Shown: in pieces, positions 1-64,000 of the stretch | Layout of the letters: each line of letters begins with the position of its first letter | Position numbering within the stretch: position 1 is the stretch's first letter | Assembly (NCBI RefSeq): GCF_024385525.1 | Contig: NZ_JANFLU010000010.1 | Span: 62,001-126,000, forward strand | Direction: 5' to 3' | Source: Arthrobacter sp. zg-Y238 | GTDB lineage: Bacteria; Actinomycetota; Actinomycetes; Actinomycetales; Micrococcaceae | Length of the DNA: 64,000 nt | Notes under the pieces: generated by a model | Told to the model about the DNA's origin: nothing | Databases searched by the model: none | What the model saw: only the letters and a program-made list of their open reading frames with translations | Position numbers and translations under genes: made by a program

Positions 1-118
1 TGCCGGCGCCGTTGCGGCCGACCAGCCCGATTTTGTCTCCCTTGTCAACACGGAATGAAACCGCTTCCATGAGCAGCCGTGCGCCTGCACGCAGCTCGAG
101 ACCAGATACGGAAATCAC
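1..118 (-). CDS. ABC-F family ATPase, N-terminal fragment (runs off the left edge)
   Basis: Only the first 39 residues are visible. The start is a GTG at 118, directly preceded in frame by a TGA stop, with an AAAGGTCC ribosome-binding sequence upstream. The fragment begins with a short beta-strand segment (VISVSGLELRAGARLL) and ends inside a Walker A P-loop (GLVGRNGAG). This opening is typical of duplicated-ATPase ABC-F proteins, which are soluble, act on the ribosome and lack membrane domains. A classical importer ATPase cannot be excluded from so short a piece. It is transcribed leftward, divergent from the biotin transporter operon across a 253-bp gap in which I see no other gene. Confidence 0.7.
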   Translation of the reverse strand, partial: MISVSGLELRAGARLLMEAVSFRVDKGDKIGLVGRNGAG

Positions 119-371
119 TCAGTGGACCTTTCGAAGGTTTTTGTATTGCAGATACGCTGCGCGGTGCGCGGGCCTTGAACGGTGGGATTCCACCGAGGCG
201 GGAAGGGTCACATTGACCGGTCATGGGGGCCTGGTTGGCCGTAACAGCCTTTCCAGTCTAGCCGCCCATGCCCATTTGTAGAAAACCTCCAATGGAATCC
301 CGCTCCGGCGCAGCTAATGTTCGAAACGCAATCCGGACCGTTTTTCTTCCCCTACAAGGAAAAGTGCAGCG

Positions 372-1064
372 ATGAACAACACATCGGCCGACGCGCCGCG
401 CCCTCTCTCCGGCACCGGCTCCGGTCCCCACGGTTCCCATGGCTCCCCCGGTTCACATTGGTCCCCCGGTTCACCGGGCGCGCCGTCGCGCTCCCGGTGG
501 ACCTCCGCGGACCTGTCCCTGATTGCCGTCTTCGCCGCCCTTACCGCCGTGTTCTCCATCCTTCCCGGCGTGCCGCTGGGGGCCGGTGTGCCGATCACCC
601 TGCAGACTCTGGCGGTAATGCTTACCGGGATGCTGCTTGGCTCCGGGCGCGGAGCCGCAGCTGTGGGCCTCTTCCTGGCAGCGGGCCTGGCCGGCCTGCC
701 GGTCTTCAGCGGTTTCCGCGGCGGCCTGGGTGTCCTGGCCGGGCCGTCGGCAGGGTATCTGCTGTCCTTCCCGGTGGCGGCTGCCGTCGTCGGCCTGCTG
801 TCCGGACTGGTGCTGCGCCGCGTCCGCCGGGGGCGGACTGTCCTCCTGTTTGCCGCGGGACTGGCCACGAGCTTCGCCGTGGTGCATCCGGCCGGTATCG
901 CGGGACTGATGCTGAACGGGCACCTGTCCTTCCCCGCGGCGCTGGCAGCGGACATGGCGTTCTGGCCCGGTGACGTGCTCAAGAACCTGTTTGCCGCCGC
1001 GGTGGCCGTCAGCGTCTTCAAAGCCTTCCCGCGCATGGCTGTTCGGGACCGCGGTGCCCGCTGA
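372..1064 (+). CDS. bioY: BioY, substrate-binding (S) component of the biotin ECF transporter
   Basis: This 230-residue membrane protein is the biotin-binding S component of an energy-coupling factor transporter. From about residue 45 to the end it is almost continuously hydrophobic, about six helices. It carries the BioY-like stretch PITLQTLAVMLTGMLLG and a later segment, LLSFPVAAAVVGLLSG. The first 45 residues are unusual: a Gly/Ser/Pro/His-rich low-complexity leader with repeated GS and SPG motifs, which should be disordered in the cytoplasm. The start follows AAGGAAAAG at a slightly long spacing. The stop overlaps the ATG of the next gene by one base. With the ATPase and transmembrane partner downstream this is a complete bioYMN transporter, so biotin is the likely substrate. 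Confidence 0.9.
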   Translation: MNNTSADAPRPLSGTGSGPHGSHGSPGSHWSPGSPGAPSRSRWTSADLSLIAVFAALTAVFSILPGVPLGAGVPITLQTLAVMLTGMLLGSGRGAAAVGLFLAAGLAGLPVFSGFRGGLGVLAGPSAGYLLSFPVAAAVVGLLSGLVLRRVRRGRTVLLFAAGLATSFAVVHPAGIAGLMLNGHLSFPAALAADMAFWPGDVLKNLFAAAVAVSVFKAFPRMAVRDRGAR

Positions 1065-1771
1065 TGTCCTGCATCCTGCTGCAGGACGTTTCCGTGGTTC
1101 CTCCCAAGGTGCCCGGGGAGTCTGCGGAACCGATCCTGCACCCGCTGTCGCTGAAGCTGGACACGCCCCGCACCGCCGTCGTCGGCGCCAACGGCTCGGG
1201 CAAGTCCACCCTGCTGAAGCTGCTGAACGGGCTGGTGCTGCCGGACACCGGCACGGTCAGCGTGGACGGCCTGGACACGGCGCGGCACGGAGCGGATGTG
1301 CGGCGGCGGGTCGGGTTCGTTTTCACCGATCCCCTCTCGCAGCTCGTGATGCCCACGGGGCGGGACGACGTCGAACTGTCCCTGCGTGCCTCGATCCGGA
1401 ACAGGTCCCAGCGGCGCGCAGCGGCCGAAGTTCGGCTGTCGGCGCTGGGGCTGCTGGAACTGGCGGACCGAAGCATCTATGACCTTTCCGGCGGAGAACG
1501 CCAGTTGATGGCTCTGGCATCGGTGCTGGCGGTCGAGCCCGCCGTGCTGGTGGCAGATGAGCCCAGCACGCTGCTGGACCTGAGGAACACTGCCCGGCTG
1601 CGGGAAGTCTTTGCCTCCCTGCCGCAGCAGGTTGTCTACACCACCCATGACCTGGATTTCGCTGCCGACGCGGACCGGGTGCTGGTGATGGACAGCGGGC
1701 GGGTGGTGTTCGACGGCGGACCGCGCGAAGGTATCGCCGCGTACCGGGCGCTGGCGCTGGGGGTGGGATGA
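1064..1771 (+). CDS. bioM: BioM, ATPase component of the biotin ECF transporter
   Basis: This 235-residue ABC ATPase powers biotin uptake. It shows a Walker A motif GANGSGKS at residues 41-48, a signature LSGGERQ, a Walker B VLVADEPSTLLD and a switch histidine in VVYTTHDLDFAAD. Its length suits a single-domain ECF A component. It overlaps bioY by one base and bioN by four, so the three genes are translationally coupled. The family includes CbiO and EcfA ATPases of cobalt and vitamin transporters. The biotin assignment rests on the adjacent BioY. Confidence 0.9.
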   Translation: MSCILLQDVSVVPPKVPGESAEPILHPLSLKLDTPRTAVVGANGSGKSTLLKLLNGLVLPDTGTVSVDGLDTARHGADVRRRVGFVFTDPLSQLVMPTGRDDVELSLRASIRNRSQRRAAAEVRLSALGLLELADRSIYDLSGGERQLMALASVLAVEPAVLVADEPSTLLDLRNTARLREVFASLPQQVVYTTHDLDFAADADRVLVMDSGRVVFDGGPREGIAAYRALALGVG

Positions 1772-2424
1772 AGCGTTCCACTGGCTCAAATGACCTGCTG
1801 GGCGCCTACCGCCCGGGCACCTCTGAGGTGCATGCGGCACCGCTGGGAGTGAAGGCCGGCGTCCTGGTTGTGCTGTCCGTGGCTGTGCTGGTGCTGCGCT
1901 CCCCTGTGGTGTTGGCGGTTGCCACGGTCCTGGTGCTGGCCGCCTATGCCTGCGCCCGGCTGTTGCGGGAGGTCTGGGTGCCTCTGAAGCTAATGTGGCC
2001 TGTCCTGGTGCTGCTCGGGGTTTTCCAGTGGTGGGCGTCCGGCGTGTTGGCGGCGCTGCTGGTGACCGGCAGCATTGCGGTCTGCGTAGTGGCGGCCCGG
2101 CTGCTCACGCTGACCACCGCCCCTCAGGTGCTCCTGGACGGGCTCGTGTCGCTGGCCCGTCCGCTCCGACCGTTCGGTGCGGATCCGGAACGTTTCGGGC
2201 TGACCCTTGCGCTGATGCTGCGCAGCATTCCGTTCCTGCTCGGGTCCGCCCGGGACGTGCGCGAATCTGCCATGGCCCGCGGACTGGAGCGCAATCCCCG
2301 TGCGCTGACCGTTCCGGTGGTGATCCGTGCGGTTGCCTATGCCCGGCAAACGGGTGATGCGCTGGCTGCACGGGGCATCGGTGAGGACTCCTCCGACGCG
2401 AAGGTTGCCAAAGGCAACCGATAA
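1768..2424 (+). CDS. bioN: BioN, transmembrane (T) component of the biotin ECF transporter
   Basis: A 218-residue CbiQ/EcfT-like membrane protein that couples ATP hydrolysis by BioM to movement of the BioY S component. Hydrophobic helices fill about residues 28-115. The second half carries the cytoplasmic coupling region with ALA-R-G motifs, seen as RDVRESAMARGLERNP near residue 165 and DALAARGIG near residue 205. Those two Ala-Arg-Gly elements are the usual family signature. It starts four bases inside bioM and ends the operon. Confidence 0.88.
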   Translation: MKRSTGSNDLLGAYRPGTSEVHAAPLGVKAGVLVVLSVAVLVLRSPVVLAVATVLVLAAYACARLLREVWVPLKLMWPVLVLLGVFQWWASGVLAALLVTGSIAVCVVAARLLTLTTAPQVLLDGLVSLARPLRPFGADPERFGLTLALMLRSIPFLLGSARDVRESAMARGLERNPRALTVPVVIRAVAYARQTGDALAARGIGEDSSDAKVAKGNR

Positions 2425-2434
2425 CCTGAGGGGC

Positions 2435-3337
2435 ATGAGTTTCAATAACAACGCGCGTCTGGATTCCTCCCGGGTCAGTGATCGGCGCGGCAAGGGTAAG
2501 GGCATTGCAGTCGGCGGCGGACTGGGCGGCGGGCTGCTGCTGATCCTGTCCCTGTTCTTCGGATCGGACGTGATTGACGGGCTCGGGCTGAGCGACGGCT
2601 CCGGCGTAGCTGCCGGCGAGGCGCAGTCGGAGAGCATCGACACCTGCTTGAACGGCGAAGACGCCAACGAACGGCTGGACTGCCGCATTCTGGGCACTGC
2701 CGAAAGCCTGGACAGCTTCTGGGAACCGTATCTGGACGGATACGGCCTGACCTACACGGAGCCCGGCGTGGTGCTCTTTACCGACCGGACCACTTCCGGC
2801 TGCGGCACGGCGACCAGCGCTGTCGGGCCGTTCTACTGCCCGGCAGACGAGCAGACCTATTACGACACCGCCTTCTTCTCCGACCTCGTCACCAACTACG
2901 GTTCCTCCGGCGGTCCGTTGGCGCAGGAATACGTGGTGGCGCACGAGTTCGGCCACCACATCCAGCAGATCACCGGCTCCAGTGCGGGCCGGAACGCCGA
3001 TCCTCAGGGTGCGGAGTCTGCCTCCGTACGCACCGAGCTGCAGGCCGACTGTTATGCCGGCCTCTGGGCACGGCATGCGGCGGACCAGCCGGCTCCGGGC
3101 TCGGACGTGCCTTTCCTATCGCCGTTCACCGAATCCGACATTAGTGACGCCCTCTCTGCGGCGTCCGCCATCGGCGATGACCGGATCCAGGCTTCGGCTA
3201 CCGGGCAGGTCAACCCGGAGAGCTGGACCCACGGTTCCAGCGCCCAGCGTCAGGCATGGTTCCTTGCCGGCTATAACGACGGCGGCAGCCTGGAAACGTG
3301 CGATACCTTCAGTGCTGCGGATCTGTCCCGCCCGTAG
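2435..3337 (+). CDS. Neutral zinc metallopeptidase, YpfJ family, membrane anchored
   Basis: The product is a 300-residue predicted metalloprotease. It begins MSFNNNARLDSSRVSDRRGKG, then has one membrane helix (about residues 24-43) and an extracellular domain. The zinc site is HEFGHH at 170-175, and a downstream ELQADCYAGLWA motif supplies the third ligand, as in the YpfJ/zinc metallopeptidase family. Paired cysteines (71 and 83, 123 and 135) suggest disulfides outside the cell. I chose the ATG at 2435 because upstream in-frame codons lie inside bioN and a GAGGGGC ribosome-binding sequence sits just before it. It follows bioN by 10 bp and may be cotranscribed. Natural substrates of this family are not established. 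Confidence 0.88.
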   Translation: MSFNNNARLDSSRVSDRRGKGKGIAVGGGLGGGLLLILSLFFGSDVIDGLGLSDGSGVAAGEAQSESIDTCLNGEDANERLDCRILGTAESLDSFWEPYLDGYGLTYTEPGVVLFTDRTTSGCGTATSAVGPFYCPADEQTYYDTAFFSDLVTNYGSSGGPLAQEYVVAHEFGHHIQQITGSSAGRNADPQGAESASVRTELQADCYAGLWARHAADQPAPGSDVPFLSPFTESDISDALSAASAIGDDRIQASATGQVNPESWTHGSSAQRQAWFLAGYNDGGSLETCDTFSAADLSRP

Positions 3338-3460
3338 GGCCTGTTCCGGGCGGCTCTATCCCGGGCGGTTCTATCCCGGATGATTCGTCTTCCCCTCGGG
3401 CCTGACCGAACCAAGTCGCGATGTCCCTAGGGCCTGACCCAACGCCCAACGTCCGTCTCG

Positions 3461-3494
3461 CCCTTGGGGCCGACCCAGTGCCGGGCCCCAAGGG
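3461..3494. terminator. Stem-loop between convergent genes
   Basis: An 11-bp perfect stem (CCCTTGGGGCC with GGCCCCAAGGG, loop of 12) lies between the metallopeptidase and the oppositely oriented HNH gene. There is no clear U-run, so it could serve as a bidirectional terminator or only as a 3' stabilising hairpin. The rest of the 195-bp gap holds short direct repeats (CGGGCGGYTCTATCC twice near 3349-3378 and GGGCCTGACC twice near 3398-3440). Confidence 0.5.
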
Positions 3495-3532
3495 GTGCGT
3501 TCGAACGAGGCGTTCGACTAAGGCAGTGCAGG

Positions 3533-5356
3533 TCAGAATGGCGCTACTGCCTCGGGCTCATCGTCCGGGTGCGAGGCCGGGTGCGGGTCCGGGTGCGAGG
3601 CCGGGGGCGGTGCCGGGTGTGGGTCCGGGGGCGGGTCCGGGTGCGGCGGTCCGAGTTCCAGGAACGGCTCGGTCCGGTAAACCCTTCCGGTCGGCGAAGT
3701 CCATTCGATCACCCCGGGTTCGGGCTGGCACGCTTTCCAGAAACCCAGGGTCTTGAAGCGGTGGTGCCGACGGCAGAGGTGCTCCAGGTTCCCGTGGTCC
3801 GTTGGGCCGCCGCGGGCCCAGTCGACCGTGTGGTCGATGTCCGCGTTCGCGGTGCTGACCCGGCACCCGGGGAACCGACAGGTTCCGTCCCGGGCACGGA
3901 GCCAACGGCGGAGCCCGGCCGGGACTTTCCGCCGCCTCCCTACCCCAAGGATTTCGCCGGTATGCGGGTCCTGGGCCAATCCGGTCCATCCGACGGCGTT
4001 CCTAGCGAGCCTGCGTGCCGCTTCGGCGCTGATGGGCCCGTAGCCGTGGAGTTCGGCGGGTTGGTCGTCGGCTCCGAAGAGGGTTTCGGCGTTGATCAGG
4101 ACCATGATTTCCGTCCGAGGGACGGTTCCCTCGTCCGGTCCGTTTGGTCCGTTTGGTCCGTTTGAACGATCGGGGGCGCCCTCCGAGCCGCTGGCAAAGC
4201 CGGTTCTGTCCTCGTCCCGGGTGGCTGTGCCAGTGTCATTGCTGGTGTGGCCGGTGCCGGGTCGGACACCGGTCGCGTCTCGGGTTCCGGCCGTCGCGAA
4301 AAGTCCCCGGTGGCCGCCCATCAGCAGCTGAGCCAGAATATCCGCACGCAGTTGATCCGTGGTCCGGGAATCCCCGGCGGACTGTTCATCGCGGGCCGCA
4401 GTGCTGAGGGCCGTGTAGATCTGCTGGGCTTCTGCCGCCTGCAGATAGGCCGAGAGACAGGACATGCCGTCTTCTTCCCGGTCCAGGGTGACCTTGCGCT
4501 GCTCGAACGCGGTCAGGTGCCGTTTGTTGATGGTGTCCGGATAACGTTTCTCGCGCAGCCGGCGGGCCTTGGCGGAGAACTGGGCCCGGGTCTGCCCCTC
4601 CGCTGCCTTCAGCAGGTCCGCCTCGAATTCAGGGAGCGCCGCGGCGGGAACGTTTTGGCACTGGTCCAGTACCACCTGCGCGTGCTGGTAACTAAGCTGT
4701 CCTTCTTCCAGGGCGGTCAGGGTGGCGGTATGGGTGCTGCACAGTTCGCCCGCTTCGAACATCATCCGCTGGGCCGTGACCTGCGGGAGATTCAGGATGG
4801 CGGCGCATTCGGCCGCTGCGAGGCTGAAAGCGATCCCGGGTTTATCCCGCTCCGACGGGTCGAAGAAGTTGTGCCGGAAGATTTGCTCCATCTGGTTCAA
4901 TAGGTGAGCCCGCTGCGCCTGCCCCCAGGAAATCAAATGCTCCATCCGGACCAAAGCATCGCCCACCATTTGGGCATCGAACGACTCAAGGTTCTGCAGG
5001 GCCAGAGTCCCGGTAAAGCCGTCCGGATACCCGCTGGCAGGACTCCCGGCTTCGGAGACACCGGCATCGGCGTCGCCGGCGTCAGGATCGGGAGCGGCGG
5101 AGGCGGAAGCTGCGGGACGGCCGGCCTCGGCGGGCCCGGCAGGGACGGGACCCTCGTCAGGGACGGCATGCTCAGCTGGCTCGGTGCCAGGCTTGGCCTC
5201 AGCGGCCACGGAAGGCTCGGCCTTCAGTTCTGCCCGGTACACCGACAGGCTGCAGGCCGAACAGGGCTCATCCGTTTCACCAGCGGTGCCGTCCGGCCGC
5301 TGGGCTTCACTGCCTGGTTCTTCGGTTGTCCATTCGGTGTTCCCGAGCTGATCCAT
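3533..5356 (-). CDS. DUF222 / HNH endonuclease domain protein (13E12-repeat type)
   Basis: A 607-residue protein of the actinobacterial family that joins DUF222 to a C-terminal HNH nuclease. Residues 1-110 are acidic and low complexity. DUF222 covers about 115-350, and an Asn-Gly-Pro tandem (NGPNGPNGP, from a 9-bp DNA repeat near 4138) sits in the linker. The HNH module is at 493-535, with CRFPGC, the IDHTVDWARGG metal-binding stretch and NLEHLCRRHH. The last 40 residues are a Pro/His/Asp tandem (PDPHP, ASHPD). The family is abundant in actinobacteria, often in several copies, and is linked to mobile-element or 13E12 sequences. Its cellular role is unknown. It is flanked by two non-coding gaps of about 190 bp. 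Confidence 0.9.
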   Translation of the reverse strand: MDQLGNTEWTTEEPGSEAQRPDGTAGETDEPCSACSLSVYRAELKAEPSVAAEAKPGTEPAEHAVPDEGPVPAGPAEAGRPAASASAAPDPDAGDADAGVSEAGSPASGYPDGFTGTLALQNLESFDAQMVGDALVRMEHLISWGQAQRAHLLNQMEQIFRHNFFDPSERDKPGIAFSLAAAECAAILNLPQVTAQRMMFEAGELCSTHTATLTALEEGQLSYQHAQVVLDQCQNVPAAALPEFEADLLKAAEGQTRAQFSAKARRLREKRYPDTINKRHLTAFEQRKVTLDREEDGMSCLSAYLQAAEAQQIYTALSTAARDEQSAGDSRTTDQLRADILAQLLMGGHRGLFATAGTRDATGVRPGTGHTSNDTGTATRDEDRTGFASGSEGAPDRSNGPNGPNGPDEGTVPRTEIMVLINAETLFGADDQPAELHGYGPISAEAARRLARNAVGWTGLAQDPHTGEILGVGRRRKVPAGLRRWLRARDGTCRFPGCRVSTANADIDHTVDWARGGPTDHGNLEHLCRRHHRFKTLGFWKACQPEPGVIEWTSPTGRVYRTEPFLELGPPHPDPPPDPHPAPPPASHPDPHPASHPDDEPEAVAPF

Positions 5357-5444
5357 ACCTCACAATTTCATCCCGCACTGACATTCCCGGGCCAAAAACA
5401 GGCCCAACGGACCTGATCCGAAAACCGGAAATACCCGTCTTTTG

Positions 5445-5480
5445 AACGCAACTACCTACCCCGGACGCGCCAGTTGCGTT
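5445..5480. repeat. 9-bp inverted repeat in the kptA / HNH gap
   Basis: AACGCAACT (5445-5453) is repeated in inverted orientation as AGTTGCGTT (5472-5480), with an 18-bp spacer. It lies upstream of the HNH gene and downstream of kptA, so it could be an operator or a weak terminator. No promoter elements are evident around it. Confidence 0.35.
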
Positions 5481-5547
5481 GGCCTGTTCACGGACCATCG
5501 ACTCGGGCATCGGGGCGGTAGACACGGCCTACACCCAGCCCCTCAAC

Positions 5548-6108
5548 TTAGGCTCCCGGCATTCCCACAGCAGTCGCAGGGATAGATGCGGCCAGCCAGA
5601 CTCCTGAATCCGATTGGTAGAAAGATACCCCTTGGGCCACGGCCACCCGGGTATCCACCGTAAGGATCACGGGATCGGCGTCCTTGCGCTGTCCCACCTG
5701 ACGAGCCTGCTCCACGGAGTCCGACAGATGGACGTATTGCCGCCGCATGGGCAGAATTCCGTCTGCGCAAATCTGCGGTACAGCAGCAGGTGAGGTCCCA
5801 TGGAACAGCACCGCGGGCGGTGAACCGGGCTCCCCTGCCGGCTCCACCGGCACGGAGTGGCCGTGCACGGCACGAATTCGACCGTCCCTTATCTGGTGCC
5901 GTTTCTTCTCCGCTGCTTCAAGCACCTCGTGAAGCACCGCCTCGTCAACGGACTCCCACTCCGGGCCCAGCCGGTGCAGGGCGCTGAGCACCTCACTAAC
6001 CGGCGCCCAACCCTCCGGATCCAGCTCCAGCGCATACTCTCCCGGAGCATGACGCAGCGCATGGGACAACACCCGGCTGATCTCTGTCCGGCTCGGTGCC
6101 TTAGCCAT
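5548..6108 (-). CDS. kptA: RNA 2'-phosphotransferase, KptA/Tpt1 family
   Basis: At 186 residues this is the usual length for the family, which removes an internal 2'-phosphate from RNA by transferring it to NAD+. An N-terminal winged-helix portion contains SRVLSHALRHAPG, DPEGWAPVSEVL and KRHQI. The C-terminal ADP-ribosyltransferase-like portion has the LFHGTS, GILPMRRQYVHLS and VDTRVAV motifs. The Arg of ALRHAP, the His of GHSVPV and the Arg of PMRR correspond to catalytic positions known for the family. I used the ATG at 6108, preceded by GTGGGA, since upstream codons read into another short ORF. Bacteria lack the eukaryotic tRNA-splicing route that makes the known substrate, so the physiological role is open. 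Confidence 0.9.
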   Translation of the reverse strand: MAKAPSRTEISRVLSHALRHAPGEYALELDPEGWAPVSEVLSALHRLGPEWESVDEAVLHEVLEAAEKKRHQIRDGRIRAVHGHSVPVEPAGEPGSPPAVLFHGTSPAAVPQICADGILPMRRQYVHLSDSVEQARQVGQRKDADPVILTVDTRVAVAQGVSFYQSDSGVWLAASIPATAVGMPGA

Positions 6109-6122
6109 CGGTCCCACTTTCC

Positions 6123-6230
6123 TCAACGTGACAACTGACCTTCCCCGCGCAACAGGTGCCACGGATCCAAATCGACCACGCCGCACTCGATCATCCGGGC
6201 GTAAAGCGGCGGCAGGGGCTGCTCCGGCAT
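6123..6230 (-). pseudogene. Short 35-residue ORF, possible truncated remnant
   Basis: An ATG at 6230 opens a 35-codon frame ending at a TGA 14 bp before the kptA start. The peptide begins MPEQPLPPLYARMIECGVVD and continues LDPWHLLRGEGQLSR. It reads like the N-terminus of a larger soluble protein, with amphipathic LYARMI and DPWHLL segments, then stops. Codon use looks like that of real genes here. I interpret it as the remnant of a gene whose 3' part was lost when kptA was juxtaposed, but a genuine small leader peptide coupled to kptA is also possible. No frame restores a longer product, because the downstream sequence is kptA itself. Confidence 0.35.
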
Positions 6231-6231
6231 C

Positions 6232-6630
6232 CTAGGCCGCCGGCTGTCCGACGTTAACTTCGGTGAAATCGCGGCAAAGCAGCCACCGGCCGTCCTGGAG
6301 CCGCCAGGATTCCAGCAGCAGTGCCCGCCCGGTCACGTCGCCGTCCGAACGGTACGTCATTTCGTAGAACACCACTGCTTCGTCCCGGCCGCGGGGCGTG
6401 ACCGTCCGGAAGTCCGCATGCACGGTGCTCCCCCGCAGGGCGGACACGGTGCCGCCAAAACCTTCGCGGGCAGTCGCTGCATCAAACGGCTCAGTGATGG
6501 CTGCTTCGGACCCCAGCCAGCCGTGGTAATCCGGTGACAGGAAGGTTTCGATGGGAGCGCTGTCCCCCGAAGCCATGGCCTCGTTCCACGCCGCCAGATA
6601 CTGGTCATGAAAATGGATGCTGTTCCCCAT
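6232..6630 (-). CDS. NTF2-like (SnoaL/DUF4440-type) protein
   Basis: A 132-residue single-domain protein with the NTF2-like cone-fold pattern: an N-terminal helix (FHDQYLAAWNEAMASGD), the YHGWLGSE turn, then alternating strands ending in VVFYEMTYRSDG and LLLESWRLQDGRWLLCRDF. Such proteins can be enzymes, ligand binders or immunity-like factors; nothing in the sequence decides. The ATG at 6630 has no ribosome-binding sequence but lies about 10 nt after a TAGCGT -10-like element, which suggests a near-leaderless transcript. It overlaps nothing, and its stop abuts the ATG of the short ORF downstream. Confidence 0.75.
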   Translation of the reverse strand: MGNSIHFHDQYLAAWNEAMASGDSAPIETFLSPDYHGWLGSEAAITEPFDAATAREGFGGTVSALRGSTVHADFRTVTPRGRDEAVVFYEMTYRSDGDVTGRALLLESWRLQDGRWLLCRDFTEVNVGQPAA

Positions 6631-6652
6631 GGCGCACACGCTAGCACGCAGA

Positions 6653-6687
6653 CAGGGCCGCTTCCCCGCATTGGGGAAACGGCCCTG
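6653..6687 (-). terminator. Terminator of the SUF operon
   Basis: A 15-bp stem lies 36 bp past the sufT stop: on the minus strand CAGGGCCGTTTCCCC pairs with GGGGAAGCGGCCCTG, with one G-U pair and a 5-nt loop. No long U-run follows. Its location just after the last suf gene supports termination or 3'-end stabilisation. Confidence 0.6.
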
Positions 6688-6722
6688 CCTGTTGCCGGTT
6701 CAGCTACTAGGTGCAGAACCCT

Positions 6723-7052
6723 TTAGATGTTGAAGCCGAGGGCGCGCATCTGGTCGCGGCCGTCGTCGGTGATCTTGTCAGGTCCCCACGGCGGCATCCA
6801 TACCCAGTTCAGGCGCCACTCATCAACGACGCCGTCCAGTGCCTGGGCGGTCTGCTCTTCAAGCACATCGGTCAGCGGGCAGGCCGCCGTCGTCAGCGTC
6901 ATGTCGATCAGCAGTGCGCCGTCCTCGGCGTACTTCAGGCCGTAGAGCAGGCCAAGGTCAACGACATTCACCCCAAGCTCGGGGTCAATGACGTCCTTGA
7001 GAGCCTCTTCGACGTCCTCGAGGGACGTGGAGGCCAGATCGGAGTCGCTCAT
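6723..7052 (-). CDS. sufT: SufT-like Fe-S cluster assembly factor (MIP18/DUF59 family)
   Basis: A 109-residue protein of the MIP18 (DUF59) family, which helps deliver iron-sulfur clusters to target proteins. It shows the family core: DVIDPELGVNVVDLGLLYGL near residues 20-40, then a strand (LLIDMTLTTAACPL) with the conserved cysteine in the TTAACP context. The C-terminal WVWMPPWGPDKITDDGRDQM is typical of actinobacterial SufT. It is the last gene of the SUF operon, 23 bp after sufC. Similar proteins named PaaD act in phenylacetate metabolism, but the genomic context favours SufT. Confidence 0.9.
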   Translation of the reverse strand: MSDSDLASTSLEDVEEALKDVIDPELGVNVVDLGLLYGLKYAEDGALLIDMTLTTAACPLTDVLEEQTAQALDGVVDEWRLNWVWMPPWGPDKITDDGRDQMRALGFNI

Positions 7053-7075
7053 ATTTGCTCCTTCAGCTGTCTTTA

Positions 7076-7846
7076 CTACGCGCCGGCTGCGGCGTTGGCG
7101 CCGGTGAAGCGGTCGTAGCCTTCTTCTTCGAGGCGGTCGGCAAGTTCGGGGCCGCCCTGCTCGGCAATGTGGCCGTCAACGAAGACGTGAACAAAGTCGG
7201 GCTTGATGTAACGAAGGATACGCGTGTAGTGCGTGATGAGCAGCGTGCCCATGCCGCCCTTGGAGTGCTCGCGGTTAACGCCTTCGGAAACGATCTTCAG
7301 GGCGTCGACGTCGAGGCCGGAGTCGGTCTCGTCGAGGATGGCGATCTTCGGGTGGAAGAGTTCCATCTGCAGGATCTCCACGCGCTTCTTCTCGCCGCCG
7401 GAGAAGCCCTCGTTGACGTTGCGCTGGGCAAAGTCGGCGTCGATGCGAAGGTCGGCCATGGCCGCCTTGACGTCCTTGGTCCAGTGGCGCAGCGAGGGGG
7501 CTTCGCCGTCGAGCGCGGTCTTGGCGGTGCGCAGGAAGTTGGTCATGGTGACGCCGGGAACCTCGACCGGGTACTGCATGGCCAGGAAGAGACCGGCGCG
7601 GGCACGCTCGTCCACGCTCATGGCCAGAACGTCTTCGCCGTCCAGCGTGATGGAGCCGCTGTCCACGCTGTACCGCGGGTGACCGGCAATGGTGGAGGCC
7701 AGAGTGGACTTGCCGGACCCGTTGGGGCCCATGATGGCGTGCGTCTCACCGGTGTTGATGGTCAGGCTGACACCCTTCAGGATCGGCTTGCGGCCCTGTT
7801 CGGTCTCAATGCTGACGTGAAGATCCTTGATCTCAAGAGTAGACAT
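7076..7846 (-). CDS. sufC: SufC, ATPase of the SUF Fe-S assembly complex
   Basis: SufC is the cytosolic ABC-type ATPase that works with SufB and SufD in building Fe-S clusters. The 256-residue product has Walker A GPNGSGKS at 40-47, a signature FSGGEKKR, Walker B IAILDETDSGLDVDAL and a switch histidine in LLITHYTRIL. The DETDSGLD form of Walker B is characteristic of SufC. I used the ATG giving MSTLEIKDLHV; the upstream in-frame ATG lies in the spacer. It sits 104 bp after sufD, an unusually long gap for this operon, and that gap holds a stable hairpin. Confidence 0.95.
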   Translation of the reverse strand: MSTLEIKDLHVSIETEQGRKPILKGVSLTINTGETHAIMGPNGSGKSTLASTIAGHPRYSVDSGSITLDGEDVLAMSVDERARAGLFLAMQYPVEVPGVTMTNFLRTAKTALDGEAPSLRHWTKDVKAAMADLRIDADFAQRNVNEGFSGGEKKRVEILQMELFHPKIAILDETDSGLDVDALKIVSEGVNREHSKGGMGTLLITHYTRILRYIKPDFVHVFVDGHIAEQGGPELADRLEEEGYDRFTGANAAAGA

Positions 7847-7912
7847 GCGAGTTGGCTTTCTCCTTTGCACCCGCGGGTGCGTTACTAAGCTTTGGGGATG
7901 GAAGGCGAGAGG

Positions 7913-7944
7913 GTCCGGGTGCCGGATTACTCCGACACCCGGAC
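7913..7944 (-). other. Intercistronic stem-loop between sufD and sufC
   Basis: GTCCGGGTGCCGGA (7913-7926) pairs with TCCGACACCCGGAC (7931-7944): a 14-bp stem with one wobble pair and a TTAC tetraloop. It begins 6 bp after the sufD stop, and about 65 bp separate it from the sufC start. No U-tract follows, so partial attenuation, RNA processing or transcript stability are the likely roles. Confidence 0.6.
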
Positions 7945-7950
7945 TCGGTC

Positions 7951-9285
7951 TCAGTAGGCTCCGGAGGCTTCGAGCTCGCGCTCGACGGCGTCGGTGAGAC
8001 GCTCTTCCAGGGCAGGTACCTTGATCTGCTGGATGATCTCGGTAAGGAAGCCCCGGACCACCAGGCGGCGGGCGGTGTCCTCGGGGATACCGCGTGCCAT
8101 CAGGTAGAACAGGTGCTCGTCGTCGAACCGGCCGGTAGCGCTGGCATGGCCGGCACCCTCGATCAGTCCGGTTTCGATCTCCAGGTTCGGTACGGAGTCG
8201 GCGCGGCCGCCGTCGGTCAGCAGCAGGTTGCGGTTGACTTCGTACGTGTCGGTGCCTTCTGCTTCCTTGCGGATCAGGACGTCCCCAACCCAGACGGTGT
8301 GCGCGTCGCGGCCCTGCAGGGCTCCCTTGTACATCACGCGGGACTTGCAGTTCGCCACCGCGTGGTCCACGAACAGGCGCTGTTCCAAGTGCTGGCCGGC
8401 GTCGGCGTAGTACAGGCCGAACATCTGCACGTCGCCGCCGGTGGCGGTGAACTTGGAGGACGGGGTGACGCGCACCAGGTCGCCTCCGAGGCTCACGACG
8501 ACGTGCTTGAACTTCGCGTCGCGGCCGATCTTGGCGTACTGCGCGGAGGCGTGCACGGCGTCGTCGTCCCAGTCCTGAACGGACACCACGGTCAGTTCAG
8601 CACCGTCGCCGACGACGATTTCCACGTTCTGGGACAGCACCGCGGAACCCTTGTGGTCCAGGACCACAACACCCTTGGAGAACTTCTCCGCGGTGATCAC
8701 GATGTGCTGCGCGGCCGGATCCTTGCTGACACCGTTGATGGTCAGCGTGACGCTGCCGTCAACTACGGTCTCGGCGGGAATGGTCACGGCAGTGGCCTCG
8801 CGGAAGTCTTCCCACGCGGCTGCGGCAACCCGGTCTTCAGGGATGCCGGCCGAACCGATACGGGCGTCGGTGCGGGCAATGCTTTCGACCCGCACGCCGT
8901 CGGGGGCGACGACGGCCAGCTCGGGAGCCGTTCCGTCGAGGTCCGCGGTGTGCAGTCCGCGCAGGCGCTTGAGCGGGGTGAACCGCCAGTCTTCTTCGCG
9001 GCCGGTCATTCTGCCGAAGTCAGCCCGGTGGAAGGAGGTGGTGCGGCCGGCGCGTGAGCTGTCCGGGATGCCCTCTCCGCCACCATGGCTGTGGGACTTG
9101 CTGCTGTCGCCGCCCAGCGGTGAGGAGTCCTCGTTCAGCGGGGAGAGGTTTTCGCCCTCCTCGGTGAAGCCGTCAATGCGCACACGGTTGGTTTCCTTGG
9201 GGGAACCTACCTTCGCCTTGACCTCCTCCACTACATTGCTGACCTTTTCGGTCACGGTTTCGACGACGTCGTTAAGCTTCGACAT
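7951..9285 (-). CDS. sufD: SufD, scaffold-complex subunit for Fe-S assembly
   Basis: A 444-residue member of the SufB/SufD beta-helix family, which pairs with SufB and SufC to assemble Fe-S clusters. The core starts near residue 85 (REEDWRFTPLKRL) and contains the repeats DGAELTVVSVQDWDDDAVH, SSKFTATGGDVQMFGLYYAD and the C-terminal HASATGRFDDEHLFYLMARG and GIPEDTARRLVVRGFL. The N-terminus carries an extra stretch of about 80 residues: a 27-residue amphipathic Val/Glu/Lys helix, then an acidic linker with a His/Gly patch (SHSHGGGEG). The ATG overlaps the sufB stop by one base (TAATG), showing coupled translation. Confidence 0.95.
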   Translation of the reverse strand: MSKLNDVVETVTEKVSNVVEEVKAKVGSPKETNRVRIDGFTEEGENLSPLNEDSSPLGGDSSKSHSHGGGEGIPDSSRAGRTTSFHRADFGRMTGREEDWRFTPLKRLRGLHTADLDGTAPELAVVAPDGVRVESIARTDARIGSAGIPEDRVAAAAWEDFREATAVTIPAETVVDGSVTLTINGVSKDPAAQHIVITAEKFSKGVVVLDHKGSAVLSQNVEIVVGDGAELTVVSVQDWDDDAVHASAQYAKIGRDAKFKHVVVSLGGDLVRVTPSSKFTATGGDVQMFGLYYADAGQHLEQRLFVDHAVANCKSRVMYKGALQGRDAHTVWVGDVLIRKEAEGTDTYEVNRNLLLTDGGRADSVPNLEIETGLIEGAGHASATGRFDDEHLFYLMARGIPEDTARRLVVRGFLTEIIQQIKVPALEERLTDAVERELEASGAY

Positions 9286-10760
9286 TAACCGACGGCTCCT
9301 TCCATCTGGAGTTCGATGAGGCGGTTGAGTTCAAGGGCGTATTCCATCGGCAGTTCACGTGCGATCGGCTCGATGAAGCCGCGCACGATCATTGCCATTG
9401 CCTCGTCCTCGGGAAGGCCGCGGGACATGAGGTAGAACAGCTGCTCCTCGCTGACGCGGGAGACAGTGGCTTCGTGGCCCATGGTGACGTCATCTTCGCG
9501 GATGTCCACATACGGGTACGTGTCCGAGCGCGAAATGGTGTCCACCAGCAGGGCGTCGCAGCGCACGGTGTTGGCCGAGTGCGTGGCGCCTTCGCGGACC
9601 TGGACCAGGCCGCGGTAAGCGGCACGGCCGCCGCCTCGGGCCACGGACTTGGAAATGATGGAGCTCTTGGTGTTCGGGGCAATGTGGACCATCTTGGATC
9701 CGGTGTCCTGGTGCTGGCCCTCGCCGGCAAAGGCGATGGACAGGGTCTCACCCTTGGCGTGCTCGCCGACCAGGTAGACAGCCGGGTACTTCATGGTGAC
9801 CTTGGAGCCGATGTTGCCGTCGATCCATTCCATGGTGGCGCCCTCGTGTGCAATGGCGCGCTTGGTCACCAGGTTGTACACGTTGTTGGACCAGTTCTGG
9901 ATGGTCGTGTAGCGGACGCGGGCGCCCTTCTTCACGATGATTTCGACGACGGCGGAGTGCAGCGAATCCGACGTGTAGATCGGCGCGGTGCAGCCCTCGA
10001 TGTAGTGGACGTAGGAATCCTCGTCCGCAATGATCAGGGTGCGCTCGAACTGACCCATGTTCTCCGTGTTGATACGGAAGTAGGCCTGCAGCGGGATCTC
10101 CACGTGGACGCCCTTGGGGACGTACACGAAGGAACCGCCGGACCACACGGCAGTGTTCAGCGAGCCGAACTTGTTGTCACCGACGGGGATGACGGTGCCG
10201 AAGTACTCCTGGAACATTTCCGGGTGTTCCTTCAGCGCGGTGTCGGTGTCCAGGAAGATGACGCCCTGGCGTTCCAGGTCCTCGCGGAGCTGGTGGTAGA
10301 CAACCTCGGACTCGTACTGCGCTGCGACGCCGGAAACCAGGCGGCCGCGCTCAGCTTCGGGGATACCGAGCTTCTCGTACGTGTTGCGGATGTCCTCGGG
10401 GAGGTCTTCCCAGGTGTTGGCCTGCTTCTCCGTGGAACGGACAAAGTACTTGATGTTGTCGAAGTCGATGCCGGAGAGGTCTGCGCCCCAGGTCGGCATC
10501 GGCTTGCGCTCAAAGTACTTCAGGCCCTTCAGGCGAAGGTCCAGCATCCACTGCGGCTCGTTCTTCTTAGCCGAAATGTCGCGGACGACTTCTTCACTCA
10601 GGCCGCGGCGGGCCGTAGCACCGGCGATGTCCGAGTCTGCCCATCCGTACTCGTATGTACCGATGCCCTCGAGTTCGGGGTTCTTCTCCAGGATGTCTGA
10701 AATCACAGACTCCGGCACCATGGAAGGTGCCGTTGGCTTCTGGGTTACTTGATCCGTCAT
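9285..10760 (-). CDS. sufB: SufB, Fe-S cluster scaffold protein
   Basis: This 491-residue protein is the scaffold on which new Fe-S clusters are assembled with SufC and SufD. Conserved blocks include [57 protein letters not shown] and the C-terminal [20 protein letters not shown]. The cysteine in EGCTAP and in the [11 protein letters not shown] block lie at positions conserved in the family. The ATG at 10760 overlaps the TGA of sufR in an ATGA arrangement, so the two are translationally linked. The downstream neighbour sufD overlaps by one base. Confidence 0.96.
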
Positions 10761-11551
10761 CACGGCCTTTCTTGCTGATGAATGGATGTGGACTGGTTGG
10801 TCTCGGCGTGCAGTGGAACCTGCGGCGCGGATCGGGTCCGACCCACGGGGATGTGGGTCGTACAAACGTGGCCGCCGCGGGAGAGGGTGGACAGTCGGCG
10901 GACGTCCACCTCCAGCAGGCGGGCAAAAACTTCGGTCTCCTTGTCACAGAAGACGGGGTAGGCCGTGGCGAGTCCCTGGATGGGGCAGTGCGCCTGGCAC
11001 AGCTGAATGCTCAGCAGCGTGCTCTTTTTCGCGGTGGCGCCGATCATGGTGGTCGATGCGACGAAACCGTCCTTCGTCAGTTCGGCAGCCAGCGCTTCGG
11101 CGCGGTCGGCGAGTTCGGGACCGGCGGCGTCGACGACGGGCCGGTAACGTTCCTCCATCCGGCCGAACCGCTCCGCGGCAAACGCCTCGATCGCCTGGGG
11201 TCCAAGGGCTGCACCGAGCTGGCGAAGCGCCTCGGTGGCGATGTCGAGGTAGTCGTTACCCAGATGGGCCTGTCCCTGCGGGCTCAATACGTACCGCCGG
11301 GCGGGCCTTCCTGCACCGGAAGAGGAATTGCGGACGAGCTTGATCTGGATCAGGCCCTTCCCCGAGAGGGCGTCAAGGTGCCGGCGCACGGCGGCGGGCG
11401 TGAAGCCCAACCGTTCCCCCAGCTCCGCGGCACTGACCGGGCCGTGCTCCAGAACCGCACCCAGAACCTTGTCCCGGGTACGCTCCTCCGCTTCGCGGGC
11501 AGCGCTCGGCACGGCCGCCGCCTTAGTCTCAGAGTTGTTCACAGAATACAC
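10760..11551 (-). CDS. sufR: SufR-type Fe-S responsive transcriptional regulator
   Basis: A 263-residue ArsR/DeoR-like winged-helix regulator heading the suf operon. The helix-turn-helix is around residues 22-65 ([20 protein letters not shown] then [10 protein letters not shown]). The C-terminal half holds three cysteines in a C-x4-C-x12-C spacing ([11 protein letters not shown]...PVFCDKE) that fit the [Fe-S] ligands of SufR. A final CTTHIP motif is also typical. SufR is known as a repressor of suf that senses cluster status. Start choice is uncertain: GTG codons at 11551 and 11542 both fit, neither with a clear ribosome-binding sequence, and a short leader from a TAGGTC -10-like element is likely. 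Its stop overlaps the sufB start. Confidence 0.9.
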
Positions 11552-11568
11552 AACACAAGCATGACCTA
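11534..11568 (-). promoter_or_regulatory. sufR/suf operon start region with a candidate operator
   Basis: A 21-bp imperfect dyad (11534-11554) with GTTGT and ACAAC arms overlaps both candidate GTG starts of sufR. A TAGGTC hexamer at 11563-11568 could be the -10 element, placing transcription start only a few bases before the gene. A dyad overlapping the start would suit autorepression by SufR. No binding evidence is available and the -35 is weak. Confidence 0.4.
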
Positions 11569-11658
11569 ATCTGTTCCCCGATTCCACTAAGGCAAGGCTT
11601 GCCATCGCCATGCTCCATCGCGCGCGTCCGCCCGTGCGGGGCCCTGTACTACCTAACG

Positions 11659-11664
11659 TAGAAT
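11659..11664 (+). promoter_or_regulatory. -10 element of the ABC transporter / ctaA operon
   Basis: TAGAAT fits the actinobacterial TANNNT -10 consensus. It directly abuts the ATG at 11665, so transcription should begin about 7 nt downstream, at the GTG at 11671. That makes a leaderless message starting at that GTG the simplest reading. The -35 region is GC-rich and unremarkable. Confidence 0.5.
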
Positions 11665-11670
11665 ATGCAG

Positions 11671-12633
11671 GTGCCTATCGATGAACCCTGCCTGACCATT
11701 AAAGGCCTAATCAAGGACTGCGGCCCGGTTGCTGGTCTCGACGGCAAAATGATCCGTGTGCTGGCCGGCGTCGACTTCACCGCCCGCCGCGGATCCGTCA
11801 CTGCCCTCCTCGGTGCCAACGGAGCAGGCAAGACCACCACGCTTGAATGCGCCCAGGGCCTGCAGTCCATTGACGGCGGGGAAATCCGCCTGCTCGGACA
11901 GGACCCTTACCGTGCCGATGCCCACCTCCGCAGCCGCGTAGGCGTGATGCTGCAGGAAGGCGGGCTCCCGCCGTCGGCCCGTCCCGTAGCCCTGCTTGAG
12001 CATGTGGCCCGGATGTATGAGGCGCCCCGGCCGGTCGCCGAGCTTGTGGACCGCCTGGGCATCCGCAGCTTCGCCGACACTGGCATCCGGCGCCTCTCCG
12101 GCGGGCAGAAGCAGCGACTGGCCATGGCCGCGGCCCTGATCGGCCGTCCGGAGGTCCTTTTCCTGGACGAACCCAGCGCCGGCCTGGATCCCCAGTCACG
12201 CCAGATCGTGTTCGAGCTGATCTCCGAGCTGCGGGACGAAGGGCTCGGCATCATCCTCACCACGCACCTGATGGACGATGCGCAGAAGCTGGCCGACTAT
12301 GTCTACATCATCGACGCCGGCAAGACCGTCGCCTCGGGTACCGTGGCCGAACTCATTTCCTCCACCGGCTCCACGGCCGAGCAGCGGTTGCTGACGTTCG
12401 ACGCCGAACCCGGCCTCGACGTCGTCGCCCTCGCCTCGGGGCCGCTGCACCATCTGGAGGTGGAGGAAGCCGCGCCCGGGCACTACGGCGTCCGCGGTGC
12501 CCTGACTCCCCACGACCTGGCCGCACTGGCCGCGTGGTGGGCGGAACGGAACATTCTTCCTTCTTCAGTGCACATGGCTTCGCGTACCCTCGAGGACGTT
12601 TTCCTCGACCTGTCCGGAAGGACCATCCGTTGA
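11671..12633 (+). CDS. ABC transporter ATP-binding protein (CcmA/ABC-2 type)
   Basis: A 320-residue ATPase of the ABC-2 exporter class. Walker A is GANGAGKT near residues 48-55, the signature LSGGQKQR, Walker B VLFLDEPSAGLD, and the switch histidine is in ILTTHLMDDAQ. About 90 residues after the nucleotide-binding domain form a C-terminal extension typical of drug or lipid exporter ATPases. The start was set at GTG 11671, because the -10 box ends at 11664 and would leave the ATG at 11665 untranscribed. It is divergent from sufR and overlaps its permease partner. Gene order next to ctaA is recurrent in this bacterial group, which hints at a role around heme or oxidase maturation, but the substrate is unknown. 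Confidence 0.88.
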   Translation: MPIDEPCLTIKGLIKDCGPVAGLDGKMIRVLAGVDFTARRGSVTALLGANGAGKTTTLECAQGLQSIDGGEIRLLGQDPYRADAHLRSRVGVMLQEGGLPPSARPVALLEHVARMYEAPRPVAELVDRLGIRSFADTGIRRLSGGQKQRLAMAAALIGRPEVLFLDEPSAGLDPQSRQIVFELISELRDEGLGIILTTHLMDDAQKLADYVYIIDAGKTVASGTVAELISSTGSTAEQRLLTFDAEPGLDVVALASGPLHHLEVEEAAPGHYGVRGALTPHDLAALAAWWAERNILPSSVHMASRTLEDVFLDLSGRTIR

Positions 12634-13373
12634 GTGCTCCCGCATCGCTGCCCGCGCGCATCCTGAACCAGGGCCGCTATGAGGCCCTGACGATGCTGCG
12701 CAACGGTGAACAGCTGATCCTCGCCGTGGTCCTGCCGCTGCTGGCCATGGTGGCCCTGGTGGTCACCCCACTGCTGGACGGTTACGGAACCAGCCGGATC
12801 AACATGGCTGCCCCCGGCATCTTCGCCCTCTGCGCAATGTCCACTGCTTTTACCGGGCAGGGCATCGCCACCGGCTTTGACCGCCGGTACGGGGTGCTCC
12901 GCTACCTGTCCACCACTCCCCTGGGCCGCACCGGCCTGATTGCCGGGAAGGTCATTGCGGTCCTGGCCGTCCTGGTCATCCAAGTGGTGCTGGTCTCGGT
13001 TGCGGCGCTGCTGTTCGGCTGGCAGCCGGAGCTGAGCGGGTTGCTGCCCGCCGCCGTGCAGCTGGTGCTGGGCGCGGTGGCGTTCACTGCCCTGGGCCTC
13101 CTGGTCGCCGGGACCGTACGGCCCGAGGCCACCTTGGCCATTACCAATCTGCTGTGGATCCTCCTGGCTGCCGCCGGCGGTATCATCATCCCGGTAGGCA
13201 ACCTGCCCCATGTACTGCAGCCGTTTATCGAGGTCCTCCCCTCCGCGGCCCTTGGTGACGCACTGCGCTCGGCCCTGATCGACTCGCAGTTCAACATTTC
13301 CGCCACGCTGATCCTTCTGGCGTGGACAATACTGGGCGGCCTGGGTGCTGTCCGCTGGTTCAAATGGAGTTAG
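12630..13373 (+). CDS. ABC-2 type transporter permease
   Basis: A 247-residue membrane protein with about six hydrophobic segments, the first beginning near residue 30 (LILAVVLPLLAMVALVVTP) and the last at the C-terminus. The central motif FDRRYGVLRYLSTTPLGR is the conserved cytoplasmic loop of ABC-2 permeases. The start is a TTG at 12630 whose bases overlap the TGA stop of the ATPase (TTGA); no ATG or GTG fits better. It forms the membrane partner of the preceding ATPase. Its stop lies within 6 bp of the ctaA start, so the three genes form one operon. Confidence 0.85.
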   Translation: MSAPASLPARILNQGRYEALTMLRNGEQLILAVVLPLLAMVALVVTPLLDGYGTSRINMAAPGIFALCAMSTAFTGQGIATGFDRRYGVLRYLSTTPLGRTGLIAGKVIAVLAVLVIQVVLVSVAALLFGWQPELSGLLPAAVQLVLGAVAFTALGLLVAGTVRPEATLAITNLLWILLAAAGGIIIPVGNLPHVLQPFIEVLPSAALGDALRSALIDSQFNISATLILLAWTILGGLGAVRWFKWS

Positions 13374-13378
13374 AAACC

Positions 13379-14389
13379 GTGTCACAGACCTCGGCCGGTG
13401 TCCCCGCCCGGCAATCGAACAGTCCGCTACCGGTGGCCGGACGCCTCATCCGCAACCTTGCCGTTGCCTCACTGGTGGCCAACATAGTAATCGTGGTGAC
13501 CGGCGGTGCCGTACGCCTGACTGCGTCCGGACTGGGTTGTCCCGAATGGCCGCTGTGCACGGCTGATTCGCTGGTCACGACCCCGGAGATGGGGCTGCAC
13601 GGCGTCATCGAGTTCGGCAACCGGCTGCTCACTTTCGTGCTGACGGCCATTGCCTTCGCGATGGTCTTCTCCGTGTGGCGCCTGCGGTCCGAACGCCGCG
13701 ATCTCTGGTGGCTTTCCGTTGCCCTGCTGGCCGGCGTCCCGGCCCAGGCCGTCATCGGCGGGATCACCGTCCTGACCGACCTCAACCCGTGGGTGGTGGG
13801 CCTGCACTTCCTTGCCTCCACCGTCATGATCACCGTGGCCGTGGTCATGGTGAACCGCTCAAGGCTTTCCGCGATGGATCTTCAGGCACGCCATGCGCCG
13901 CTGGCAGACAAGAGCCTCCGTCCCGTCCTGGGCGCCATCGGTGTCCTCTCCGCCCTGACCGTGGTGCTGGGCGTTGTGGTCACCGGATCCGGACCGCATG
14001 CCGGCGACCATGGAGCTGCCCGCAACGGCTTGAATCCGGATCTGATTACGCGCATCCACGTAGTGCCCGTTTACCTGCTGGTCTTTGCGCTGGCCGTGGC
14101 CCTGTACCTGGTGTTCCGCCGGGCGACCGATGCCCGGGTGCGCAAGGCCGTGATGGTGCTGACCGTCGTCGTACTGGCACAGGCAGCCATCGGCTACGTG
14201 CAGCACTTCCTGCACCTGCCCATTGCCTTGGTGGCCCTGCACATGCTCGGTGCCTGCCTGCTGACGGCCGCTGCGGCCCAGGCCGTCTACATCGGCTTCA
14301 ACAAGCAGGTTCCCGGTGGAGCCGCCATCGCAGTGCGGCAGGCACGGCGGGCAGGAGCTGGCCGGAAGGCTGGGACCGTTCGCAAGTAA
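13379..14389 (+). CDS. ctaA: Heme A synthase, COX15/CtaA family
   Basis: CtaA oxidises the methyl group of heme O to make heme A for aa3-type cytochrome oxidase. The 336-residue membrane protein has eight hydrophobic segments in two four-helix halves. It shows the family motif VTGGAVRLTASGLGCPEWPLC near residues 40-60, HGVIEFGNRLLTF (histidine ligand and arginine), VVVTGSGPHAGDHG and two more histidines in HLPIALVALHMLG. The GTG at 13379 has a GGAG sequence 9 nt upstream; an ATG at 13364 is the alternative. It follows the ABC permease by 5 bp. The heme O synthase ctaB lies convergently 786 bp away, beyond a repeat field. Confidence 0.94.
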   Translation: MSQTSAGVPARQSNSPLPVAGRLIRNLAVASLVANIVIVVTGGAVRLTASGLGCPEWPLCTADSLVTTPEMGLHGVIEFGNRLLTFVLTAIAFAMVFSVWRLRSERRDLWWLSVALLAGVPAQAVIGGITVLTDLNPWVVGLHFLASTVMITVAVVMVNRSRLSAMDLQARHAPLADKSLRPVLGAIGVLSALTVVLGVVVTGSGPHAGDHGAARNGLNPDLITRIHVVPVYLLVFALAVALYLVFRRATDARVRKAVMVLTVVVLAQAAIGYVQHFLHLPIALVALHMLGACLLTAAAAQAVYIGFNKQVPGGAAIAVRQARRAGAGRKAGTVRK

Positions 14390-14406
14390 CGGGCGCATGC
14401 CTATTG

Positions 14407-14446
14407 AAGGGCCGGACTCCCCGCGGGGTCCGGCCCTTCTTTCTTG
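14407..14446 (+). terminator. Rho-independent terminator of the ctaA operon
   Basis: AAGGGCCGGAC (14407-14417) pairs with GTCCGGCCCTT (14428-14438), an 11-bp perfect stem followed by TCTTTCTTG. It begins 17 bp after the ctaA stop. This is a strong intrinsic terminator for the rightward transcript. Confidence 0.85.
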
Positions 14447-14468
14447 TCCGGGGTACTGCGTGCGGGAG

Positions 14469-14692
14469 GGTTGTCGCCCGGTCGGTGTCCCACGCCCTGG
14501 TGCTGATGATGCGGGTGCGACCCCGGCAGCCCCAGGAGTCCCAAAGCCTGGGATGCTGGGGGTTGTCTCCCGCACGGCGTCCCACGCCCTGGTGTTGCTG
14601 ATACGGGGGTGACCCCAGCAGCAAGAGGAGTCCCAAAGTGTGGGATGCTGTGCACGCAAGGGGTTGTCTCCCGCACGGTGTCCCGCTGCCAG
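14469..14692. repeat. Imperfect tandem repeat, about 92-101 bp unit, two full copies plus a partial third
   Basis: Units start with GGTTGTC at 14469, 14561 and 14662, so spacing is 92 then 101 bp. Shared blocks in order are GTTGTC-CCCG, GGTGTCCCACGCCCTGGTG, TGCTGAT, GGGTG-GACCCC, AGGAGTCCCAAAG and TGGGATGCTG. The AGTCCCAAAG and TGGGATGCT blocks form a small stem (TCCCA/TGGGA) in each unit. No start codon with a ribosome-binding site is associated, and the ctaA terminator sits just before. I read it as non-coding. Confidence 0.8.
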
Positions 14693-14709
14693 GGAAACCT
14701 GTGTCGGGC

Positions 14710-14866
14710 GTGCTGGTTGTACAGATAACGGGGTTATGCGCGGGCCCGGGGGTGCTGGTTGTACAGATAACGGGGTTATGCGCGGGCCCGGCGTGCTGGT
14801 TGTACAGATAACGGGGTTATGCGCGGGCCCGAGGGTGCTGGTTGTACAGATAACGGGGTTATGCGA
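14710..14866. repeat. Four near-identical 41-42 bp direct repeats
   Basis: Units begin with GTGCTGG at 14710, 14752, 14793 and 14835 (spacing 42, 41, 42). Each unit has GTGCTGGTTGTACAGATAAC, then GGGGTTATGCGCGGGCCCG; the fourth loses the terminal part after ATGCG. Differences are confined to the last two to four bases, so copying is recent or the sequence is constrained. Every unit holds the dyad ATAAC-GGG-GTTAT and the palindrome CGGGCCCG. The spacers are too short and invariant for a CRISPR array. Confidence 0.9.
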
Positions 14867-14894
14867 CCTTCTTGGCCCCGTTATCTGTACAACC
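14840..14894. other. 19-bp perfect inverted repeat closing the array
   Basis: The fourth direct unit contains GGTTGTACAGATAACGGGG (14840-14858), and its exact reverse complement CCCCGTTATCTGTACAACC lies at 14876-14894. The 17-nt loop is TTATGCGACCTTCTTGG. The result is a 19-bp perfect stem made of a repeat unit and an inverted fifth copy, a strong hairpin in either transcript between ctaA and ctaB. Confidence 0.85.
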
Positions 14895-15000
14895 GGCGAC
14901 AAGGGAAACCCATCGGGCCACGCGGTGCTCCCCGATGAGGAACGGGGTGCTGTAACAGGCACGTAGGACGTTCCGGGTTAGGCGGCTTCAATACTCCCTG

Positions 15001-15027
15001 CGAACTCTGCGAACTCTGCGAACTCTG
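15001..15027. repeat. Three tandem copies of a 9-bp unit
   Basis: CGAACTCTG is repeated exactly three times, flanked by a partial CTG before and CGA after. It lies in the same non-coding stretch between ctaA and ctaB. It looks like slippage, and I see no associated promoter or gene. Confidence 0.85.
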
Positions 15028-15077
15028 CGAGCCGGGAACTTCGTTGCCGCCGTTCCGGAACGCCCGGAGCGCGCGTG

Positions 15078-15122
15078 GCAACCAAGAAGCCCGCAACCAA
15101 GAAGCCCGCAACCAAGAGTCCC
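15078..15122. repeat. Three tandem copies of a 15-bp unit
   Basis: GCAACCAAGAAGCCC occurs at 15078 and 15093 and, with two changes, at 15108. Read rightward from a GTG at 15075, the repeats encode VATKKPATKKPATKSP followed by a basic tail ending at a TAG at 15177-15179, just inside the 3' end of the convergent ctaB. The Lys/Ala/Pro/Thr composition recalls histone-H1-like tails. There is no convincing ribosome-binding site, so I treat it as repeat DNA, possibly a decayed gene end. Confidence 0.7.
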
Positions 15123-15132
15123 GCACACAACA

Positions 15133-15161
15133 ATGGCCGGACCCCGAAGGGATCCGGCCAT
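15133..15161 (-). terminator. Terminator of ctaB
   Basis: On the leftward transcript, ATGGCCGGA pairs with TCCGGCCAT (9 bp), extended by a CCC/GGG after a one-base bulge, closing on a CTTC-type loop, and followed by TTGTTGTG. It lies 14 bp past the ctaB stop. Confidence 0.7.
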
Positions 15162-15175
15162 CGGAAAGCGGAAGG

Positions 15176-16114
15176 CTAGAGCAGCGCGCCGCCCACGAAC
15201 GGATCCACGGCCAGGGCCAGGAAGAGGATCGTGAGGTAGCTGATGGACAGGTGGAAGACCTTCATGGCGGACTTGTCATTGAGGTCTTCGCGCTGCGCCT
15301 TGGAGTGCAGCTTGTGGGCCTCGGCCACGAACCAGCCGCCGGAGAGCAGTGCGGCGATGGTGTAGACCCAGCCGGCACCGCCCACGGGAACCAGCAGCAG
15401 CGAGCAGGCCACGGTGGCGTAGGCGTATAGCACCACCTGGACGGAGACGAGCTTGGCGCCGGCCACCGCACCGAGCATCGGCACGCTGGCGTTGCGGTAG
15501 TCCTCGCCGTACTTCATGGACAGCGGCCAGTAGTGCGGCGGTGTCCACAGGAAGATGATCATGAACAGGATGATGGCCGGCCATTCCACCTTGTCGGTGA
15601 CGGCAGCCCACGCGATGAGTACCGGCATGCAGCCGGCGGCGCCGCCCCAGACAATGTTCTGGGTGGTGCGGCGCTTGAGGATCAGGGTGTAGAAGACCAC
15701 GTACAGGAGGATCGCGCCGAGGCCCAGGAGGCCGGTCAGCGGGTTGGCCCCGAACCAGAGCAGGGCAATGGCGACAACGCCCAGCACCCACGCAAAGACC
15801 ATGGCTTCCCGCGGAGACACCTCGCCGGTGACCAGCGGACGGTTCTTTGTCCGCTTCATCAGCTTGTCCATGTCGCGGTCGATATAGCAGTTGAAGGCAC
15901 CGGCACTGCCTGCTGCCAGTGCGCCGCCGATCATGGTGACCAGGATCAGGCCCAGGGAAGGAAGTCCCTGCTCGGCGAAGATCATGGTGGGAAGGGTAGT
16001 CACGAGCAGGAGTTCGATGACGCGCGGTTTGGTGAGCGCCACGTAAGCCCGGACCTTGCGGCCCGCCGTCATCTTCCCCGTGTTGACCGGAGACTCGGCA
16101 TGCTGGGTAGTCAC
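15176..16114 (-). CDS. ctaB: Protoheme IX farnesyltransferase (heme O synthase)
   Basis: CtaB attaches a farnesyl group to heme B to give heme O, the precursor used by CtaA. The 312-residue UbiA-type prenyltransferase has about nine membrane helices. The two Asp-rich motifs are visible: [20 protein letters not shown] near residue 75 and a [13 protein letters not shown] loop near residue 205. The N-terminal [19 protein letters not shown] is characteristic of the family. It starts at GTG 16114. It is convergent with ctaA rather than in the same operon, separated by a repeat-rich spacer, and divergent from the tkt operon across 427 bp. Confidence 0.95.
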
Positions 16115-16541
16115 GAAGCGATCACTTTATCCAATCTGGAACGAAAAATCCGTCCTAATCATAACCTCTATCGGCTGTAGAAATCGAAGCATGGAATACG
16201 CATGCGCCCGCACACCTGCAGGAACCGGAACAGCTCAGGGCCGAAGGCCGGGATCATGTGACAGAGGCGGGCAGGACGCAGCCTTAGAGGATAAGGTTGG
16301 AACGGACCTTTCCCGCGGCTAATTAGGCTGCGGCACGGGAAAAGCAGCAAACAGTATTAAGCAGTATCTGCGGCGTTCGCTGCGGAACGCGGAACAAGTT
16401 ATGCCGTAAACGCGGTATGGATTTGCGTCTGCGGTTGGTTGTAGTGGTAAAGGAACCGGACGCACTCCGTTCACGGGGGCTTCCGGGCATGTCCGGCGCT
16501 GTACGGCGCCGGTTGTCTGTAGAGAGAGGGGCCCGGTAAAC
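16115..16541. other. Divergent intergenic region between ctaB and tkt
   Basis: This 427-bp stretch holds no convincing gene. Leftward, a TATGAT hexamer (atcata on the plus strand, 16158-16163) is a good -10 for ctaB, but the -35 is poor. On the tkt side there is an A/T-rich patch around 16318-16375 with two similar CAGTATT/CAGTATC motifs, and the tkt start is preceded by GAGAGGGG. The long leader would leave room for regulation of the pentose phosphate operon, but I recognise no riboswitch or operator. Confidence 0.5.
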
Positions 16542-18740
16542 GTGCCACATATGGAAGAGCAAGAACTGATCTGGACCGAGACAGACCGCAAGGCTGTGGA
16601 CACTGTCCGCGTCCTGGCTGCCGACGCCGTGGAGAAGGTGGGCAACGGCCACCCCGGCACCGCCATGAGCCTGGCTCCGGCCGCCTACCTTCTGTTCCAG
16701 AAGGTCATGCGCCACGACCCGTCCGATCCGCAGTGGATTGGCCGCGACCGCTTCGTCCTCTCCCCCGGTCACACCTCGCTGACGCTCTACATCGAGCTCT
16801 TCCTTTCCGGCTACGGCCTGGAACTCGAGGACCTGCAGTCCCTGCGCACCTGGGGTTCCAAGACCCCCGGCCACCCCGAATACCGGCACACCGACGGCGT
16901 GGAAATCACCACCGGCCCGCTGGGCCAGGGCCTTGCGTCCTCCGTTGGCTTCGCGTTCGCGCAGCGCCGCCTGCGCGGCCTGCTCGACGCCGATGCTGCC
17001 GAAGGCACCAGCCCGTTCGACCACACCATCTGGGTCATCGCGTCCGACGGCGACCTGCAGGAAGGCGTCACGGCCGAGGCCTCCTCGCTCGCCGGACACC
17101 AGGAACTCGGCAACCTCGTGGTGATCTACGACGAGAACCACATCTCGATCGAAGACGACACCGACATTGCCTTCACCGAAGACGTGCTCAAGCGCTACGA
17201 AGCCTACGGCTGGCACACCCAGCGGGTGGACTGGACCAAGACCGGCGAATACGTCGAGGACGTTCACGAGCTCTACAACGCCCTGATGGCAGCCAAGGCC
17301 GAAACGAACCGGCCTTCCATCATTTCCCTGCGCACCATCATCGGCTGGCCTGCACCGAACAAGCAGAACACCGGCAAGATCCACGGTTCCGCGCTCGGCA
17401 CCGACGAAGTGGCCGCACTGAAGGAAACCCTGGGCTTTGACCCGGCGAAGAACTTCGACGTCGACCCCGAGGTCCTCGAGCACGCCCGCCAGGCAGTGGC
17501 CCGCGGCGCCGAGGCCCACGAGAAGTGGAATGAAGGTTTCAAGGCCTGGGAAGAAGCCAACGCCGAAGGCTCCGCTCTGCTGGCCCGCCTGGAAAAGGGC
17601 GAGCTGCCGGAGGGCTGGGAAGCATCGCTGCCCGTCTTCGAAGCCGGCAAGGATATGTCCACCCGCGCGGCTTCCGGCAAGGTCCTCTCCGCCATCGGCC
17701 CGGCACTGCCGGAACTGTGGGGCGGCTCCGCCGACCTCGCCGAATCCAACAACACCACCATTGAAGGCTCCCCCTCCTTCATCCCCGCCGGGAAGCAGAC
17801 CAACGCCTGGTCCGGCAACCCGTACGGCCGGGTGCTCCACTTCGGCATCCGCGAACACGCCGCGGCATCGATCGTCAACGGCATCACGATGCACAGCAAC
17901 ACGCGCGCCTTCTCCGGTACGTTCCTGATCTTCAGCGACTACCAGCGTCCGGCCATCCGTCTCGGGGCACTGATGGGCGTGCCTGCCATCTATGTCTGGA
18001 CCCACGACTCCATCGGCCTGGGCGAAGACGGTCCCACCCACCAGCCCGTGGAGCAGCTCGCTTCGCTGCGCGCAATCCCGGGGCTCGACGTCGTCCGCCC
18101 GGGCGACGCGAACGAGGTGGCCGTCGCCTGGCGGACCATTCTTGAGAACACCGAGAACCCGGCCGGCATTGTGCTGACCCGCCAGAACATCCCCACCTAC
18201 GCCCGAGGGGAAGGCGCAGCCACCGCCACCGAGTTCGGCTCCGCCGAAGGTGCCGCCCGCGGCGGGTACGTCCTTGCCGAAGCCGTCCGCGACGGCAGCG
18301 TCGTGACGCCGGACGTCATCCTGGTGGGTACCGGTTCCGAGGTCCAGTTGGCTGTTGAGGCCCGCGAAGCACTCGCCGCCGAAGGCGTAGCCGCCCGCGT
18401 GGTGTCCATGCCGAGCATCGAGTGGTTCAACAAGCAGGACAAGGAATACCGCGAGTCGGTACTGCCCAAGGACATCCGCGCCCGGGTTTCCGTCGAAGCT
18501 GGAATTGCCCTCGGCTGGCGCGAAATCGTCGGCGACGCCGGCCGCAGCGTCTCCCTGGAGCACTTCGGCGCTTCCGCGGACTACAAGACGCTGTTCCGCG
18601 AATTCGGCATCACCGCCGACGCCGTGGCGCAGGCTGCGCGCGACTCCCTCGCCGCTGCCGGCGGCAACGGATCCGCCCCCGACGGCACCACCGGCGCCGC
18701 TTCCGGAGCACAGTCCACCGAGACCGGCGACCAGCAGTAA
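16542..18740 (+). CDS. tkt: Transketolase
   Basis: Transketolase moves two-carbon units between sugar phosphates in the non-oxidative pentose phosphate pathway, using thiamine diphosphate. The 732-residue length is slightly above the bacterial norm because of a Gly/Ala/Ser-rich tail. Visible motifs are GNGHPG near 34-39, [15 protein letters not shown], the diphosphate motif SDGDLQEG with DENHIS about 25 residues on, and [20 protein letters not shown] with [20 protein letters not shown] in the pyrimidine domain. The start is GTG 16542 (MPHMEEQ); the ATG three codons in is possible. It heads a six-gene operon of central carbon metabolism. Confidence 0.96.
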
Positions 18741-18766
18741 TCCCCTTACTTAAAGGAGCACCAACA

Positions 18767-19882
18767 ATGACTTCCACTCCCACCGCCCGGCTTTCCGAAG
18801 CCGGAGTCTCCATCTGGCTGGACGACCTCTCCCGCGAACGGATTGTTTCCGGTTCCCTGAAGAAGCTCATCGATGAGCGCAACGTGGTCGGCGTGACCAC
18901 GAACCCGAGCATCTTCGCAGCAGCCCTGGCCAACGGTGCGTCCTACGCCGCCCAGGTGCAGCAGCTTTCGCGCTCGGGTGCCGACGTCGACAAGTCCGTC
19001 TTCGAAATCACCACCGACGACGTCATCCAGGCCTGCGACCTCTTCGCACCGGTCTACGAGGCCACCAACGGCGTCGACGGCCGCGTGTCCATCGAGGTTG
19101 ATCCGCGCCTGTCGCGTGACACCCAGGGCACCATCAACGAGGCGAAGGAACTCTTCGACAAGGTTGGCCGCGCCAACGTCCTGATCAAGATTCCCGCCAC
19201 CCAGGAAGGCCTGCCGGCAATCACCGCCACGCTGGCCGCGGGCATCAGCGTCAACGTGACCCTGATCTTCTCCCTCGAGCGCTACCGCGAGGTCATCAAC
19301 GCGTACATGCTCGGCATTGAGCAGGCTAAGGAAAACGGGCACGACCTCTCCACCATCCACTCGGTGGCGTCCTTCTTCGTCTCCCGCGTCGACGCCGAGA
19401 TCGACAAGCGCCTGGACGGCATCGGCTCCGACGAGGCCAAGGACCTGAAGGGTAAGGCCGGCCTGGCCAACGCCCGCCTGGCCTACCAGGTCTTCGAAGA
19501 GCAGTTCGCCAGCGAACGCTGGCAGGTACTGGCCGCGGCCGGTGCCAACGCGCAGCGCCCGCTCTGGGCCTCCACCGGCGTGAAGGATCCGGCCCTGCCG
19601 GACACCCTGTACGTCACCGGCCTCGTGGCACCGAACTCGGTGAACACCATGCCGGAAAAGACGCTGGAAGCCACTGCGGACCACGGCGAAGTCACCGGTG
19701 ACACCATCACCGGCACGTACGCCGAGTCCAATACCGTCCTGGACCAGTTGGACGGCCTTGGCATCTCCTACAACGACGTCGTGGAGCAGCTGGAGACCGA
19801 AGGCCTCGATAAGTTCGTGGTCAGCTGGGGCGAGCTCCTCCAGACCGTTGAGACCGCACTGGATACCGCGAAAGAGGCATAG
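18767..19882 (+). CDS. tal: Transaldolase
   Basis: Transaldolase transfers a dihydroxyacetone unit between sedoheptulose-7-phosphate and glyceraldehyde-3-phosphate. The 371-residue form matches the longer actinobacterial and cyanobacterial class. The Schiff-base lysine lies in NVLIKIPAT (Lys141), and substrate-binding motifs GVTTNPSIF (42-50), VDPRLSRDT and ASFFVSRVD are present. The ATG at 18767 has an excellent AAAGGAG site. It is 26 bp after tkt and 7 bp before pgi, so it belongs to the same transcript. Confidence 0.96.
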
Positions 19883-19889
19883 GAAAAAA

Positions 19890-21518
19890 ATGACAACTCT
19901 GTCCTTTGAAGCAGCCGGGGCGGCCAGCGTTGCCGTCGACGCCAAGGTGCCCGAACTCGTGGGGGATGAAGTCGCCTCCCGCCTCGTGGCCCAGGATCCC
20001 ACTCTCTGGGGACCAGATGCCGAAGCCGAGGCGTCCATCCGCCTGGGCTGGCTCAACCCCGGAGAAAGCTCCCGGCCGCTCGTGGGACAGATCGCGGCGC
20101 TGAGGGAAGAGCTTGCCGCCGAGTCAGTGACCCGCGTGGTCCTGGCCGGCATGGGCGGCTCTTCCCTGGCGCCCGAGGTCATCACCCGCACCGCGGGCGT
20201 GGACCTGACAGTGCTGGATTCCACCGACCCGGACGTCGTTGCAGCCGCCCTCGGTGACCGGCTGGCTGAGACCGTCATTGTCGTGAGCTCCAAATCGGGT
20301 TCCACGGTGGAGACGGATTCGCAGCGCCGGGTTTTCGAACAGGCCTTCACCGATGCCGGTATCGACGCCAAGTCCCGCATTGTGGTTGTCACCGACCCGG
20401 GGTCGCCGTTGGACGCGGCGGCCCGCGAAGCCGGCTACCGCGCCGTCTTCAACGCCGACCCCAACGTCGGCGGACGCTACTCCGCCTTGACGGCCTTTGG
20501 GTTGGTGCCTTCGGGCCTGGCCGGAGCGGACATTGAAACCCTGCTGGACGACGCCGAGATGACGGCGGAAATCCTGCGGGACGACGCACCGGACAACATC
20601 GGCCTGGAACTCGGAGCGGCACTGGGCGGAACCGACCCGCTGCGCAACAAGATCGTGATCGTGGACGAAGGCTCCGGGCTGGCAGGCTTCCCCGACTGGG
20701 CCGAGCAGCTTATCGCGGAATCCACCGGCAAGCTCGGCACGGGCCTGCTGCCCGTCGCCGTCGAACCCGGCGCCCCGGAAATGGTATCCGGTGCCGGCGA
20801 CGTACTCACCGTACGGATTGTCCCCGTCGATTCCGACGTCCTCCCCGAAGGAGACCAGGTAGTGGTTTCCGGAAGCCTGGGCAGCTCCATGATGCTCTGG
20901 GAATTCGCCACCGCGGTGGCCGGACGCCTGCTGAACATCAATCCCTTTGACCAGCCGGATGTCGAAGCTGCGAAGAAGGCAGCACGCGGACTGCTGGACG
21001 CCACTCCGGCGCCCACGGAACCGTCCTTCATCGACGGCTCCGTCGAGGTGCGCGGGCCGGCTGACCTCCTTGGCACGGCACACACCCTGCGCGGGGCGCT
21101 GGCAGCCCTGCTCCGTCAGCTCGGCACGGACGGCTACCTCAGCATCCAGGCCTACCTGGACCGTTTCCGGCAGGCCGAGCTGGAACAGATCCGGCCGGAG
21201 CTTGCTGCAGCCACCGGCCGTCCCGTCACCTTCGGGTGGGGGCCGCGCTTCCTGCACTCCACCGGCCAGTTCCACAAGGGCGGCCCGGCGCAGGGGGTGT
21301 ACCTGCAGATCACCGGCAAGCCCGCGCAGGACATCGGCATCCCGGAACGGCCCTTCACCTTCGGTGAACTCATCAGCGCGCAGGCTGCCGGGGACGCGCA
21401 GGTCCTCGCGGACCAGGGCCGCCCGGTACTGCGGCTGCACCTGTTGAACCGCGACGAAGGGGTCCGTGAAATTGAAAACGTTGTGCGTTCCCTGGCCGCA
21501 GAAGTTAGCAGCAAGTAA
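19890..21518 (+). CDS. pgi: Glucose-6-phosphate isomerase
   Basis: Pgi interconverts glucose-6-phosphate and fructose-6-phosphate, joining glycolysis to the pentose phosphate route. The 542-residue protein has two SIS-like domains, with VVLAGMGGSSLAPEV near residue 82, VVSSKSGSTVETDS near 134 and the Gly-rich NIGLELGAALGG near 235. This actinobacterial form is divergent from the classical signature sequences, though the phosphosugar-binding serine and threonine clusters remain. It starts at ATG 19890 after an A-rich AGGAAAAAAA site and ends with TAA immediately before the zwf ATG. Confidence 0.92.
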   Translation: MTTLSFEAAGAASVAVDAKVPELVGDEVASRLVAQDPTLWGPDAEAEASIRLGWLNPGESSRPLVGQIAALREELAAESVTRVVLAGMGGSSLAPEVITRTAGVDLTVLDSTDPDVVAAALGDRLAETVIVVSSKSGSTVETDSQRRVFEQAFTDAGIDAKSRIVVVTDPGSPLDAAAREAGYRAVFNADPNVGGRYSALTAFGLVPSGLAGADIETLLDDAEMTAEILRDDAPDNIGLELGAALGGTDPLRNKIVIVDEGSGLAGFPDWAEQLIAESTGKLGTGLLPVAVEPGAPEMVSGAGDVLTVRIVPVDSDVLPEGDQVVVSGSLGSSMMLWEFATAVAGRLLNINPFDQPDVEAAKKAARGLLDATPAPTEPSFIDGSVEVRGPADLLGTAHTLRGALAALLRQLGTDGYLSIQAYLDRFRQAELEQIRPELAAATGRPVTFGWGPRFLHSTGQFHKGGPAQGVYLQITGKPAQDIGIPERPFTFGELISAQAAGDAQVLADQGRPVLRLHLLNRDEGVREIENVVRSLAAEVSSK

Positions 21519-23063
21519 ATGACGGCCGCGGAAAAGACCAGGAAGGGCAACCCGCTCCGGGATCCACGGGACCGCCGGCTGAGCCGGATCGCGGGTCCGT
21601 CCTCCCTTGTGATTTTTGGCGTGACCGGAGACCTGGCCCGGAAGAAGCTCATTCCGGCTGTCTATGACCTGGCCAACCGCGGCCTGCTTCCGCCCAGCTT
21701 CTCGCTGGTGGGCTTCGGCCGCCGGCCGTGGAGCCACGAGGAGTTCGCCGCGCAGGTGAAGGAGTCGGTGCAGGCGTATGCCCGGACCGATTTCGATGAG
21801 GGCGTGTGGAAGCAGCTGGCCGAGGGCATCCGTTTCGTCGAAGGCGGCTTCGACAGCGACGAAGCCTTCGAGGACCTCAAGGCGACCCTCGAGGACCTCG
21901 ATGAGCGACGCGGAACCCGTGGGAACCACGCGTTCTACCTTTCAGTGCCGCCCAAGTCCTTCGAACAGGTCTGCCAGCAGCTTTCCGGACACGGACTGGC
22001 TAAGACCTCCGAGGGCAAATGGCGGCGGGTGGTCATTGAAAAGCCGTTCGGCCACGACCTGGCCTCCGCGCGGGAACTCAACAATGTGGTGGAATCGGTG
22101 TTCCCCGCCGATTCGGTGTTCCGCATCGACCACTACCTGGGCAAGGAGACGGTCCAGAACATCCTGGCGCTGCGCTTCGCGAACCAGCTGTTCGAACCGA
22201 TCTGGAACGCCAACTACGTGGACCACGTGCAGATCACCATGGCCGAAGACATCGGCATCGGCGGCCGTGCGGGTTATTACGACGGCGTGGGCGCGGCCCG
22301 CGACGTGATTCAGAACCACCTGCTGCAGCTTTTGGCGCTGACCGCCATGGAGGAGCCCATTTCCTTCAATGCGGAACACCTTCGCGCGGAAAAGGAAAAG
22401 GTTCTGGCGGCCGTCCGGCTGCCGGAGGACCTCTCGCGCAGCTCCGCCCGCGGGCAGTACACCGGCGGCTGGCAGGGCGGTGAGAAGGTTACCGGTTTCC
22501 TGGAGGAGGAAGGGTTCAACCCGGAATCCAAGACCGAGACCTTCGCTGCGATCCGCCTGGATATCAATACCCGCCGATGGGCCGGAGCGCCGTTCTACCT
22601 GCGGGCCGGCAAACGGTTGGGCAGGCGTGTCACCGAGATCGCCGTCGTCTTCAAGCGCTCCCCCAATCTGCTGTTCCGCGAACACGACGGCGACGACTTC
22701 GGCCAGAACGCCGTCGTCATCCGCGTACAGCCGGACGAAGGCGCCACCATCCGGTTCGGCTCCAAGGTGCCGGGTACACAGATGGAGGTCCGCGATGTCT
22801 CCATGGACTTCGGCTACGGGCACTCTTTCACCGAGTCCAGCCCCGAAGCCTATGAACGGTTGATTCTGGACGTGCTGTTGGGCGAGCCTCCGCTCTTCCC
22901 CCGGCACCAGGAGGTTGAGCTGTCATGGAAGATCGTGGATCCGTTCGAAGAATACTGGGCGTCGCTCGACACGCAGCCGGAGCCTTACGCTCCCGGCAGC
23001 TGGGGGCCGGACTCCGCCAACGAGCTGCTCGCCCAAGACGGAAGGACCTGGAGAAGGCCGTGA
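21519..23063 (+). CDS. zwf: Glucose-6-phosphate 1-dehydrogenase
   Basis: Zwf catalyses the first, NADP-reducing step of the oxidative pentose phosphate pathway. The 514-residue protein has the nucleotide-binding motif FGVTGDLARKKL (residues 33-44) and the active-site motif RIDHYLGKE (202-210) with its catalytic histidine. The EKPFGHDLASA substrate motif comes just before. The C-terminal domain contains the beta-sheet block AVVIRVQPDEGATIRF. It starts directly after the pgi stop with no gap, and its TGA overlaps the opcA GTG, so the chain is tightly coupled. Confidence 0.96.
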   Translation: MTAAEKTRKGNPLRDPRDRRLSRIAGPSSLVIFGVTGDLARKKLIPAVYDLANRGLLPPSFSLVGFGRRPWSHEEFAAQVKESVQAYARTDFDEGVWKQLAEGIRFVEGGFDSDEAFEDLKATLEDLDERRGTRGNHAFYLSVPPKSFEQVCQQLSGHGLAKTSEGKWRRVVIEKPFGHDLASARELNNVVESVFPADSVFRIDHYLGKETVQNILALRFANQLFEPIWNANYVDHVQITMAEDIGIGGRAGYYDGVGAARDVIQNHLLQLLALTAMEEPISFNAEHLRAEKEKVLAAVRLPEDLSRSSARGQYTGGWQGGEKVTGFLEEEGFNPESKTETFAAIRLDINTRRWAGAPFYLRAGKRLGRRVTEIAVVFKRSPNLLFREHDGDDFGQNAVVIRVQPDEGATIRFGSKVPGTQMEVRDVSMDFGYGHSFTESSPEAYERLILDVLLGEPPLFPRHQEVELSWKIVDPFEEYWASLDTQPEPYAPGSWGPDSANELLAQDGRTWRRP

Positions 23064-23995
23064 TAGTAGAACTGCCGGACACCACCACCTCCAAGGTGTC
23101 CAAGGAAATTGTTGCCATGCGGGAAAAGGGCGGCGTGGTCACCCTCGGCCGCGTCCTGACCCTGGTGGTGGATACCCAGCCGGACTTCGTTGAGGAGGCC
23201 ATCGCGGCCGCCAACGAGGCCAGCCGGGAACACCCGTGCCGCATCATCGTGCTGGCCGAGGGCAGCCCGGATGATGACACGCGCCTTGACGCCCAGATCC
23301 GGGTAGGAGGCGACGCCGGGGCCTCAGAGGTCATTGTCCTGTCCGGACACGGCGAACTGGCCGGCGAAAGTGAGTCACTGGTGTCGGCCCTGCTGCTGCC
23401 CGATGCACCCATAGTGGTCTGGTGGCCGCACGGAGTGCCGCAGGACCCGGCGCAGACGCCGCTGGGCTGCATTGCCCACCGCCGGATTACCGATGCAGCC
23501 ACCGAGGACGATCCGAAGAAGGCGCTGCTGGGACTGGCGGACAGCTATGCTGCCGGGGACACGGACCTCAGCTGGACCCGGTTGACCAATTGGCGCGTCC
23601 AACTGGCCGCAGTCCTGGACGGCGGAGGAGCGGCCCTGGTCCAGTCCGTCATCGTCGAAGGTGCCTCGGACTCGGCCAGTACCTTCCTGCTGGCCGCCTG
23701 GCTGAAAAAGGCATTGGATGTACCGCTGGAAATCATTGAAGGGGAAGCCGGAACCGGTATCCACAGGGTAGTGTTTAGCCGCGGCGACGGAGATGTGGAG
23801 CTGGCCCGGCCGGACCAGGTCACCGCCCATCTGACCCAGCCCGGGCAGCCGGAGCAGCAGATTGCGCTTCCGCGCCGCACCCTGCGGGACTGCCTGGCGG
23901 AGGAGCTGCGCCGGCTCGATCCGGACGAGGTCTTCGGAGAAGTACTCACCGAGGGACTGGCCGCGTGCCTGTCCAAGGAAGGGGCGGACGCATGA
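23060..23995 (+). CDS. opcA: OpcA, allosteric assembly factor of glucose-6-phosphate dehydrogenase
   Basis: OpcA proteins bind and activate Zwf in cyanobacteria and actinobacteria. The 311-residue product shows the family block PIVVWWPHGVPQDPAQTPLG near residue 120 and a following DLSWTRLTNWR. No catalytic motif is expected. Its GTG start overlaps the zwf stop by four bases, which suits obligate partnership with Zwf. It overlaps pgl downstream in the same way. Confidence 0.93.
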   Translation: MIVELPDTTTSKVSKEIVAMREKGGVVTLGRVLTLVVDTQPDFVEEAIAAANEASREHPCRIIVLAEGSPDDDTRLDAQIRVGGDAGASEVIVLSGHGELAGESESLVSALLLPDAPIVVWWPHGVPQDPAQTPLGCIAHRRITDAATEDDPKKALLGLADSYAAGDTDLSWTRLTNWRVQLAAVLDGGGAALVQSVIVEGASDSASTFLLAAWLKKALDVPLEIIEGEAGTGIHRVVFSRGDGDVELARPDQVTAHLTQPGQPEQQIALPRRTLRDCLAEELRRLDPDEVFGEVLTEGLAACLSKEGADA

Positions 23996-24816
23996 AGCAC
24001 TCCCCCAACGGCGTCAGCATCCACCCGGATCCGCAGGCGCTCGTCTCGACAACGGCAGCCCGGCTGATCACCAAGCTCGTGGACGTGCAGAGCCGGCGCG
24101 GGGAAGCCACCGTGGTCCTCACCGGCGGAACGGTGGGCATCGCGACCCTGGAGGCCGTGACGGCCAACCCGGCACGGACGGCAGTGGACTGGACAAAGGT
24201 CAACTTCTGGTGGGGCGATGAACGGTTCCTCCCCGCCGGCAATCCGGAGCTGAACTCATTCCAGGCGCGGCAGGCGATGCTGGATCCGCTTGGCGTCCCG
24301 GCCGGCCGCATCCACGCGGTTGCTTCCGCCAATGAGGTCGACACAGTGGAAGACGCCGCAGCCGACTACGCCCGTCAGCTGGCCGAAGCGGCTGCCGCCG
24401 AGCAGCTTGCGACCGGGTTCAGCGCCGTTGACCCGCGGCTCCCCCGCTTTGACGTCCTGCTGCTCGGGGTGGGCCCGGACGCGCACATTGCGTCCCTCTT
24501 CCCGGAAACCCCGGGCGTGCGCACCGTCGGATCCACCACCGTAGCCGTGCGGGATGCGCCCAAGCCGCCGCCCGAGCGGATCTCGCTTACGTTGGAGAGC
24601 ATCAACACGGCCTCCGAGGTATGGCTGGGTGTCGCCGGCAATGACAAGGCTGGCGCCGTGGGCCTGGCTCTCGCTGGCGCAGGGGAAATCCAGGTCCCGG
24701 CCGCGGGAGCCCGCGGCCGCACCAAGACCCGGTGGCTGATTGACCAGGCTGCGGCGTCGCAGCTGTCCCAGCGGCTCTTCGACTCCGAGGACCCGGACGC
24801 AGGGGACGAGGACTAG
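23992..24816 (+). CDS. pgl: 6-phosphogluconolactonase
   Basis: This enzyme hydrolyses 6-phosphogluconolactone to 6-phosphogluconate, the second oxidative step. The 274-residue DevB-type protein has VVLTGGTVGIATLEAV near residue 40, the WWGDERFLPAG motif near residue 73, and GVGPDAHIASLFP with its likely catalytic histidine near residue 165. The ATG overlaps the opcA TGA (ATGA). It is the last gene of the operon and is followed by a strong terminator. 6-phosphogluconate dehydrogenase, needed to finish the oxidative branch, is not in this window. Confidence 0.95.
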   Translation: MKHSPNGVSIHPDPQALVSTTAARLITKLVDVQSRRGEATVVLTGGTVGIATLEAVTANPARTAVDWTKVNFWWGDERFLPAGNPELNSFQARQAMLDPLGVPAGRIHAVASANEVDTVEDAAADYARQLAEAAAAEQLATGFSAVDPRLPRFDVLLLGVGPDAHIASLFPETPGVRTVGSTTVAVRDAPKPPPERISLTLESINTASEVWLGVAGNDKAGAVGLALAGAGEIQVPAAGARGRTKTRWLIDQAAASQLSQRLFDSEDPDAGDED

Positions 24817-24840
24817 GCCCGACCAGCGTTACAGAAAACG

Positions 24841-24876
24841 AATGGCCCCCGGAAAAATCCGGGGGCCATTCCTTTG
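24841..24876. terminator. Bidirectional terminator between pgl and secG
   Basis: AATGGCCCCCGGA (24841-24853) pairs perfectly with TCCGGGGGCCATT (24858-24870) around an AAAA loop, followed rightward by CCTTTGG. It sits between the convergent ends of the pentose phosphate operon and secG. Confidence 0.85.
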
Positions 24877-24889
24877 GAGCTGTTGCTGC

Positions 24890-25141
24890 CTACGCTTCGC
24901 CGGCGAAGCTCTGGATCAGCCCGAGGGCCACGATGACCAAGCCCCAGGAGAGCGCCAGCGCCACCGTGAAGCGGTTCAAGTTCTTTTCGGCAACACCGGA
25001 GGATCCGAGGCTGCTGGTCATGCCGCCGCCGAACATATCCGACATGCCGCCGCCGCGGCCCTTGTGGAGCAGGATGAGCAGCGTCAGCAGCAGGCTCGTG
25101 ATCGCAAGGAGCACCAGCAGGACGATCTTCAGAATTTCCAC
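24890..25141 (-). CDS. secG: SecG, preprotein translocase subunit
   Basis: SecG is the small helper subunit of the SecYEG protein-export channel. The 83-residue protein has two hydrophobic helices (about residues 3-22 and 58-78), joined by a Gly-rich cytoplasmic loop with the family motif LHKGRGGGMSDMFGGG. Length and layout match actinobacterial SecG. It lies 61 bp after tpiA, at the end of a tpiA-containing transcript, an arrangement common in this group. Confidence 0.94.
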   Translation of the reverse strand: MEILKIVLLVLLAITSLLLTLLILLHKGRGGGMSDMFGGGMTSSLGSSGVAEKNLNRFTVALALSWGLVIVALGLIQSFAGEA

Positions 25142-25202
25142 TTACGGCCTTTCGGGTGACTCATGGATTGGAGACGCCGCTGCGACGCCCTTCAGCTGCA
25201 GT

Positions 25203-26018
25203 TCAGTCAGTCACCAGATGTTGTTCGAACCTGACAATATTAGCAAATTCGCCTACATCCAAACTGGCGCCGCCTACCAGCACGCCGTCCACGTCCCGCT
25301 CCCCCAGAATGCTGGCCGCATTGGCGGCCTTGACCGAGCCGCCGTAGAGCAGGCGGGTCTTGGCGGCAACGGCATCGTCATACAGGTCAGCGATTTCGGC
25401 ACGGATGGCGGCACACATTTCCTGGGCATCCTCGGGGCCGGCAACTTCACCGGTGCCGATGGCCCAGACGGGCTCGTAGGCAATAACAAGGCGGGACACC
25501 TGCTCGGCGTCCAACCCGGCGAGGTCCCGGCGGACCTGCTCCAGGGTGTGGATCACGTGGTCCCCGGCCTGCCGGACCTCGAGCCCTTCGCCCACGCAGA
25601 GGACGGGCACCAGGTTGTGGCGGTAGGCGGCCTTGAGCTTCTCGTTCAGCAGCTCGTCGCTCTCGCCGTGGACGGACCGGCGTTCGCTGTGGCCTACGAG
25701 GACGTAGCTGCAGCCGAGCTTGGCCAGGAACTGGCCGGAGATGTCACCGGTGTAGGCGCCGGAATCCTTGGGCGACAGGTCCTGCGCGCCGTATTCCACC
25801 TTCAGCTTGTCGCCCGCCACCAGCGTCTGCGTGCTGCGCAGGTCGGTGAACGGAGGGAACACCACAACTTCCACGCGGCCGTAGTCATGCCGTGCGTCGC
25901 TCAGCGTCCACGCCAGCTTCTGCAAAAGGGTGATGCCCTGGACGTGGTCCATGTTCATCTTCCAGTTGCCGGCGATCAGGGGTGTGCGGTCGAACTTGCC
26001 GTTCGTGGAGGTGGTCAT
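25203..26018 (-). CDS. tpiA: Triosephosphate isomerase
   Basis: TpiA interconverts dihydroxyacetone phosphate and glyceraldehyde-3-phosphate. The 271-residue protein contains the substrate-binding GNWKMN with Lys20, the catalytic His110 in VLVGHSERR, and the catalytic Glu182 in [11 protein letters not shown]. The phosphate-binding [10 protein letters not shown] loop is near the C-terminus. It lies 102 bp downstream of pgk, with a terminator-like hairpin in the gap, so it may be partly independent of pgk-gap. Confidence 0.96.
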
Positions 26019-26080
26019 GGTTACTCCGGTTTCTTACTCGCGGTGCACCGGCCGCTGGGCCGGGCGGGATGGGACATGCG

Positions 26081-26113
26081 GGTGCGGGCCCGCTGGGACA
26101 GCGGACCCGCACC
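26081..26113 (-). terminator. Stem-loop between pgk and tpiA
   Basis: GGTGCGGGCCCGCTG (26081-26095) pairs with CAGCGGACCCGCACC (26099-26113), a 15-bp stem with one wobble and a 3-nt loop, starting 7 bp after the pgk stop on the leftward transcript. No U-run follows, so readthrough to tpiA is plausible. Confidence 0.6.
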
Positions 26114-26120
26114 TTGGGTT

Positions 26121-27347
26121 TTACTTGTCGAGGACGGTAAGGCCCGGAAGGGCCTTGCCTTCGAGATACTCGAGGCTGGCGCCGCCGCCGGTGGAGATGT
26201 GCCCGAAGTCGGCTTCCGAGAAGCCCAGCTTGCGGACGGCCGCAGCTGAATCGCCGCCGCCGACCACGCTGAAGCCGCTGGAGTCCTTCAGGGCCTGGGC
26301 CACGGCACGGGTGCCGTTGGCGAAGGCTTCGAACTCGAACACGCCCATCGGACCGTTCCAGAAGATGGTCTTGCCGTGGCGGATCCGCTCAGCGAAGGCC
26401 GCGGCGGAATCGGGACCGATATCCAGGCCGATACCCGACGCGCCGAACCGGCTGTTCTCGATGCCGTCCGCAGGAACGGTGTCGACGTCGGCATCCGCAG
26501 CGAACTTGTCCGCCACCACAATGTCGGTGGGCAGTACAAACTCGCAGCCGACCTCCTTGGCGCGGCTCAGGTATCCCTTCACATTTTCGATCTGGTCTGC
26601 CTCGAGCAGCGATGCGCCGACCTTGTGGCCCTGTGCGGCCAGGAAGGTAAAGACCATGCCGCCACCCACCAGCAGGTAGTCGGCCCGGTCCATCAGGTTC
26701 TCGATCACTGCCAGCTTGTCGGACACCTTGGAGCCGCCCAGAACCACCACGTAGGGCTTCTCCGGGTTCTCGGTGAGGCGCTTGAGGACCTCAACCTCGG
26801 TGTGCACCAAACCGCCTTCGTAGGCGGGCAGCGCCTCGGCAACGTCGTAAACGCTGGCGTGCTTGCGGTGCACGGCGCCGAAGGCGTCATCCACGTAGGC
26901 ACCGCTGCCGCCGGCCAGGGCTGCCAGCTCCCCTGCCAGCGCCTGGCGTTCTGCATCGTCCTTGGAGGTTTCGCGCGGATCGAACCGGATGTTCTGCAGC
27001 ACCAGGACGGACCCGGCGGCCAGCGAGGATGCCAGTTCGCGGGCGCTGTCGCCCACCACGTCTTCGGCGAACTCCACCGGGAACGGGGACAGTTCGGCGA
27101 GGCGGTCGACGGCGGGACGCAGCGAGTACTTCTCATCCGGCTTGCCCTTCGGGCGGCCGAGGTGGGCCATCACAATAACCTTGGCACCGTGCTCCACCAG
27201 GGTCTGCAGGGTGGGAATCGACGCCCGGATACGTCCGTCGTCGGTAACCCGGCCGTCGTCGAGCGGGACGTTCAGGTCTGAGCGGACGAGGACGTACCTG
27301 CCGTCAACGCCTTCGCTGATCAGGTCGGGGAGAGTTTTGACAGTCAT
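26121..27347 (-). CDS. pgk: Phosphoglycerate kinase
   Basis: Pgk makes ATP from 1,3-bisphosphoglycerate. The 408-residue monomer has the N-terminal RSDLNVPL substrate motif (residues 18-25), [17 protein letters not shown] near 60, the [12 protein letters not shown] nucleotide domain block, and the Gly-rich [15 protein letters not shown] near 365. Length is normal. It is 24 bp after gap on the same strand. Confidence 0.97.
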
Positions 27348-27371
27348 GTCTACCTTTGCGTACTCGGTTGA

Positions 27372-28400
<1,029 letters not shown>

Positions 28401-28539
28401 TCAATCGAGAGCTGTGTGACCTCAGGGTAAGAAGCCACCGGACTAACTGCGGCCTGACACTTCCGCTTGGGAAAACCCTTCCGGCCGCGGCGCCGTGGCC
28501 CCGTCCCGCCGGTGCCCGAAGGCTCCGGGCGGGACCGGA

Positions 28540-28576
28540 CCTACGGATTTATCTTACGCGTCACAGTCTCCGTAGG
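28540..28576 (-). promoter_or_regulatory. gap upstream region: candidate -10 inside an inverted repeat
   Basis: CCTACGGA (28540-28547) and TCCGTAGG (28569-28576) form an 8-bp inverted repeat with 21 bp between. The spacer contains a minus-strand TAAGAT (28551-28556) that fits a -10 element for gap. The arrangement could be an operator around the promoter. Downstream in the leader, 28502-28535 holds a GC-rich hairpin with a TTCG loop that might instead terminate sodA. Confidence 0.4.
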
Positions 28577-28615
28577 GACCGGGGCACCCGCACAAATGTG
28601 CGGCAAAGGGGCAGA

Positions 28616-29242
28616 CTAGGCCGGGACGATCAGGCTCTTGGCACCGGTGCGGGCGGCGTCGAAACGTGCGGCGACGTCGGCCCAGTTGACGATGTTCCAC
28701 CATGCCTTGACGTAGTCGCCCTTAACGTTGGCGTAGTCGAGGTAGTAGGAGTGCTCCCACATGTCGAGCATCAGCAGCGGAATGGTTCCCACCGGGACGT
28801 TGCCCTGCTGGTCGTAGAGCTGCTCGATGACGAGGTTCTTGCCCAGCGGTTCGTAGGCCAGGATGGACCAGCCGGAGCCCTGGATGGAGTTGGCCACGGC
28901 AGTGAACTGGCCGCGGAAACCGTCGAAGGAACCGAAGAACTCATCGATGGCTGCTGCCAGTTCGCCTTCGGGCTTGTCGCCGCCGTCCGGGGACATGTTG
29001 TTCCAGAAGATGCTGTGGTTGGTGTGGCCGCCCAGGTGGAAGGCCAGATCCTTGGAGAGCTTGCCGATGGTGCCGAACTCGCCCTTTTCACGTGCCTCGG
29101 CCATCTGGGCCAGAGCCGTGTTTGCGCCGGCCACGTAGGTGGCGTGGTGCTTGTCGTGGTGCAGTTCCATGATGCGTGCGGAAATGTGCGGCTCAAGGGC
29201 CGCGTAATCGTACGGCAGTTCCGGCAGTGTGTATTCGTTCAC
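28616..29242 (-). CDS. sodA: Superoxide dismutase, Fe/Mn family
   Basis: This enzyme converts superoxide to oxygen and hydrogen peroxide. The 208-residue protein has metal ligands in [18 protein letters not shown] near residues 17-32, [17 protein letters not shown] near 75, and [19 protein letters not shown] near 165. The residues around DMWEH favour manganese or cambialistic use, but the metal cannot be fixed by eye. The GTG at 29242 has a strong GGAGGA site; the longer in-frame ATG is not needed. It stands alone between gap and whiA. Confidence 0.95.
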
Positions 29243-29345
29243 GAAAATCCTCCGTTGGTGTCGGATCAATGTTCCGGACGGAATTCCCGTCCGGAAACTC
29301 GTTGTGCCGCCGAAGGGCAGCAGGCTTCCATCCTATGCAATAACG

Positions 29346-30326
29346 CTATTCATCCAACATTTCCGGAGTGACGCTGGACTCAGTACCTGGAATGCCCAGT
29401 TCCGCTGCGCGCTTGTCCGCCATGGCCAGGAGCCGCCGGATCCGTCCGGCAATGGCGTCCTTGGTCATGGGCGGGTCGGCGAGGTGTCCCAGCTCGTCCA
29501 GGCTGGCCTGCTTATGCGCCACGCGGAGCTCGCCGGCGTAGCGCAGGTGCTCCGGGACGTCCTCGCCGAGGATCTCCAGGGCGCGCTCGACCCGCGCGCC
29601 GGCGGCAACGGCAGCCTGTGCGGAGCGGCGCAGGTTGGCGTCGTCGAAGTTGGCAAGCCGGTTCGCGGTGGCCCGCACTTCTTTGCGCATCCGGCGCTCT
29701 TCCCACACCATGAGCGCGTCATGCGCACCCATCCGGGTGAGCAGGGCAGCGATGGTGTCGCCGTCGCGGATCACCACCCGGTCCACGCCGCGCACTTCGC
29801 GTGCCTTGGCGGCAATGCCGATCCGACGGGCGGATCCGACCAGGGCCAAGGCCGCTTCAGGTCCCGGGCAGGTGACTTCAAGCGAGGACGACCGTCCGGG
29901 TTCGGTAAGGGAACCGTGGGCGAGGAAGGCGCCCCGCCAGACGGCCTCCGCGTCGGCTGCGGAACCGTTGACCACGACGGAGGGCAGCCCCCGCACCGGA
30001 CGCCCGCGGGCGTCCAGGAGGCCGGTCTGCCGGGCGAGCGATTCGCCGTCCTTCACCACCCGAACCACGTAGCGGTTGCCACGGCGCAGTCCGCCGCCGG
30101 ACACCACAATGATGTCGCTGGCGTGGCCGTAGACCTCGGCAATGGCTGCCCGCAGCCGCCGGGCTGTCGAAGCCAGGTCAACCTCGGCTTCGATGACTAT
30201 CCGTCCGGAAATGATGTGCAGGCCGCCGGCAAAACGCAGCATTGCCGACACCTCGGCCTTGCGGACTGAGGATTTCTTCACGTCCAGACGTGACAGTTCC
30301 TCTTTTACAGCTGCGGTTAACGCCAC
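29346..30326 (-). CDS. whiA: WhiA, sporulation-type DNA-binding regulator
   Basis: WhiA proteins join a LAGLIDADG-like domain to a C-terminal helix-turn-helix and control cell division and development genes in actinobacteria; they are also kept in non-sporulating Gram-positives. The 326-residue product has the N-terminal [14 protein letters not shown] and [15 protein letters not shown], and the C-terminal [20 protein letters not shown] helix-turn-helix followed by [11 protein letters not shown]. It starts at GTG 30326 with AGGAG upstream. It is 10 bp after yvcK in the conserved rapZ-yvcK-whiA cluster. Confidence 0.95.
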
Positions 30327-30336
30327 AAATACACTC

Positions 30337-31350
30337 CTAATTCTCCCCAAAAATATCGTGGAAGGCGGTCGCGAGGCGGAGCGGATCATGGATCGGACGC
30401 CCCGACGCTGCCCCTACCTTACCGAAGACCGCACGGCCGCCCAGTTCTGCTACTGCATCTTCAAAGGCAGCTTTGTCCGCCACCACCGACGGATCCACCA
30501 GCACGGCGTCCACCTTGAACTCCGGCGCGTAGCGGCGGATTACCGCCAAATGGTCGACGGCTGTCATTCCGGACGTTTCGGTGGTCTCATTGCTGAGGTT
30601 CATGGTCAGGCAGCGCTTGGCGGATGTGGCGCACAACGCATCCCGAAGCTGCGGCAGCATCAGATGCGGCAGGACAGACGTGTACCAGGAGCCGGGTCCC
30701 AGGACCACCCAGTCGGCCAGCTCGATTGCTTGGAGCGCTGCCGGGCAGGCCGGGGCATCGACCGGCAGCAGCCGGACGTCGCTGACGTTGCTGCGGACGC
30801 CGGCAGCGGCGAGGCTGGCCTGGCCGCTGATGGTCTCGAACACGTCTCCGTCCTCGGTGCGCCGAAGGACATCACCTTCAATGGTGAGCGGCAGCGTGGA
30901 CATCGGCAGCACCTGGCCGCGGGCACCCAGCAGGGCGCCGGCCCACTGGAGTCCGGCAACGGGATCCCCCAGCAGCTCCCAGAGCGTGACAATCAGCAGG
31001 TTGCCGAGGGCATGGTCATCCAGGGAACCTTCGACCCCCGGCTGGGAACGGAAGCGGTGCTGCATAACGTCTCGCCAGGTGCGACCCCAGTCAGTGTCGT
31101 CGCAGAGCGCCGCCAGGGCCATCCGCAGGTCCCCGGGCGGAAGGACGCCGAGTTCACGGCGGAGGCGGCCGGAGGAGCCGCCGTCGTCCGCAACCGTAAC
31201 GATGGCGGTGAGGTCGGTGGTGAGCAGGCGGAGGGCGGAGAGAGATGCGGACAGTCCGTGGCCGCCGCCGAGCGCGACGATTGATCCGCCGTCGCTCTCA
31301 CGCCCCTGCCCCTGGGGAATCAGGGGCAGGGGTCCGGTGAGGAAGGACAT
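30337..31350 (-). CDS. yvcK: YvcK/CofD-like gluconeogenesis factor
   Basis: A 337-residue protein of the YvcK (GlmR) family, which binds UDP-GlcNAc in Bacillus and affects cell shape and carbon use. The start motif [17 protein letters not shown], the [20 protein letters not shown] block and the [17 protein letters not shown] block are family hallmarks. It overlaps rapZ by one base (TAATG type) and precedes whiA by 10 bp. CofD of coenzyme F420 synthesis is a distant relative; the neighbourhood favours YvcK. Confidence 0.95.
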
Positions 31351-32261
31351 TACTCGCGCCCCAGATCCCGGTGGTGGGAGCTGACGGTCACGTGCGGAAG
31401 CTGCGCCAGGCGCTTGGCCAGCTCCTCGGTGACGGCAACGGAGCGGTGCTTACCGCCCGTGCAGCCGACGGCGATCGTGGCGTAGTGCTTGTTTTCCCGG
31501 CGGTAGCCGTCAATGACGGGCTCCAGGGCGTCAACATAACGGTCGAGAAACTCCGCGGTGCCCTTGGCCTGCAGGACGTAGTCGCGGACGTCTTCGTCCA
31601 GCCCGGTGTGCGGGCGCAGCTGCGGGACCCAGTGCGGGTTGGGGATGAAACGGACATCGGCAACGTAGTTTGCGTCCACCGGCAGTCCGTATTTGAAGCC
31701 GAAGCTCATGACATTCAGGCGCAGCACAATCGGGCCGGACTCCGTGAACAGCTCGGTGACCGTCGTGGCGAGTGCGTGGACATTCAGCTTGGAGGTATCC
31801 ACGATGATGTCGGAGGACTCCCTCAGCTCCTTCAGGACCTCGCGTTCGACGGCGATGCCGTCCAGGATGCTGCCGTCCTCCTGGAGCGGATGCGGCCGGC
31901 GTCCCTGTTCAAACCGGCGGACCAGGGTGGAATCATCGGCGTCGAGGAACAGCAGGCGGTAGGTAACGCCGGCGCTACGCAGGTTGCGCAGGGCTTCGCG
32001 GATGTCCTGGAAGAGTTCCTTGCTGCGGACGTCAACCACCACGGCCAGCTTCGGGATGGACTGCGGCATCCGGGACACCAGTTCGGTGAGGGTGCCCAGC
32101 ATCATCGGAGGCAGGTTCTCGACGACGTACCAGCCGTGGTCTTCCAAGGCATTGGCAGCGGTGCTGCGCCCGGCGCCAGACATGCCCGTGACTACGAGCA
32201 GCTCCGATTCCTCCGGTTTGACTACGGTCAAGCCGTCCTCTTGCGTCATTACTGATCCCAT
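31350..32261 (-). CDS. rapZ: RapZ-like nucleotide-binding protein
   Basis: RapZ (YvcJ) is a P-loop NTPase; in E. coli it is an RNA adaptor controlling glucosamine-6-phosphate synthase, while in actinobacteria its role is less clear. The 303-residue product has a P-loop GMSGAGRSTA (Arg in place of the usual Lys, common in this phylum), Walker B-like VVVDVRS, and the C-terminal IAVGCTGGKHRSV. The start could also be the ATG four codons in. It is the first gene of the conserved cluster after uvrC. Confidence 0.93.
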   Translation of the reverse strand: MGSVMTQEDGLTVVKPEESELLVVTGMSGAGRSTAANALEDHGWYVVENLPPMMLGTLTELVSRMPQSIPKLAVVVDVRSKELFQDIREALRNLRSAGVTYRLLFLDADDSTLVRRFEQGRRPHPLQEDGSILDGIAVEREVLKELRESSDIIVDTSKLNVHALATTVTELFTESGPIVLRLNVMSFGFKYGLPVDANYVADVRFIPNPHWVPQLRPHTGLDEDVRDYVLQAKGTAEFLDRYVDALEPVIDGYRRENKHYATIAVGCTGGKHRSVAVTEELAKRLAQLPHVTVSSHHRDLGRE

Positions 32262-32329
32262 CCTGATTGTCCCTGCTTTTCGAAGAACTCCGAACGGTTC
32301 GAAGCTGACACGCCGGTTCCCAAGCCTAA

Positions 32330-34336
32330 CTAAGTTTCCAGGATTTCGCCGGTGGCCATATTGACCGCCGGAACTCCCGCCGTTTCCTTGTCGGCCAGAC
32401 GGCTGCGCAGGTTGGCGGCCATGGCCGGGCCGATGCCCGGCACCGCCAGGAGTTCCTCCTCGGTGGCGGCACGCAGCTTCTTCACCGACCCGAAGTGCTT
32501 GAGCAGTGCCTGCCGCTTGGACGGCCCCAGTCCGGGCACATCATCGAGCAAGGACGCGGTCATGGACTTGCCCCGCTTCTGCCGGTGGAAGGTGATGGCG
32601 AAGCGGTGTGCCTCATCCCGGACGCGCTGGAGCAGGAACAATGCCTCGGAGGCCCGCGGGAGGATCACCGGGAAGTCGCTGTCCGGAACCCAGACCTCCT
32701 CAAGGCGCTTGGCCAGCCCGACCACCTGCACGTCGGTGATGCCCAGATCCGCGAGGGCCTTCGACGCCGCTGCGACCTGGGGCTGGCCGCCGTCCACCAC
32801 CACCAGGTTCGGCGGGTAGGCGAACTTCGCCTTGGGCGCCGGGGTGAGGGTGTCGGTCAGCGGCTGGACATCGCCGTCGCCGCCGCGCTCGTCCCGCAGG
32901 TCCGCCGGTGCATCGGGGTCGGCGGCGGGATCCGCGTTCTCCGCAAGGTAATTGCGGAAACGCCGGGAGATGACGTTGTACATGGAGGACGTGTCATCCC
33001 GGGCGGCGTCGCCGGTGATCGAGAACTTGCGGTAGTCCGATTTCTTCGGCAGGCCGTCTTCGGCCACCACCATGGAGGCAACCACATTGGTGCCCTGCAC
33101 ATGGGAAATGTCGTAGCACTCGATGCGCAGCGGCGGCGAGGGCAGGTCCAGGGCCTCCTGCAGTTCCTGCAGCGCAGCGGAGCGGGTGGTGATGTCCCCG
33201 GCCCGGCGGCTCTTGTGCAACCGCAGGGCATCGGCGGCGTTGCGGGCAACGGTCTCCATCAGGGCCTTCTTGTCGCCGCGCATGGGCACCCGGATGTCCA
33301 CGCGTGCCCCGCGCAGGCCGCCCAGCCACTCGGCGAGTTCCTCGGCGTCCGGCGGCAGCACCGGGACGAGGACCTGGCGGGGAATGCGGTCGGTCGAGTT
33401 CGCCTCGCCGTAGACCTGCTGGATCAGGTGCTCCACAAGATCAGCCGTGTCGTTGTCCTCCACCTTCTCCACCACCCAGCCGCGCTGGCCGCGGATGCGC
33501 CCGCCGCGGACGTGGAACACCTGGGCCGATGCCTCAAGTTCGTCCTCCTCCAGGGCGAAGATGTCGGCGTCCGTGTCTTCGCTGAGGACCACGTTGTTGC
33601 GTTCGAATACTTTCCGCAGGGCCGAGATATCGTCGCGGAGCCGGGCGGCGGTTTCATAGTCCAGTTCGGCGACGGCGGCCTGCATTTCCTTCTCCAGGCT
33701 GGAGATGAAGCGCTTGCCCTCGCCGGCCATGAAGTCGCAGAGTTCCGCGGCCAGCTCGCGGTGGTCCTCTGGGCTGATCCGTCCGACGCAGGGGGCGGAG
33801 CACTTGTCGATGTAGCCGAGCAGGCAGGGCCTGCCCGTGCGCTCGGCGCGCTTGAAGACGCCGCTGCTGCAGGTGCGGACGGGGAAGACCCGGAGCAGCG
33901 TATCCAGGGTTTCGCGGATGGCCTTGGCCGGATAGAACGGCCCGAAGTAGCGGGTGTCCTTACGCCGGTCCCCGCGCATGACCTGGGCGCGGGGGTACTT
34001 CTCCCCCATGGTTACGGCCAGATAGGGGTAGGACTTGTCGTCCCGGAACATGATGTTGAACCGGGGGTTGAATTCCTTGATCCAGGTGTATTCCAGCTGC
34101 AGCGCTTCGAGTTCGGTGCCCACCACCGTCCACTCGACGCCGGCCGCGGTATGCACCATGGCCCGCGTCTTGGGCATCAGCCCGCGCGGGTTGGCAAAAT
34201 AGGAGTTCAGGCGGGAGCGGAGGTTCTTCGCCTTGCCCACGTAGATGACCCGGCCGTGCTCGTCCCGGAAGCGGTATACGCCCGGGGCCGTGGGGATCTC
34301 CCCTGTTTTCGGCCGGTAGGTTGCTGGATCTGCCAC
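32330..34336 (-). CDS. uvrC: UvrC, excinuclease ABC subunit C
   Basis: UvrC makes both incisions in nucleotide-excision repair after UvrA and UvrB recognise damage. The 668-residue protein has an N-terminal GIY-YIG domain ([20 protein letters not shown]), a CXXC-like cluster ([15 protein letters not shown]), a UVR motif near residue 215 ([20 protein letters not shown]), an RNase H-like C-terminal nuclease with [12 protein letters not shown], and a final helix-hairpin-helix pair ([14 protein letters not shown]). It starts at GTG 34336 and is followed by rapZ. Confidence 0.96.
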
Positions 34337-34514
34337 CTCTCCATCCTACGTTCGCCTTTCTCCTGACCCGGACGGCGGCTCGGGGTTTCGCGGGGCGCTG
34401 AACAGGCCCCGCCGCTGCCGGCGCCGGTGCGCGTGTTTGCCCGGCTTTCGTTATAGGGTCTGATGCGACTGGGTCCGGGGGGGGGCTCCGGCTTTTGTGA
34501 GCGAGAGGGATGCA

Positions 34515-35627
34515 ATGGGTTTTGCGCGAAGTACTTCGATCCACGCGATGCCGGGGGTGACTGTCCACGTTTCCACCGTGACCGTCACCACGTACGTGGG
34601 GCGGACGAGGCTTCTCGGGGCAACGCCGGTGTCGACACTGGCGGGACAAGCCTCCCTTGGGTCCCAGATGCTTAACGCATCCGGTCAATACTTCGCACCC
34701 GCTCCCGGAACCCCCGCACCCGCGGCGAGGCCGGGTTTGCTCGCACCCAGGGAAGAAAAGGCCCTCTACGCCTACGGGGTGACCCGCACGGCCGCCGGGC
34801 TGGACCCCCTGGTGCTGCAGCATCCCGTATACGGGCAGGCAGCTGCGGCCCTGCTGGGGCTGCGGCTGCTGCACGCCGGAGATCACGAGGCGTGTGTCCG
34901 GCATCTGCAGAGTGCTATCCATGCTCCCGAGCCTGTCGAAACCAATCTGTTTGTCCTGAAGTACCTCCCCGGCTTTAGTTTCACCCTGGAAATAGCGGGC
35001 GGCGTGAGCGTTCGGCTTCCTTTGACGAACGCCGCGCTCACCCTGGCACTCGCGGAGGGGCTCCAATCGCTGGGGAGGGGTCCCGAAGCCATCCAGTACA
35101 TTGAACAGCTTGAGCCGACGCTTCCGGCGCTGCTGAGCCTTACCGAGCTTTATTCGGATCGCCGCGACTGGGAAGAGGTTCTTCGGTTGACCGACGGGGT
35201 CAACGTGGACTCAGACGTCACCGCTTTGCTGGCTATCCTCAGGTCCCAGGCGCACCTTGAACTCGGTCACCGGGTGGCAGCCGAGGAATGTTTGGAACCC
35301 GTGACAGAGAACCGCGGGTTGTCCAGGAACGTCCGCTTCAAAGCTTTGGTCCTCCGCTCGAATATTCACCTCGCGGAGCACGAGTACGGCCCGGCCGTTG
35401 CGGACCTGGAGAAGATCCTGGCCGAGGACTCGCAGATTCCGGGGATCCGCGAGGCCATCGCGAGGTTCAGGAAGATCAGCCAGGACAAGGTTGAGGCCGA
35501 ACCGGTCCCGGCAAAGCGTACGGGCGGCCGGGCGGCAGGCTTCTATCCGGATCCCGAAGGTGTTGCACCGTTTCGCTACTGGGACGGGGAAGCCTGGACC
35601 TCCCGGGTCCGCATGACGCAGTTGTAG
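34515..35627 (+). CDS. TPR-like repeat protein with C-terminal DUF2510
   Basis: A 370-residue soluble protein of unknown function. After an N-terminal Thr/Val-rich stretch and a Pro/Ala linker (about residues 55-72) it has helical repeats of tetratricopeptide character from about 90 to 330 (for example ALLGLRLLHAGDHEACVRHL, LEEVLRL-like pairs and AEHEYGPAVADLEKIL). The end is a DUF2510 module, GFYPDPEGVAPFRYWDGEAW, a short actinobacterial domain often found beside membrane or secretion proteins. No signal peptide is seen. The ATG has GAGAGGG at good spacing; a GTG at 34497 would add six residues. It stands alone between divergent uvrC and convergent plsC. Confidence 0.75.
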   Translation: MGFARSTSIHAMPGVTVHVSTVTVTTYVGRTRLLGATPVSTLAGQASLGSQMLNASGQYFAPAPGTPAPAARPGLLAPREEKALYAYGVTRTAAGLDPLVLQHPVYGQAAAALLGLRLLHAGDHEACVRHLQSAIHAPEPVETNLFVLKYLPGFSFTLEIAGGVSVRLPLTNAALTLALAEGLQSLGRGPEAIQYIEQLEPTLPALLSLTELYSDRRDWEEVLRLTDGVNVDSDVTALLAILRSQAHLELGHRVAAEECLEPVTENRGLSRNVRFKALVLRSNIHLAEHEYGPAVADLEKILAEDSQIPGIREAIARFRKISQDKVEAEPVPAKRTGGRAAGFYPDPEGVAPFRYWDGEAWTSRVRMTQL

Positions 35628-35645
35628 GAGGGCCCGGACGCCTGG

Positions 35646-36314
35646 CTACCCCTCCGGCCGGTTCCGGTTGTAGCTGTCGGAACGCTGCTGGCCGCTGAGC
35701 TCGGCGATGGCGTCCATGACCCGGTCGGTGGCCTGGCGGCGGGCCGGCAGCGCATGCTCCGGACCGGTCTTCTGGAAGTACAGCGGCTGCCCCACCTTCA
35801 GGGTGAAGTGTCCGGGCTTGACGGTTTTCTTGCCGGCGGGCTGCAGTTTGTCGGTGTCGATGAGCCCCACCGGCACCACCGGCGCCCCGGAGGTCAGCGC
35901 CAGCCAGCCCACGCCGGTGCGGCCGCGGTAGAGCAGCCCGTCGCGGGAGCGGGTGCCTTCGGGGTAGATCCCGACGCCGCCGCCCTCCTCGAGGATGTCC
36001 AGCAGGGTCTTGAGTGCCGCAACGCTGGCCGCCTGCTGGTCGCGCTGCACGGGAATGGAACCGACGCCCTCGAAGAAGCTTTTCATCGCGAGTCCCTTGA
36101 GGCCGGTACCGGTGAAGTATTCGGCTTTGGCGAAGAAACCCACTCGGCGGGGCAGCAGGGCCTGGACCAGGACGCTGTCCAGGAAGGACTGGTGGTTGCA
36201 GGCGACAATGAACGGCCCGTGAGCCGGAACGTGCTCAAGCCCGGTGATCGTGGGCCGGCAGAGACCGGCAACAAGCCCGCGGGTGCTTGCGCGGGTCAGG
36301 TTATACAGAACCAT
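35646..36314 (-). CDS. plsC: 1-acyl-sn-glycerol-3-phosphate acyltransferase (PlsC family)
   Basis: A 222-residue membrane-associated acyltransferase of phospholipid synthesis. It has the catalytic NHQSFLDS (NHX4D motif) near residue 40, the phosphate-binding YPEGTRSRDG near 120 and the VVPVGLIDTDKLQP block. Length fits single-domain PlsC proteins. It overlaps the HAD phosphatase by 14 bp. The exact acyl acceptor cannot be read from sequence. Confidence 0.9.
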   Translation of the reverse strand: MVLYNLTRASTRGLVAGLCRPTITGLEHVPAHGPFIVACNHQSFLDSVLVQALLPRRVGFFAKAEYFTGTGLKGLAMKSFFEGVGSIPVQRDQQAASVAALKTLLDILEEGGGVGIYPEGTRSRDGLLYRGRTGVGWLALTSGAPVVPVGLIDTDKLQPAGKKTVKPGHFTLKVGQPLYFQKTGPEHALPARRQATDRVMDAIAELSGQQRSDSYNRNRPEG

Positions 36315-36999
36315 TCAGTGCCGCTCCGTTCTGTGCATAGGCCAGCACAGCATCGGCCAGTTCTTCCGCGGTGTCAACGACGACGGCGGCCCCCGCCGCT
36401 TCGAGCTCGCCGGCGGCAGCGAAGCCCCAGGAGACACCGATGCAGTCGATTCCGTTGGCAGCGGCTCCCTCGCAGTCGTGCCGGCGGTCCCCGATCATGA
36501 CGGCACGGTTGTAGGAGCCCGCGTGTCGGTCCAGGGCGGCGCGGATGATGCCGGCCTTGCCGTCCAGCGCGGCTGCGGCCTGCTCGTCTGCCGGTGAGCC
36601 GTGTACGGAGGCGAAAAGGGTACCCATCCCCTGCACCCCGAGCAGATCCATGGCCAAGTGCTCGGGTTTCTGGGTGGCCACGGCCACGGTGTGCTCGGTG
36701 CGCAGCTTCTCCACCAGTTCCTGGATACCCGGGTAAGGCCGGCTCTGCGCCATGCCTGTCTGCCGGTAGCCCTGGCGGTAGTGCCGGATCACCGCTTCCA
36801 GGCGGTCCTGGGGAACGCCGGCAATTTCACGCAGGGACGTGACCAGCGAGGGGCCGACCATCCGGAAGAGGTCCGCCTCTGACGGCTGCGGCAGCCCGCA
36901 GGCAGTGAGGGCGGAACGGATGCCGCCCGTGATGGCACCGGCCGGATCAACCAGCGTTCCATCGAGATCGAACAGCACCAAAAGCCGGGGAGAAGTCAC
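36301..36999 (-). CDS. HAD-family phosphatase, phosphoglycolate phosphatase-like
   Basis: A 232-residue haloacid dehalogenase-superfamily phosphatase. Motif I is LFDLDGTLVD at residues 9-18 with the nucleophilic aspartate, motif III lysine is in VATQKPEHL and the acidic motif IV is VMIGDRRHDCEGA. The alpha-helical cap between motifs I and II resembles Gph and PgmB. The GTG at 36999 is supported by the LLVLFDLDG start; there is no clear ribosome-binding site, so a leaderless message is possible. It is coupled to plsC. Its substrate is not known. Confidence 0.85.
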   Translation of the reverse strand: MTSPRLLVLFDLDGTLVDPAGAITGGIRSALTACGLPQPSEADLFRMVGPSLVTSLREIAGVPQDRLEAVIRHYRQGYRQTGMAQSRPYPGIQELVEKLRTEHTVAVATQKPEHLAMDLLGVQGMGTLFASVHGSPADEQAAAALDGKAGIIRAALDRHAGSYNRAVMIGDRRHDCEGAAANGIDCIGVSWGFAAAGELEAAGAAVVVDTAEELADAVLAYAQNGAALNGSV

Positions 37000-37101
37000 G
37001 GGCCTAAGTTTGGCATATCCGGGCGGCCTAAGGGAAAAAGGTATGCCCGGCGGAGTATATCTCCCGGGGGCCGATGTTCCCGGGACCGGGCCGGACATGC
37101 C

Positions 37102-37140
37102 GAAGGCCGGCGCCGCCCGCATGGGCGGCCACCGGCCTTC
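37102..37140 (-). terminator. Terminator after uvrA
   Basis: GAAGGCCGG at 37102-37110 pairs with CCGGCCTTC at 37132-37140, and CCGCCC with GGGCGG extends the stem inward after a small internal loop. It lies 6 bp after the uvrA stop in the leftward direction. Confidence 0.65.
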
Positions 37141-37146
37141 ATTGGA

Positions 37147-40059
37147 CTACGGGTTGAGGATCTCCGCCAGGAACGTCGCGGTGTGGCTGCCTTCCACCTT
37201 GGCAACCTTCTCCGGGGTGCCGGAGGCAACCACCTTGCCGCCGCCGGTGCCGCCGTCGGGGCCGAGGTCGATGATCCAGTCGGCGCTCTTGATGACGTCA
37301 AGGTTGTGCTCGATGGTGATCACGGTGTTGCCCTTGTCCACCAGTCCCTGCAGCACCTCCAGCAGTTTGCGCACGTCTTCGAAGTGCAGGCCCGTGGTGG
37401 GCTCGTCGAGGACGTAGATGCTGCGGCCGTTGGAGCGCTTCTGCAGTTCACTGGCGAGCTTCACGCGCTGGGCTTCGCCGCCGGAGAGCGTGGTGGCGGG
37501 CTGGCCCAGCCGGACGTAGCCCAGGCCCACGTCCACCAGGGTGTTCAGGTGCCGGGAGATGGGACCGAAGGCGGCGAAGAACTCCGCTGCTTCCTCGATC
37601 GGCATGTCCAGCACCTCGGCGATGTTCTTGCCCTTGTAGTGCACCTCCATGGTTTCCCGGTTGAACCGGGCGCCGTGGCACACCTCGCAGGGCACATACA
37701 CGTCGGGCAGGAAGTTCATCTCGATCTTCAGCGTGCCGTCACCGTGGCAGGCCTCGCAACGGCCGCCCTTGACGTTGAAGGAGAAGCGGCCCGGCAGGTA
37801 GCCGCGGACCTTCGCCTCGTTGGTCTCGGCGAAGAGCTTGCGGATGTGGTCCCACACGCCGGTGTAGGTGGCCGGGTTGGACCGCGGGGTCCGTCCAATG
37901 GGGCTCTGGTCCACGTGGATGACCTTGTCCAGCTGCTCCAGGCCCTCGACCCGGGTGTGCCGCCCGGCGACGTGCTTGGCGCCGTTGAGCTTATTCGCCA
38001 TGGTCTTGTAGAGGATGTCGTTGATCAGCGTGGACTTGCCGGATCCGCTGACACCCGTCACGGCCGTGAAGACGCCCAGCGGAACATCCACGTTCAGGTT
38101 CTGCAGGTTGTTTTCCCGCGCACCAACGATCTTCAGCTGGCGGGACTTGTCCACCTTGCGCCGCTTGGCCGGGATTTCGATCTTCTTGCGGCCGGACAGG
38201 TAGGCGCCGGTGATGGAACGCTCGTTGGTCAGCAGCTCGGCCAACGGGCCGGAGTGCACCACCTCGCCGCCGCGCTCTCCGGCGCCGGGGCCGACGTCGA
38301 CAATCCAGTCCGCTTCCTGGATGGTGTCTTCGTCGTGTTCCACCACGATCAGGGTGTTACCCAGGCTGCGCAGCCGGATCAGGGTATCGATCAGGCGCCG
38401 GTTGTCCTTCTGGTGCAGGCCGATAGACGGCTCATCCAGGACGTACAGCACGCCGACGAGGCCGGAGCCGATCTGCGTGGCCAGGCGGATGCGCTGGGCC
38501 TCGCCGCCGGACAGCGTGGCTGCCGGGCGGTTCAGGCTCAGGTATTCGAGGCCGACGTCGAGCAGGAAGGTCAGGCGGGCCTGGATCTCCTTCAGCACCT
38601 GGTTGGCAATCTGTGCTTCGCGCCCGGTGAGGACCAGAGTGTTGAGGAAGTCCGCGGCTTCACGCAGCGGCAGGGCGCTGATCTCGGCAATGTTGCGGCC
38701 GTTGATCAGCACGGACAGGGACGCCGGGTTCAGGCGCGCTCCCCCGCACTCGGGGCAGGCGATTTCCCGCATGTACTCTTCGTACCGGTCACGGGCGTGG
38801 TCCGATTCGGTTTCCCCGTGCTTGCGGTGGATGTACTGGATGACGCCTTCAAAGCCGGTGCTGTACTTGCGTTCGCGGCCGAAGCGGTTCCGGTACTGGA
38901 CCACTACCTTGTGGTCCTTGCCGTTGAGCACTGCCTCGCGCACCTTGGCCGGCAGCTTCTTCCAGGGCGTGTCCATGGAGAAGCCCATGTCCTTGGCCAG
39001 GCCGTCCAGCAGCCGGTTCCAGTACTCGGTGGTAGCCGTGCCCAGGGACCACGGGGCGATGGCCCCCTCGGCCAGGGACTTGGAAGGATCAGGAATGATC
39101 AGGTCCTCATCGACTTCCAGCCGGGAACCGATGCCGGTGCAGACCGGGCAGGCCCCGAACGGATTGTTGAAGGAGAAGGACCGCGGTTCGATTTCGTCGA
39201 TGGCCAGCGGATGCTCGTTCGGGCAGGCCAGGTTCTCGGAGAAGGTTCGGGTACGTTCGCTGCTGTCCTCGGGGATGTCGACGAAGTCCACCACCACGCG
39301 CCCGTCGGCCAGACCGAGCCCGGTTTCCACCGAGTCCGTGAGCCGCTGCCGGATGCCGTCCTTGGCCACCAGGCGGTCCACGACCACTTCGATGTTGTGC
39401 TTGTACTGCTTGCCGAGCTTCGGCGGATCGGACAACTGGATCTGCTTGCCGTCCACCCGGGCACGGGAGTAGCCCTTGGCAGCGAGTTCCTTGAACAGGT
39501 CGACGAATTCGCCCTTCCGGCCGCGGACCACCGGGGCCAGGATCTGGAAGCGGGTTCCCTCTTCCAGTTCGAGGAGCTGGTCCACGATCTGCTGCGGGGT
39601 CTGCCGGCTGACGGGCTCGCCGCAGACCGGGCAGAAGGGCCGCCCCACACGGGCCCAGAGGAGGCGCATGTAGTCGTGGATCTCGGTGATGGTGCCAACC
39701 GTGGACCGCGGGTTCTTGCTGGTGGACTTCTGGTCGATCGAGACGGCGGGCGAAAGCCCCTCGATGAAGTCGACGTCGGGCTTGTCTACCTGGCCGAGGA
39801 ACATGCGCGCGTACGCGGACAGGGACTCGACGTAACGCCGCTGGCCCTCCGCGAAGATGGTGTCGAAGGCCAGGGAGGATTTGCCTGAACCGGACAGGCC
39901 GGTGAACACGATCATGGCGTCCCGCGGCAGGTCCAGGTCAACGTTGCGGAGGTTGTGCTCGCGCGCACCTTTCACTACCAGGCGGGAAAGGTCATTGGCT
40001 TTATGCGGCACGAACGTGGTGTCAGCCGTCGGAAGAGTCGATTTAGGCACGTTTTCCAC
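37147..40059 (-). CDS. uvrA: UvrA, excinuclease ABC subunit A
   Basis: UvrA is the damage-sensing ATPase of nucleotide-excision repair. The 970-residue protein carries two ABC ATPase modules: Walker [10 protein letters not shown] near residue 54 and GVSGSGKST near 670, each followed by LSGGEAQR. Zinc motifs are seen in [26 protein letters not shown] and the CEACHGDG...CEVCHGARF pair. It starts at GTG 40059. A candidate SOS box lies just upstream, and the gene is followed by a strong stem-loop. Confidence 0.97.
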
Positions 40060-40077
40060 TGTAGTTCAAACGCCGAT

Positions 40078-40093
40078 TCGAAAAAGTATTCGA
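40078..40093. promoter_or_regulatory. Candidate LexA (SOS) box upstream of uvrA
   Basis: TCGAAAAAGTATTCGA matches the Gram-positive/actinobacterial LexA consensus TCGAAC-N4-GTTCGA at ten of twelve conserved positions. It is located 18 bp upstream of the uvrA start. Regulation by LexA is an inference from sequence and from known SOS control of uvrA. Confidence 0.5.
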
Positions 40094-40283
40094 CCCCCCG
40101 GGTTTCGCCGCGGGCGAAGCCGAGCCGGCCCGGCGCGCCCGGGGTCCCACGGTTTGGGGCGGCTGGTACCGTCTGGGATCCCACCAGCATCAGCAGTGCC
40201 ATCGAGTGGGATGCTGTGCTGTGGGGCTGCGTTGCGGGAACACGCCAGCGCGCAGAGTCGCAAGCCGGAGCGGTGGTTTCGGT

Positions 40284-40700
40284 TTACTGCAGGGCCGCCC
40301 GCAGGAGGGACACGGCGTCGTCATCCGAGACGCCGTTGGCCCGCACTGCCGCGGCATACGCGGCGGCAGCTTCCGCCACCCGGCCGCGGCCGGTATCGCC
40401 GCCCGCCGCGACAACCGTGCCGGCGCGGGACCGCGTGGTGACCACCTGCGCCTGCTCCAGCTCCCGGTAGGCCTTCGCCACCGTGTTGACTGCCAGTCCG
40501 AGGTGTCCGGCAAGTGCACGCACCGGTGGAAGCCGGGTCCCGATGGCGAGCCGCCCCTCGTTCACGGCGTCCAGGATCTGCAGGCGCAGCTGTTCGTAGG
40601 GCGGGACCGAGCTGGCAGCGTCGATCCGGACTCCTGCCAGCACACCGGCATCGTTGCCGGCAGGAGTCGGTGCGGTTGCATGGGTTGTGTCAGGCGTCAT
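40284..40700 (-). CDS. GntR-family regulator, YtrA subfamily
   Basis: A 138-residue regulator with one N-terminal winged helix-turn-helix (PPYEQLRLQILDAVNEG, GTRLPPVRALAGHLGLAVNT, AKAYRELEQAQVV) and a short alpha-helical C-terminal tail of about 45 residues. That length and absence of a large effector domain mark the YtrA subfamily. Such regulators usually sit with ABC transporters, as here: it follows the exporter pair by 9 bp on the same strand. The inducer is unknown. Confidence 0.9.
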   Translation of the reverse strand: MTPDTTHATAPTPAGNDAGVLAGVRIDAASSVPPYEQLRLQILDAVNEGRLAIGTRLPPVRALAGHLGLAVNTVAKAYRELEQAQVVTTRSRAGTVVAAGGDTGRGRVAEAAAAYAAAVRANGVSDDDAVSLLRAALQ

Positions 40701-40709
40701 GCTGCAATG

Positions 40710-42695
40710 CTAGTGCCCGGCCGGATCGGCAGGTGCCGGGGTGTCCGCCGCGGCCGGCCCGGCGACGTCCGCCGCGGCCTCCTGAGCGGGTCCGGCAAAC
40801 TGGGAGCGGTAGAGCTCGGTGTAGAACCCCTCGGCCTCCAGCAGCGCTTCATGGGTTCCCTGCTCCACAATCCGCCCGTCCCGCACCACCAGGATGATGT
40901 CCGCGTCCCGGATGGTGGACAGGCGGTGGGCAATCACGAAGCTGGTGCGGTCCTGCCGCAGGGCGTTCATAGCCAGCCGGATGGCGATTTCGGTGCGGGT
41001 GTCCACGGAACTGGTCGCTTCGTCCAGCACCAGGATGGACGGGTTCGAAAGCCAGGCCCGGGCGATTGTCAGCAACTGCCGCTGGCCCTGGCTCAGCGCC
41101 CCGCCGTCGTAGCCGAGCACGGTGTCGTAGCCCTCCGGGAGGGATCGGACGAAGTGGTCCACGTGGGTGGCCTGCGCCGCCTCGACAATCTGCTCCTCCG
41201 TGGCGCCGGGTGCGCCGTAGGCCAGGTTCTCCCGCACCGTGCCCTCGAACAGCCAGGCGTCCTGAAGCACCATGCCGATGTGGCTGCGCAGTTCCTCGCG
41301 GCGGAGTCGGGCAATGTCGACCCCGTCGATGGTGATGCGGCCCGCGTCCACCTCGTAGAAACGCATCAGGAGGTTGACCAGGGTGGTCTTGCCGGCGCCG
41401 GTGGGGCCCACGATGGCCACGGTCTGCCCGGGCTCCGCGGTGAAGGACAGCTGACGGATCAGCGGCGCATCGGGGCTGTAGCTGAAGGAGACGTCTTCGA
41501 AGGCCACCCGGCCCCGCACAGCCTTCAGGTGTTCGGGCCGGGAAGGGTCCGGCTGCTGCTCCTTCGCGTCAAGCAGGGCGAACACCCGTTCGGCGGAGGC
41601 GACGCCGGACTGGAGCATGTTGATCAGCCCGCCGAGCTGTCCCAGCGGCTGGCTGAACTGGCGGCTGTACTGCACGAAGGCCTGCACGCCGCCGATGGAC
41701 AGCTGCCCGCCGGCAACCTGCAGTCCGCCGACGACCGCCACGGCCACGTAATTGAGGTTCGAGATGAACATCATGGCCGGCATGATGATGCCCGAGACGA
41801 ACTGGGCGCGGAAGGCGGAGCGGTACAAACGGTTGTTGGCGGGGGCGAAGCCTTCGATGACCCGCTCCTGCTGGCCGAAGGCCTTCACCACGTCCTGTCC
41901 GGTGAACATTTCCTCGATATAGCCGTTCACCTCGCCGGTGGACTTCCACTGGGTTTTGAACTCTGCCTGCGAGCGCCGGGCAATGAGGACGGTGACCAGG
42001 GCCGAGACGGGCACGGTAATCACGGCGATCAGTGCCAGCAGCGGGGAGATGGACACCATCATTGCCAGCACGCCCGCGATGGTCAGGACCGAGGTGATGA
42101 TCTGGGTCAGGCTCTGGGAGAGGGTCTGGGCCAGGTTGTCGATGTCGTTGGTGACCCGGCTGAGGACGTCTCCCCGCGATTGCTGCTGGAAGTGGGACAT
42201 GGGCAGCCGGAACAGTTTGCCGTCGACGTCGCGGCGCAGCCGGTACATGGCGTTCTGCACGATGCGGGCGGTCACCCGTGCCTGGAACCAGCCGAAGGCG
42301 AAGGCCGCCAGGTAGATCCCCAGCACGCCGAGCAGGATCCCCGCCAGTCTCCCGAAGTCCAGCCCCTGTCCCGGGACCACGTCCATCGCCGCGAGCATGT
42401 CCGCCAGTTGCCGCTCCCCCGAGTCCCGCAGTGCCTGCACCTGGGCGTCCTTGGACATCCCCGCGGGCAGGCCCTGGCCGATGAAACCGTCGAAGATGAC
42501 GTTGGTGGCCTCCCCGAGGATCCGGGGCGCGCTGACGGCGAGCGCCACGGAGACGACGGCGGCAACCAGTACCGCAGCTACCCGTATCCGGTCCGGTGCC
42601 ATCAGCACCAGGATCCGACGGACACTGGCGGCGAAGTTCTCCGGCTTGACGGTTGCGGCAGCTCCCGGGCGTCCCCGTACCCCCGGCGTACTCAT
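40710..42695 (-). CDS. ABC exporter subunit, catalytically complete half (membrane + ATPase domains)
   Basis: A 661-residue half-transporter. Membrane helices run from about residue 30 to 310, with a larger extracytoplasmic loop near residues 80-135. The nucleotide-binding domain has Walker A GPTGAGKTT, a LSQGQRQ signature, the complete Walker B LVLDEATSSVD and a switch histidine in FVIAHRLST. An Ala/Pro/Asp-rich tail follows. Its partner gene overlaps by four bases. The partner has altered catalytic residues, so the two form an asymmetric exporter like TM287/288 or LmrCD, with this half providing the competent site. Substrate unknown; multidrug or lipid export is typical. Confidence 0.92.
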   Translation of the reverse strand: MSTPGVRGRPGAAATVKPENFAASVRRILVLMAPDRIRVAAVLVAAVVSVALAVSAPRILGEATNVIFDGFIGQGLPAGMSKDAQVQALRDSGERQLADMLAAMDVVPGQGLDFGRLAGILLGVLGIYLAAFAFGWFQARVTARIVQNAMYRLRRDVDGKLFRLPMSHFQQQSRGDVLSRVTNDIDNLAQTLSQSLTQIITSVLTIAGVLAMMVSISPLLALIAVITVPVSALVTVLIARRSQAEFKTQWKSTGEVNGYIEEMFTGQDVVKAFGQQERVIEGFAPANNRLYRSAFRAQFVSGIIMPAMMFISNLNYVAVAVVGGLQVAGGQLSIGGVQAFVQYSRQFSQPLGQLGGLINMLQSGVASAERVFALLDAKEQQPDPSRPEHLKAVRGRVAFEDVSFSYSPDAPLIRQLSFTAEPGQTVAIVGPTGAGKTTLVNLLMRFYEVDAGRITIDGVDIARLRREELRSHIGMVLQDAWLFEGTVRENLAYGAPGATEEQIVEAAQATHVDHFVRSLPEGYDTVLGYDGGALSQGQRQLLTIARAWLSNPSILVLDEATSSVDTRTEIAIRLAMNALRQDRTSFVIAHRLSTIRDADIILVVRDGRIVEQGTHEALLEAEGFYTELYRSQFAGPAQEAAADVAGPAAADTPAPADPAGH

Positions 42696-44425
42696 GCCAC
42701 CTCCTCTGCGGTGAGCTGCGAAGCGACGATCTCCCGGTAGGTGTCCGAGGAAGCCATCAGCTCCGCATGGGTTCCCTGCCCCGCGATCCGCCCTTCTTCG
42801 AGCACCAGGATCTTCGCGGCGTCGGTAATGGTGTTCACCCGCTGTGCCACGACGATTACCGTGGCATCCCGGGTCTGCGGCCTCAGCGCCGCCCGGAGCC
42901 GGGCATCCGTGGCGAAGTCGAGGGCGGAGAAGCTGTCATCGAAGAGGTAGATGGACGGCCGGACCACCAGTGCCCGGGCAATCGCCAGACGCTGCCGCTG
43001 TCCCCCGGAGAAGTTGGCCCCGCCCTGTTCCACCTGATGGTCCAGTCCCCCCTCGGCGGCCCGGACGAAGTCAGCCGCCTGGGCGGTCTCCAGGGCCTCC
43101 CAGAGTTCGGCGTCGGTGGCGTCCGGCCGGCCGAAACGCAGGTTCGAGGCGATGGTGCCGCTGAAGAGGTAGGCACGCTGTGGCACCAGCCCGATGCCGC
43201 GGCGCAGCGAGGACAGGGTCACCCCGGCAATGTCCTGCCCGTCGACGGCAATGCTGCCGGAGGTGGAGTCGAGCAGCCGCGGAACCAGGTTGAGCAGCGT
43301 GGTCTTCCCCGCCCCCGTGGAACCGATGATGGCCGTGGTCTCCCCGGGCAGGGCCTCGAAGCTGAGGTTGAACAGCACCGGGTCCTCGGCGCCCGGGTAG
43401 CTGTACCCGACGTCGGTAAAGGTGAGCCTCCCGCCGTCGTACGCCAGTTTCCCCGCCCCGGGGGCATCCGCAACGCTGGTGCGGGTATCCAGCACTTCGA
43501 AGATACGTTCGGCACAGACCGCTGCACGGGGAAGCATCATGATCATGAACATGGACATCATCACCGCCATCAGGATCTGCATGATGTACGCGATAAATGC
43601 CGTAAGTGCACCGATCTGCATCTGCCCGGCGTCGATCCGGAACGCGCCGAACCAGATCACCGCGACCGTCGCGAGGTTGGCGACCAGCATGGCGGCGGGA
43701 AACAGCAGGGCCAGCAGCTGGCTCACCCGCAGCTGAGTGGAGGTGAGGTCCCTGTTCGCCCCGGCGAAGCGGTCCTGCTCGGAGTGCTCCCGGATGAACG
43801 CGCGGATGACGCTGATTCCCATGATCTGTTCCCGCAGGACCGAGTTGACCCGGTCGATCTGGCGCTGGGCCCGCCGGAACAGGGGAATCAGGCGCTTCAG
43901 CACCAGTCCTATCACCAGGAACAGTGCGGGCAGGATCAACAGCAGGATGCCGGAGAGCGGTATGTCCTGGTTCAGGGCCAGCAGCACCCCGCCCACCCCC
44001 ATGATGGGAGCCGAAACCATCATGGTGAACGTCATCAGCAGGGTCATCTGCACCTGCTGCACGTCATTGGTGGTCCGGGTAATCAGCGACGGCGGGCCGA
44101 ACAGCCCGACTTCCCGGGAGGAAAAGGTCTCCACATTGGTGAACAGGGCCGCCCGGATATTGCGGCCGGCGCTCATGGCCACCCGCGACGCCAGATAGGT
44201 GGCCGAGACGGAACACAGGACCTGGCCTGCCGTGACGGCAAGCATCCAGCCGCCCACCTGCATGATGACGTCCGTGTCCCCGGTAACCACGCCGCGGTCA
44301 ATGATGTCCGCGTTCAGGGTGGGCAGATACAGCGTGGCGACGGTCTGCAGCAGCTGCAGGAGAACGACGGCGGCCACGGCGCCTTTATAGGGGGCCAGAT
44401 TTTCCCGGACCAGCCTCAGAAGCAT
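42692..44425 (-). CDS. ABC exporter subunit, degenerate-site half
   Basis: This 577-residue half-transporter has six membrane helices in its first 310 residues and a nucleotide-binding domain. Walker A is GSTGAGKTT and the signature FSGGQRQR. Walker B is IYLFDDSFSALD, where the catalytic glutamate is replaced by Asp. The switch histidine is replaced by Gln (VVAQRVNTI). Both are hallmarks of the degenerate site in heterodimeric exporters. It is the first gene of the three-gene operon (this gene, its partner, the GntR regulator), divergent from the metallo-hydrolase. Confidence 0.92.
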   Translation of the reverse strand: MLLRLVRENLAPYKGAVAAVVLLQLLQTVATLYLPTLNADIIDRGVVTGDTDVIMQVGGWMLAVTAGQVLCSVSATYLASRVAMSAGRNIRAALFTNVETFSSREVGLFGPPSLITRTTNDVQQVQMTLLMTFTMMVSAPIMGVGGVLLALNQDIPLSGILLLILPALFLVIGLVLKRLIPLFRRAQRQIDRVNSVLREQIMGISVIRAFIREHSEQDRFAGANRDLTSTQLRVSQLLALLFPAAMLVANLATVAVIWFGAFRIDAGQMQIGALTAFIAYIMQILMAVMMSMFMIMMLPRAAVCAERIFEVLDTRTSVADAPGAGKLAYDGGRLTFTDVGYSYPGAEDPVLFNLSFEALPGETTAIIGSTGAGKTTLLNLVPRLLDSTSGSIAVDGQDIAGVTLSSLRRGIGLVPQRAYLFSGTIASNLRFGRPDATDAELWEALETAQAADFVRAAEGGLDHQVEQGGANFSGGQRQRLAIARALVVRPSIYLFDDSFSALDFATDARLRAALRPQTRDATVIVVAQRVNTITDAAKILVLEEGRIAGQGTHAELMASSDTYREIVASQLTAEEVA

Positions 44426-44519
44426 CCTTGCAACGTACGCCCGTCCGCGAGCGCAGACAATACCCGGGTAGGACTGCTGCCCCCAGGCCGGTGCGGGGCC
44501 GGATCGCTAGACTGGCGGA

Positions 44520-45158
44520 ATGGAGGATCTGGAGAACATCACTATCCGCAGCGTGTCCGTCAGCGAAATGGACAACAACGTCTACCTGCTCACCGGTAAG
44601 GCGTCCGGTGCGCAGGTACTTATCGATGCCGCCGCCGACTTCCCCGCCATCCAGCGGCTGCTGGCCGAAGGTGCGCAGGACGCGGCGGTGCCGGCGAAGC
44701 TGGAACTCATCATCACCACGCACAGCCACTGGGACCATGTCCGGGCGCTCGCCGAAACGGCGGCGGCCACCGGGGCGAAGACCGCGGCCGGAACGGCGGA
44801 CATCCCCGACATTGAGGTACCCACGCTTGTCCCCCTGGAGCACGGGGACATCGGCACGTTCCCCGACTTCGAGCTGGAGGCGATCTCGCTGCGCGGCCAC
44901 ACGCCGGGATCCGTTGCCCTGCTCTACCGGGACCCGCACGGACCGGCCCACCTGTTTACCGGGGATTCACTCTTCCCCGGCGGGCTGGGCAACACGCAGA
45001 AGGATCCGGAACGGTTCGCGCAGCTGTACCAGGACGTATTCGAACGTGTGTTCGATTATCTGCCGGATGACACCGTGGTGCACCCCGGTCACGGCGCCGG
45101 CACCACGCTGGGCGCCGAGCGTCCGCACCTGCGGGAATGGAAGGAACGCGGCTGGTAG
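44520..45158 (+). CDS. Metallo-beta-lactamase fold hydrolase, glyoxalase II-like
   Basis: A 212-residue single-domain MBL-fold hydrolase. The zinc motif is TTHSHWDHVRA (HXHXDH) near residues 61-71, with later ligands in LRGHTPGS, FTGDSLFP and VVHPGHGAGTT. Glyoxalase II and related thioester or lactone hydrolases share this layout. The product begins MEDLENITIRSVSV. It is divergent from the exporter operon and convergent with the methyltransferase. Substrate unknown. Confidence 0.88.
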   Translation: MEDLENITIRSVSVSEMDNNVYLLTGKASGAQVLIDAAADFPAIQRLLAEGAQDAAVPAKLELIITTHSHWDHVRALAETAAATGAKTAAGTADIPDIEVPTLVPLEHGDIGTFPDFELEAISLRGHTPGSVALLYRDPHGPAHLFTGDSLFPGGLGNTQKDPERFAQLYQDVFERVFDYLPDDTVVHPGHGAGTTLGAERPHLREWKERGW

Positions 45159-45202
45159 CTGCCGCGTTCCTTGCCGTTAGGGTGCGCCGCTAGGCCGCGC
45201 CG

Positions 45203-45982
45203 CTAGCCCGCCTTCCGCCCCACCATAAACAGGCGCCGGAACGGAAAGACTGTTCCCCAGGCGTGCTGCGGGTAGGCCTCGCGCAGCAGCGCCGCGTATT
45301 CGGTTTCGAAGGCGGCGAAGTCGTCGGCGGACAATGCGTTGATGACCGGACGCAGGGCGGTGCCGCGTACCCATTCCAGGACCGGGTCCACGCCGGGCAG
45401 GACCTGGGAGTAGGTGGTCTCCCATGCATCCGCTTCGAATCCGGCCTCGGTGAAGAGGGCAAGGTAGTCCCGGGGTTCGTCCACGGCGTCGGCATGGCGC
45501 AGCACCCCCTCCAGCTTCGGGGCCCAGGCGGCGCTCGCCGCCAGCTCCCGCATCAGCACGTGCGAGGGTGCGGTGAAGTTGCCAGGCACCTGCACGGCCA
45601 GCCAGGCGCCGTCGTCGAGCTGCTTGGCCCACCGGCGCATCAGGTCCTGGTGGCCCGGCACCCACTGCAGTGCGGCGTTGGACACCACCACGTCCGTGCC
45701 CGGCTCCGGTTCCCAGTCCTCGATCCGGCCCTGCACGAAGTCCAGGTTCGACGGCGCGCCCTCCAGCGCCCGGGCCGAGTCGACCATCTCCTGCGAGGAA
45801 TCGACGCCGGTGACCTGCGCCTGCGGCCAGCGGGCCGCGAGCGAGGCGGTGAGGGCCCCTGTGCCGCAGCCGAGGTCCACCACCCGGGCCGGGGAAGAAG
45901 CCGCTACCCGGGCCGTGAGGTCGAAGAACGGACGGTCGCGGTGCGAGGAGAACTGTGTGTACTTTTCCGGGTCCCATTTCAT
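45203..45982 (-). CDS. tam: Trans-aconitate 2-methyltransferase
   Basis: A 259-residue SAM-dependent methyltransferase. It starts MKWDPEKYTQFSSHRDRPFF, a very characteristic opening for Tam, followed by the SAM-binding VVDLGCGTGALTASLA near residue 33 and VVVSNAALQWVPGHQ near 95. Tam methylates the toxic citrate-cycle by-product trans-aconitate. The methionine before KWDP at 45982 is the best start. The long open frame continuing upstream over the helicase is an artefact of antisense coding. It is divergent from the helicase by 63 bp. Confidence 0.92.
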   Translation of the reverse strand: MKWDPEKYTQFSSHRDRPFFDLTARVAASSPARVVDLGCGTGALTASLAARWPQAQVTGVDSSQEMVDSARALEGAPSNLDFVQGRIEDWEPEPGTDVVVSNAALQWVPGHQDLMRRWAKQLDDGAWLAVQVPGNFTAPSHVLMRELAASAAWAPKLEGVLRHADAVDEPRDYLALFTEAGFEADAWETTYSQVLPGVDPVLEWVRGTALRPVINALSADDFAAFETEYAALLREAYPQHAWGTVFPFRRLFMVGRKAG

Positions 45983-46045
45983 GCGCCCGAGCCTACCCGC
46001 CGCAGCCCGCGGAAAACGGGACCGGCACGTCCCCGTTAGTCTGGT

Positions 46046-48592
46046 ATGGACATGAAACTTCTTGAGCAGCTTGCCTCCGGCCCGTCCAGCACCCGCACCA
46101 TCGACCCCGACGAGACCTACACGTCCTTCCTGGAGTGGGTGGAGAGCCGGGGAATGTCGCTGTACCCGGCGCAGGATGAGGCAGTAATGGAGCTGGTGAC
46201 GGGGAACAACGTCATCCTGGCCACCCCCACCGGGTCCGGCAAGTCCATGGTGGCGATTGCTGCGCATTTCCACGCCATGGCGCACGATGAGCGCAGCTAC
46301 TACACCGCCCCCATCAAGGCCCTGGTGTCGGAGAAGTTCTTCGCGCTGTGCGAGATCTTCGGCGCCGAGAACGTCGGCATGGTCACCGGTGACTCCTCGG
46401 TGAACAAGGACGCCCCGATCATCTGCTGCACCGCGGAGATCCTGGCCAACATTGCCCTGCGCGAAGGCCCCGACGCCGACCTGGGCACCGTCATCATGGA
46501 TGAGTTCCACTTCTACTCGGACCCGCAGCGCGGCTGGGCCTGGCAGGTTCCGCTGCTGGAACTGCCGCAGGCGCAGTTCCTGCTGATGTCCGCCACGCTG
46601 GGCGACATGACCCGGATCGCGAATGAACTCAGTGAACTCACCAACCGGGACACCGTCACGGTGTCTTCCGTGCAGCGGCCCATCCCCCTGCATTACTACT
46701 ATGTGGAGACCCCGGTCCAGGAATCCCTCGAGGAGCTGCTGGCCACCAAGCAGGTCCCGGTCTACGTGGTGCACTTTTCCCAGATTGAAGCCATTGACCG
46801 GGCCCAGGCCCTGATGAGCATCAATGTCTGCACCCGTGAGGAAAAGGACCGGATCGCCGAGCTGATTGCCGGCTTCCGGTTCGCCCCGGGCTTCGGCAAG
46901 ACGCTGAACCGGCTGGTCCGGCACGGCATCGGCGTGCACCACGCCGGCATGCTGCCCAAGTACCGCCGCCTGGTGGAGCAGCTGGCGCAGGCCGGCCTGC
47001 TGAAGGTCATCTGCGGCACCGACACCCTGGGCGTCGGCATCAATGTGCCCATCCGCACCGTGCTGATCACCGCCCTGTCCAAGTACGACGGCACCCGCAC
47101 CCGGCCCCTGAAGGTCCGTGAGTTCCACCAGATCGCCGGACGCGCCGGGCGGGCCGGCTACGACACGGCCGGCACCGTCGTCGTACAGGCACCGGAACAC
47201 GTGATCGAAAACGTCAAGGCCATGGCCAAGGCGCAGGCGAAGTTCGGCGACGACCAGAAGAAGCTGCGCCAGGTGGTGAAGAAGAAACCGCAGGCCGGTT
47301 TCGTGTCCTGGGGCAAGCCCACCTTCGAGAAGCTCGTGGACGGCACCCCGGAGCCGCTGACCTCCAGCTTCAACATCACCCACTCCATGCTGCTGAACCT
47401 GCTGGAGCGTCCGGGCGATCCGTTCACTGCGGCCAAAAAGCTGCTCACCAACAACCATGAGACCCGGTCCTCGCAGCTGGCCCTGATGAAGAAGGCCCTG
47501 AGCATCTACCGGGAACTGAAGACCGCCGGCATTGTCGAGGTGCTGCCCGAGCCCGACGCCGACGGCCGCACCGTCCGCCTGAAGGTGCACCTGCAGCCGA
47601 ACTTCGCCCTCAACCAGCCGTTGTCCCCGTTTGCCATGGCCTCCCTGGAGATCCTGGATCCGGAGAGCCCGTCCTACGCCCTGGACGTGGTGTCCGTGAT
47701 CGAGGCGATCATGGAAAAGCCGCGGCAGGTCCTCTCCGCCCAGGAGAAGAAGGCCCGCGGCGAGGCGATCGCCGCCATGAAGTCCCAGGGCATCGAGTAC
47801 GACGAGCGCATGGCCCTGCTCGAGGAAGTCACCTATCCGCAGCCGCTGGCCGAGCTCCTGGAGCAGTCCTTCGAGGTGTACCGGTCCGGTGCCCCCTGGC
47901 TGGGCGAGTTCGAGCTCAGCCCCAAGTCGATTGTCCGCGACATGTACGAGCGGGCCATGAGCTTCGGCGAATACGTGCAGTTCTACTCGCTGGCCCGTTC
48001 CGAAGGCGTGCTGCTGCGCTACCTCTCGGACACCTACAAGGCCCTGCTGCACACCGTCCCGCCGGAACGGCTGCGCGAAGACCTGGAAGACATCATCGAG
48101 TGGCTGGGCGAACTGGTCCGCCAGACCGATTCCTCGCTGCTGGACGAATGGGAAGAGCTGACCAACGGCATCAACCCCGATGCGTCGGACGAACCGGTGC
48201 TGCCCCCGGTGCCGGACCGGCTGACCGCCAACGTGCGCGCCTTCCGGGTCATGGTGCGCAACGAGATGTTCTCCCGGGTGAAGCTCTTTGCCGACGAGGA
48301 CGACCGCGCCCTGGGCGAGCTCGACGGCGACGCCGGCTGGGACGCCGACCGCTGGGCAGAGGTCCTGGACGCGTACTTCGAGGAACACGAGGACATTGAC
48401 GACGGCCCCGACGGCCGCGGCCCGAACCTGCTGATCATCAAGGAACTGCCCGGCAAATGGGAAGTCCGGCAGATTTTCAAGGACCCGGCCAACCACCTGG
48501 ACTGGGGCATCACCGCGGAAGTGGACCTGGCCGCGTCGGACGAGGCCGGCAGCCCCGTCATCAAGGTGATCACCGCCGGACGGCTGGATTAG
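46046..48592 (+). CDS. Ski2-like DEAD/H-box helicase with C-terminal DUF3516
   Basis: This 848-residue protein is a superfamily 2 nucleic-acid helicase. The N-terminal ATPase half has Walker A ATPTGSGKSMVAIAA near residue 55, the DEFH box in VIMDEFHFYSDPQ near 153, SAT in LLMSATLGDM, a conserved GIGVHHAGMLPKYR and the motif VI HQIAGRAGRAGYD near 362. The remaining 400 residues hold DUF3516, common in actinobacterial proteins of this class, with a conserved YERAMSFGEYVQFYSLARSE stretch. Its role (RNA or DNA) is not established. It is followed by an acetyltransferase after 10 bp. Confidence 0.92.
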   Translation: MDMKLLEQLASGPSSTRTIDPDETYTSFLEWVESRGMSLYPAQDEAVMELVTGNNVILATPTGSGKSMVAIAAHFHAMAHDERSYYTAPIKALVSEKFFALCEIFGAENVGMVTGDSSVNKDAPIICCTAEILANIALREGPDADLGTVIMDEFHFYSDPQRGWAWQVPLLELPQAQFLLMSATLGDMTRIANELSELTNRDTVTVSSVQRPIPLHYYYVETPVQESLEELLATKQVPVYVVHFSQIEAIDRAQALMSINVCTREEKDRIAELIAGFRFAPGFGKTLNRLVRHGIGVHHAGMLPKYRRLVEQLAQAGLLKVICGTDTLGVGINVPIRTVLITALSKYDGTRTRPLKVREFHQIAGRAGRAGYDTAGTVVVQAPEHVIENVKAMAKAQAKFGDDQKKLRQVVKKKPQAGFVSWGKPTFEKLVDGTPEPLTSSFNITHSMLLNLLERPGDPFTAAKKLLTNNHETRSSQLALMKKALSIYRELKTAGIVEVLPEPDADGRTVRLKVHLQPNFALNQPLSPFAMASLEILDPESPSYALDVVSVIEAIMEKPRQVLSAQEKKARGEAIAAMKSQGIEYDERMALLEEVTYPQPLAELLEQSFEVYRSGAPWLGEFELSPKSIVRDMYERAMSFGEYVQFYSLARSEGVLLRYLSDTYKALLHTVPPERLREDLEDIIEWLGELVRQTDSSLLDEWEELTNGINPDASDEPVLPPVPDRLTANVRAFRVMVRNEMFSRVKLFADEDDRALGELDGDAGWDADRWAEVLDAYFEEHEDIDDGPDGRGPNLLIIKELPGKWEVRQIFKDPANHLDWGITAEVDLAASDEAGSPVIKVITAGRLD

Positions 48593-48602
48593 GCTGGGCA
48601 GC

Positions 48603-49091
48603 ATGCAGATCCGTCCCGCACGCCGGGAAGACGTCCCCGTCATCCTCGAGCTGATCCATGACCTGGCCATCTACGAAAAAGAGCCGCACGCGGTGAAGAA
48701 CACCGTTCAGGCGCTGGAAGCTAACCTCTTCGGCGAGCATCCGGCCATCTTCGCCCATGTGGCGGTGGACCGGGGCGCGGTGCAGGGCTTCGCTCTCTGG
48801 TTCCTGAACTACTCCACTTGGGAGGGTGTGCACGGCATCTACCTCGAGGACCTCTACGTCCGGCCCGAAGCGCGGGCCAGGGGTATCGGGAAGGCGCTGC
48901 TGCGCACGCTGGCGGAGACCGCCGTCGAGCGCGGCTACGCCCGGGTCGAGTGGTGCGTGCTGAACTGGAACGAGCCCTCCATCGGCTTCTACAAATCCCT
49001 GGGTGCCGTCCCGCAGGATGACTGGACCACCTTCCGGCTCACCGGCGACGCGCTGGCCTCCTTCGGCGCCTCCCCGGAGGCGGCGAAGTGA
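48603..49091 (+). CDS. GNAT acetyltransferase, SAT/diamine acetyltransferase-like
   Basis: A 162-residue GNAT-fold N-acetyltransferase. Acetyl-CoA-binding motif A is DLYVRPEARARGIGKALLRT near residues 84-103, and the EWCVLNWNEPSIGFYKSLGA motif B is near 120-139. The start MQIRPARREDVPVILELI and the LEDLYVRPE block resemble spermidine/spermine N1-acetyltransferase-like proteins, so a polyamine or diamine substrate is possible, not proven. It overlaps the downstream peptidase by four bases. Confidence 0.9.
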   Translation: MQIRPARREDVPVILELIHDLAIYEKEPHAVKNTVQALEANLFGEHPAIFAHVAVDRGAVQGFALWFLNYSTWEGVHGIYLEDLYVRPEARARGIGKALLRTLAETAVERGYARVEWCVLNWNEPSIGFYKSLGAVPQDDWTTFRLTGDALASFGASPEAAK

Positions 49092-50404
49092 CGGCGGCCG
49101 TTCCGCACACGGCGTCGCGCACGTACCCGGTGCGCGGGATGAACGTGACGGACCACTGGTTCACGGTGCCGCTGGACCACGCGGTTCCGGACGGGGAGAC
49201 CATTACCGTCTTTGCCCGCGAATACGTCGACGCCGAACTGCCCGCCGCCGAAGCGCAGGAGCTGCCGTGGCTGCTGTACCTGCAGGGCGGTCCGGGAGGC
49301 AAGGGCAACCGGCTGCTGCAGTTCGGCGGCTGGACGAAGGCCGCTTCCAAGCACTTCCGGATCCTGATGCTGGACCAGCGCGGGACCGGGCTCTCCACTC
49401 CGGCGGACCGGCAGACCCTGCCGCTGCGCGGAGACGCCGCGGCGCAGGCCGAGTACCTCACCCGTTTCCGGGCCGATTCCATCGTCGCGGACGCCGAGCT
49501 CATCCGGCAGGCGCTCGGCTCGGGTCCCTGGAGTACCTACGGGCAGAGCTACGGCGGCTTCTGCACCCTGAGCTATCTGTCCTTCGCGCCCCAGGGGCTG
49601 CGCGAATGCCTCATCACCGGCGGGCTGGCACCCCTGACTGGTCCTGCGGACCGGGTCTACGAGGCAACCTTCCGGCGGGTGGCCGCACGCAACGCCGAGT
49701 ACTTCTCCCGCTACCCCGAGGACCGGGAAACCACTACGCGGATTGCCCGGCACCTCGAGTCCGTCCCGGAGTTCCTGCCCTCCGGGGAACGGCTGAGCGT
49801 ACGGCGTTTCCAGATGGCCGGCTCCTATCTGGGCGGCAACACGCGGGTAGACGGCCTGCATTACCTGCTGCAGGAAGCCTTCATTCCCACCCCGGCCGGG
49901 GAACGCCTCTCCGACACCTTCCTGGAGACCGTCCACGGGCTGGTCAGCCGGGCGGCGAATCCGCTGTACGCGGTGATGCACGAGTCCATCTACGGCCACG
50001 GCGAAGCCACCAACTGGGCTGCGGAGCGCGTGCTGAAGTCCTTCCCCGAGTTCGAGCCCACGGCACCCGAGCCGCTCTTCACCGGTGAGATGGTCTACCC
50101 CTGGTACTTCGACGAGGACCCGGCACTGGTCCCGCTTCGCGACACAGCAGAATTGCTGGCCCGGAAGTCCGACTGGGACCCCCTCTACGACACCGGCCAA
50201 CTGGCCCGGAACACCGTGCCCGTGGCCGCCGCCGTCTACACGGACGACATTTACGTGGACCGGGACCTCTCCCTGGAGACTGCCGGTGCCGTGAAGGGAC
50301 TTCAGGCCTGGGAAACCGCGGATTTCCACCATGACGGCATTGCGGACGACGGCGAGGCCATCTTCAACCGCCTGCTGGACATGGTCCGCGGCCAGGACGC
50401 ATAG
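49088..50404 (+). CDS. Alpha/beta hydrolase, proline iminopeptidase-like (S33)
   Basis: A 438-residue alpha/beta hydrolase. The oxyanion-hole element is LQGGPGGKG near residue 66, followed by LDQRGTGLSTP near 95 and the nucleophile elbow YGQSYGGF (serine near 153). The catalytic acid and histidine are expected in the C-terminal third, where FHHDGIADDG contains a good histidine candidate. The family S33 removes N-terminal proline, but other substrates are common. It is the last gene of the helicase-acetyltransferase-hydrolase run and is followed by a perfect palindromic terminator. Confidence 0.9.
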   Translation: MTAAVPHTASRTYPVRGMNVTDHWFTVPLDHAVPDGETITVFAREYVDAELPAAEAQELPWLLYLQGGPGGKGNRLLQFGGWTKAASKHFRILMLDQRGTGLSTPADRQTLPLRGDAAAQAEYLTRFRADSIVADAELIRQALGSGPWSTYGQSYGGFCTLSYLSFAPQGLRECLITGGLAPLTGPADRVYEATFRRVAARNAEYFSRYPEDRETTTRIARHLESVPEFLPSGERLSVRRFQMAGSYLGGNTRVDGLHYLLQEAFIPTPAGERLSDTFLETVHGLVSRAANPLYAVMHESIYGHGEATNWAAERVLKSFPEFEPTAPEPLFTGEMVYPWYFDEDPALVPLRDTAELLARKSDWDPLYDTGQLARNTVPVAAAVYTDDIYVDRDLSLETAGAVKGLQAWETADFHHDGIADDGEAIFNRLLDMVRGQDA

Positions 50405-50408
50405 GGTC

Positions 50409-50460
50409 GACCAACAAAAGGAAGGTCCCCGGTATACCGGGGACCTTCCTTTTGTTGGTC
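50409..50460. terminator. Perfect 52-bp palindrome, bidirectional terminator
   Basis: The 26-bp left arm, running from GACCAACAAAAGG to CCGGTA, is followed directly by its exact reverse complement, with no unpaired loop base at the DNA level. It contains AAAAGG and CCTTTT tracts that give U-rich 3' ends in both directions. It separates the rightward S33 gene from the leftward small-protein gene. A 26-bp perfect arm is long for a terminator. Confidence 0.9.
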
Positions 50461-50470
50461 TTAGGGGCCG

Positions 50471-50650
50471 CTAGAGCGGACGGTCAGCGAGTTTCCGGAC
50501 CCATTCCGGGGTGGGCTTGCCGAGCTTGCGGTCGGTGGTGAGGCGGAGCCGTGCGGCCCGGATCTGCACCCGTTCGCGGTCTCGATCTCGTTCAGGCTGG
50601 TCGGCGGGAGCCTTAGAACCGCGTGCCAGCGGCAGTGCTGCTGTTGTCAT
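50471..50650 (-). CDS. Small basic protein, unknown function (59 residues)
   Basis: The peptide starts MTTAALPLARGSKAPADQ and ends TPEWVRKLADRPL, with a middle rich in Arg, Asp and Glu (ERDRDRERVQIRAARLRL). It is highly charged, likely helical and soluble. The start was set at the ATG at 50650, which overlaps the upstream gene by 38 bp; a ribosome-binding sequence is not evident. The overlap and strand suggest coexpression with the membrane protein before it. I do not recognise a family. Confidence 0.5.
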   Translation of the reverse strand: MTTAALPLARGSKAPADQPERDRDRERVQIRAARLRLTTDRKLGKPTPEWVRKLADRPL

Positions 50651-51092
50651 CGTCAGCCTCCTCCGTTCCGGGTGCGCTCGTGATGTTTTCATTCTGGCTC
50701 ATATCGCCGGTCGAGTCCACTATCGCCGTCAGCGGGCGTGCCCACGCAATGCTGATGATAGCCGCTTCCTCGGTTCCGGCAAGGTCGCTCTGGGCCAGCA
50801 GGTCCAGGACGCCCAGTCCCGTCTCCTGCCGCCGGGGATCATCCGACAGGGAAGCTTCGATGGCCCACTGGGCGCGGGTCCACCATTCCGAGCGTTGATC
50901 CGCCTTCCGGCGCTGCTCCAGTGTCTTCCAGCCGATAAAGAAGGTCAGGGCGCCGGCGAGCAGGACCGCCAGCGGGCCAAGGGCAGCGAGGATTTCCCAC
51001 CATGGTGCACTGTCGACGGAAAGAGCCGGAGCAGCATCCGGCAGCACCTCCGGCGGTACATCCGGAAGCGGGGAAGGCAGCGTCAAGAACAT
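50613..51092 (-). CDS. Small single-helix membrane protein, unknown function
   Basis: A 159-residue protein. After a Pro-rich N-terminus it has one strong hydrophobic segment (about residues 34-52: ILAALGPLAVLLAGALTFF). A charged helix follows (GWKTLEQRRKADQRSEWWTR), then a soluble region with NENITSAPGTEEADDDNSS near the end. The pattern fits a protein anchored by its N-terminus with the rest in the cytoplasm. I do not recognise a family. Its stop lies inside the next small gene, with uvrB 53 bp away on the same strand upstream. Confidence 0.6.
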   Translation of the reverse strand: MFLTLPSPLPDVPPEVLPDAAPALSVDSAPWWEILAALGPLAVLLAGALTFFIGWKTLEQRRKADQRSEWWTRAQWAIEASLSDDPRRQETGLGVLDLLAQSDLAGTEEAAIISIAWARPLTAIVDSTGDMSQNENITSAPGTEEADDDNSSTAAGTRF

Positions 51093-51145
51093 ACCGCCAG
51101 CCTATCCGCCGCCTCTGACACCGCAGGGACCCGGGCAGCGCCCGC

Positions 51146-53224
51146 CTAGGCGTGCCCGGCGGCCTGCATCTGCCGCAGTTCCTTCTTCAGGTCCCCCACC
51201 TCGTCGCGCAGCCGGGCGGCCAATTCGAACTGCAGCTCGGCCGCAGCGGCATGCATCTGCTCGGTCATGGACGCGATCAGGCTGGTGAGGTCCTCGGCGG
51301 GAGCAGCTGCTAGACCGTCCTTCCGGACCCCCTTGCCCTTGCCCTTCGTCTTCTGCTTGGCCGCCTCCGCCAGGAGAGCCTTGGTGTCGGCGTCCTCGCG
51401 GGCCAGCTGGTCCGTGATGTCCGCGATCTTCTTGCGCAGCGGCTGCGGGTCCACGCCGTGCTTCTTGTTGTACGCCACCTGGATCTCGCGGCGGCGGTTG
51501 GTCTCGTCGATGGCCTTGGCCATGGAGTCGGTAATCCGGTCCGCGTACATGTGCACCTCACCCGAGACGTTACGGGCGGCACGGCCGATGGTCTGGATCA
51601 GCGAGGTGGAGGAACGCAGGAAGCCTTCCTTGTCGGCGTCGAGGATGCTGACCAGGGATACCTCGGGAAGGTCGAGGCCTTCCCGGAGCAGGTTAATGCC
51701 GACCAGCACGTCGAAGGTGCCCATCCGCAGTTCGCGGAGCAGCTCCACGCGGCGCAGCGTGTCGACGTCGGAGTGCAGGTATTCCACCTTGACCCCGTGC
51801 TCCAGCAGATAGCCGGTCAGGTCCTCTGCCATCCGCTTGGTCAGGGTGGTCACCAGGACGCGTTCATCCCGTTCGGTACGGGTGCGGATCTCGCCGAGAA
51901 GGTCATCGATCTGGCCCTTGCTGGGCTTCACCACCACCTGCGGGTCCACCAGGCCGGTGGGCCGGATGATCTGTTCCACGTAGCCGTCCGCCTTGGACAG
52001 TTCGTACTTGCCGGGGGTGGCGGACATGTACACGGTCTGGCCGATCCGCTCCAGGAACTCGTCCCATTTGAGCGGGCGGTTGTCCATGGCCGAGGGCAGC
52101 CGGAAGCCGTGGTCCACCAGGGTGCGCTTGCGGGACATGTCGCCTTCGTACATGGCACCGATCTGCGGAATGGTGACGTGGGATTCGTCCACCACCAGCA
52201 GGAAATCATCCGGGAAGTAGTCCAGCAGGCAGTGCGGGGCGGTACCCGGGCCGCGGCCGTCGATGTGCCGCGAATAGTTCTCGATGCCGTTGCAGAAGCC
52301 CATCTGCTGCATCATTTCGAGGTCATAGGTGGTGCGCATCCGCAGCCGCTGGGCTTCCACCAGCTTGTTCTGCGATTCCAGTTCCTTCAGCCGCACCTGG
52401 AGCTCGTCCTCGATCTGGCGGATGGCCCGGTGCATCCGGTCCTCGCCGGCCACGTAGTGCGACGCCGGGAAAACGTACATCTCCGTCTCTTCATGGATGA
52501 CGTCGCCGGTCAGCGGATGAAGGGTGTAGATGTTCTCGATCTCGTCGCCGAAGAATTCAACGCGGATCGCGTTCTCTTCGTACATCGGGATGATTTCCAC
52601 GGTGTCGCCGCGGACGCGGAAGGTGCCGCGGTGGAAGTCCATGTCATTGCGGACGTACTGCATGGCTACGAAGCGGCGCAGCAGGTCATCGCGGTTCATC
52701 TGCTGGCCCCGGCGCAGGGTCACCATTGCCTCGATGTACTCTTCCGGGGTGCCCAGGCCGTAGATGCAGGACACGGTGGCCACCACGATGACGTCGCGCC
52801 GGGTCAGCAGGGCGTTGGTGGCCGAGTGGCGCAGGCGTTCGACTTCCTCATTGATCGAGGAGTCCTTCTCGATGAAGGTATCCGTCTGCGGCACATAGGC
52901 TTCGGGCTGGTAGTAGTCGTAGTAGGAGACGAAGTACTCCACCGCGTTGTTGGGCAGCAGCTCACGGAACTCGTTGGCCAGCTGGGCGGCCAGCGTCTTG
53001 TTCTGCACCATTACCAGCGTGGGCCGCTGCACCTGCTCCACCAGCCAGGCCGCCGTCGCGCTCTTACCGGTACCGGTGGCACCGAGCAGCACAACGTCCT
53101 TCTCGCCGGCATTGATCCGCTCGGCCAGTTCCTTGATGGCGGTGGGCTGGTCACCGGCGGGCTTGTAGTCACTGATGACCTCAAACGGTGCCACGACTCT
53201 CTTGATGTCCTGCGCAAGACTCAT
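51146..53224 (-). CDS. uvrB: UvrB, excinuclease ABC subunit B
   Basis: UvrB is the helicase-like damage-verification subunit of nucleotide-excision repair. The 692-residue protein has Walker [15 protein letters not shown] near residue 45, the beta-hairpin region with [20 protein letters not shown] near 100, motif [13 protein letters not shown] near 547 and a C-terminal UVR motif [20 protein letters not shown] for contact with UvrC. No SOS box is visible in the 57-bp gap upstream, unlike uvrA. Confidence 0.97.
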
Positions 53225-53281
53225 GCCTATAAAACTACTCCGCTATGCGGACAGCCGTGGTCCGCTTTGCTAGGGGCTGAA

Positions 53282-53902
53282 CTAGCGTCCAGTCCGGCTC
53301 CGCGCCTCGTTCAGCGGCACCAGCCGGGTCTCCCACAGCCGGCGTACGGCGGCCACCAGTTCCTCGGGCGTGCCGGTGTTGTGCAGGACGACGTCGGCCG
53401 CCTCCGCCCGCTGTTCGGGAGTTGCCTGCGCCGCGATGCGGGCGCGTGCGGCCTCGGGATCCATCCCCCGCATCCGGACCATGCGGTCCAGCCGGACATC
53501 CTCGGGTGCCTCGACCACGAGGACAAAATCGAAGTTCCCGGCCTGGCCGGTTTCCACCAGCAACGGGATGTCCTGGACCAGGATCCCGTCCGGCGGGGCC
53601 TCCGCCGCAAGCTGCGCTGCCCGCGCCCGGACCAGCGGATGGATGATGCCGTTCAGCACGGCACGGCGTTCCTCGTCGCCGAAGACTACTGCGGCCAGCG
53701 CCGGGCGGTCCAGCGAGCCGTCAGCGGCCAGGATCTGAGGGCCGAAGGCCTCGACGACGGCGGCCAGGCCTTCCGTGCCCGGCTCCACCACTTCACGGGC
53801 CAGGGCATCGGCGTCCACCAGCACGGCGCCGCACTGGACGAGGGTCCGCGCGACCAGGGATTTTCCGGCAGCAATCCCGCCGGTGAGTCCAACCTTGAGC
53901 AT
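53282..53902 (-). CDS. coaE: Dephospho-CoA kinase
   Basis: CoaE phosphorylates dephospho-CoA in the last step of coenzyme A synthesis. The 206-residue protein has Walker A GLTGGIAAGKSLVART (residues 6-21), DADALAREVVEPG near residue 31 and IIHPLVRARAAQL near 88, plus the VQDIPLLVETGQAGNFD block. Length is standard. It is 57 bp after uvrB on the same strand and divergent from the YigZ-like gene. Confidence 0.95.
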   Translation of the reverse strand: MLKVGLTGGIAAGKSLVARTLVQCGAVLVDADALAREVVEPGTEGLAAVVEAFGPQILAADGSLDRPALAAVVFGDEERRAVLNGIIHPLVRARAAQLAAEAPPDGILVQDIPLLVETGQAGNFDFVLVVEAPEDVRLDRMVRMRGMDPEAARARIAAQATPEQRAEAADVVLHNTGTPEELVAAVRRLWETRLVPLNEARSRTGR

Positions 53903-53953
53903 GCCCCCACCCTACCGCCGTCGCGGACCGGAACCGCCTACTAGACTGGAAGG

Positions 53954-54631
53954 GTGAGCGATATCGACGCGGCGGCGGGGCGCTACACCACCGTCGCCCG
54001 TGAACACCGCGCTGAACTTGAAATCCGACGCTCACGCTTCATCACCGTGCTGCGCCGCACCGAAACCGAAGAGCAGGCGCGCGCCCTGGTGGCGGACCTG
54101 CGCCGCGAGTTCCACGACGCCCGGCACCACTGCAGCGCCTTCGTGCTGGGCCCCGGGCGCGAGGTCCAACGCTCCAGCGACGACGGCGAACCGTCCGGCA
54201 CCGCCGGCATCCCGATGCTGGAAGCGCTCACCAAACGGGAGACCTTCAACGGAGCGACCGACCTCAGCGACATCACCGCCGTGACCGTCCGCTACTTCGG
54301 CGGGATCCTGCTCGGAGCGGGCGGGCTGGTGCGTGCCTACTCCGAGTCCGTCTCCTCGGCCCTCGACACCGCGCCCCTGCTGCGGCGCCGGCGGATGCAG
54401 CTTTACGGCATCCCGGCCGGGCACTCAGCGGCCGGACGGTTGGAAAACGACCTCCGGACCGCAGGCATCAGCGTGCTGGGCACCGATTATTCGGCCGCCG
54501 GTGCCTCCATCAACGTTGCCCTGCCGGACACCCCCGACGCCCTGGCTGCCTTCCATGCCAGGCTCGCTTCCCTGACCGCCGGAGCCTCCGAACCGGTCCC
54601 CCTCGGAACAGAATGGATCGACCGTGACTGA
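53954..54631 (+). CDS. YigZ/IMPACT family protein
   Basis: A 225-residue protein of the YigZ/IMPACT family. The N-terminal UPF0029 domain has ELEIRRSRFITVLRRTETEEQA, the HHCSAFVLG motif and DDGEPSGTAGIPMLEAL, and continues to YFGGILLGAGGLVRAYS. Family members interact with ribosomes or translation factors in other organisms; the bacterial role is not settled. It starts at GTG 53954. It overlaps the methyltransferase gene by eight bases. Confidence 0.9.
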   Translation: MSDIDAAAGRYTTVAREHRAELEIRRSRFITVLRRTETEEQARALVADLRREFHDARHHCSAFVLGPGREVQRSSDDGEPSGTAGIPMLEALTKRETFNGATDLSDITAVTVRYFGGILLGAGGLVRAYSESVSSALDTAPLLRRRRMQLYGIPAGHSAAGRLENDLRTAGISVLGTDYSAAGASINVALPDTPDALAAFHARLASLTAGASEPVPLGTEWIDRD

Positions 54632-55793
54632 CCCCGCACCGGGCCGGACCGACTTCGACTTTTCCCGCCTGCGCCGCAGGCCGGACGTCGAAGCCCCCAA
54701 CCTGCAGGCCTGGGACGCCGCCGACACCCTTCTGCTGGACACGGCCGCGCCGGACCTTTCCGCAGCAGCAAACCCGGACCAGCCCGGCGTCGTCGTCATC
54801 GGCGATTCCTACGGAGCGCTCACGCTCGCAGCCGCGGCCCGGCATGGACTGCGACGCCTGCGTGTCCACCAGGATCCGCTGAGCGGCGAACAGGCGCTTG
54901 ATGCCAACGCCGCGGACCTGGGGCTGCCGGACGTTTTCAGCCACCATGCCCTCGCCGCGCCGCTGGTCGAAGGCGCCCGCCTGGTGCTGCTGCGGCTCCC
55001 CCGCTCGCTGGCCGCCCTGGAAGAGATCGCTGCGCTGATCGCGGCCAACGCCGCACCGGATGTCACGGTCTACGCCGGCGGACGGGTCAAACACATGACC
55101 CCGGCCATGAACGAGGTCCTCGCCCGCTACTTCGGCTCCGTCACCGCCGGGCTCGGCCGGCAGAAATCCAGGGTCCTGACGGCGGCCTCGCCCCTTCCGC
55201 CGGAGCAGCTCCCGGAACCGGCCTTTCCGGTCTCCCAACGGCACGACGTCGGCCTGGCGCAGCCGCTGGAACTCTGGGCCTACGGCGCTGCGTTCGGCGG
55301 AACCGCACTGGATCCCGGCACCCGGTTCCTGCTGCCGCACCTGGCCCAGGCCCGCGCGGCCCGGCGCGCCGTGGACCTTGGCTGCGGGACCGGCACCATC
55401 GCCGCCTACCTCGCACTGACCCGGCCGGACCTCACGGTGCTGGCCACCGACCAGTCAGCCGCTGCTGCCGCCTCCGCCGCCCGCACCCTGGCCGCCAACG
55501 GCGTGGCGGACCGCGCCGTCGTCACCCGGGCCGATGCGCTGGGCCCGCTGCCGGACCGCTCGGAAGAACTGGTGGTCCTGAACCCGCCGTTCCACATCGG
55601 TGCCGCGGTACATGCCGGCATCGCGCTCAAGCTTTTTGCCGATGCCGGACGTGTCCTGCAGCCCGGCGGGGAGCTCTGGACCGTTTGGAACAGCCACCTG
55701 TTGTATAAGCCCGCCCTGACCAGGCTGGTCGGTCCCACCCGGGAAGTGGCCCGCAACCCCAAGTTCACGGTCACGGTCAGCACCCGGCGCTAA
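54624..55793 (+). CDS. RsmC/RlmG-type rRNA (guanine-N2) methyltransferase
   Basis: A 389-residue SAM-dependent methyltransferase with two tandem Rossmann-like halves. The N-terminal half lacks a SAM motif, as in RsmC and RlmG. The C-terminal half has the SAM motif DLGCGTG (251-257), an acidic VLATDQS and the catalytic NPPFH (320-324) for guanine N2 methylation. Whether 16S G1207 (RsmC) or 23S (RlmG) is the target cannot be told by eye. It overlaps the YigZ-like gene. A good terminator follows. Confidence 0.88.
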   Translation: MTDPAPGRTDFDFSRLRRRPDVEAPNLQAWDAADTLLLDTAAPDLSAAANPDQPGVVVIGDSYGALTLAAAARHGLRRLRVHQDPLSGEQALDANAADLGLPDVFSHHALAAPLVEGARLVLLRLPRSLAALEEIAALIAANAAPDVTVYAGGRVKHMTPAMNEVLARYFGSVTAGLGRQKSRVLTAASPLPPEQLPEPAFPVSQRHDVGLAQPLELWAYGAAFGGTALDPGTRFLLPHLAQARAARRAVDLGCGTGTIAAYLALTRPDLTVLATDQSAAAAASAARTLAANGVADRAVVTRADALGPLPDRSEELVVLNPPFHIGAAVHAGIALKLFADAGRVLQPGGELWTVWNSHLLYKPALTRLVGPTREVARNPKFTVTVSTRR

Positions 55794-55811
55794 CGCCGCA
55801 CCGCCGCACCC

Positions 55812-55841
55812 CGTCCCCGGCCTGCCCGGGGACGCCTTTTT
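55812..55841 (+). terminator. Rho-independent terminator after the methyltransferase
   Basis: CGTCCCCGG (55812-55820) pairs with CCGGGGACG (55826-55834), loop CCTGC, followed by CCTTTTT. It lies 18 bp past the stop codon, just upstream of the sugar operon promoter. Confidence 0.85.
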
Positions 55842-55848
55842 GTGCACC

Positions 55849-55917
55849 AGAGAGCGCTCTCTTGACAGTGGCGCAGATCACTCCTAGCCTGTAACCGACG
55901 CGTAGAGAGCGCTCTCT
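55849..55917 (+). promoter_or_regulatory. Sugar operon promoter flanked by two identical LacI-type operators
   Basis: Two identical 14-bp palindromes AGAGAGCGCTCTCT occur at 55849-55862 and 55904-55917, centres 55 bp apart. Between them are a consensus -35 TTGACA (55862-55867) and -10 TAGCCT (55885-55890), spacer 17 bp. The upstream palindrome touches the -35, and the downstream one falls at about +7 to +20. A LacI-family dimer on both could block polymerase or loop the DNA. The GAGCGCTC core resembles known actinobacterial cello-oligosaccharide regulator sites. The lacI-type gene downstream is the likely regulator. Confidence 0.85.
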
Positions 55918-56047
55918 CAGACTCCGCTCCCGCCGCAGGAACCACTTTTCTTTCCTCCCGCTTTCGTCGGATCACGCCACCCGAGCACCAGGCACGGTCT
56001 ACCACCCGGGATCATCAACTGCTTTACCCACACACAAAGGAGTGACC

Positions 56048-57361
56048 GTGAAGAATTTCCGACATCCCGCGGCGGCGATTGCAGGTGCTGCCGTAGTAGC
56101 CCTGCTGGCCGTAGGCTGCGGCGGCGGCGACAGCGAAGCTGCCAGTGAAGACAATCCCCTGAAGCTGACCGTCACCACCTTCGGAACCTTCGGCTATGAC
56201 GATCTGTATGCCGAATACGAGGAAGCCAACCCCGGCATCGACATCCAGGCCAACAACATCGACCGCGGCGCCAATGCGCAGACGGACCTCTTCACCAAGC
56301 TGGCGGCCGGTTCCGGCGTCAGCGACGTGGTGGCCCTCGAAGAGGGCTGGCTCGGTGCGGTCATGGACGTCTCGGACCAGTTCGTGGACCTGAACGAGTA
56401 CGGCGCGGAAGATATCAAGGACAACTGGGTGGACTGGAAGTACAAGCAGGGCACCGACGCCGACGGACGTGTCATCGGCTACGGCACCGATATCGGACCG
56501 CAGGGCCTGTGCTACAACGGCAAGCTGTTTGAGGAAGCCGGCCTGCCGAGCGACCGCGAAGCCGTAGCGGAACTCTTCGGCGGCGACGACGCAACCTGGG
56601 ACACCTACTTCGAACTTGGCAACCAGTACCACGAGAAGACCGGCAAGGCCTGGTACGACCAGTCCGGATTCGTCTGGAACTCCATGGTGAACCAGATGAA
56701 GGAGGGCTACTACACTGCCGACGGTGACTTGAACATCGAAGGCAATGACGCCATGAAGGAACAGTTCATGCAGCTTGCTGCCGGAACCCAGGCAGGCCTC
56801 TCCGCCAACGAAACCAAGTGGGACTGGGGAACCGGCAAGGCGTTCACTGACGGCTCCTTCGCCACCTTCGTGTGCCCGGGCTGGATGCTGGGCACCATCC
56901 AGGAACAGCTGGAATCGGCCGGCGGCGGCGCGGACTCGGGCTGGGACTTCGCGGATGTCTTCCCCGGCGGTGCATCGAACTGGGGCGGCGCGTTCCTGGC
57001 AGTCCCCGAAACCTCCGAGCACAAGGAGGAAGCGGCGAAACTCGCGGCCTGGCTCACCGCTCCCGAGCAGCAGGTGAAGCAGTCGGCGGCCGCCAACAAC
57101 TTCCCCAGCACCATTGAGGCGCAGGAACAGCTGGCGGAGGATGCAACTCCCAATCCGATGTTCAACAACGCCCCGACCGGCGCGATCCTGGCTTCCCGCG
57201 CAGAAGGCGTGGTTGCCCAGTTCAAGGGCCCGGACGATTCGGTAATCCAGGAAAAGGTCTTCGGTGTGGCACTGACCCAGCTTGATTCGGGCAAGGTCGA
57301 CGGCGAGGGTGCCTGGAATGAAGCAGTTCAACTCCTGAACGAGCTGGTAGTCAAGGACTAG
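56048..57361 (+). CDS. Sugar ABC transporter substrate-binding lipoprotein
   Basis: A 437-residue extracytoplasmic solute-binding protein of the carbohydrate (family 1) type. It has a signal peptide ending at a lipobox-like LLAVGC with Cys at about residue 24, then a low-complexity GGGDSEAASED linker and a mature domain starting KLTVTTFGTFG. The WAWLTAPEQQ-like segment and the Trp-rich pocket (WDTYFELGNQY, SKWDWGTGKAF type stretches) fit the family. The GTG at 56048 has GGAG five bases upstream. It is the first gene of the operon. Beta-glucoside or cello-oligosaccharide is the inferred ligand because of the GH1 gene. Confidence 0.9.
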   Translation: MKNFRHPAAAIAGAAVVALLAVGCGGGDSEAASEDNPLKLTVTTFGTFGYDDLYAEYEEANPGIDIQANNIDRGANAQTDLFTKLAAGSGVSDVVALEEGWLGAVMDVSDQFVDLNEYGAEDIKDNWVDWKYKQGTDADGRVIGYGTDIGPQGLCYNGKLFEEAGLPSDREAVAELFGGDDATWDTYFELGNQYHEKTGKAWYDQSGFVWNSMVNQMKEGYYTADGDLNIEGNDAMKEQFMQLAAGTQAGLSANETKWDWGTGKAFTDGSFATFVCPGWMLGTIQEQLESAGGGADSGWDFADVFPGGASNWGGAFLAVPETSEHKEEAAKLAAWLTAPEQQVKQSAAANNFPSTIEAQEQLAEDATPNPMFNNAPTGAILASRAEGVVAQFKGPDDSVIQEKVFGVALTQLDSGKVDGEGAWNEAVQLLNELVVKD

Positions 57362-57369
57362 TACCCAGC

Positions 57370-57395
57370 GGGGCCTCCGGGGAACCGGAGGCCCC
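57370..57395 (+). other. Intercistronic hairpin after the binding-protein gene
   Basis: GGGGCCTCCGG pairs with CCGGAGGCCCC around a GGAA tetraloop: an 11-bp perfect stem in the 56-bp gap before the first permease. Such hairpins often raise binding-protein mRNA over the permease messages. There is no U-run. Confidence 0.75.
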
Positions 57396-57417
57396 CTGAT
57401 GGACTGTGAGAATCGAT

Positions 57418-58419
57418 ATGACCGTAACCATGAAGCCGCCCGCGCCCGCCGCGCCGCCGGAGAAAATCAAACCCACGTTTAGGCAGCGCCTGAACGTCTG
57501 GGACGTCAAAGCCTCTCCCTACCTGTACATTTCACCGTTTTTCGTGCTCTTCGCACTGGTGGGCCTGTTTCCGCTGGTCTACACGTTCTACGTTTCGCTG
57601 TACGACTGGCACCTCCTAAAGGGCCAGGGCGACTTTATCGGACTGGGGAACTTCGCCGAGGTCCTCGCCGACCGCTTCTTCTGGAACTCGCTTTTCAACA
57701 CGATGAGCATTTTCCTGCTCTCGGCGATTCCGCAGCTGGCGGGCGCCCTGGTGATAGCCGCAGTCCTTGACCAGAACATCCGGGGCAAGACGTTCTGGCG
57801 CATGAGCGTGCTCATCCCCTACGTGGTGACGCCGGTTGCCGTAGCCCTGATTTTCACCTACATGTTCAACGAGCAGCATGGCCTCATTAACAGCGTGCTG
57901 AGCAACTTCGGCATAGATCCGATCATGTGGCGGACCGAAACCTTTCCCAGCCACGTGGCGGTGGCATCCATGGTCAACTGGCGGTGGACCGGCTACAACG
58001 CGCTGATCCTCCTGGCCGCCATGCAGGCAGTTCCGCGCGATATTTACGAATCCGCCGCTATTGACGGAGCCGGTGCCATCCGGCGCTTCTTCAGCATTAC
58101 CCTGCCGAGCATCCGGCCCACCATGATCTTCGTGGTCATCACCTCCACGATCGGAGGACTGCAGATCTTCACCGAGCCGCGCCTCTTCGATCCCACGTAT
58201 GCCGGCGGCCCGGAGCGCGAGTTCCAGACCACCGTTCTTTACCTGTGGGAGATGGCCTTCCAGCGGCAGGATTTCGGAGCTGCATCGGCCATTGCCTGGC
58301 TGCTGTTCCTCATCATCATTCTTTTCGGAGTCCTCAATCTGGCCTTGTCCAGGCGGATAGCGTCATCCGACGGCAAACGGCAGCGCCGCCGGCCCGCAGT
58401 GAAAGGGAAGCAAAAGTGA
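57418..58419 (+). CDS. Sugar ABC transporter permease (MalF type)
   Basis: A 333-residue membrane protein. Six or more helices run from residue 33 (LYISPFFVLFALVGLFPLVY) to the end. The EAA-like cytoplasmic loop that contacts the ATPase is seen in YESAAIDGAGAIRRFFSITL. It starts at ATG 57418; GTG 57406 would add four residues. Its stop overlaps the next permease GTG by four bases. The ATPase subunit (MsiK/MalK type) is not in the operon, which is common in actinobacteria that share one ATPase. Confidence 0.92.
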   Translation: MTVTMKPPAPAAPPEKIKPTFRQRLNVWDVKASPYLYISPFFVLFALVGLFPLVYTFYVSLYDWHLLKGQGDFIGLGNFAEVLADRFFWNSLFNTMSIFLLSAIPQLAGALVIAAVLDQNIRGKTFWRMSVLIPYVVTPVAVALIFTYMFNEQHGLINSVLSNFGIDPIMWRTETFPSHVAVASMVNWRWTGYNALILLAAMQAVPRDIYESAAIDGAGAIRRFFSITLPSIRPTMIFVVITSTIGGLQIFTEPRLFDPTYAGGPEREFQTTVLYLWEMAFQRQDFGAASAIAWLLFLIIILFGVLNLALSRRIASSDGKRQRRRPAVKGKQK

Positions 58420-59318
58420 GTATCGTCGAAAAGACCGCGCCGAGGACCCAACCGCGGCCCCCGCGCCGCCGCCCGGCGCTGCGGCACCGGATCCTGGGCA
58501 ACGGCCTTCGCCCCGGATATCTGACCTACGGCCTGCTGCTCGCTTTCTTCATCGGTTCCGCCTACCCGCTGTGGTGGTCCGCAGTGGTGGGCAGCCGGTC
58601 CAATGAAGCGCTGAGCCTTACCTGGCCTCCGTTGCTGCCAGGCGGGAACTTCTGGAAGAACGTTGCCGAGGTATTCGACACCATTCCGTTCTGGACGGCG
58701 TTGTGGAACAGCATCCTGATCTCGACCATCATCACTGTTTCCGTGGTGATGTTCTCCACCTTGGCGGGGTACGCCTTCGCGAAGCTGCGTTTCCGCGGGA
58801 ACAACGGGCTGATGGTCGCAGTGGTGGCAACCATGGCCATTCCGACCCAGCTCGGAATCATTCCCCTCTTTATGGTGATGCGGCACTACGGCTGGACCGG
58901 TGATATCGGTGCCGTCATCATCCCGACGCTCGTGACGGCCTTCGGCGTGTTCTTTATGCGCCAGTACCTGGTGGACGTCATTCCGGACGAACTGATCGAA
59001 TCCGCGCGGATGGACGGCGCCAACATGATCAAGACGTTCTGGCATGTGGCCCTGCCCGCGGCGAGGCCGGCAATGGCCATCCTCAGCCTGTTTACGTTTA
59101 TGTCTGCGTGGACGGACTTCCTGTGGCCGATGCTTGTACTCGACGCCGGCAACCCCACCCTCCAGACCGCTCTAAGCCAGCTGCAGTCCAACCGGTATAC
59201 CGACTACGCGGTGGTCCTTACCGGTGCCGTGCTGGCAACCATTCCCCTGCTCATCCTTTTCGCGGTGGCAGGAAAACAACTTATATCCGGAATCATGCAG
59301 GGAGCAGTGAAGGGTTAA
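58416..59318 (+). CDS. Sugar ABC transporter permease (MalG type)
   Basis: A 300-residue membrane protein with six helices. Its first 35 residues are a Pro/Arg-rich cytoplasmic leader (PRTQPRPPRRRPALRHRI). The EAA-like motif is ELIESARMDGANMIKTFWHV, close to the consensus. It starts at GTG 58416 and ends with TAA overlapping the GH1 ATG by one base, so the four genes of the operon are coupled. Confidence 0.92.
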   Translation: MSIVEKTAPRTQPRPPRRRPALRHRILGNGLRPGYLTYGLLLAFFIGSAYPLWWSAVVGSRSNEALSLTWPPLLPGGNFWKNVAEVFDTIPFWTALWNSILISTIITVSVVMFSTLAGYAFAKLRFRGNNGLMVAVVATMAIPTQLGIIPLFMVMRHYGWTGDIGAVIIPTLVTAFGVFFMRQYLVDVIPDELIESARMDGANMIKTFWHVALPAARPAMAILSLFTFMSAWTDFLWPMLVLDAGNPTLQTALSQLQSNRYTDYAVVLTGAVLATIPLLILFAVAGKQLISGIMQGAVKG

Positions 59319-60772
59319 TGACGAACAACGCCACGGAGCGAAGGAATTTTCCAGCGGGCTTTATCTGGGGATCCGCCACAGCGGCGGCGCAGGTCGAAGG
59401 AGCCGCGTGGGAGGACGGCAAGGAAGACTCCGTGTGGGACACGTTCGCCCGGACCCCCGGAAACGTGAAGAATCTCGACACTCCGGCAGTAGCAGTGGAC
59501 CATTACCACCGCATGCCTGCCGACGTCGCCCTGATGAAGGACCTTGGGCTGGACTCCTACCGCTTCTCCACCAGCTGGGCACGGGTGCGGCCGGGAGACC
59601 GCGGCACCAGCAGTGCGGGGCTGGACTTCTACTCCCGCCTGGTGGATGAACTCCTCGGCGCCGGAATCCTGCCCTGGCTCACTCTGTACCACTGGGATCT
59701 GCCGCAGGCCCTGGAAGAGAAGGGCGGCTGGGCCAACCGGGACACTGCGTACCGCTTTGTTGAGTACGCCAATGATGTCTACTCCGCCCTTGGGGACCGG
59801 GTGCAGCATTGGACCACCTTCAACGAACCGTTCTGCTCATCCCTGCTGGGCTACGGATCCGGGGTACACGCTCCGGGCCGGCAGGAACCCCGCGCCGCCA
59901 TCGCAGCGGTCCACCATCAGCACCTCGCCCACGGCATGGCTGTCAACGAACTCCGTTCCCGCGGCGCCCAGCAGCTGGGCATCACGCTGAACCTCAGCAA
60001 CTCCATCCCGCGGGATGCCTCCGATCCCGTGGACCTGGAAGCGGCACGGCTCTTTGACTCCCTGCAGAACCGCATCTTCCTCGACCCCATCCTTCGGGGC
60101 GCGTATCCGGAGGATTCGCTGAAGGACCTGGAGCCGTTTGGCTTGGCCGAGGCCATCCGTCCGGGCGACCTGGAGATCATCGGGAGCCCGATCGATTTCC
60201 TGGGAGTGAACCATTACCACGATGACCAGATCAGCGGACACCCGGACACCAGCGGCGCCGACGGCCATTCCGGCGGCGCCGGGCGGCCCGTGGCCTCCCC
60301 GTGGATCGGCGCCGAACACATCACGTTCCCGAGCCGCGGCCTGCCCCGTACCGCCATGGGCTGGGAGGTCAACCCTGACGGGCTCCGCCGACTCCTGGTC
60401 CGCCTGGGCGAGGAGTACCCGGACCTGCCGCCGCTGTACATCACCGAAAACGGGGCTGCCTACGACGACGTCGTGAGCGATGACGGAAGCGTGCCGGATG
60501 CCGAACGCACCGGCTTCATCATGGACCACATCGCCGCGGTCGGCCGTGCGATTGACGCGGGAGCAGACGTCCGCGGCTACTTCGTGTGGTCCTTGATGGA
60601 CAACTTCGAGTGGTCCTGGGGCTACAGCAAGCGTTTCGGCATTGTCCGGGTGGATTACGACACCCAGGAACGCACGGTCAAGGACAGCGGCCTTGCTTAC
60701 AGCCGGCTGATCGCGGCCAGCCGGGACGAGGATTCCGGCACCCGTGGGACGGCTACCGCCTCGATGGTGTGA
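59318..60772 (+). CDS. Family 1 glycoside hydrolase (beta-glucosidase)
   Basis: A 484-residue GH1 enzyme that hydrolyses beta-glucosides, cellobiose or related disaccharides taken up by the transporter. The N-terminal FIWGSATAAAQVEGA is the family signature. The acid/base glutamate is Glu170 in TFNEP, the nucleophile Glu377 in ITENG, and WSLMDNFEWSWGYSKRFG closes the barrel. It lacks a signal peptide, so hydrolysis is intracellular. Beta-galactoside or 6-phospho-beta-glucoside specificity is unlikely in an ABC operon, but not excluded. Confidence 0.95.
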   Translation: MTNNATERRNFPAGFIWGSATAAAQVEGAAWEDGKEDSVWDTFARTPGNVKNLDTPAVAVDHYHRMPADVALMKDLGLDSYRFSTSWARVRPGDRGTSSAGLDFYSRLVDELLGAGILPWLTLYHWDLPQALEEKGGWANRDTAYRFVEYANDVYSALGDRVQHWTTFNEPFCSSLLGYGSGVHAPGRQEPRAAIAAVHHQHLAHGMAVNELRSRGAQQLGITLNLSNSIPRDASDPVDLEAARLFDSLQNRIFLDPILRGAYPEDSLKDLEPFGLAEAIRPGDLEIIGSPIDFLGVNHYHDDQISGHPDTSGADGHSGGAGRPVASPWIGAEHITFPSRGLPRTAMGWEVNPDGLRRLLVRLGEEYPDLPPLYITENGAAYDDVVSDDGSVPDAERTGFIMDHIAAVGRAIDAGADVRGYFVWSLMDNFEWSWGYSKRFGIVRVDYDTQERTVKDSGLAYSRLIAASRDEDSGTRGTATASMV

Positions 60773-60831
60773 CGTCCCGTAAACTGGGCAGCGATCGGGC
60801 GTCTCGGCCCTCAGTCGCGTAGGAGAAAACT

Positions 60832-61851
60832 GTGAGTGCTGAATCCGGCCAGGCGCGCCCCGCCCCGACCCTGGAAATGGTGGCCGCCCTGGCCGGCGTT
60901 TCCAGGGCCACGGTGTCCCGGGTGGTCAACGGTTCGCCTTCCGTTGACCCGAGCATGGCCGACTCGGTGGAAAAGGCCGTCCGGGCGCTGAACTATGTCC
61001 CCAACCGCGCCGCCCGGACCTTGGCCAGCCGGCGGACGTATACGGTGACGCTGCTCGTTCCGGAGTCCACCTCCAAGGTCTTTGCGGATCCCTTCTTCGC
61101 CAGCGTGGTGGAAGGAATTGCCCGTTACCTGAACACCACCGAGTACATGCTCAACATGGTGACCTCCTCGGAATCCAACCCGGAGAAAACCCGCCGCTAC
61201 CTGCTGGGCGGAAACGTGGACGGCGTCCTGGTGGTTTCGCACCACACGGGCGACCATTCCTGGGAGCGGTTGAACGGTCAGCTGCCGGTGGTTTTCGCCG
61301 GGCGTCCCCTGGTGGACGCCGGTCAGAGCTACTTCGTGGAAGTGGACAATGAGGAAGGCGCTGCGGCTGCCACGGCCAGGCTCACCGGCGCCGGACGGCG
61401 GAGCATTGCCACGATCGCCGGGCCGCAGGACATGCTTGCAGGTGTGGACCGGCTCGCCGGCTGGCGGGCCGAAGTCCGCCGCGCAGGCCTGGATGACGCC
61501 CTAGTCGAGACCGGGGACTTTACCGTGGCCTCCGGAGCGGCCGCGATGCGCCGCCTGCTGGACCGCGGCAGGGACATCGACGCGGTCTTCGCGGCAAACG
61601 ACCAGATGGCGTCGGGTGCTTATTCGGTGCTGCAGGAACGGGGGCTGCGCATCCCGGAGGATGTCGCCGTGGTGGGCTTCGACGACGACTACTACGCCAC
61701 CAGCCTTAGTCCTGCCCTGACGACCATTCACCACCCGATTACCGCCCTCGGTGGAAAGATGGCGGAGGTCCTGGTGGACCTGATAGAAGGCCGGCCCACT
61801 GAACGGGTGAACCGCCTGCCGACATCGCTGGTGGTCCGGGACTCGGCCTAG
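60832..61851 (+). CDS. LacI-family transcriptional regulator
   Basis: A 339-residue regulator with an N-terminal helix-turn-helix (PTLEMVAALAGVSRATVSRV, residues 12-31) and hinge helix (VPNRAARTLASRRTYTV), then a periplasmic-binding-protein-like sensor domain. The hinge is followed by the effector domain starting VTLLVPESTSKVF. It lies 59 bp after the GH1 gene on the same strand and is the likely repressor acting on the two palindromes at the operon start, responding to the incoming sugar. No palindrome of that type lies directly in front of it. It is convergent with the ligase gene. Confidence 0.93.
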   Translation: MSAESGQARPAPTLEMVAALAGVSRATVSRVVNGSPSVDPSMADSVEKAVRALNYVPNRAARTLASRRTYTVTLLVPESTSKVFADPFFASVVEGIARYLNTTEYMLNMVTSSESNPEKTRRYLLGGNVDGVLVVSHHTGDHSWERLNGQLPVVFAGRPLVDAGQSYFVEVDNEEGAAAATARLTGAGRRSIATIAGPQDMLAGVDRLAGWRAEVRRAGLDDALVETGDFTVASGAAAMRRLLDRGRDIDAVFAANDQMASGAYSVLQERGLRIPEDVAVVGFDDDYYATSLSPALTTIHHPITALGGKMAEVLVDLIEGRPTERVNRLPTSLVVRDSA

Positions 61852-61857
61852 ATGCCC

Positions 61858-63864
61858 TCAGTGGCCTTCGAGCATCTGCGCGAACTCGTCCGGCGTGACG
61901 ATCCTGATGCCCAGCTCCTGCGCGCGGAGGAACTTGCTGCTTCCCGGCTCGGCACACACCAAGAGGGACGTGGTTTTCGAGACCGAACCGGCTGCGCGGC
62001 CTCCATGGGCTTCGATTAGTTCCCGGGCACCCGCCCGGGTCAGGGAGCCCAGCGCGCTGCCCTTCAGGGAACCGGTGATGACCACATTCATGGCCTCCCC
62101 CTCAGGGGTGGTGAGCCTGGCTGCCCTGGCAGCCTTCAATGGTGCGGCCGCCGGGGTGACCATATTCACCCCGGCCGCGGCCAGGCGGTCAATGACCGGC
62201 CCGTTGTCCTTCAGTGCTGCATGGATGACTTCCGCCTTGGCCTTGCCAATGCCTTCGACACCCGCGAGCTCTTCCACCGAAGCGCACCGGAGGTTCTCCA
62301 TCGTCCCGAAGCGTGCGGCCAGCCGGCGGCCGAAGGTCCGTCCGGTGTAGCGCATGGCCAGGGCGGTGATAACCCGGTTCAGCGGCCGGGACTTGGCCTG
62401 CTCAATTTCGGCCATGATTTTTTTGGCCTTCTTGACTCCGAGCAGCCGGTCCGCACCCGATTCTCCCGTGCCCAGCCTCAGGTTGGCTAGCTGATCCTCG
62501 GTCAGGTGGAAGATGTCCGAGACATCCCGGACCAGATCCGCTTCGATAAGGGCGTCCCCGGTGGAGCCGCCGACGCCGTCTATATCCAACCCGGCGTCGC
62601 GGGAGACTGCGTAGGAAATCCGCCCGGAAACCGAGCATTCGGGATTTGTGCACCGCCACAGCCCGGTGGACTTATCGAATTCCCGGCCGCATTTGGGACA
62701 GCCGGCCGGCGGTTCCCACGGCGTGGAGGACGGGTCCCGAAGGTCGGCTCGCGGCAGGTGGACCTGCGGAATAACGTCGTTGGCCTTGTACGCCATGACC
62801 GTGTCTCCGACGCGGATGTCTTTCTTCAACAGGTCCTGGACGTTGTGCAGCGAGGCGTATCCGATCGTGGAACCGTCCACGTCCACGGGCGTGAACCGCG
62901 CACGGATGGACAACCGTCCGGTCTTACCGATCTCGAGTTCTATGTCTTCAATAACGGCAGGCACCTGCACCGGCGGGTACTTGTAGGCCACCGCCCACTT
63001 GGGGGCATGCGGTCCCTCCCCCAGAGCTTTCCGATCTGGGGCAGCGGGCACCTTCAGGACGGCGCCGTCGATGGGAAAACCCAGGTCAGAACGGACCGCA
63101 CCCAGGGCAGCGACCGCTCCCATCGGGTCATCCGCAGCCAGGACGGCGTGCGGCAGCAGGGAACGCGCCGTCGTGAAGCCCAGGGCTGAAAGTTCCTGCA
63201 TCGCGTCCAGGTGGTCGGCGTCCCCGCCAAGCGTGTATGCCGCGAAGGAGAACAGTCCGGCGTAGGTGCTGCCGTCCTTGTTCAGCATTCCGGCTACTCC
63301 GTTGCGGGCGTTCCTGAACGGCGCCTGGCCCGCCGCGGCGCGGATCGCGTTGGCCTGTCCCAGGTTCGCCTCGTTCAGGTACAGCTCCCCGCGGACTTCG
63401 AAGTCGCCTGTACCGGCGGCTTCCGGCAGCCCTTCGACGCCGCGGACCTTGCCGGTGACGTCTTCACCGGTGTAGCCGTCGCCCCGCGTGGCAGCGGAAA
63501 AGAGGCGCCCGTCCCTATAGCGGACGATAATTGCCATACCGTCGATTTTCGGTTCAACCACTGCATCGGGATGCGCAGCGGCGAACTCGATGACCTTCTC
63601 CTCGCCGGGCTTTTCCAACGACCCGGCCGGCGAGGCATGCTCGACGTTCCCGCCTTGGGCTCCCCCATGGCCGACAACCGAGTGCAGCCCGTGGGAGGCG
63701 GAGATGCCGTTGGCCGTTTCGTAGGCCAGGATCGCTGCCAGCAGACTGTCGAACCGGTGGTCCGGCATTTCCTCGACGTCGGTCTGCTCGTACGCCCTCG
63801 CCGCAGACAGGGCCTGCGCCACCAACGGGCCGTAATTATCTGCGGTGATGTTGAAGCTCCTCAT
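61858..63864 (-). CDS. Divergent NAD+-dependent DNA ligase (LigA-like)
   Basis: A 668-residue protein with all LigA domains in order: an altered Ia domain (residues 1-65), the adenylation domain with Lys106 in EPKIDGM, the ATRGDGYTGEDVT block, VRGELYL and the terminal KWAVAYKYPP motif, then OB-fold (IEDIELEIGKTGRLSI), a four-cysteine zinc motif (CPKCG...CTNPEC), helix-hairpin-helix repeats (LAGVEGIGKAKAEV) and BRCT (MNVVITGSLKGSALGSLTRA). The NMN-binding Ia domain has changes: E. coli His23 and Tyr35 positions read Glu and Phe, while Tyr22, Asp32 and Asp36 are kept. I start it at ATG 63864, which overlaps the upstream stop as ATGA. It may be a second ligase. Confidence 0.88.
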   Translation of the reverse strand: MRSFNITADNYGPLVAQALSAARAYEQTDVEEMPDHRFDSLLAAILAYETANGISASHGLHSVVGHGGAQGGNVEHASPAGSLEKPGEEKVIEFAAAHPDAVVEPKIDGMAIIVRYRDGRLFSAATRGDGYTGEDVTGKVRGVEGLPEAAGTGDFEVRGELYLNEANLGQANAIRAAAGQAPFRNARNGVAGMLNKDGSTYAGLFSFAAYTLGGDADHLDAMQELSALGFTTARSLLPHAVLAADDPMGAVAALGAVRSDLGFPIDGAVLKVPAAPDRKALGEGPHAPKWAVAYKYPPVQVPAVIEDIELEIGKTGRLSIRARFTPVDVDGSTIGYASLHNVQDLLKKDIRVGDTVMAYKANDVIPQVHLPRADLRDPSSTPWEPPAGCPKCGREFDKSTGLWRCTNPECSVSGRISYAVSRDAGLDIDGVGGSTGDALIEADLVRDVSDIFHLTEDQLANLRLGTGESGADRLLGVKKAKKIMAEIEQAKSRPLNRVITALAMRYTGRTFGRRLAARFGTMENLRCASVEELAGVEGIGKAKAEVIHAALKDNGPVIDRLAAAGVNMVTPAAAPLKAARAARLTTPEGEAMNVVITGSLKGSALGSLTRAGARELIEAHGGRAAGSVSKTTSLLVCAEPGSSKFLRAQELGIRIVTPDEFAQMLEGH

Positions 63865-64000
63865 ACCGAACCCGTCATGGGGAACGCCACTTCCGGACCC
63901 AGCCAGAACAGGAACAGCATGAACCAGACGAGCAGTGCCGCACCGAACCACCACCGCGCCGCCGTCGGATGCTTCAACCGGCGGAGCACGGCATAGCCGC
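63861..64000 (-). CDS. Membrane protein, C-terminal fragment (runs off the right edge)
   Basis: Only the last 45 residues are visible. They contain a basic stretch (GYAVLRRLKHPTAARWW), one strong hydrophobic helix (FGAALLVWFMLFLFWLG) and a short tail (PEVAFPMTGSV). The TGA overlaps the ligase ATG in an ATGA arrangement, so this gene and the ligase are translationally coupled. I recognise no family from this part. Confidence 0.7.
   Translation of the reverse strand, partial: GYAVLRRLKHPTAARWWFGAALLVWFMLFLFWLGPEVAFPMTGSV

Follow-up and report, generated by a model that had tools for sequence, protein, structure and literature searches.

The repeat array lying between ctaA and ctaB in Arthrobacter sp. 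zg-Y238 (studied within a window of 64,000 nucleotides, the whole stretch of DNA analysed) belongs to a dispersed family whose units keep to a helical register: in each of the three relative orientations of neighbouring units (same strand, facing and back to back), the common alternative spacings are about one helical turn apart. We interpret these units, with moderate confidence, as phased binding sites for a putative sequence-specific DNA-bending or DNA-wrapping protein, located mostly at the 3′ ends of genes. Extragenic repeats are usually classed as either neutral or mobile; those described here follow a geometric rule, combining whole-turn spacing in three orientations with several clade-specific versions of the site.

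The array comprises four direct units of about 42 bp and an inverted fifth copy, in agreement with the sequence-only reading of this DNA. The direct units (GGTTGTACAGATAACGGGGTTATGCG for the first) occupy positions 14715–14740, 14757–14782, 14798–14823 and 14840–14865 of the forward strand, spaced by 42, 41 and 42 bp, and their 19-bp cores (14715–14733, 14757–14775, 14798–14816 and 14840–14858) are identical; TRF reported a tandem period of 42 bp at the array (score 294). The inverted core (14876–14894, reverse strand) makes with the fourth unit the perfect 19-bp stem noted earlier (22 nt at 95%). These two are the forward and reverse members of a facing pair, their 5′ anchors (14843 and 14891) being exactly 48 bp apart, and they delimit a 49-bp module (15-bp core, 19-bp spacer, 15-bp core; 14843–14891) which is the most frequent facing geometry outside the GTGC genomes described below, where the distance is 58. 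The ATAAC-GGG-GTTAT dyad formerly ascribed to each unit is present in all four, but it is a lineage feature rather than a general trait, since the GTCC and GTGC subtypes of related genomes mostly lack it.

Pfam matches confirmed the convergent flanking genes: ctaA on the left (heme A synthase family, PF02628, 1.7e-23; 13322–14389, forward strand, start codon uncertain) and ctaB on the right (UbiA family, PF01040, 5.9e-68; 15176–16114, reverse strand). An intrinsic-terminator-like stem stands 3′ of ctaA, apart from the array (14406–14439, forward strand; 15-pair stem with a T-rich tail), and a GC-rich hairpin, identified by eye, adjoins ctaB at about 15134–15160; the array thus fills the stretch between two gene ends. 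A terminator scan of 14300–15260 reported two overlapping sites at 14406–14439 only, and no stem with a T tract in the array. Other repeats share this gap: a second family with a 92-bp period (14468–14650), whose word TGGGATGCTGTGC recurs 100–101 bp apart at several loci of other species, including their ctaA-ctaB gaps; and short 9-bp and 15-bp tandem repeats on the ctaB side (14998–15030 and 15078–15125).

The genome-wide search for the core demonstrated that it is not unique to this locus: the 14-base core GTACAGATAACGGG has 40 exact copies in the 3.55-Mb genome (13 forward, 27 reverse; 0 for the reversed-pattern control), and the zg-Y238 genome has at least 14 arrays with two units or more. 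The largest of those read (locus L013, 14 units) lies between a ribosomal S14 gene and a gene for an HU-like protein; at another locus (L009), two arrays flank an amino acid permease gene, one on each side. The exact core is present in 11 of the 29 genomes of the genus. The word preceding AGATAAC is clade-specific (GTAC, GAGC, GTGC or GGGG); the GGGG form, anticipated from a single gap, was later confirmed by a search in three genomes (G004, G006 and G010). GNNCAGATAACGGG was detected in 21 of the 29 genus genomes (controls 0 or 1), with at least two copies in 18; at least two copies of either GNNCAGATAACGGG or the GGGG form were also found in 21, and in eight of the 29 no subtype searched reached two copies.

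In the host's taxonomic family, facing pairs at two mismatches or fewer were present in 20 of the 295 genomes, corresponding to 4 of the 32 genera. The GTCC form marks one further genus (G241, G256, G037, G232 and G283), a GTGC-like form another (G080), with one GTAC pair also found in G053, and the fourth genus contributes a single unconvincing palindrome (G250). When 84,980 species were scanned for the pattern (N15-25), 107 stretches matched; among the 80 matches listed, the 11 from Arthrobacter and the one from Pseudarthrobacter all have the 37-bp form, and the lengths in other taxa are scattered over 33–43, as chance would give. One stretch in IMG/VR contains a facing pair, with a 24-bp spacer that is off the common register; a virus-borne element was set aside. 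Literature listings contained no description of this repeat family; an Arthrobacter genome figures as one row of a table in PMC12306157.

The ctaA-ctaB gaps of related genomes, fetched by ctaB homology, contain either full arrays (four, five and three direct units plus the inverted one in G000, G009 and G016, respectively), a single facing pair (G017, G019, G020, G025, G027 and G028) or variant units (G002, G003, G007, G015 and G018). The gaps of the other genomes showed no units at four mismatches or fewer, except for one isolated match in G024. Several of these gaps carry other repeats, all recognised by eye: a third inverted-pair family around GTGCAGTTGATGCTG / CAGCATCAACTGCAC in G016 and G021 (L045 and L043), and another repeat family with words like CATCATCCCGACACTCGG in G008 and G022 (L056 and L068). 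The latter words are in tandem at about 31 bp in G022, where the present family was not found; the ctaB match in G022 is split into two overlapping pieces, as though by a frameshift (L068/L069).

The new finding is the spacing, measured between the 5′ anchors of neighbouring units. A position-weight scan yielded 286 units from 59 stretches, compared to 2 hits in 132 kb of shuffled sequence; eight of these stretches (L215–L222) came from a facing-pair search with N15-22 and were dropped in a recount, leaving a first set of 258 units in 51 stretches chosen by the core word alone. Same-strand neighbours in this set are mostly 41 bp (63 cases), 31 bp (24) or 42 bp (13) apart, followed by 40 (2) and by 30, 52 and 71 (1 each); facing neighbours are 48 bp apart in 71 of 74 cases, the others being 58 (2) and 89 (1); back-to-back neighbours are at 23 (11), 33–35 (5), 43–44 (3) and 21 (1). 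When periods of 4 to 40 bp were tried on pairs closer than 400 bp, the best was 10.2 bp (R = 0.85 for the same strand, 0.91 for facing and 0.73 for back-to-back pairs).

The GTGC genomes G003 and G002 (161 units in 22 stretches, also chosen by core word; 0 hits in 76 kb of shuffled DNA for the scan of the GTGC and other further sets) use other members of the same series. Their usual module is + + − − at 31, 58 and 31 bp: same-strand distances are 31 (65), 41 (27), 51–52 (3) and 29, 30, 32 and 40 (1 each), facing distances 58 in 27 of 28 cases (59 in the other), and back-to-back distances 34, 43–46 (10) and 54. The period is 10.3 bp (R = 0.91, 0.95 and 0.86, respectively), so that a period of 10.2–10.3 bp was obtained in three orientations in two sets chosen regardless of spacing. 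Such one-turn steps between the alternatives are not readily explained by inheritance. In the small GGGG set (29 units, by core word), same-strand neighbours are 41 bp apart in 12 of 14 cases (40 and 43 in one each) and facing ones 48 bp apart in 7 of 7, with periods of 10.4 bp on the same strand and 20.7 bp for facing pairs; GAGC same-strand distances are 31 (8) and 41 (5).

Additional searches agree with these distances, with some exceptions. When 15–22 bases were allowed between facing cores, 19 were found in 38 of 39 pairs; in the ctaA-ctaB gaps, whose choice was blind to spacing, eight genomes have a facing distance of 48, three (G003, G007 and G018) have 58 and G027 has 46; and a pair in G007 is off register at 50 bp (L217). 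The facing distance of 48 seen throughout in the GTCC genus, in G080 and in 12 GAGC stretches carries no weight, because these were picked with that distance fixed by the design of the search; the same distance was equally fixed in L259, L282 and L283, which also include one direct pair at 41. A further GTCC pair, within an already fetched stretch (L248), is at 48 as well. One G006 array (L267) combines forward and reverse units of different site versions and yet keeps the 41-48-41 arrangement, which favours separate sites over a hairpin.

The DNA between facing sites shows a corresponding periodicity, which is clearest in the longer module. In 25 unique 29-bp GTGC centres (overall AT content 0.34), AT content is 0.64–1.00 at columns 3–6, 12–16 and 22–25 and 0.04–0.24 at columns 7–11 and 17–21, an AT/GC alternation of about 10 bp. 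For the five larger sets, anchor-to-anchor profiles peak at 10.2–10.8 bp, and for G080, with its two sequences, at 16.3. Taken alone, the 19-bp spacers have periods of 8.4–12.7, and the phased AT pattern is consequently clear in the GTGC form only.

The arrays are extragenic and rarely separate divergent genes. None of 549 units falls inside genes called with a purpose-made gene caller, and the 114 gaps containing arrays are convergent in 51 cases, tandem in 54 and divergent in just 9, so the argument of the sequence-only reading against a promoter role holds broadly; by locus group, the figures are 27 convergent, 22 tandem, 5 divergent and 2 unclear. The fairer yardstick is provided by the window's own 51 gaps (6 convergent, 40 tandem and 5 divergent), since control gaps beside convergent arrays cannot themselves be convergent and give P values that are too strong. 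Of 16 pairs in the GTCC genus, 9 separate convergent genes whose stop codons are both no more than 80 bp away. The 20% of the chromosome nearest to dnaA holds 1 of 79 sites or arrays, compared to 15.8 expected, in eight genomes (G003, G007, G022, G009, G020, G016, G028 and G024) that share loci and with the 20% limit set after the data had been seen; in the three genomes with complete exact-pattern lists (G003, G007 and G022) the count is 1 of 42, compared to 8.4 expected. A terminus-centred placement, suggested by clustering in G003, was dropped, as dnaA of G003 lies at 3.41 Mb.

Taken together, the helical register in three orientations, the conserved asymmetric cores, the bendable GTGC centre and the 3′ placement point to a cooperative DNA-bending or DNA-wrapping protein. 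Each unit of about 22 bp (roughly ATCC or ATCT, four bases, one of the words GTAC, GAGC, GTGC, GTCC or GGGG, and AGATAACGGG) would be one asymmetric site, and one putative double-strand DNA-binding protein would recognise the sites in all of the at least 14 arrays of this genome. The sites would be presented on one face of the helix: three or four turns separate direct neighbours, facing ones are spaced by 48 or 58 bp with a bendable centre between them, and back-to-back ones by about 23, 34, 44 or 54 bp. The putative protein may assemble cooperatively on them, bending or wrapping the DNA into a compact nucleoprotein complex. Its role is probably architectural, because the arrays are extragenic, chiefly occupy the 3′ ends of genes, rarely separate divergent genes and, in the genomes examined, keep away from dnaA; it might form a boundary, topological or transcriptional, that separates convergent or successive genes. 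Of the possibilities raised in the sequence-only reading, the array of protein-binding sites is therefore the one favoured by the phasing at about 10.2 bp and by cores that change more slowly than their spacers. Our confidence stays at an even balance, since the periods persisted once the loci chosen by spacing had been removed; on the other side of that balance are the shared ancestry of the spacers, the palindromic arms of the GTCC genus, the off-register pairs (50, 46, 89 and 21) and the eight array-poor genomes.

A more specific version is put forward only tentatively: the arrays could represent a chromosome-boundary system of the Micrococcaceae, in which a putative protein with a clade-diverged recognition word wraps insulator-like complexes at gene 3′ ends and spares the origin-proximal fifth of the chromosome. 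The divergence of that word between clades would then have taken place together with dozens of sites per genome, a proposal that we regard as equally tentative.

The main rival is a REPIN- or MITE-like family, which we consider rather unlikely but a serious competitor. Under this alternative, the facing pair is or was a non-autonomous mobile palindrome, the direct copies arose by local duplication, the mobiliser is some other transposase, and the fixed spacing is the length which that transposase needs. REPINs are defined in PMC3116915 as inverted doublets with conserved ends, a fixed distance and a variable middle, and the facing pairs at spacing-blind loci resemble them in their nearly constant distance (48 or 58 bp in the proportions given above). 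The spacers at different loci are 48–61% identical, compared to 30–35% for shuffled letters, indicating that the loci share ancestry and that the family was copied around; part of the regular spacing may accordingly be inherited. The 103 arrays form 56 locus groups, of which 39 were found in one genome only (fetched stretches alone being compared). Furthermore, the facing arms of the GTCC genus are more complementary to each other than re-dealt arms (0.94 vs 1.68 mismatches, 0/500). A weaker excess is present in the GTAC/GAGC arms (1.32 vs 1.79, 0/500; 1.30 vs 1.48, 5/500, without GAGC), so that part of the family has a genuine tendency towards palindromes.

Other observations speak against such an element. 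The Y1 transposase domain PF01797 was absent from all 29 genus genomes and from seven relatives (the control matched in 5 of 14), and a RAYT-borne REPIN was rejected, as none of these 36 genomes had the domain; the small mobile repeat of the sequence-only reading thus keeps the related spacers in its favour and lacks the Y1 transposase. The remaining 17 locus groups are common to at least two genomes, and the array beside maf is common to genomes of three subtypes (GTAC, GAGC and GTGC), their maf genes being 85–99% identical to that of G000. An inherited element would not be expected to show one-turn steps in three orientations. The tags at the foot of REP palindromes are GTAG or CGTC (PMC3733652), not those found here (GTAC, GAGC, GTGC, GTCC and GGGG), and a word search of that paper gave no word starting with GTAC.

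The comparison of two strains of one species (G000 and G009) also argues against the mobile element, since at orthologous positions the cores are retained and the spacers diverge. Across seven orthologous loci, 12 of 519 core positions and 67 of 780 spacer positions differ (P = 1.3e-6), the cores being nearly four times slower to change. Nine orthologous loci and one mismatched pair (L017/L181) had been aligned, and L009 and L014 were excluded from this sum because their labelled spans cover genes; for the same reason, the unfiltered totals over all ten (core 33/797, spacer 198/4461) show no difference. The number of units differs at 7 of the 9 orthologous loci, so copy number is not fixed between strains. 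The near-identity of the units had been attributed to recent amplification or selection, and both apply: unit number changes while the cores stay fixed.

Less probable still is that the arrays are docking sites for DNA gyrase, comparable in function to BIME-2, with gyrase wrapping phased, bendable DNA at the 3′ ends of genes and so relieving positive supercoils. According to PMC6379681, the gyrase motif of E. coli is 130 bp long with 10-bp phased G/C variation, and BIME-2 elements and the DNA downstream of transcribed units are enriched in gyrase. The 41-48-41 module spans 130 bp between its outer anchors, AT blocks recur at about 10 bp (G/C phasing being evident in the 29-bp GTGC centres and rough in the other subtypes, and over the wider span confounded by the repeats themselves), and the convergent and 3′ placement agrees. 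However, the gyrase motif is called degenerate in that source, whereas about 14 bases are nearly invariant here, with clade-specific variants, and many arrays are asymmetric (+----) or up to 14–16 units long.

An RNA element, in which the facing pair would serve as a bidirectional terminator or a structured 3′ end, is very unlikely. The strand of the array (206 nt) does fold far better than shuffled sequences (z = −5.85, 0/200), and the GTCC genus offers the closely convergent pairs and well-matched arms already mentioned. Against this, ctaA has its own T-tailed stem, on account of which the array was rejected as the ctaA/ctaB terminator, and ctaB has its adjoining hairpin (by eye). The facing arms of the GTGC genomes are identical in only 1 of 22 unique pairs and average 3.0 mismatches out of 15, compared to 2.53 when re-dealt; and in 75 unique GTAC/GAGC pairs there is no excess of complementary changes at the inner stem columns 17–28, although such an excess exists at columns 3–5, 7–9, 11, 12 and 16. 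No Rfam family reached its gathering score in 14000–16000, and a known RNA was rejected since the best match (mir-3622, 33.1 bits) is far under its cut-off of 78. Helical spacing and direct copies play no part in this model. The structured RNA suggested in the sequence-only reading is therefore disfavoured, helical steps meaning nothing to RNA, even though the GTCC arms match better than re-dealt ones.

Ordinary functionless tandem repeats would account for the variable unit number between the two strains, but are hardly credible given the same core and helical geometry at 56 locus groups, the several clade versions and the conservation of cores relative to spacers.

The regular geometry makes a candidate DNA-organising protein directly searchable, and the subtypes supply naturally varied sites and spacings with which to study how a protein co-evolves with dozens of sites. 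If complexes on these arrays do separate convergent genes as boundaries, they would amount to a bacterial equivalent of insulators or roadblock sites. Among described repeats, the nearest are the REPIN/REP sequences with RAYTs of Pseudomonas and E. coli, which the arrays resemble in being extragenic and dispersed, with some tandem clusters (PMC3116915); they differ in their frequent direct units at 31 or 41 bp, in the one-turn alternative spacings and in the non-complementary GTGC arms. With BIME-2 and strong gyrase sites they share the placement at gene ends, a 10-bp phased composition that is evident in the GTGC centres, and the span of about 130 bp (PMC6379681), but the arrays described here have a long, nearly invariant and clade-specific core word and are open-ended, with up to 14–16 units.

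Plasmid iterons, parC/ParR sites and Lrp-type wrapped operators present several sites in helical phase. The arrays are like these systems in having phased sites that would be expected to form one nucleoprotein complex; unlike them, they are chromosomal and are distributed over many unlinked gene ends instead of belonging to a single operon, origin or partition locus.
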